Origin: Anaeromyces robustus
Taxonomy: Eukaryota; Neocallimastigomycota; Neocallimastigomycetes; Neocallimastigales; Neocallimastigaceae
Direction: 5' to 3'
Length of the DNA: 27,500 nucleotides
NCBI GenBank assembly: GCA_002104895.1
Contig: MCFG01000451.1
Location: 1-27,500, forward strand
Shown here: one piece after another, positions 1 to 27,500 of the stretch
How the letters are laid out: each line of letters begins with the position of its first letter
How positions within the stretch are numbered: position 1 is the first letter of the stretch
Made by a program: the position numbers and the translations under genes
The notes under the pieces: model-generated
What the model was told of the DNA's origin: nothing
What the model saw: the letters and a program-made list of their open reading frames with translations, nothing else
The model's database searches: none

Positions 1-250
1 TTGATAACTATAAAAGATATATTAAAAAAGTATTACAAACAATTTATGGATCAAATGAAATTGAAAATAGAATTGATAAAATGATTGAATCTATTTTGAA
101 AATTAAAAAAATATCTTATCGATCGATAATAGAGTAATTAATATTAATAATAATTATAATAATAATTAATAATTATAATAAAAGTATTAATAACAATACT
201 AATAATATTAATAAATTATAATAATAATAACTTATAATAATAATAATAAC

Positions 251-283
<33 letters not shown>

Positions 284-3056
284 TATTAATATTTTATTTA
301 TAATTTTATTTTTTTTTTTTTTTGATTGTAATAATAATTAATTAATTAATTAATTATAATATATATATTTATTTATTCTTGTAATAATAACAATTAATAA
401 TATTTAATATATAATATTATTCTTTTGATTACAATAATAATAATATTTAATATATAATATTATTCTTTTGATTACAATAATAATAATATTTAATTTATAT
501 ATTTATTATTATAATTATACAATATTTTTAATAAAGAGGTGACATTTCAAATGGTCATCTAAATCCAATTTATTCTACAGAACCTACTGAATTGGCAGAT
601 TATGAATACGACATAGAAAATGAAGAAAATGAAATAAATGAAGAAATTGATATTATATTCGGTGAAGTTACTACTGATAATGGATATTATTATGATTATT
701 ATGAAGATAGTAATATTAAAACTTTAAATGAGAAATATCCTTTAATTAATTGGAAATTATATTTTGAAAAAAGATTTAAACACTATGGTCTTGAAATTCC
801 AATTAATGAAGAATCAGTTATTAATATGTATAAAGATTTAGAGTATTTATTTAAATATATAAAAGAAAAATGAAGAACTTGCTAATTATATTGAATGGTA
901 TTATTATTCTTATTATTAATTAAATTGAAACATATAAATTCATAATAAATAAGAAAAAATAAATAAAATATATTTAAAATTATTTAATATTAATACTTTT
1001 ATATTAAAAAAAATAATATTCATAAATAATTTAGGACTATTATTGAAAGAATTATAGAAAGTTCTTATAATTATGGTTATTTAATATCGGATGAACTACA
1101 TGAAATAACAATGGAATATGATTCTTCTTTAAATTCTATTATGAATGATAATATAAAATTTGCAAGTAGTAAATATAATATAGTTTAAATATTAGTATAT
1201 ATAATATTTGAATATTTTTTCTTTTTTATTTTATAATTTTAATTTATCAATTTGTTAATTTATATATAATAATATAAAATATAATTCTATGAAAATGAAA
1301 ATTAAAAAATCAATAGAAGAAAGAGAAAATGAAAATACCAATATATTCCAAGAAAACAATGGAAATTTTACATGTTACGATTTAATGAATAATCATATGT
1401 CATTAGCACTCAGTAAATATTATGCTGAAAAGATATTTACTGAAAATGATAAATCCGAATCAATGAATATGATGGAAAACATTAGAAATGCAATGATTTA
1501 TAGAATAAAAGAATTAGAATGGCTTGATGAATCAACAAGAGAATATGCTATTAAAAAAATTTTAAATATTAAATATATCCTTGGATATACTGATAATATT
1601 TTGAATACTGAAAATCTTTATAATAAATATAAATTTTTTGAACCAATAGAAAATGATGACCCTATGTTTTTAATGTTAAGTCAAGAAAATGTTAATAATT
1701 ATAAAATTTTCCAAAATATATATAATGAAAATTATAAAGAGATTGAAGAACAGAATTATGAAATTACTGATAGTGATCAATCATTTGTTAGTATTTATTT
1801 ATTTTAGAATCATAAATATTATATATTAAATCATTTTAAATAAATAAAAAGTTTTAAAGAAATTAATTAATATATATATGTTCATAAAAAAATTTTTTTA
1901 ATATAAAATATATGTAATTCATATTTTAGATAGTAAACGCGTATTATAGTCCAAATGAAAATTTAATGATTTTCCCAGCTGCTATTTTACAATCACCAAA
2001 TTTTGATATAAATCAACCAGATTACATAAGCTATGGTAATATTGGAAGTACAATGGGACATGAACTTACTCATGCTTTTGATGATAGTGGTAAAAATTTT
2101 GATGCTGAAGGAAAAGAATTTAATTGGGTTAGTATATGTTTTAAAAATTGCAATTAATATATATATATAATATATTTAATAAAAAGTAAATTTTATTTAT
2201 ATTTTATATTAATACTTTAAATAATTATATTAATACTAAATAATATAATGTATTTATTATTATAAAGTGGACAGATAATGATAGTGAAGAATTCGAAGAA
2301 TTTTCTCAATGCTTCATTGATCAGTAAGTATAGTTAAAATGATTTGTTTTTAGTTTTTTAAAAGCTAAATAATTATATAATATTTTCTTTCTTTTTTTTT
2401 TTTTTTTTTATTAATATATATTTTCAATAATATTTTTTTTTATTTTATGTTCAATATAAATTTTTCAATGATCTAATTTAAAACATTTTTAACAATTAAT
2501 TTAGATATAATAGTTATTCATTTGAATTAAAAGGAGAAAAATATAATGTTAATGGAAAGGTAAATAAATAAATAATAATAAAAAATTATAATTTATAATA
2601 AAACAAATATAAAAGTGTAAATATAATGAAATAAAATCCATTCACATTGGAAAAAATAATAATAATATTAATAATAATCGAAATGATTAATTTATTTTAT
2701 TTTAAAATATATATAATTATTAGAGAACTCTTGGTGAAAATCTTGCTGATAATGGTGGATTAGATAGAGCATATGAAGCTTGGAAATTATCCATAGAAAA
2801 TAATCCAGAAAAAGCTAAAGAACGTAATAAATTACTTCCAGGTCTTTCAAATTATACAATGGATCAATTATTCTACATCTATTTTGCTCATTATTATTGT
2901 AATGTAGGTGTTACTGAGTCTGCTATTAGAGATGTACATTCTCCAGGAAAATTTCGTGTTAATGGTTCAGTCAGTAATAGTGAACGTTTTGCTAAAATAT
3001 TTAAATGTCCAAAAAAATCACCAATGAATCCAGATATAAAATGTGTTCTTTGGTAA
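1..3056 (+). pseudogene. M13 (neprilysin-like) metallopeptidase copy A, 5'-truncated by window edge, broken
   Basis: Exons inferred by alignment to copies B-D: 1-133 (end of exon 4), 537-897, 1035-1168, 1278-1786, 1930-2127, 2268-2323, 2505-2559, 2724-3056. M13 hallmarks remain: NAYY in exon 8, GHELTH zinc motif, GENLADNGG carrying the third zinc ligand, DVHSPGKFRVNG (catalytic His and Arg), and a C-terminus ending CVLW. Two lesions suggest a host pseudogene. Exon 5 has a net 5-nt loss near 868 compared with copies B and C, giving a TGA at 871-873. The acceptor before exon 7 reads AA where copies C and D have AG (1276-1277). The family normally encodes zinc-dependent endopeptidases cutting peptides N-terminal to hydrophobic residues. 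Family assignment is sure; loss of function is likely unless the splicing differs. Confidence 0.85.
401..486. repeat. 43-bp tandem duplication in intron 4 of copy A
   Basis: Two identical 43-bp units (401-443 and 444-486), each running from TATTTAATATATAATA to ACAATAATAATAA, followed by a partial third start. It lies inside the enlarged intron 4 (134-536), which is otherwise AAT/TAA triplet repeat. Copies B-D do not show this doubling. Confidence 0.85.
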
Positions 3057-3784
3057 GCAAACTTTATCAAACAAAAAATTTTGTGTTAAATAAATAAACA
3101 TATATAAAAAATATATATATAAATATATATATAAACAAAAAATAATTAGAAAATAAATTAAAGTTAAATAAATATGTTTAGAATAAAAATTAAATAAAAT
3201 TAAATAAAAAATATAAATTAGAAAAAAAATTTAAAAATAAAAAATAAAAAATCATATATAAAAACAAATAGAAATTAAAATAAAAAAAAATAAAAAAAAA
3301 ATAAATAACAAATAAATGAAATTTAAATAAAATAAAAAAAAATTAAAAAATAAAAAAAAAAATAAATGAAAACAATTTATAAAAATAAATAAATATAAAT
3401 ATCTAAATAAAATAATGTCTAAACTAAAATTATTTGTAATAAAAAAAAAGTAAATAACAAACAAATGAAATTAAAATAAAAAAAAAACAAGTAAAAAAAT
3501 AAAAAAAAATTAAATGAAAACAATATATAAAATTAAATAAATATAAATATCTAAATAAAATAATATCTAAACTAAAATTATTTGTATAATTATAGCTTAA
3601 ATTTTTAATTTAAATTTATAAATTATTATTTTAATCGTAAAGTATATATATAAAAACATAATATATTATAATGATAATTAATATAAATATATTTAATTTA
3701 GAATACACACACATATATACAATTTAAATAATTTTTCAAAAATATTTTTGCAAATATATATAACATTAAAAAAAATATATATTT
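3057..3784. repeat. A-rich 3' flank of copy A with internal duplication
   Basis: No gene seen. The stretch is A-rich low-complexity sequence built from AAATAAA-type words. A block ending TCTAAACTAAAATTATTTGT occurs twice (roughly 3300-3441 and 3445-3585), with the words GAAAACAAT and AAATATCTAAATAAAATAAT in both. Equivalents follow copies B (near 9400-9475) and D (near 21490-21535), so this belongs to the duplicated unit. It probably contains the 3' UTR and polyadenylation region; AATAAA-like words are too frequent to choose one. Confidence 0.6.
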
Positions 3785-4300
3785 TTTAAAAATAGATGAA
3801 ATCATCCTTTTTTATTTAATTAACTATTTTCATAAGCTTTAAATATTAAAGTAGTGAAAATTTTGGTATATTTTTGTTTTGTTGTTTTATCATGAATGTT
3901 CATTTTTATTTCATTAATTTTTGAATAATATAAACGGAAATCATCAGAGTAATAGATTATATATTGTTAATATCAATCCAGTTGATATTAAATTTTATAA
4001 TTATTTTTATTTAAAACCATAAAGTTGACCATACTTTGTGGATTTGCTCCTGACATTTAGTCGAAAAAAGATTATGCATCTATTCTAATAGGATACAAAC
4101 AATTATTTTCAATATCTCGAGTACTATTATGAATCTGTAGAGATAACTTGAATAGATGAATCTTTATAACATTGATATCCATTTATTAGTTTATATAAGT
4201 TAAATATAAAATATATTATAATATATTTCTTTCCATCAACTTTACACTAAATTTTATCAATTAAATTCCAACCACCATCTTTATATAAACAAGATGATTA
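3785..4300 (-). pseudogene. Decayed dockerin-gene fragment between M13 copies A and B
   Basis: Read on the minus strand, this segment aligns with the 3' half of dockerin gene 2 (25270-25835). It shares the words GATGAAATCATCCTTTT, CGGAAATCATCAGAGTAATAG and TTGATATCCATTTATT, and the antisense of the dockerin motifs around TTTACAC and CCATCTTTAT. It covers the C-terminal domain and dockerins 3 and part of 2. It has many indels and no open frame. The high-coordinate border falls inside dockerin 2, at the same place as the remnant at 15715-15990, so truncation came before the tandem duplication. It is a remnant of a host gene. Confidence 0.8.
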
Positions 4301-5030
4301 GATGATAATCAAATGAATATAAAATATAAAATATAATATTTTATAATATTAATATTATTAATAATAGTTATAAAATAAAATAATCATATTTAATATAAAA
4401 TATGAAATATTACTATTTTTAAGTAGTTATTATTTATGAATATTTTATGTTTAGTATTTATAATAATAATTTTTGAAAGATTTAACAATAATTATAATAA
4501 TAATTAGATTATTATTTATTATATATATAAGTTTTATTTTATTGTCTTTTATTATGTTTTTTTATATGTTTTTATATACAGAATATTCTATTGTTTTATA
4601 AATATATATTACAAAATTTTTTAAATTAAAAAGAAATATATTTTATAATATATTTCCATTTAAATTAAAAAACCAATTAGAATAACAAAAATTAAATTAA
4701 TTTATTATTTTTATAAAAGAGGAAAATTTTATTTTTATATAATTTAAAATATTAATTGAAGTTTAGTATTTTCTATTTTACTTTTTTTTATATACTTTTT
4801 TTTTTTTATTTTTATATAAAAAGAATTAAAAAATTATTATTAAATTAAAAAAAAAAAAAAAAAAAAATTCTTAAAAATTCAAACAAAATATATTAATTAT
4901 ATATTAATATAGAATTCATTAAAAAATTTATAATAATTATATATATAGTAATTAAAATTAAAAATAATAAATACAAATAAATTGAAATAAAAAATTTAAA
5001 AAAATTTCAATTTCTATCATATATTAAAAA
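4301..5030. other. Intergenic 5' flank of M13 copy B
   Basis: No gene seen. The part up to about 4450 matches 15990-16155 upstream of copy D (both end near TTTTTAAGTAGTTATTATT). The last 300 bp match the 5' flanks of copies C and D and hold the TATA candidate at 4813 and a long A tract near 4845-4866. The block TTTCAATTTCTATCATATAT directly before the ATG is shared by all three copies, with small differences in D. Confidence 0.6.
4813..4821 (+). promoter_or_regulatory. Candidate TATA box of M13 copy B
   Basis: TATATAAAA sits about 210 nt upstream of the ATG, after a T-rich tract and before an A tract. The same word and arrangement recur upstream of copies C (10332) and D (16581). Such words are common in DNA this A/T-rich, so the support is the conserved position next to a conserved T-tract. 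Confidence 0.35.
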
Positions 5031-6473
5031 ATGAAATTCAAAAATATTAGTATTATTATTTCTTTATTATCCTTAAATTTAAAGGTATTTTCTGTACCTT
5101 TAAAGGAAAACAAAGTACATTGTAAATTAGTAAAAAATTTAAATAAACCAAAAAATGTTATCAATGATATTGATATTTTGGAAGACAAAATATACGACAC
5201 TTTACCTGTTGATAACATTGATATTGATACTAAAGTGACTGATATTGTAGATTTGGATATTGAATCTGTTCCAGTTATTGATGCAGATGAAGTAATATAT
5301 ATTAATTTTTATAAAATATATAATATATTTTAATGTATTATTATTATTATTTATAATAAATATATATATAGACTAAAATTAACTATTTTTTCTTCAAAAT
5401 ATTTATTAAATATATTTTAGTGTACTACAAAAGAATGTATTGAAAATTCAAAAAGAATTTTAAGTAGTTTAGATACATCTGTTAATCCTTGTGATGATTT
5501 TTATGAATTTAGTTGTGGTGGTTGGATAGCTGAGGTATAATAATTATTTAAAGTTTATAATAATAAATATTTTTTTTAAAATAAAATAAATTATACTAAA
5601 ATTATATTTTTCTAATTTCATAAATATATTATAAATTTTCTTTTAATTATTCATATTAGAATAATAATCACCCTAATAAAAAACCTGGTTATTCAATTTT
5701 TGATCAGATATCTGATAATGTTCAAGTACGAAAATAAATATATATATATATATATATATTAAATTATATTTTATTAATATATGAATTATTAATTAAATAA
5801 TTCATATATTAATATTTTAAATAATTAAAATTTATTAATTATAATAATATATTAAATTATATAAATCTTAATTAATTTTATATTAGGCTGATTTATTTAA
5901 AATATTAAATAGTGATTACAAGATTAATGAAAATTTAAGTCCAAAAGAACAAGAATATGATGAAAAATTGTTTAATACAATGAAAAAATTTTATACAACG
6001 TGTAAAAACATTTTTAGCAAAACATATAATGGAGATGAAATTTTAATTAATTTCATTAATAAATTTAATATTACTGAAACATTAAACCAACATGATGGAT
6101 TAACTACGTTATTGGCAGAACTTCATAATAATGCTATTAGTACATTTTTTGAAGTGCGTGTATCTAATAGTCATGATTTTCCATACTATATTCCATTTAT
6201 TATTCATAATTATGGAGAAGGAATATTAGAAGATGCTCTTCTTGAAGATGAACTTTCTAAAGAAGGACTTTCATTGGAAGGAGGATTTGAAAACGAAAAT
6301 GAATACAATGAATATCGTCAGAAACAAGAAAGAATAGTTGATAACTATAAGAGATATATTAAAAAAGTATTACAAACAATTTATGGATCAAATGAAATTG
6401 AAAAAAGAATTGATAAAATGATTGAATCTATTGTGAAAATTAAGAAAATATATTCCCGATCTTTAATAGAGTA

Positions 6474-6536
<63 letters not shown>

Positions 6537-8983
6537 TATAATTATAATTATAATAATAAATATAATAAAAATATTAATAATAATATAATAATTATAATAA
6601 TAATTATTAATAATATTTAATTTATATATATATTTATTTATTATTGTAATAATAAAATTAATGATAATAATATTTAATTTATATATTTATTCTTATAATT
6701 GTACAATTTTTTTTTAATAAAGAAATGACATTTCAAATAAATCTCCAAAACCAATTTATTTTACAGAACCTACAGAATTGGCAGATCATGAATATGACAA
6801 AGAAAATGAAGAAAATGAAGAAACTGAATATATAACAGATGGAGTTACTACTGATAATGAATATTATGATGATAAGGAATTTAATATTAAAACATTAAAT
6901 GAGAAATATCCTTTTATTAATTGGAAATTATATTTTGAAAAAATATTTAAATATTACGGTCTTGAAATTCAAATTAATGAAGAATCAATTATTAGAATGG
7001 ATAAAAATTTAGATTATTTCTTTAAATATATTAAAGAGATCAATAATGAAGACCTTGCTAATTATATTGAATGGTATTATTACTATTATTAATTAAATTA
7101 AAACATATAAATTAATAATAAATAAAACAAAATAATTAAAATATATTTAAAATTATTTAATACTAATAATTTTAAATTAATAAAAAAATAACATTCATAA
7201 ATAATTTAGGATTATAATTAAAAATGTTATAGACTTTTCTAATAAATATAGTTATTTGATTTCTGATGAACTACGTAAAATAACAATGGAATATGATTCT
7301 TCTTTAATTTTTATTATTAATGACGATGAAATATTTAAAGAAAGGGATATAGATTCTAAATGTTTCAATTTTATTAATGATAAAATGTCATTGGTACTCA
7401 GTAAATATTATGTTGAAAATAAATTTACTGAAAATGATAAATATGAGACAACAAATATGGTGGAAAATATTAGAAATGCAATGATTTATAGAATAAAAGG
7501 ATTAGAATGGCTTGATGAATCAACAAGAGAATATGCTATTAAAAAAGTTTTAAATATTAAATATATCCTTGGACATACTGATAATATTTTGAATGCTGAA
7601 AATCTTTATAATAAATATAAATTTTTTGAACCAAAAGAAGATGATGACCCTATGTTTTTACTATTAGGTTCAGAAAATATTTATAAATATAATTCTTTCC
7701 AAAAAATATATAATGAAAATTATAATGAGATTGAAAAACAGATTGAAAAAATTATTGATAGTAATCCATCATATGTTAGTATTTATTTATTTTATAATCA
7801 TAAATATTATATATTAAATCATTTTAAATAAATAAAAAGTTTTAAAAAAATTAATTAATATATATATTGAAAAAAAAATTTTTCTATCAAATATATGTAA
7901 TTCATATTTTAGAAAGTAAACGCGTTTTATAATCCATGGGAAAATTTAATGATTTTCCCAGCTGCTGTTTTTCAATCACCAAACTTTGATATAAATCAAC
8001 CAGACTATATTAATTATGGTAATACTGGAAGTATAATAGGACATGAACTTACTCATGCTTTTGATGATAGTGGTAGAAGTTATGATATTGAAGGAAAAGA
8101 ATCTAATTGGGTTAGTATATGTTTTAAAAATTGAAATAGATGCTTATATATAAATATATATTTATTAAAAATTAAATTTTATTTTTTTTATATTATTAAT
8201 ACTTTAAATAAATATATTAATATAATATATTTACTATTAATACTTAATAATATATTGTTATAAAGTGGACAGATAATGATAATGAAGAATTTGTTGAATT
8301 TTCTCAATGCTTCATTGACCAGTAAATATAGTCATAATGATTTATTTTTTTTTTTTTAAAGTTAAATAATTATAAAATTTTTTCTTTTTTTTTCAATAAA
8401 TATTTTTCAATGATCTAATTAAAATATTATTTACTTAGATATAATAGCTATTCATTTGAATTAGAAGGAGAAGAATATAATGTTGATGGAAGGGTAAATA
8501 AATAAATAATAAAAAACTATAATTTATAATAAAACAAATATAAAAGTATAAATAAAATGAAATAAAATCATTCACATAGGAAAATAATAATATATTAGTA
8601 ATAATCGAAGTGATTAATTTATTTTATTTTAAAATATATATAATTATTAGAGAACTCTTGGTGAAAATCTTGCTGATAATGGTGGATTAGATAGAGCATA
8701 TAAAGCATGGAAATTATCTATAGAAAATAATCCAGAAAAAGCTAAAGAACGTAATAAATTACTTCCAGGTCTTTCAAATTATACAATGGATCAATTATTC
8801 TACATCTCTTATGCTCATTCTAGATGTGAAGTAGGTGTTAGTGAATATGCTAATGACGATGAACATGCTCCAGGAAAGTCTCGTGTTAATGGTTCAGTCA
8901 GTAATAGTGAACGTTTTGCTAAAATATTTAATTGTCCAAAAAAATCTCCAATGAATCCAGATATAAAATGTGTTCTTTGGTAA
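5031..8983 (+). CDS. Secreted M13 family (neprilysin-like) zinc metallopeptidase, copy B, apparently intact
   Basis: Ten inferred exons: 5031-5291, 5421-5534, 5660-5725, 5887-6470, 6723-7073, 7210-7774, 7913-8110, 8266-8321, 8439-8493, 8651-8983, giving 860 aa. Residues 1 to about 22 form a signal peptide (hydrophobic [14 protein letters not shown]), followed by an acidic spacer to about 87. The M13 N-terminal domain starts with [10 protein letters not shown] and [14 protein letters not shown]. Catalytic region: NAFY substrate-binding motif (650-653), HELTH zinc motif (691-695), third ligand E755 and D759 in GENLAD, D820/H822 and R828, and terminal CVLW. An extracellular endopeptidase is expected; a cleavable-looking signal replaces the usual type II anchor. 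Odd points: exons 6 and 7 are fused and about 24 residues are missing there compared with D, and HAP replaces the usual HSP. The family is certain; exon borders are inferred from frame and copy comparison. Confidence 0.88.
6477..6536. repeat. (AAT)n microsatellite in intron 4 of copy B
   Basis: An almost pure AAT/ATA triplet tract of about 20 units starts right after the exon 4 donor. Copy A has a similar but interrupted tract (about 225-285); copies C and D have much shorter ones. It explains much of the length variation of this intron. Confidence 0.9.
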
Positions 8984-9590
8984 ACTTAAAAAACAAAATA
9001 TTTTGTATTAAATAAATATATATATATATAAACAATTAGAAAATTTAATTGCAAATAAGCAATTAGAAAATAAACTAAAGATTAAATAAAAGAAAATTAA
9101 CAATCAAAAAAATAATAATTAAAAATAAAATAAAATTAATAAAATATATAAATTAAAATAAAATTTAAAAATAAAAAAAAAAAAGAAAATAAATAATAAA
9201 TAACTAAAAAAAAATTTAAAAGGAAAAAAATAAAAAAAATATATATATAAAAAATAAAAATTTAAAATGAAAAAAAAAATAAAAAAAATATATATATAAA
9301 AAATAAATGAAATTTAAATATAAAAAATAAATAAAAAAATAAGTGAAAATAATTTAAAAAAATAAATAAATAAATATAAATATCTAAAAAAAATAAATAT
9401 AAACTAAAACAATTTATAAAAATAAATAAATATTAATATCTAAAAAAAATAATGTCTAAATTAAAATTTTTTGTAATTATATTTTAAATATATACTTCAT
9501 GGAAAAAATAAAACTTAAATTGTATTTAACTTTTGTAAAATATTTTTTTTTTCATTATGAAATATTAATTAAAATAAGTTAATATTAATT
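8984..9590. repeat. A-rich 3' flank of copy B
   Basis: No gene seen. Low-complexity A-rich sequence, including two close copies of an AAAAAAATATATATATAAAAAATAAA-like block near 9225-9305 and the shared unit word TAATGTCTAAATTAAAATTT near 9450. It corresponds to the flank after copy A. Confidence 0.55.
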
Positions 9591-9800
9591 AAAGGAACCC
9601 TCTTCTACGGTTCTGTACCTATCAAATTAATAGATTAAACAGAAAAGAAAGAATGACTGTTGAATCATGATAACAATTATGAGATTATTTTCTAACTTAC
9701 TTTTACCTTTTGTATGTTAAGAATTACGTGAAATGATAATACTGATGTATTGGTTGTACGAAGATCACATATTTTCTTATTCTTATGATATATATATAAT
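9591..9800. other. Less A/T-rich island of unknown nature
   Basis: About 200 bp with clearly more G and C than its surroundings, beginning GGAACCCTCTTCTACGG and containing GGTTGTACGAAGATCACA. I find no open frame of note on either strand, no splice-linked exon and no tRNA fold. It is absent from the spacers between A-B and C-D as far as I can see. Confidence 0.4.
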
Positions 9801-9814
9801 ATTGAATTTTTATT

Positions 9815-10020
9815 ACTTTATTATTTAATCTTTAAATACTATAATAGTGAAATTTTTGAAATATTTTTGTTTTCATGAAGATTCATTTTTATTTCATTAA
9901 TTTGTGAATAATTTTTGTCATAAAAACGGAAATCATCAGAGTAATAGATTATATTTTCAATATCAAATAAGTTTTCATTTGGAATTAAAGTTAAAATATC
10001 AAATTTTTCCTATAATATTA
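9815..10020 (-). pseudogene. Decayed dockerin-gene 3' fragment between M13 copies B and C
   Basis: On the minus strand this matches the C-terminal domain of the dockerin genes. CGGAAATCATCAGAGTAATAG is shared with the remnant at 3785-4300 and nearly with dockerin gene 2 near 25449, and GGAATTAAAGTTAAAATATC matches the antisense of the VTLI strand. Only the C-terminal domain is left and no frame is open. It marks the same ancestral neighbour as the remnants in the other two spacers. Confidence 0.7.
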
Positions 10021-10567
10021 TAAACTAGTTTTGGTTTTTCTTTTATTAAAAATTTATTTTGTCATTAATTATTTTTTAAATTTCTACTTTATTAATTATA
10101 ATATTTTTTTATTTTTTAATTACAATTTTTATAATTTTTTTTTTAAAAAAAATTTACAAAAATTTTTTAAATTAAAAAACCAATACGAAAAAAATATTTA
10201 AAAAAATAAAAAAATAGAATTTACTAATTTGTTATTCTGAATATAAAAGTAAATTTTTTTATATTTTTAAATAAAATATTAATTAAATTTTAGAGTTTTC
10301 TTTTTTTCTTTTTTTATATTATTACTTTTTTTATATAAAAAGATAAAAAATCTATAATTTTTAAATTTTTTTTAAAAAAAAAAAAATTCTTAAATATAAA
10401 AATATAATATTATATATTAATTATATATATAAATTTCATTGAAAACTATAAAATATTATTTAAATAAATATATATAGTAATAAAAATTAAAAATAATAAA
10501 TAAAAATATAAAAATTAATTGAAATATAAAATTTTAAAAGATTTCAATTTCTATCATATATTAAAAA
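10021..10567. other. Intergenic 5' flank of M13 copy C
   Basis: No gene seen. A/T-only sequence whose last 300 bp match the 5' flanks of copies B and D, including the TATA candidate at 10332 and the block TTTCAATTTCTATCATATAT before the ATG. Confidence 0.55.
10332..10340 (+). promoter_or_regulatory. Candidate TATA box of M13 copy C
   Basis: TATATAAAA lies about 228 nt before the ATG, in the same arrangement (T tract, TATA word, AAGA, A tract) as upstream of copies B and D. Confidence 0.3.
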
Positions 10568-13500
10568 ATGAAATTCAAAAATATTAGTATTATTATTTCT
10601 TTATTATCCTTAAATTTAAAAGTATTTTCTGTACCTTTAAAGGAAAACAAAGTACATTGTAAATTAGTAAAAAATTTAAATAAACCAAAAAATGTTATCA
10701 ATGATATTGATACTTTGGAAGACGAAGTATACGACACTTTACCTGTTGATAACATTGATAATGATACTAAAGTGACTGATATTGTAGATTTGGATGTTGA
10801 ATCTGTTCCAGTTTTTGATACAAATGAAGTAATATATTTTAATATATTATTATTTTTATTTATAATAAATATATATATATAGACTAAAATTAACTTTTTT
10901 TCTTCAAATATTTAATAAATATATTTTAGTGTACTACAAAAGAATGTATTGAAAATTCAAAAAGAATTTTAAGTAGTTTAGATACATCTGTTAATCCTTG
11001 TGATAATTTTTATGAATTTAGTTGTGGTGGTTGGATAGCTGAGGTATAATAATTATTTAAAGTTTATAATAATAAATATTTTTTTTTCTTAAAATTAAAT
11101 AAATAATAATAAAATTATATTCATCTAATTTTATAAATATATTAACTTTTAATTATTTATATTAGAATAATAATCACCCTAATAAAAATCCTGGTTATTC
11201 AATTTTTGATCAGATATCTGATAATGTTCAAGTACGAAAATAAATAAATATTTATATATATATTAAATTATATTTTATTAAATTATGAATTATTAATTAA
11301 ATGATTAAAATTTACTAATTATAATAATATTTTAAATAATATAATCTTAATTAATTTTATATTAGGCTGATTTATTTAAAATATTAAATAGTGATTACAA
11401 GATTAATGAAAATTTAAGTCCAAAAGAACAAGAATATGATGAAAAATTGTTTAATACAATGAAAAAATTTTATACAGCATGTAAATACATTTTTAGCAAA
11501 ACATATAATGGAGATGAAATTTTAATTAATTTCATTAATAAATTTAATATTACTAAAGTATTAAACCAACATGATGGATTAACTACGTTATTGGCGGAAC
11601 TTCATAATAATTATATTAATATATTTTTTGATATTGGTGTGAATGGAAGTCCCGATTTTCCATATGAACTTCCATCAATTACTTTTTATTGTCCAGAAAC
11701 ATATTTAGGAGATACTCTTCTTGAAGATGAACTTTCTAAAGAAGGACTTTCATTAGAAGGAGAATTTAAAAATGAAAATGAATACAATGAATATCGTCAA
11801 AAACAAGAAAAAATAGCTGATATCACTAAAAAATATATTAGAAAAGTTATACAAACAATTTATGGATCAAATAAAATTGAAAATAGAATTGATAAAATGA
11901 TTGAATCTATTATGAAAGTTGAAAAACAATTAAAATTATCTATAATAGAGTAATTAATTATAATAAATATAATAATTATTATAATAATAATTAATAATAT
12001 TTAAATTTTTATTTTAATTATTTGATTATAATAATAATAATATTTAATTTATATATTTATTCTTATAATTATACTATTTTTTTTTAATAAAGAGATGACA
12101 TTTCAAATAATTCACTAAAACCAATTTATTCTACAGAACCTACAGAATTGGCAGATTATGTATATGACAAAGAAAATGAAGAAAATGAAGAAACTGAATA
12201 TATAACAGATGAAGTTACTACTGATAATGAATATTATTATGATTATTATGAAGATATTAATATTAAAACTTTAAATGAGAAATATCCTTTAATTAATTGG
12301 AAATTATATTTTGAAAAAAGATTTAAATATTACGGTCTTGAAATTCAAATTAATGAAGAATCAGTTATTAGTATGGATAAAAATTTTGAATATTTATATA
12401 AATATATTAAAGAAATCAGTAATGAAGACCTTGCTAATTATATTGAATGGTATTATTATTATTATTAAAATTAAAACATATAAATTCGTAATAAATAAGA
12501 AAAAATAAATAACATATTTTAAAATTATTTAATTCTAATTGTTTTATATTAATAAAAAAAAACAATATTTATAAATAATTTAGGTCTATCATTAAAAAAA
12601 TTATAGAAATATCTTATAATAATTATAGTTATTTAATTTCTGATCAACTTCAGCAAGTAAGGATGGAATATCAAAATTCTAAATATTCTATATTAGATGA
12701 TAATGAAAAATATTTAGGTAACAAATATTATATAACTTAAATATTAGTGTTTATATATATATATATATAATATTTTATATTTATTTTTATTTTATAATTT
12801 TATTTTATAAATATATATATATTTTTATAATAACATAGAATATAATTTTATGAAAAAGAAAGTTAAAAAAGAAATAGAAGGAGAAAATACAAATATTTTC
12901 AAAGAAAGCGATGTAGATTCTAAATGTTTCAATTTTATTAATGATTATATGCCATTGGCACTCAGTAAATATTATGTTGAAAAGAAATTTACTGGAAATG
13001 ATAAATCTGAAGCAATGAATATGGTAGAAAACATTAGAAATGCAATGATTAATAGAATAAAAGGATTACAATGGCTTGATGAATCAACAAGAGAATATGC
13101 TATTAAAAAAGTTTCAAATATTAAATATATCCTTGGACATTCTGATTATATTATGAATGTTGAAAATCTTTATTATCAATATAAATTTTTTAAACCAATG
13201 CAAGATGATGACCCTTGTTTTTACTATTAAGTCAAGAAAATGCTTATTATTATAATTTTTTCCGAGGAATATATACTGAAATTTATAATGAAATTAAAGA
13301 ACAAACTCAGAATATTATTGAATATATTATACCATCATATGTTAGTATTTTTTATATTAGAAACATAAAAATTATATTTTAAGTCTTTATAAAAAAACTT
13401 TAAAGAAATTTATTAATATATATATGTTAAAAAAATTTTTTTTATATCAAATATATGTAATCCATTATTTAGTTTGTAAACGCATTTTATAGTCCATCAG

Positions 13501-14528
13501 AAAATTTAATGTTTATCTCAACTGGTATTTTACAATCACCAAAATTTGATATAAATCAACCAGATTATATTAATTATGGTAATATTGGAAGTACAATAGG
13601 ACATGAACTTACTCATGCTTTTGATAATAATGGTAAAAATTATGATGCTGAAGGAAAAGAATTCAATTGGGTTAATATATGTTTTAAAAATTAAAATTAA
13701 TATATATATATATAATATATTTAATAAAAAATAAATTTTATTTATATTTATATTAATACTTAATAATAATTATATTTATATTATACAGTGGACAGATAAT
13801 GATAGTGATGAATTTGATGAATTTTCTCAATGCTTCATTGACCAGTAAATATTTTTAAAATAATTTTTTTTTAAAGATTAATAATTATATAATATTTTTT
13901 TTTATTCAATATAAATATTTAAAAATCTAATTAAAACATTTTTAACAATTTATTTAGATATAATAGCTATTCGTTTGAATTAGAAGGAGAAGAATATAAT
14001 GTTGATGGAGAGGTACATAAATAAATAAATAAATAAATAATAAAAATCTATAATTTATAATAAAACAAAACAAATATAAAAGTATAAATATAATGAAATA
14101 AAATTATTCAAATGTAAAAAAAAAAAGAAAAAATTATTATTAATAATAATAGAAATGATTAATTTAATTTATTTTATAATATGTATAATTATTAGAGAAC
14201 TCTTGGTGAAAATCTTGCTGATAATGGTGAATTAGATAGAGCATATGAAGCTTGGAAATTATCCATAGAAAATAATCCAGAAAAAGCTAAAGAACGTAAT
14301 AAATTACTTCCAGGTCTTTCAAATTATACAATGGATCAATTATTCTACATCTCCTTTGCTCATTCTTTTTGTGAAGTAGGTGTTAGTGAATATGCTAATG
14401 AAGATGAACATTCTCCAGGAAAATCTCGTGTTAATGGTTCAGTCAGTAATAATGAACGCTTCGCTAAAATATTTAATTGTCCAACAAAAAAACCAATGAA
14501 TCCAGATATGAAATGTGTTCTTTGGTAA
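10568..14528 (+). pseudogene. M13 (neprilysin-like) metallopeptidase copy C, frameshifted
   Basis: Eleven inferred exons: 10568-10828, 10930-11043, 11166-11231, 11366-11949, 12093-12449, 12584-12717, 12839-13340, 13473-13670, 13789-13844, 13958-14012, 14196-14528. Signal peptide, acidic spacer, [24 protein letters not shown] and terminal CVLW are all present. Exon 7 has lost one nucleotide near 13215 (CCTTG against CCTATG in copy B), giving a stop at 13228-13230 ahead of the zinc site. Other changes also suggest relaxed constraint: CDNFYEF for CDDFYEF, FISTGILQ for FPAAVLQ, and ADNGE for ADNGG beside the third zinc ligand. All splice sites otherwise look usable, so the loss may be recent. It remains possible that a sequencing error explains the single-base loss. 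Confidence 0.82.
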
Positions 14529-15294
14529 ACTTTAAAAAAAAAATAAAATACTTTGTGTTAAACAAATAAATATATATAAAAAATACATATATATAAACAA
14601 TTAGAAAATAAAAAATTAGAATAAAATTAAATAAATAAAAAATAAAAAGAAGTAATTAAAAACAAATAAAACTTTAATATAAAAATATAAAAAAAAAAAA
14701 TAAATAAAACCAAATAAAATCAAATGGAATTTATATAAAAAAAAAAATTATTGAATTGAAAAATAAAAAAAATTTTTTTATTATATATAATTAAATTTTT
14801 AAATTATTTATCTATAATAAATTTAAGAAATTTAGAAATTATTATAAATAATTTCTATAGAAAATAAAGTAATAACAAATTAACCAATTAAATAAATAAA
14901 CACAAAAAAAAAAAAATTATTAAAATTAAAAAATAAAAAAAATTTTTTTTATTAATTAATTTATTTTGTTTTATATTTATAAATATATAATTATTAAATT
15001 AAAATTTATTAGAAATAAAGTTTCTATACTATAAAATTTATTCTTATATATTTATTATTATTTTAAAATGTATTATAATGTAGTACAATAAAATTTATGT
15101 AGTATAATTACATGTAATTGTTATAAATTAGGTATAAAACGTAATATTAAAAAATAGCAAGCTAAGTTCAATAAAGTAAATGGAAATCTACATTTCATTT
15201 CGTTTCCATAATTTTGCATAAAAAAATAAATAAATAAATAAATAAATATTCAGTAAAAAAATAAAAATTATAAAAAAAAATAAAATAATATTTC
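14529..15294. other. A/T-rich 3' flank of copy C
   Basis: No gene seen. A-rich low-complexity sequence up to about 14760, then mixed A/T sequence with several short inverted words (for example around 14800-14870, AATTTCTATAGAAAT-like). No coding frame and no dockerin remnant here. Confidence 0.45.
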
Positions 15295-15440
15295 ATCAAT
15301 TAAAAAATTTATTTAAATCCTTTTTTGTGATATATTTTTTATTATTTTTTTAAATAAAAAGATGGTATTGCTTAATAATTATAGGAATTTTCGACTTGAT
15401 TTTAATGTGAATGTTATTTTTTTATTTTTCTCTAATTTAT
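15295..15440. repeat. Dispersed repeat, copy 1
   Basis: Aligns with 21965-22118. Shared words include TATTTAAAT-CTTTTTTGT-ATATAT, AAAAGATG, a TT-CGACT core and TGTGAATG followed by a T-rich tract. Both copies are followed by a perfect or near-perfect inverted repeat. No open frame. The nature is unknown; a short non-autonomous element or an unrecognised RNA gene ending in a T run are both possible. Confidence 0.5.
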
Positions 15441-15454
15441 TAATAACTTTATAG

Positions 15455-15511
15455 AAAAGATAGAATTAATTAATAAAATGTAGTCAATTTTATTAATTAA
15501 TTTTATCTTTT
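15455..15511. repeat. Inverted repeat, 25-nt arms
   Basis: Arms 15455-15479 and 15487-15511 pair at 24 of 25 positions (left arm begins AAAAGATAGAATTAATT) around a 7-nt loop. It is strong enough to form a hairpin in RNA or single-stranded DNA and could act as a transcription end, but nothing transcribed is seen here. Confidence 0.8.
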
Positions 15512-15542
15512 TTAATTTATATAAATAAATATATAAATAATG

Positions 15543-15607
15543 TGAACTGACAAAGTAAACATATATATATATTGTCATATAATATATACATTTACTTTGT
15601 CAGTTCA
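15543..15607. repeat. Inverted repeat, 17-nt perfect arms with relatively G/C-rich ends
   Basis: Arms 15543-15559 (TGAACTGACAAAGTAAA) and 15591-15607 are perfect reverse complements around a 31-nt A/T loop. The arms hold more G/C than the neighbourhood, which makes chance pairing unlikely. It looks like the terminal inverted repeats of a very short element; I see no clear target-site duplication. Confidence 0.8.
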
Positions 15608-15714
15608 TTAAAACTTTTTAATATAATTTTTTTAGCAATTAATAATAATTATTTATTTATTTATTTTAGCAATTAATAATAATTACTTATTTATTTATTA
15701 TTTATTTATTACGT

Positions 15715-15990
15715 TATAGATTTGCTTCTGATATTATGTCGAATAAAGATTCTGCATTTATTCTAATATCATTAAATTCTGGAATTATCTGAATATTACT
15801 CTACCGATTATTTTCAATATTCAAAGTACGATTTTCATCTAAAAAAATAGTTTGAATGAAAGAATCTTTACAACTTTTATATGTATTTATTAGTTCACGT
15901 ATATTAAAACATTTATTTTCCTCAACTTTACACCAAGTTTTATTAATTAAATTCCAATCACCATTTTTATATAAATATATTTATTTAATT
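15715..15990 (-). pseudogene. Decayed dockerin-gene fragment between M13 copies C and D
   Basis: The minus strand matches dockerin 3 and part of dockerin 2 of the two dockerin genes: words antisense to the WC and CC positions remain (AACTTTACACCAAG, AAATTCCAATCACCATTTTTAT). The C-terminal domain is missing, unlike the fragment at 3785-4300, but the high-coordinate border is the same. No frame is open. Confidence 0.75.
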
Positions 15991-16852
15991 ATTAGATATT
16001 AATTAAATAAATATTAAATATAAAATATAATAATTTATAATATTAATGATATTAATAATAATTATAAAATATAATAACATTAATATTATATATAAAATAT
16101 AAAATGTTATTATTTTTAAGTAGTTATTATTGATGAATACTTTATGTTTAAATCTTTTATTAAAATTTATAATAATATTGAAAGATTTTATATTAGAATT
16201 TAAACTAATTTTAGAGATAAACTATAAAATAATAAATATAAAAAAAATAAACAATTTTATATATATAAAAAATTTATTAAAAAAGTGATTAATTATGTTC
16301 AAATTTTTTTTTATAAACTAATAAATAAAAATAAATAAAGTTTTTTTTCTAAATTAAATTTGCTTTTTTTTTTTTGTCAAAAAATTATTATATCCACAAT
16401 TATTTGTATTTAAATCTTATTAATTATAAAATTTCTCTTTTTTATTCGAAAATCTATATTGATTAATGAAATTTAATTTTTTATTAATTAAAAAAAGTTT
16501 ACCGTTTTATTTATAATATTAAATAATAAAGTATAGACTTTTCTTTTTTTTCTTTTCTTTTTTTTTTTTTTCTATATTTTTATATAAAAGAATAAAAATA
16601 ACCTAAATTGTTAAATTCCAAAAAAAAAAAAAAAAAATCTTAAAAAAAATTTATCAAAAAAAATATTAATTAAATAAATATAAAATTTATCAAAAATAAT
16701 ATTAATTAAATAAATAAAAAATTTATTAAAAGCTATATAATAATTATATAAATAAATATATAAATATAATAATAAAAATTAAAAATAAATAAAAATAAAA
16801 AAGTAATTGAAGTTAATATTTAAAAAAATTTCAATTTTATCATATATAAAAA
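15991..16852. other. Intergenic 5' flank of M13 copy D
   Basis: No gene seen. The first part matches 4301-4450 upstream of copy B; the last 300 bp match the other M13 5' flanks. A T-rich tract (16540-16571) precedes the TATA candidate, and an imperfect repeat of AAATTTATCAAAAATAATATTAA-like sequence occurs near 16650-16720. Confidence 0.5.
16581..16589 (+). promoter_or_regulatory. Candidate TATA box of M13 copy D
   Basis: TATATAAAA about 264 nt before the ATG, after a 30-nt pyrimidine tract and before an A tract, as in copies B and C. Confidence 0.3.
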
Positions 16853-19800
16853 ATGAAATTCAAAAATATTAGTATTATTATTTCTTTATTATCTTTAAAT
16901 TTAAAAGTATTTTCTGTACCTTTAAAGGAAAACGAAATACATTCTGATTTAGCAAATAATTCAGATAAACCAAAAAATGTTATCAATGATATTGATACTT
17001 TGGAAGACGAAGTATACGATACTTTACCTGTTGATAACATTGATATTGATACCAAAGTAACCGATATTGTTGATTTGGATGTTGAATCTGTCCCAGTTAT
17101 TGATGCAGATGAAGTAATATATTTTAATATATTATTATTATTATTCGTAATAAATATATATATATAAACAAGAATTAACTATTTTTTCTTCAAAATATTT
17201 AATAAATATTATTTAGTGTACTACAAAAGAATGTATTGAAAATTCAAAAAGAATTTTAAGTAGTTTAAATACATCTGTTAATCCTTGTGATGATTTTTAT
17301 GAATTTAGTTGTGGTGGTTGGATAGCTGAGGTATAATAATTAAAGTTTATGTTAATAAATTTTTTAAAATAAAATAAATAAGAATAAAATCATATTTATC
17401 TAATTTTATAAATATTTAATAAAATTAGAATAATAATAAAAATTCTGGTTATTCAATTTTTGATCAAATATCTGATAATGTCAAAGTAAGAAAATTAATA
17501 TTAATATATATATTAAATTTTATTTTATAAATATATTATATATGAATTATTAATTAAAATATTAATATTTATTAATTATAATTATATTTTAAATTATATA
17601 AACCTAAATTAATTTTGTATTAGGCTGATTTACATGAAATATTAAGTAGTGATTACAAGATTAATGAAAATTTAAGTCCAAAAGAACAAGAATATGATGA
17701 AAAGATGTTTAATACAATGAAAAATTTTTATACAGCATGTAAAAACGTTTATAACAAAACATATAATGGAGATGAAATTTTAATTAATTTCATTAATAAA
17801 TTTAATATTACTGAAACATTAAACCAACATGATGGATTAACTACGTTACTGGCAGATCTTCATAATAATGGTATTAATATATTTTTTGAAATGAGTGTGT
17901 CTGAAAGTCCTGATTTACCATATGATCTTCCAACAATTGTTCATAATTATCTAGAAACATATTTAGGAGATGCTCTTCTTGAAGAAGAATTTTCTAAAGA
18001 AGGACTTTCATTAGAAGGAGGATTTGAAAACGAAAATGAATACAATGAATATCTTCAGAAACAAGAAAGAATAGTTGATAACACTAAAAAATATATTAGA
18101 AAAGTATTACAAACAATATATGGATCAAATAAAATTGAAAATAGAATTGATAGAATGATTGAATCTATTATGAAAATTAAAAAAATATTTACCCGATCTT
18201 TAATAGAGTAATAATAATAATTAATAATAATTAATAATAATAATATTTAATTTATTTTTTTTATTTTTATTTTTTTTTTGATTAAAGTAATAATAATATT
18301 ATTATTAAATTTATATATTTTATTCTTTTGATTAAAATAATAATAATAATAATATTTTATTTATATATTTATTTTTTTAATTATTCTTTTTTCTTTTTCT
18401 TTTTAAATAAAGAGATAATTTTTCAGATTATTCTGTAAAACCAATTTATTCTACAGAACCTACAGAATCAATAGAAAATGAAGAAAATGAAGAAAATGAA
18501 GAAAATGAAGAAACTGAAAATTTAACAGACGAAGAAACTGAAAAATTAACAGACGAAGAAACTGAAAATTTAACAGACGAAGAAACTGAAAAATTAACAG
18601 ACGAAGAAACTGAAAAATTAACAGACGAAGAAACTGAAAATTTAACAGATGAAGAAACAACTGATAATAATTATGAAAATAATTATGAAAATTTTGAAGA
18701 TGATTACGAAAATACTAATATCAAAACATTAAATGAGGAATATCCTTTTATTAATTGGAATTTATATTTTGAAAAAAGATTTAAACACTACGGTCTTGAA
18801 GTTTCAATTAATGAGGAATCAATTATTAGCATAGAAAAAGTAAAAAATTTATTTAAATATCTTAAAGAAATCAGTAATGAAGATCTTGCTAATTATATTG
18901 AATGGTATTTTATTATTTAAATTAAAATATATAAATTCATAATAAATAAAAATAAATAAATAAAATAAATTTAAAATTACTTAATACTAATAATTTTATA
19001 TTAAAAAAAAAAAAATAACATTCATAAATATTTAGGAGTATTATTATAAATATTATGGATTATTCTGTAGATAATTATATGGGTGATATATTTGGATATT
19101 TAATTTCTAAAGAACTTCGTCAAATAAAAAAGGCATATGAAGATTCTATATATCATGATAAAGAAATATTTAGAGAAAGTAAATATTATATAATTTAAAT
19201 ATAATTTAAATATTAGTACATATATATAAAATATTTTAATAATATTTTTTTATATTATAATTTATTAATTTGTTTATTTATGTATAATAATATAGATTAC
19301 AATTCTATGAAAATGAAAATTAAAAAAGCAATAGAAGAAGGAGAAAATACTGATATATTCAAAGAAAACGATGTAGATTCTAAATGTTTCAATTTTATTA
19401 ATAATAATATGTCATTGGCATTCAGTAAATATTATGTTGAAAAGAAATTTAATGAAAATGATAAATCTGAAACAATGAATATGGTAGAAAACATTAGAAA
19501 TGCAATGATTTATAGAATAAAAGGATTAGAATGGCTTGATGAATCAACAAGAGAATATGCTATTAAAAAAGTTTTAAATATTAAATATATCCTTGGACAT
19601 TCTGATTATATTATGAATGTTCAAAATCTTTATGATCAATATAAATTTTATGAACCAATACAAGATGACCCTATATCTTTACTATTAGGTACATTAAATG
19701 CTTATTACTATAATTTTTTCAAATATATATATAATGATAGTTATGAGATTGAAGAACAGGCTCAGAATATTATTGAAAAAATTATGCCAGCATACGTTAG

Positions 19801-21018
19801 TATTTATTTATATTTTATAATCATAAATATTAAATTTTTTTAAATAAATTAAAAGTTTTAAAGATATTAATTAATATATATATGTAAATAAAAAAAAATT
19901 GTTTTTTATATTAAATATATGTAATTCATATTTTAGGAAGTAAATGCTGTTTATAGTTCATCAGAAAATTTAATGAGTTTCCCAGCTGCTGTTTTACAAT
20001 CACCAAACTTTGATATAAATCAACCAGACTATATTAATTATGGTAATACTGGAAGTACAATAGGACATGAACTTACTCATGCTTTTGATAATGATGGTAA
20101 AAATTATGATGCTGAAGGAAAAGAATTTAATTGGGTTAGTATATGTTTTAAAAATTGAAATTAATGCGTATATATATATATTTATGTATTTAATAAAAAT
20201 TCAATCTTAAATTTTTATTTATATTAATACTTTTAATACTTTAAATAAATTTATTATATTTATTCTTATAAAGTGGACAGATAATGATAGTGAAGAATTT
20301 GATGAATTTTCTCAATGTTTCATTGACCAGTAAGTATTTTTAAAATAATTTTTTTTTTTTTTGAAAGTTTAATAATTATATAAATATTTTTTTTTATTCA
20401 ATATAACTATTTAAAAATCTAATTAAAACATTTTTAACAATTTATTTAGATATAATAGCTATTCATTTGAATTAGAAGGAGAAGAATATAATGTTGATGG
20501 AGAGGTACATAAATAAATAAATAAATAAATAATAAAAATCTATAATTTATAATAAAACAAAACAAATATAAAAGTATAAATATAATGAAATAAAATCATT
20601 CACATGTAAAAAAAAAAGAAAAAATTATTATTAATAATAATAGAAATGATTAATTTAATTGATTTATAATATGTATAATTATTAGAGAACTCTTGGTGAA
20701 AATCTTGCTGATAATGGTGGATTAGATAGAGCATATGAAGCTTGGAAATTATCCATAGAAAATAATCCAGAAAAAGCTAAAGAACGTAATAAATTACTTC
20801 CAGGTCTTTCAAATTATACAATGGATCAATTATTCTACATCTCTTTTGCTCATTCTAATTGTGAAGTAGGTGTTAGTGAATATGCTAATGAAGATGAACA
20901 TTCTCCAGGAAAATCACGTGTTAATGGTTCAGTCAGTAATAATGAACGTTTCGCTAAAATATTTAATTGTCCAACAAAAACTCCAATGAATCCAGATATG
21001 AAATGTGTTCTTTGGTAG
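16853..21018 (+). CDS. Secreted M13 family (neprilysin-like) zinc metallopeptidase, copy D, intact, with expanded acidic repeat
   Basis: Eleven inferred exons: 16853-17113, 17217-17330, 17429-17485, 17624-18207, 18413-18904, 19036-19178, 19296-19795, 19937-20134, 20274-20329, 20450-20504, 20686-21018, giving 930 aa. A signal peptide (first ~22 residues) and acidic spacer precede the M13 domain ([20 protein letters not shown]). Catalytic features: NAVY motif, HELTH (761-765), E825 and D829 in GENLAD, H892 and R898 in [12 protein letters not shown], terminal CVLW; all expected zinc and catalytic residues are present. Exon 3 is three codons shorter than in B and C. Exon 5 carries six copies of an 8-residue acidic repeat (371-418), so the protein is longer than typical M13 enzymes (about 650-770 aa). 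Likely a secreted endopeptidase; substrate unknown. It is the best candidate for a working gene together with copy B. Confidence 0.9.
18507..18650 (+). repeat. Six 24-bp in-frame repeats in exon 5 of copy D
   Basis: Six exact-length 24-bp units encode EETENLTD or EETEKLTD in the order N, K, N, K, K, N. They follow a short GAAAAT (EN/EE) tract at about 18471-18506. Copies B and C carry one related block (EETEYITD). NLT units form Asn-X-Thr glycosylation sequons; KLT units do not. Confidence 0.93.
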
Positions 21019-21560
21019 ACATTATATAAAAAAAAATAACACTTTGTGTTAAACAATAAATATATATATATATATATAAACCAATAAATATATATATAAA
21101 TAATTTGAAAATAGAAAATTAGAAAATAAACAAATAGAAAATAAACAAATAGAAAATAAATAATTAGAAAATAAATAATTAGAAAATAAACATTTAAAAT
21201 AAATAATTAGAAAATAAATAAAATAAAATAAAAATTTAAAAATAAAATAAAAAATAAAAAAAAATAAATAAAAACAAATAAGAATAAATAAAAACAAATA
21301 AAAATTAAATAAAAAAAATTAAAAATATTAAAAAAATAATAATAAAAGCAAATAAAAACAAATAAAAACAAATAAAAACAAATAAAAATTAAATAAAATA
21401 AAAAAAAATTAAAAGTATTAAAAAAATATAATAATAAAAGCAAATAAAATAAAAAATAAAAAAATGAAACAAACAAACAAACAATAAAAAATATAAATAT
21501 CTAAAAAATAATGTCCAATCTAAAATTATTTGTATAAATATAATTTCAATTTTTATGAGT
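21019..21560. repeat. A-rich low-complexity 3' flank of copy D
   Basis: No gene seen. It contains an (AT)n tract near 21060-21078, then tandem words of AATTAGAAAATAA (21110-21210) and AAAACAAATAA (21270-21450). Open frames on the minus strand here are only runs of Phe, Leu, Tyr and Ile codons. It ends with the unit's shared word AAATATCTAAAAAATAATGTC near 21495. Confidence 0.7.
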
Positions 21561-21964
21561 AAATCATGAAAAATTAAATAGTTGATTTTTTAATTAATTC
21601 ACATTTTCTCAATATTATTTCGTTTTCTTTTAACCTATTCTTTATTTATGAACCCAAGTATTTCATTAGCTTATAAAAAAAAAAAAGGTTTTATAATTTT
21701 ACGTCATCAGTAAACTTCTATACTATGCACCTCTTATTAGTTCTAATCAATTAAATACAAAGAAAATTCAAACCCTTATTAACACAGGTATGTTAAATAA
21801 GGTGTATTGATTCTTTCAACCCGTAAAAAAATAATTTCTTAAGAATATACTTTCTTGTTTTTTATTGATAAAATACAAGGAAGTGTATTCTCTTTTTTTA
21901 GTCTATAAAAAAGCACTATTCTCTTTTAAAATAAATTATTTTATCAATAATTTATTTTAATTAA
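21561..21964. other. Intergenic stretch, relatively G/C-rich, no gene recognised
   Basis: Sequence between 21640 and 21920 has more G/C than the flanks (for example ACTATGCACCTCTTATTAG, GGTATGTTAAATAAGG). I see no long frame, no paired exons and no tRNA fold on either strand. A weak likeness to 9596-9650 (CCTCTT then GTTCT then ATCAA-TTAA) is noted but not secure. Confidence 0.4.
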
Positions 21965-22118
21965 AAATGTGAAATTATTTAAATTCTTTTTTGTAATATA
22001 TTCTTTTATTTTTTTTTTAAAAAAAAAAAAAAGATGACATTAATCAATGATGGTTACAAGGATTTCCGACTATATTTCTGTGTGAATGCTTTTTTTTTTT
22101 TTTTTTTTGCTTTTTATT
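21965..22118. repeat. Dispersed repeat, copy 2
   Basis: Second copy of the repeat at 15295-15440. It has a compact core between AAAGATGACATTAATC and TGTGTGAATGC, then a 20-nt T run, and directly abuts the inverted repeat at 22119. No coding frame. Confidence 0.5.
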
Positions 22119-22256
22119 TTATAAATAGATTAATAAAAAATAATGTTTTACCTGTTTATTACTACTGGTCAATATTTGTACTATTTGTATCATATTATCA
22201 ATGATGCCATTATAGTCACTTTAATAGAAAAAAAAATATTATTAATCTATTTATAA
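22119..22256. repeat. Perfect 18-nt terminal inverted repeats, 102 bp apart
   Basis: TTATAAATAGATTAATAA at 22119-22136 has its exact reverse complement at 22239-22256. The 102-bp interior contains CTACTGGTCAATATTTGTAC-like sequence richer in G/C than the flanks. This has the form of a very small non-autonomous inverted-repeat element; no convincing target duplication is visible. Confidence 0.75.
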
Positions 22257-22689
22257 TAATACTAAATTGAATATAATTATAATTAAAATTAAAATAAAAA
22301 TAATTTTTTTTTTTTACACTAATAAAATATATATATATATTTATTGATTTATTTATTTATTATTTACACCATTATTTTTCTTTTAATTATATTATTGATT
22401 AATTTTTTTATTGATTATTATTTTTTTTTTCTTTTTTTTTTTTAATTTTTTAATTTATAATCTATTATTATATTGATTATAAATCTTTATTAACATAAAG
22501 AATTTTTATTTTTTATATAAATGAATATTCGTTTATATTTTAAAAAAAAATTTTTTTTCTTTTTTTCATCTTTTTAAATTGTATAACAAATTATTGTATT
22601 AAATAAATGAAATTAGTATTACTTTAATTTATTTTAAATGTTAATGATCTATTAATGAAGATTTTGAAGTTTTTTTTTTTAAATTATAA
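22257..22689. other. T-rich intergenic stretch
   Basis: Nothing recognisable. Long T runs (for example 22426-22442) and A/T mixtures downstream of dockerin gene 1; it probably includes that gene's 3' UTR. Confidence 0.5.
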
Positions 22690-22905
22690 AACATCATTTT
22701 ATTTCAATTTTTTTTTTTTCTAAAATATTTCAGTTTTAAAACTAAAAATATTTATGTTATAGGTTATTTTAGAAGGATTAATTGGAATACCAATTTATAA
22801 TTTCATATTTTCACTAAAAATTATTATTTTTATCACATGAAAAAAACTAAAAAAATCTAATATTGTTGTATTGTTATGAATTAAATTATATGGTATTGTT
22901 TGATT
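22690..22905 (-). repeat. Decayed tandem duplicate of the dockerin gene 1 C-terminal domain
   Basis: Matches 22935-23205 of the same gene: CAGTTTTAAAACT, then TTAT-TT-GAA and GGAATACCA-TTATA, ATTTCATATTTT, and upstream ATTATAT then TTGTTTGA-TA. Several gaps separate the copies. The gene's present stop codon and last 35 or so residues lie inside this duplicate, partly in its original frame (QTIPYNL against QTIPEYN) and then out of frame. Confidence 0.75.
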
Positions 22906-23929
22906 ATTAAATATTTTGAAGTATTTTTGTTTTGTTGTTTTATCACGAAGGATCATTTTAATTTCATTTTCCTTCCACATCACACTTTCAGTTTTAAAAC
23001 TGAAACTATTTGAGTTGTAGGTTATCTTGGAAAAATTAACTGGAATACCATTTATAATTAAAGTTACAATTTCATATTTTTCTTCAAAGTTATTACCTTT
23101 ATCATATAAAAAATTAACAATCTTATATTCTTGTCCTGAAATTTTATCTATATAAGATACTGGTGTTAATTCAAAATCATTATATTCTGGAATTGTTTGA
23201 ATAAGACACCAATGATTATCTTCAATTCCCCAAGTAGTCCCATCAGTATCTGTAGTAATAATTTTTGATGAATTTTTACAATATTTATATCCTTTCTTTG
23301 GTTCACAAATACTAAAACATCTCCTTTCATTAACTTTACACCAAGTTTTATCTGTTTTATCATAATACCAACCACCATCTTTATCAAAATAGTTGGATAC
23401 ACATTCATCACAGTATGGATAATCACCAAACATTTCTTCTCCTTCAGGATAACCAATTCCACACATTACAAAATTATCAATTATATCGAAATCTCCTAAA
23501 TCATATGAGGTTATCTTGACTTCATTATTGTTACAACAAGGATATCCAAAAATACGAGCATAACATTTCTCACCATTATCTTCAACTGATAAAGTAATGG
23601 AAGAAATGTTGAAAATTATTTATTTATATTTATTTATTTCAATATTGAATTTTAAAAAATAATATATATATATATATAATTATAAATTATTTTATTATTA
23701 ATAATTATAGGATAAATATATATTTTTTAAAATAATTATAATAATCATTAATAATTATATTTATTATAAATTTTAATTATATATAATGAAAATATAAAAT
23801 ATTATATAAATATTAATAAGTTTGATATTATTTACCATTATATAATTTCTCAAATGATGAAAATTCATCAGCTACAACCATTGATAATGTTAAAGTTGCA
23901 ATAATGGCAATAATAAATTGAGATTTCAT
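22795..23929 (-). CDS. Secreted triple-dockerin protein (fungal CBM10-like dockerins), gene 1
   Basis: Two exons, 23836-23929 and 22795-23585, with a 250-nt phase-1 intron (GTAAAT donor, TATCAG acceptor), giving 294 aa. Residues 1-20 are a signal peptide (MKSQFIIAIIATLTLSMVVA). Three dockerin modules follow: 39-75 (CYARIFGYPCC to CGI), 76-116 (GDYPYC, DKDGGW, WCKV) and 121-160 (CFSICEPKKGYKYC, TDGTTWGI, HWCLI). Fungal dockerins tether enzymes and other proteins to cohesin-bearing scaffoldins of the extracellular cellulosome. Residues from about 161 to 257 form a beta-rich-looking domain (YEIVTLIINGIPV, IKMILRDKTTKQKYFKIF) that I do not recognise; it recurs in gene 2. The last 35 or so residues come from a decayed duplicate of this domain. 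Dockerin identity is confident; target-binding role of the C-terminal domain is only a guess. Confidence 0.87.
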
Positions 23930-25297
23930 TTTTTTTTTTCTTCTTTTTTTTAAATATATATAAGATTTATTTAATTTTTTATTGAATTATTGAAATAATA
24001 AAATTAATTGTTTTTTTTTTTTTTTTGACTTGCAAAAAAAAATAATAATATTGATTCAAATAAATGTATTCTTTTTTATAAGTAACAATTAATTAATTGC
24101 TCTCATTTATTTTATTTTATGTTTTTTATTTTTATTTTTTTTTTTATCTTCTTCTTAGAAATTATTTTAAATTTATATAAAATAATCTTTTTCTAATACA
24201 TTTCTTTATTATTTTGATAATATAAAAAAATAAATATAAATAAAAATATTAATTAAATTATTAGTAAAAATGAGTCATACAACAATATGAATGTGATGTG
24301 ACATTTTTTATTCGGTTTACATTATGTGAAATAAATCATATTTTTTTTTTTAACATAAATTAACAAAATGGAATTACATATTATTATTATATTTTAATAT
24401 ATAATAATATGTAATTTTTTTAAAAAAATAAAAAGAATTATTAAATTTCAATTGAAATATTTAATAATTATAAAATTTTTAATTAAACTTTAAAAAAAAT
24501 TTTGTTTTATATTTTTTTATTATAAATAATTATTTAAAAAAAGGCATATTGTTATGATAAATTAATTATTCAAACCAACAATGAATATTTTATAATGAAA
24601 AAAAAAATAATAATAATAATTAAAATAAGTTAATATTATTAAAAAAGAATTAAAATAAAAAAAAATAATAATCAATCTATTATTTAAATATTTGGGTCAG
24701 CTGTTGTACTTTTTATACTTTATTACAAAAAAAATATTTTTTTTTATTAGCTTATTATAATGATGTAATTATTATTAAATAAAATAATTCAAAAAAAATT
24801 TTTTTAATTATTAAAAAAATGGTTATTTTTATTTTTGTTTTTATTTTATTTATTGCTTTTTATTAAATTTATTAATTTTATATATATACTATTTTTTTTT
24901 CATACTTTGTCAATTCCTAAATATTAAATATTATTATAAATTATTTATTTTATAATAATATTTTATTATTATTAATTTTTTTTTCTTAATAATTAAAAAT
25001 AATTTTCACTTATTGATTATTTATATTTTTACTTATTTTTTATTATATTATTTTTAATTACATTTTTTCTTTTTATTTTTTTTTTTCTTTTGAATTTATT
25101 CATTAATTTATAATCTTTAATAATATATAGATTATAAATAAAATTTATATAAAGAATTATTATTTTTATATAGAAATGATTTTTTTCTATTAAAAATATA
25201 TTATTACTATTATTATTATTAGTTTATATCAAGTTTAATTAAATATATACAAAAATTTTTTTTGTAAAATTTTTTAAGTAGATGAAATCATCCTTTT
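23930..25297. other. Intergenic region between the two dockerin genes
   Basis: No gene seen. It must hold the promoter of gene 1; a T-rich (A-rich on the coding strand) leader lies directly before its ATG, as common in these genomes. About 340-380 nt upstream is a short G/C-richer patch (24268-24325, with GTGATGTGACA and TTCGGTTTACA) that could be a regulatory element. The rest is A/T low complexity apart from the palindrome at 24372-24416. Confidence 0.5.
24372..24416. repeat. Palindrome, 15-nt perfect arms
   Basis: AATTACATATTATTA (24372-24386) is exactly reverse-complemented at 24402-24416 around a 15-nt loop. Composition is almost only A/T, so chance is less excluded than for the arms at 15543. 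Confidence 0.6.
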
Positions 25298-25301
25298 CCT
25301 T

Positions 25302-25332
<31 letters not shown>

Positions 25333-25334
25333 TT
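25298..25334. repeat. (TTTA)n microsatellite abutting the stop codon of dockerin gene 2
   Basis: About nine TTTA units lie directly downstream of the stop (25335-25337, minus strand). A second (TTTA)n tract of similar length sits in the last intron of the same gene near 26084-26128. Confidence 0.85.
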
Positions 25335-26088
25335 TTAAGAAACTCTTAATATTGTAGTAAAGAAATATTTGTAATATTTTTGATTTGTTGTTTTATCACG
25401 AATAATCATTTTTATATCATTAAATTCTGAAAAATTTCTGCTATAAAAACGGAAATTATCAGAGTAATAGATTACACTAATAGGATCAATTGGTTCTTCA
25501 TTTAGAATTAAAGTTACAATTTCATATTTTTCCTCAAAATCTATATTCTTTTCATGTGAAAACATAAAATTGGCCTTATTTCCTACATTTGCTCCTGGCA
25601 TTGAGTCATATATTGATCTTGCAATTATTGAAATATCATTAAATACTGGAATTGTTTTAATATGACACCAATGATTATTTTCAATACCCCAAGTACCATC
25701 ATCATCTGTTAAGATAACTTGAGTGGATGAATCTTTACAACATTGATATCCATTTATTGGTTCACATATATCAAAACATTTCTTTTCCTTAACTTTACAC
25801 CATGTTTTATCAACTAAATTCCAACGACCATCTTTATCAACATAATTTGCATCACATCCATCACAATATGGATAATCACCAAACATTTCTTCTTTTTCTT
25901 CAGGAAAACCAATACCACAATATGAACCTGTTCTTTCAATTATACCTAAATTTCCATACTCTTCGCTAACCATAACGACTTCATTATTGTTACAACAAGG
26001 TAATCCAAAACTAAGAGCATAACAATCTTCACTATTACCTTTAACATTTAAAATGTTTTATTTATATATTTATATATTTGTTAATTTT

Positions 26089-26123
<35 letters not shown>

Positions 26124-27284
26124 TTTTTTTATTTTATATTATTATTTACCAGGTATGGTCCAATCTAATTAATTTTCATTTTTTTCAAAAATTCAAATAT
26201 TATATACTTAATAAAAACTTATAAAAAATTTTATTTTGAAATTATAGATATATTATTGTTTATCACCTCCCAACCAATCTAATTCATTTTCATTTTTTTC
26301 AAAAATTCAAATATTATATACTTAATAAAAACTTATAATTTTATTTTGAAATTATAAATATTATTATTTACCAGGTATGGGCCAATCTAATTCATTTTCA
26401 TTTTTTTTAAAAATTCAAATATTATATACTTAATAAAAACTTATAATTTTATTTTGAAATTATATATATTATTATTATTTACCACCAGTAGGAAATTCTA
26501 ATTCATTTTCATTTTTTTTAAAAATTCAAATATTATATATTTAATAAAAACTTTTAATTTTATTTTGAAATTATATATATATTATTATTTACCACTATCA
26601 CCCCAAACTAATTTATTATCATTTTTTTCAAAAATTCAAATATTATATATTTAATAAAAACTTAAAATTTTATTTTGAAATTATATATATATTATTATTT
26701 ATCACCTCTGAACCAATCTAATTCATTTTCATTTTTTTCAAAAATTCAAATATTATATACTTAATAAAAACTTTTAATTTTATTTTGAAATTAAATTATA
26801 TATATTAATATTTACCATCTTTGAACCAATCCATTCATTTTCATTTTTTTTCAAAAATTCAAATATTATATATTTAATAAAAACTTATAATTTTATTTTG
26901 AAATTAAATTATATATATTAATATTTACCATCTTTGAACCAATCCATTCATTTTCATTTTTTTTTCAAAAATTCAAATATTATATATTTAATAAAAACTT
27001 ATAATTTTATTTTGAAATTAAATTATATATATTATTATTTACCATTTCCGAACCAATCTAATTCATTTTCATTTTTTTCAAAAATTCAAATATTATATAC
27101 TTAATAAAAACTTATAATTTTATTTTGAAATTAAATTATATATATTAATATTTACCATCTTTGAACCAATCCATTCATTTTCATTTTTTTTTCAAAAATT
27201 CAAATATTATATATTTAATAAAAACTTATAATTTTATTTTGAAATTAAATTATATATATTATTATTTACCATTTCCGAACCAAT
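25335..27284 (-). CDS. Triple-dockerin protein gene 2 with upstream microexon array (5' end outside window or unresolved)
   Basis: The main 3' exon is 25335-26038 (acceptor TTAAAG, phase 1, 234 codons including stop). It encodes three fungal dockerins (CYALSFGLPCC to YCGI; GDYPYCDGC, DKDGRW, WCKV; CFDICEPINGYQCC, DDDGTWGI, HWCHI) and the same C-terminal domain as gene 1 (YEIVTLILNEEP, IKMIIRDKTTNQKYYKYF). The phase matches gene 1, where a signal-peptide exon precedes. Here the upstream region instead holds candidate 12-15 nt exons: 26150-26164, 26267-26278, 26372-26386, 26483-26497, 26593-26607, 26706-26717, 27043-27057 and 27270-27284, all phase 1 to phase 1, so joined they stay open into the dockerin exon. 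No signal-peptide exon is visible before 27500; it probably lies further right. Dockerin exon 0.9 sure; microexon reading about 0.6. Confidence 0.78.
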
Positions 27285-27410
27285 CTAATTCATTTTCATT
27301 TTTTTCAAAAATTCAAATATTATATACTTAATAAAAACTTATAATTTTATTTTTAAATTATATATATTAATATTTACCATCTTTGAACCAATCATTCATT
27401 TTCATTTTTT
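26150..27410 (-). repeat. Array of 12 repeats (~111 bp), each with a microexon-like core
   Basis: Repeat pitch is 108-114 bp. On the minus strand each unit reads: GTAAAT donor, A/T-rich intron with ATAAGTTTTTATTAA and ATATTTGAATTTTTG, GAAAATGAATTAG acceptor, core, next GTAAAT. Core positions: 26150, 26267, 26372, 26483, 26593, 26706, 26816, 26929, 27043, 27156, 27270, 27378. Encoded blocks (leftmost first, first codon completed by G of the previous exon): DWTIP, DWLG, DWPIP, EFPTG, VWGDS, DWFR, then DWFKD (three units whose acceptor AG is missing: 26816, 26929, 27156), DWFGN at 27043 and 27270, and DWFKD without AG at 27378. The last units alternate DWFKD/DWFGN, showing a recent two-unit duplication. 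Confidence 0.9.
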
Positions 27411-27500
27411 TTATTTTTTGAAAATGTAATGTTTTATTTAAATAATTATTTATTTATTTTTTAATTTATTAAATATAATAAAATTTAAAGAAAAAAAACA

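Follow-up and report, generated by a model that had tools for sequence, protein, structure and literature searches.

The closest described systems to the locus considered here are the micro-exon genes (MEGs) of Schistosoma mansoni, which, in the part of the report cited here, consist of very short exons in rows, most of them 15 bp long and mostly multiples of three, and encode secreted proteins in which the signal peptide is followed by an aromatic motif, several proteins being produced per gene (PMC10526429). A microexon in the Xlr2 gene of Trichoderma virens was missed by the consensus gene model, probably for its size, and the excerpted text of the same 2024 Trichoderma paper presents functional microexons as previously undescribed in filamentous fungi, acknowledging tested cases in Schizosaccharomyces pombe (PMC11121469). 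As outlined in the cited portion of the source, the bicycle effector genes of aphids have many small internal exons, nearly all in one phase, and encode fast-evolving proteins (PMC9168663), and the SP7-like effectors of Glomeromycotina are described, in the section drawn on here, as carrying imperfect repeats downstream of a signal peptide, with the repeat number affecting binding (PMC11333574).

Like those of the MEGs, the short candidate exons of the array described below are multiples of three (15 nt in six of the eight AG cores and 12 nt in the other two), their use as exons following from the deposited gene model in two of the eight cases. Unlike the MEGs, the array feeds a single dockerin exon of 704 nt, and the eight cores total 114 nt, so that they do not make up most of the coding sequence; in addition, its introns are about 100 nt long and near-identical, and its units are recent tandem copies. 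The initial annotation had compared the design with that of the schistosome genes, and the comparison holds for the short exons, mostly of 15 nt, but does not extend to membership in that class, since one long exon dominates the coding sequence. We know of no homology between the gut-fungus array gene and the schistosome MEGs. As far as the cited parts of the sources go, the T. virens Xlr2 case, which is also fungal, involves a single microexon, backed by RNA evidence, in a transcription factor, and not an array; the aphid bicycle exons are in phase 2 instead of phase 1 and number about 17 per gene, with no near-identical introns described; and the SP7-like effectors, which are proteins of symbiotic fungi, have a single conserved intron followed by repeat domains of 6-11 units, with no microexons described. 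In the open-licence literature searched, no report of microexons in gut-fungal dockerin genes was found.

Organization of the locus

The window, that is, the whole stretch of DNA analysed, comprises bases 1-27500 of a 50,246-base contig from the 70.2 Mb genome of Anaeromyces robustus, an anaerobic gut fungus. On its minus strand, read 5' to 3', a tandem array precedes the dockerin exon of gene 2 (Table 1). TRF reports a single array at 26135-27411, with a period of 113, 11.5 copies and 89% matches, and the unit count and alignment give 12 units spaced by 106-115 nt, which confirms the twelve repeats of about 111 bp that had been placed directly upstream of the dockerin exon. Non-exhaustive searches found no comparable array elsewhere in the A. 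robustus genome, and DNA searches for the array in a second species gave no relative (protein searches return no DNA). Immediately past the window end lie 2,500 N (27501-30000), the expected place of exon 1, or the signal-peptide exon, of gene 2.

Table 1. Coordinates of the array units and dockerin-gene exons, numbered by position in the window
Feature	Positions	Strand	Description	Basis
Gene 1 exon 2 (dockerin exon)	22795..23585	-	Acceptor TCAG, phase 1	P0004
Gene 1 exon 1	23836..23929	-	94 nt; signal-peptide-like N-terminus by eye; ends in phase 1 at GTAAATAAT	P0004 spliced alignment
Gene 2 exon 2	25335..26038	-	CBM_10 dockerins and C-terminal beta domain of about 100 aa; acceptor AAAG, phase 1	Pfam, P0001
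Tandem array	26135..27411	-	12 units of about 111 bp	TRF, unit list, alignment
U1 core	27378..27392	-	ATTGGTTCAAAGATG; no acceptor; in-frame ATG AAA ATG AAT upstream	Unit list
U2 core	27270..27284	-	15 nt; ATTGGTTCGGAAATG; same as U4	AG-core-GT
U3 core	27156..27170	-	Same as U1 core; no acceptor; in-frame ATG like U6	Unit list
U4 core	27043..27057	-	15 nt; ATTGGTTCGGAAATG; D-WFGN-G	AG-core-GT
U5 core	26929..26943	-	Same as U1 core; no acceptor; in-frame ATG like U6	Unit list
U6 core	26816..26830	-	Same as U1 core; no acceptor; ATG directly before: ATG GAT TGG TTC AAA GAT G, then GTAAAT	
U7 core	26706..26717	-	12 nt; ATTGGTTCAGAG(GTG); shifted donor GTGATAAAT; D-WFR-G	
U8 core	26593..26607	-	15 nt; TTTGGGGTGATAGTG; V-WGDS-G	
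U9 core	26483..26497	-	15 nt; AATTTCCTACTGGTG; E-FPTG-G	
U10 core	26372..26386	-	15 nt; ATTGGCCCATACCTG; D-WPIP-G	
U11 core	26267..26278	-	12 nt; TTAG^ATTGGTTGGGAG^GTGATAAAC; D-WLG; exon in deposited model	
U12 core	26150..26164	-	15 nt; TTAG^ATTGGACCATACCTG^GTAAAT; D-WTIP-G; exon in deposited model	

The reading frame of gene 2 exon 2 stays open for 234 aa and includes dockerin domains as well as conserved alignment columns. Pfam scores CBM_10 (PF02013) with an E-value of 1.4e-17 and 64.3 bits against a cut-off of 23, in two stretches, which does not bear out the three dockerins counted earlier. The CBM_10 family profile also matches the solved fungal dockerins 2j4m and 1e8p (endoglucanase 45A dockerin chains, PDB), and the gene 2 product is clearly a member of the fungal dockerin (CBM_10, PF02013) family. 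No catalytic domain was recognised by Pfam in the gene 2 protein, and the AlphaFold2 model of the C-terminal domain, of fair confidence, is a beta sandwich with weak Ig-like matches. Four CBM_10 proteins came back from a protein search with exon 2, and A. robustus is the named species for three. The relative at C590:13830-14555, which lies inside an open frame of 758 aa, aligns to residues 1-231 of the exon 2 query at 49%; it corresponds to all of exon 2, so that a larger protein, too, contains the dockerins together with the C-terminal beta domain.

Elsewhere in the window, an M13 (neprilysin-type) peptidase gene is present in four tandem copies on the plus strand (535-3056, 5028-8983, 10565-14528 and 16850-21018), the first perhaps cut by the window start. 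Copy 1 is represented by P0013 (from 1295, 371 aa), the sole protein among the 16 from the peptidase search whose contig has the length of the array's contig, and copy 4 contains a 24-bp coding repeat of 6.3 copies (18507-18658, plus strand). Each of the first three copies is followed by a minus-strand dockerin-gene remnant with stops (3838-4288, 9863-10069 and 15711-15977), as if peptidase and dockerin genes had been duplicated as a block. Inspection by eye also showed dockerin-gene-like coding sequence in a short, nearly perfect inverted repeat near C141:83645 (L028:2041-2100), beside the dockerin pseudogene at C141:83105.

Deposited gene model and homologous proteins

The dockerin exon is 100% identical to the hypothetical protein BCR32DRAFT_272678 of A. 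robustus (P0001), a protein of 244 aa that consists of MDWLGDWTIPGNSEDC followed by the remainder of exon 2 and whose N-terminus reads M-DWLG-DWTIP-GNSEDC. An exact spliced alignment of residues 2-244 places two introns, 26266-26165 and 26149-26039, both in phase 1, and thereby makes exons of U11 (12 nt) and U12 (15 nt), so that the deposited protein uses two of the eight candidate AG cores. No placement of its initial methionine by a GT or GC donor was found in the readable sequence, and the deposited gene model may be ab initio.

The homologue P0002 is represented by 8 contigs, the longest of 1,541 nt, which are transcript-like and unbroken from a signal-peptide-like start to the dockerins; we take its source label, lgn, to denote assembled public reads. 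In a MAFFT alignment, NWGFGD...TLPAFNDEDC of P0002 is set against DWLGDWTIPGNSEDC (DWLG-DWTIPG-NSEDC) of P0001. Two paralogues, P0003 (C141:86469) and P0004, the deposited model of gene 1 downstream of gene 2 (exon 1 donor GTAAAT), have a single intron, of 353 or 250 nt respectively, where gene 2 has the array, and the array motif is absent from both introns. Both proteins begin with MKSQ followed by a hydrophobic stretch, as judged by eye; for gene 2, no signal-peptide-like exon was seen by eye in the readable sequence. Exon 1 of P0003 ends in KNWSK-G directly before GTAAAT and so resembles a core (D-WFR-G).

Candidate exons, reading frame and splice signals

Eight of the 12 units contain a core bounded by AG and GT: six (U2, U4, U8, U9, U10 and U12) have 15 nt and the donor GTAAAT, and two (U7 and U11) have the usual donor mutated to ATAAA, a less usual GT 3 nt upstream giving a core of 12 nt. 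The eight cores of 12 or 15 nt listed in the initial annotation are thus counted exactly, with the qualification that two of them need this shifted, less usual donor. Since the units are copies of one another, these eight do not represent eight independent coincidences. A core-adjacent acceptor is absent from the other four units (U1, U3, U5 and U6), which have a common core (DWFKD) and a common donor context, GTAAATATTAAT, and which all carry an in-frame ATG and an A-rich leader; no AG occurs in the readable 108 nt upstream of the U1 core (27393-27500). These four units cannot be cassette exons via a core-adjacent AG, and they may be first exons.

The motif ATGAAAATGAATTAGATTGG, with up to 3 mismatches, has 8 matches in the window, all 8 inside the array, against a shuffled mean of 0.11. 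The pattern TTAG-N12/15-GTAAAT occurs 6 times on the minus strand in the 1,276 nt of the array and has no match in the rest of the window (1-26130 and 27412-27500); both strands of 213,700 nt of other A. robustus DNA, a set that excludes loci of the array's contig and loci fetched by core patterns, yield 4.

In length and frame, both ends of the eight AG cores are consistent with phase 1, the dockerin exon that begins at 26038 is likewise in phase 1, and the paralogue junctions are in phase 1 in two of two spliced alignments (P0003 and P0004). The symmetric phase 1 proposed earlier for the cores, the dockerin-exon acceptor and the gene 1 junction is therefore confirmed by the lengths, the frame and the deposited P0004. 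None of the eight distinct cores contains an in-frame stop. Reading through into the intron from the 15-nt core end meets a stop within 2-3 codons in all 12 units; for U7 and U11, starting from the 12-nt end, it comes after 3 and 4 codons, respectively. Intron retention would thus truncate the protein, and skipping or including a core keeps the frame.

Splice sites were compared with a sample of 19 introns from five deposited proteins (P0003, P0004, P0010, P0013 and P0017) and one gene translated here, several of which are paralogous and hence non-independent, two artefact introns having been dropped. Donors in this sample are GTAAAT (9), GTTAGT (5), GTAAGT (2) and others (3), and acceptors are TTAG (9), ATAG (5), AAAG (4) and TCAG (1). 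The six strong array units carry the commonest pair, TTAG with GTAAAT; U7 and U11 require GTGATA, and GTGATC occurs once in the sample, in P0013.

Divergence of cores and flanks

Divergence was measured on the seven AG units with a full intron, using an ungapped flank. The mean pairwise difference per site is 0.42 in the core and 0.038 in the flank, and variable columns number 12 of 15 in the core and 10 of 93 in the flank (Fisher p 8e-8, to be read as a rough scale, the columns being taken as independent and the common descent of the units ignored); the highest 15-column window free of core columns reaches 0.07. Individual comparisons follow the same course: U2 and U9 are distinguished by 11 of 15 sites in the core and 1 of 70 in the flank, U9 and U10 by 8 of 15 and 1 of 68, and pairs among U8, U9 and U10, which lie outside the deposited model, by 8-9 of 15 in the core and 1-5 of 68-70 in the flank. 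The GC content is 41.7% in the cores, 8.8% in other array sequence and 29% in 25501-26000, within the dockerin exon. The blocks U2-U3 and U4-U5 agree at 226 of 227 bases, which marks a recent 227-bp block duplication; the left half of the array therefore looks young, and the right half, beside the exon, is the diverse one.

Synonymous differences between cores are also high (pS 0.28), and beside a pN of 0.45 this means that the core pattern cannot be read simply as an excess of amino-acid change. A better fit than point-by-point positive selection is given by homogenised introns or by cores replaced as blocks, the cores being either older than the current, recombination-homogenised intron copies or replaced in blocks. 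A frame-preserving, GC-rich and variable 15-mer in a near-constant, AT-rich background matches the expected appearance of coding sequence set in homogenised introns. Since freely drifting duplicates would differ evenly, the uneven divergence speaks for coding cores, and to judge from the sequence it would be hard to explain without them.

Interpretation and alternative explanations

We regard it as fairly probable that several of the cores are translated as symmetric microexons. The gene would then contain a tandemly duplicated microexon cassette in which each AG-type unit provides a 12- or 15-nt exon and about 96 nt of intron. Because each exon opens and closes in phase 1, the number of units could grow, shrink or be spliced differently with the frame intact, and each exon would add an aromatic piece of 4-5 residues before the dockerins (DWFGN, DWFR, VWGDS, EFPTG, DWPIP, DWLG or DWTIP), with U2, U4 and U7-U10 presumably translated as well. 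Selection would hold the cores different and recombination would hold the introns alike. The resemblance of the P0003 exon 1 end to a core suggests that the cassette originated as an exon 1 end with its donor, so that the unit may derive from the 3' end and donor of an exon 1 like that of this paralogue (NWSK-G before GTAAAT); the linker, we would guess, could act as a variable recognition arm on a scaffold-docked protein. DWLGDWTIPGNSEDCYALSF is among the core-junction peptides that this reading predicts. The earlier reading of the locus is upheld in so far as symmetric phase-1 cores are present in a fungal dockerin gene and U11 and U12 are spliced into the deposited P0001 in that frame. Its further element, combinatorial use of the cores, is a tentative and rather unlikely proposition, and the chances are just as limited for a hypervariable array in which intron recombination shuffles the 12-15 nt exons, selection diversifies them, and splicing with alternative starts yields many aromatic arms. 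Counting against the microexon reading, the deposited model, itself perhaps ab initio, takes up two of the eight candidate exons, and six of the 12 units have no acceptor (four) or no usual donor (two), as they might in a decaying array.

These same defects would suit an array that is mostly a dead intronic minisatellite, in which U11 and U12 (or U12 alone) serve as ordinary short exons with homology to the family linker and the rest is duplicated debris with splice sites preserved by chance. That the deposited model takes U11 and U12 only, that the left-hand units are recent copies (1 difference in 227 bases between U2-U3 and U4-U5) and that stop-bearing dockerin remnants lie elsewhere on the contig point the same way; unused units should, however, diverge evenly, whereas U8, U9 and U10 differ far more in core than in flank, as given above, and their cores remain in frame and GC-rich, which leaves this explanation unlikely. 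Stops in the C141:83105 copy and in the remnants on the array's contig would also be in keeping with a gene in decay, its exon 1 lost or distant and the array lying in a pseudogene 5' region that yields no protein, as would the deposited N-terminus, which is a methionine joined to an internal exon, and the failure to see a signal-peptide-like exon by eye in the readable sequence. Yet exon 2 keeps an intact frame of 234 aa, dockerin domains and conserved columns included, and exon 1 could sit in the stretch given as N (27501-30000); decay of the gene is, in our estimate, the most improbable of the explanations weighed here. Scarcely less improbable is a mixed array, in which U1, U3, U5 and U6, each with a start codon of its own, act as alternative first exons and the AG-type units are internal microexons, the start unit setting the number of pieces. 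It would account for the core-frame ATG in four of four acceptor-less units (ATG GAT TGG TTC AAA GAT G; in U1, ATG AAA ATG AAT GAT TGG) with their A-rich leader, for the lack of an AG in the readable 108 nt upstream of U1, and for the single core and single donor context of these units; a protein begun in this way would nevertheless lack the signal-peptide-like N-terminus seen in P0002-P0004, and U3, U5 and U6 are copies, hence the coincidence amounts to about two events.

Implications

If the cores are used as microexons, a fungus, and a cellulosome protein, would show a micro-exon-gene-like design, the sequence indicating exons that differ and introns that are kept alike. The locus would then also offer a small, testable system for the recognition of 12-15 nt exons by the fungal spliceosome, and one end of the protein would be variable with the docking domain unchanged. 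Exons of this kind may escape automatic gene prediction in gut fungi.
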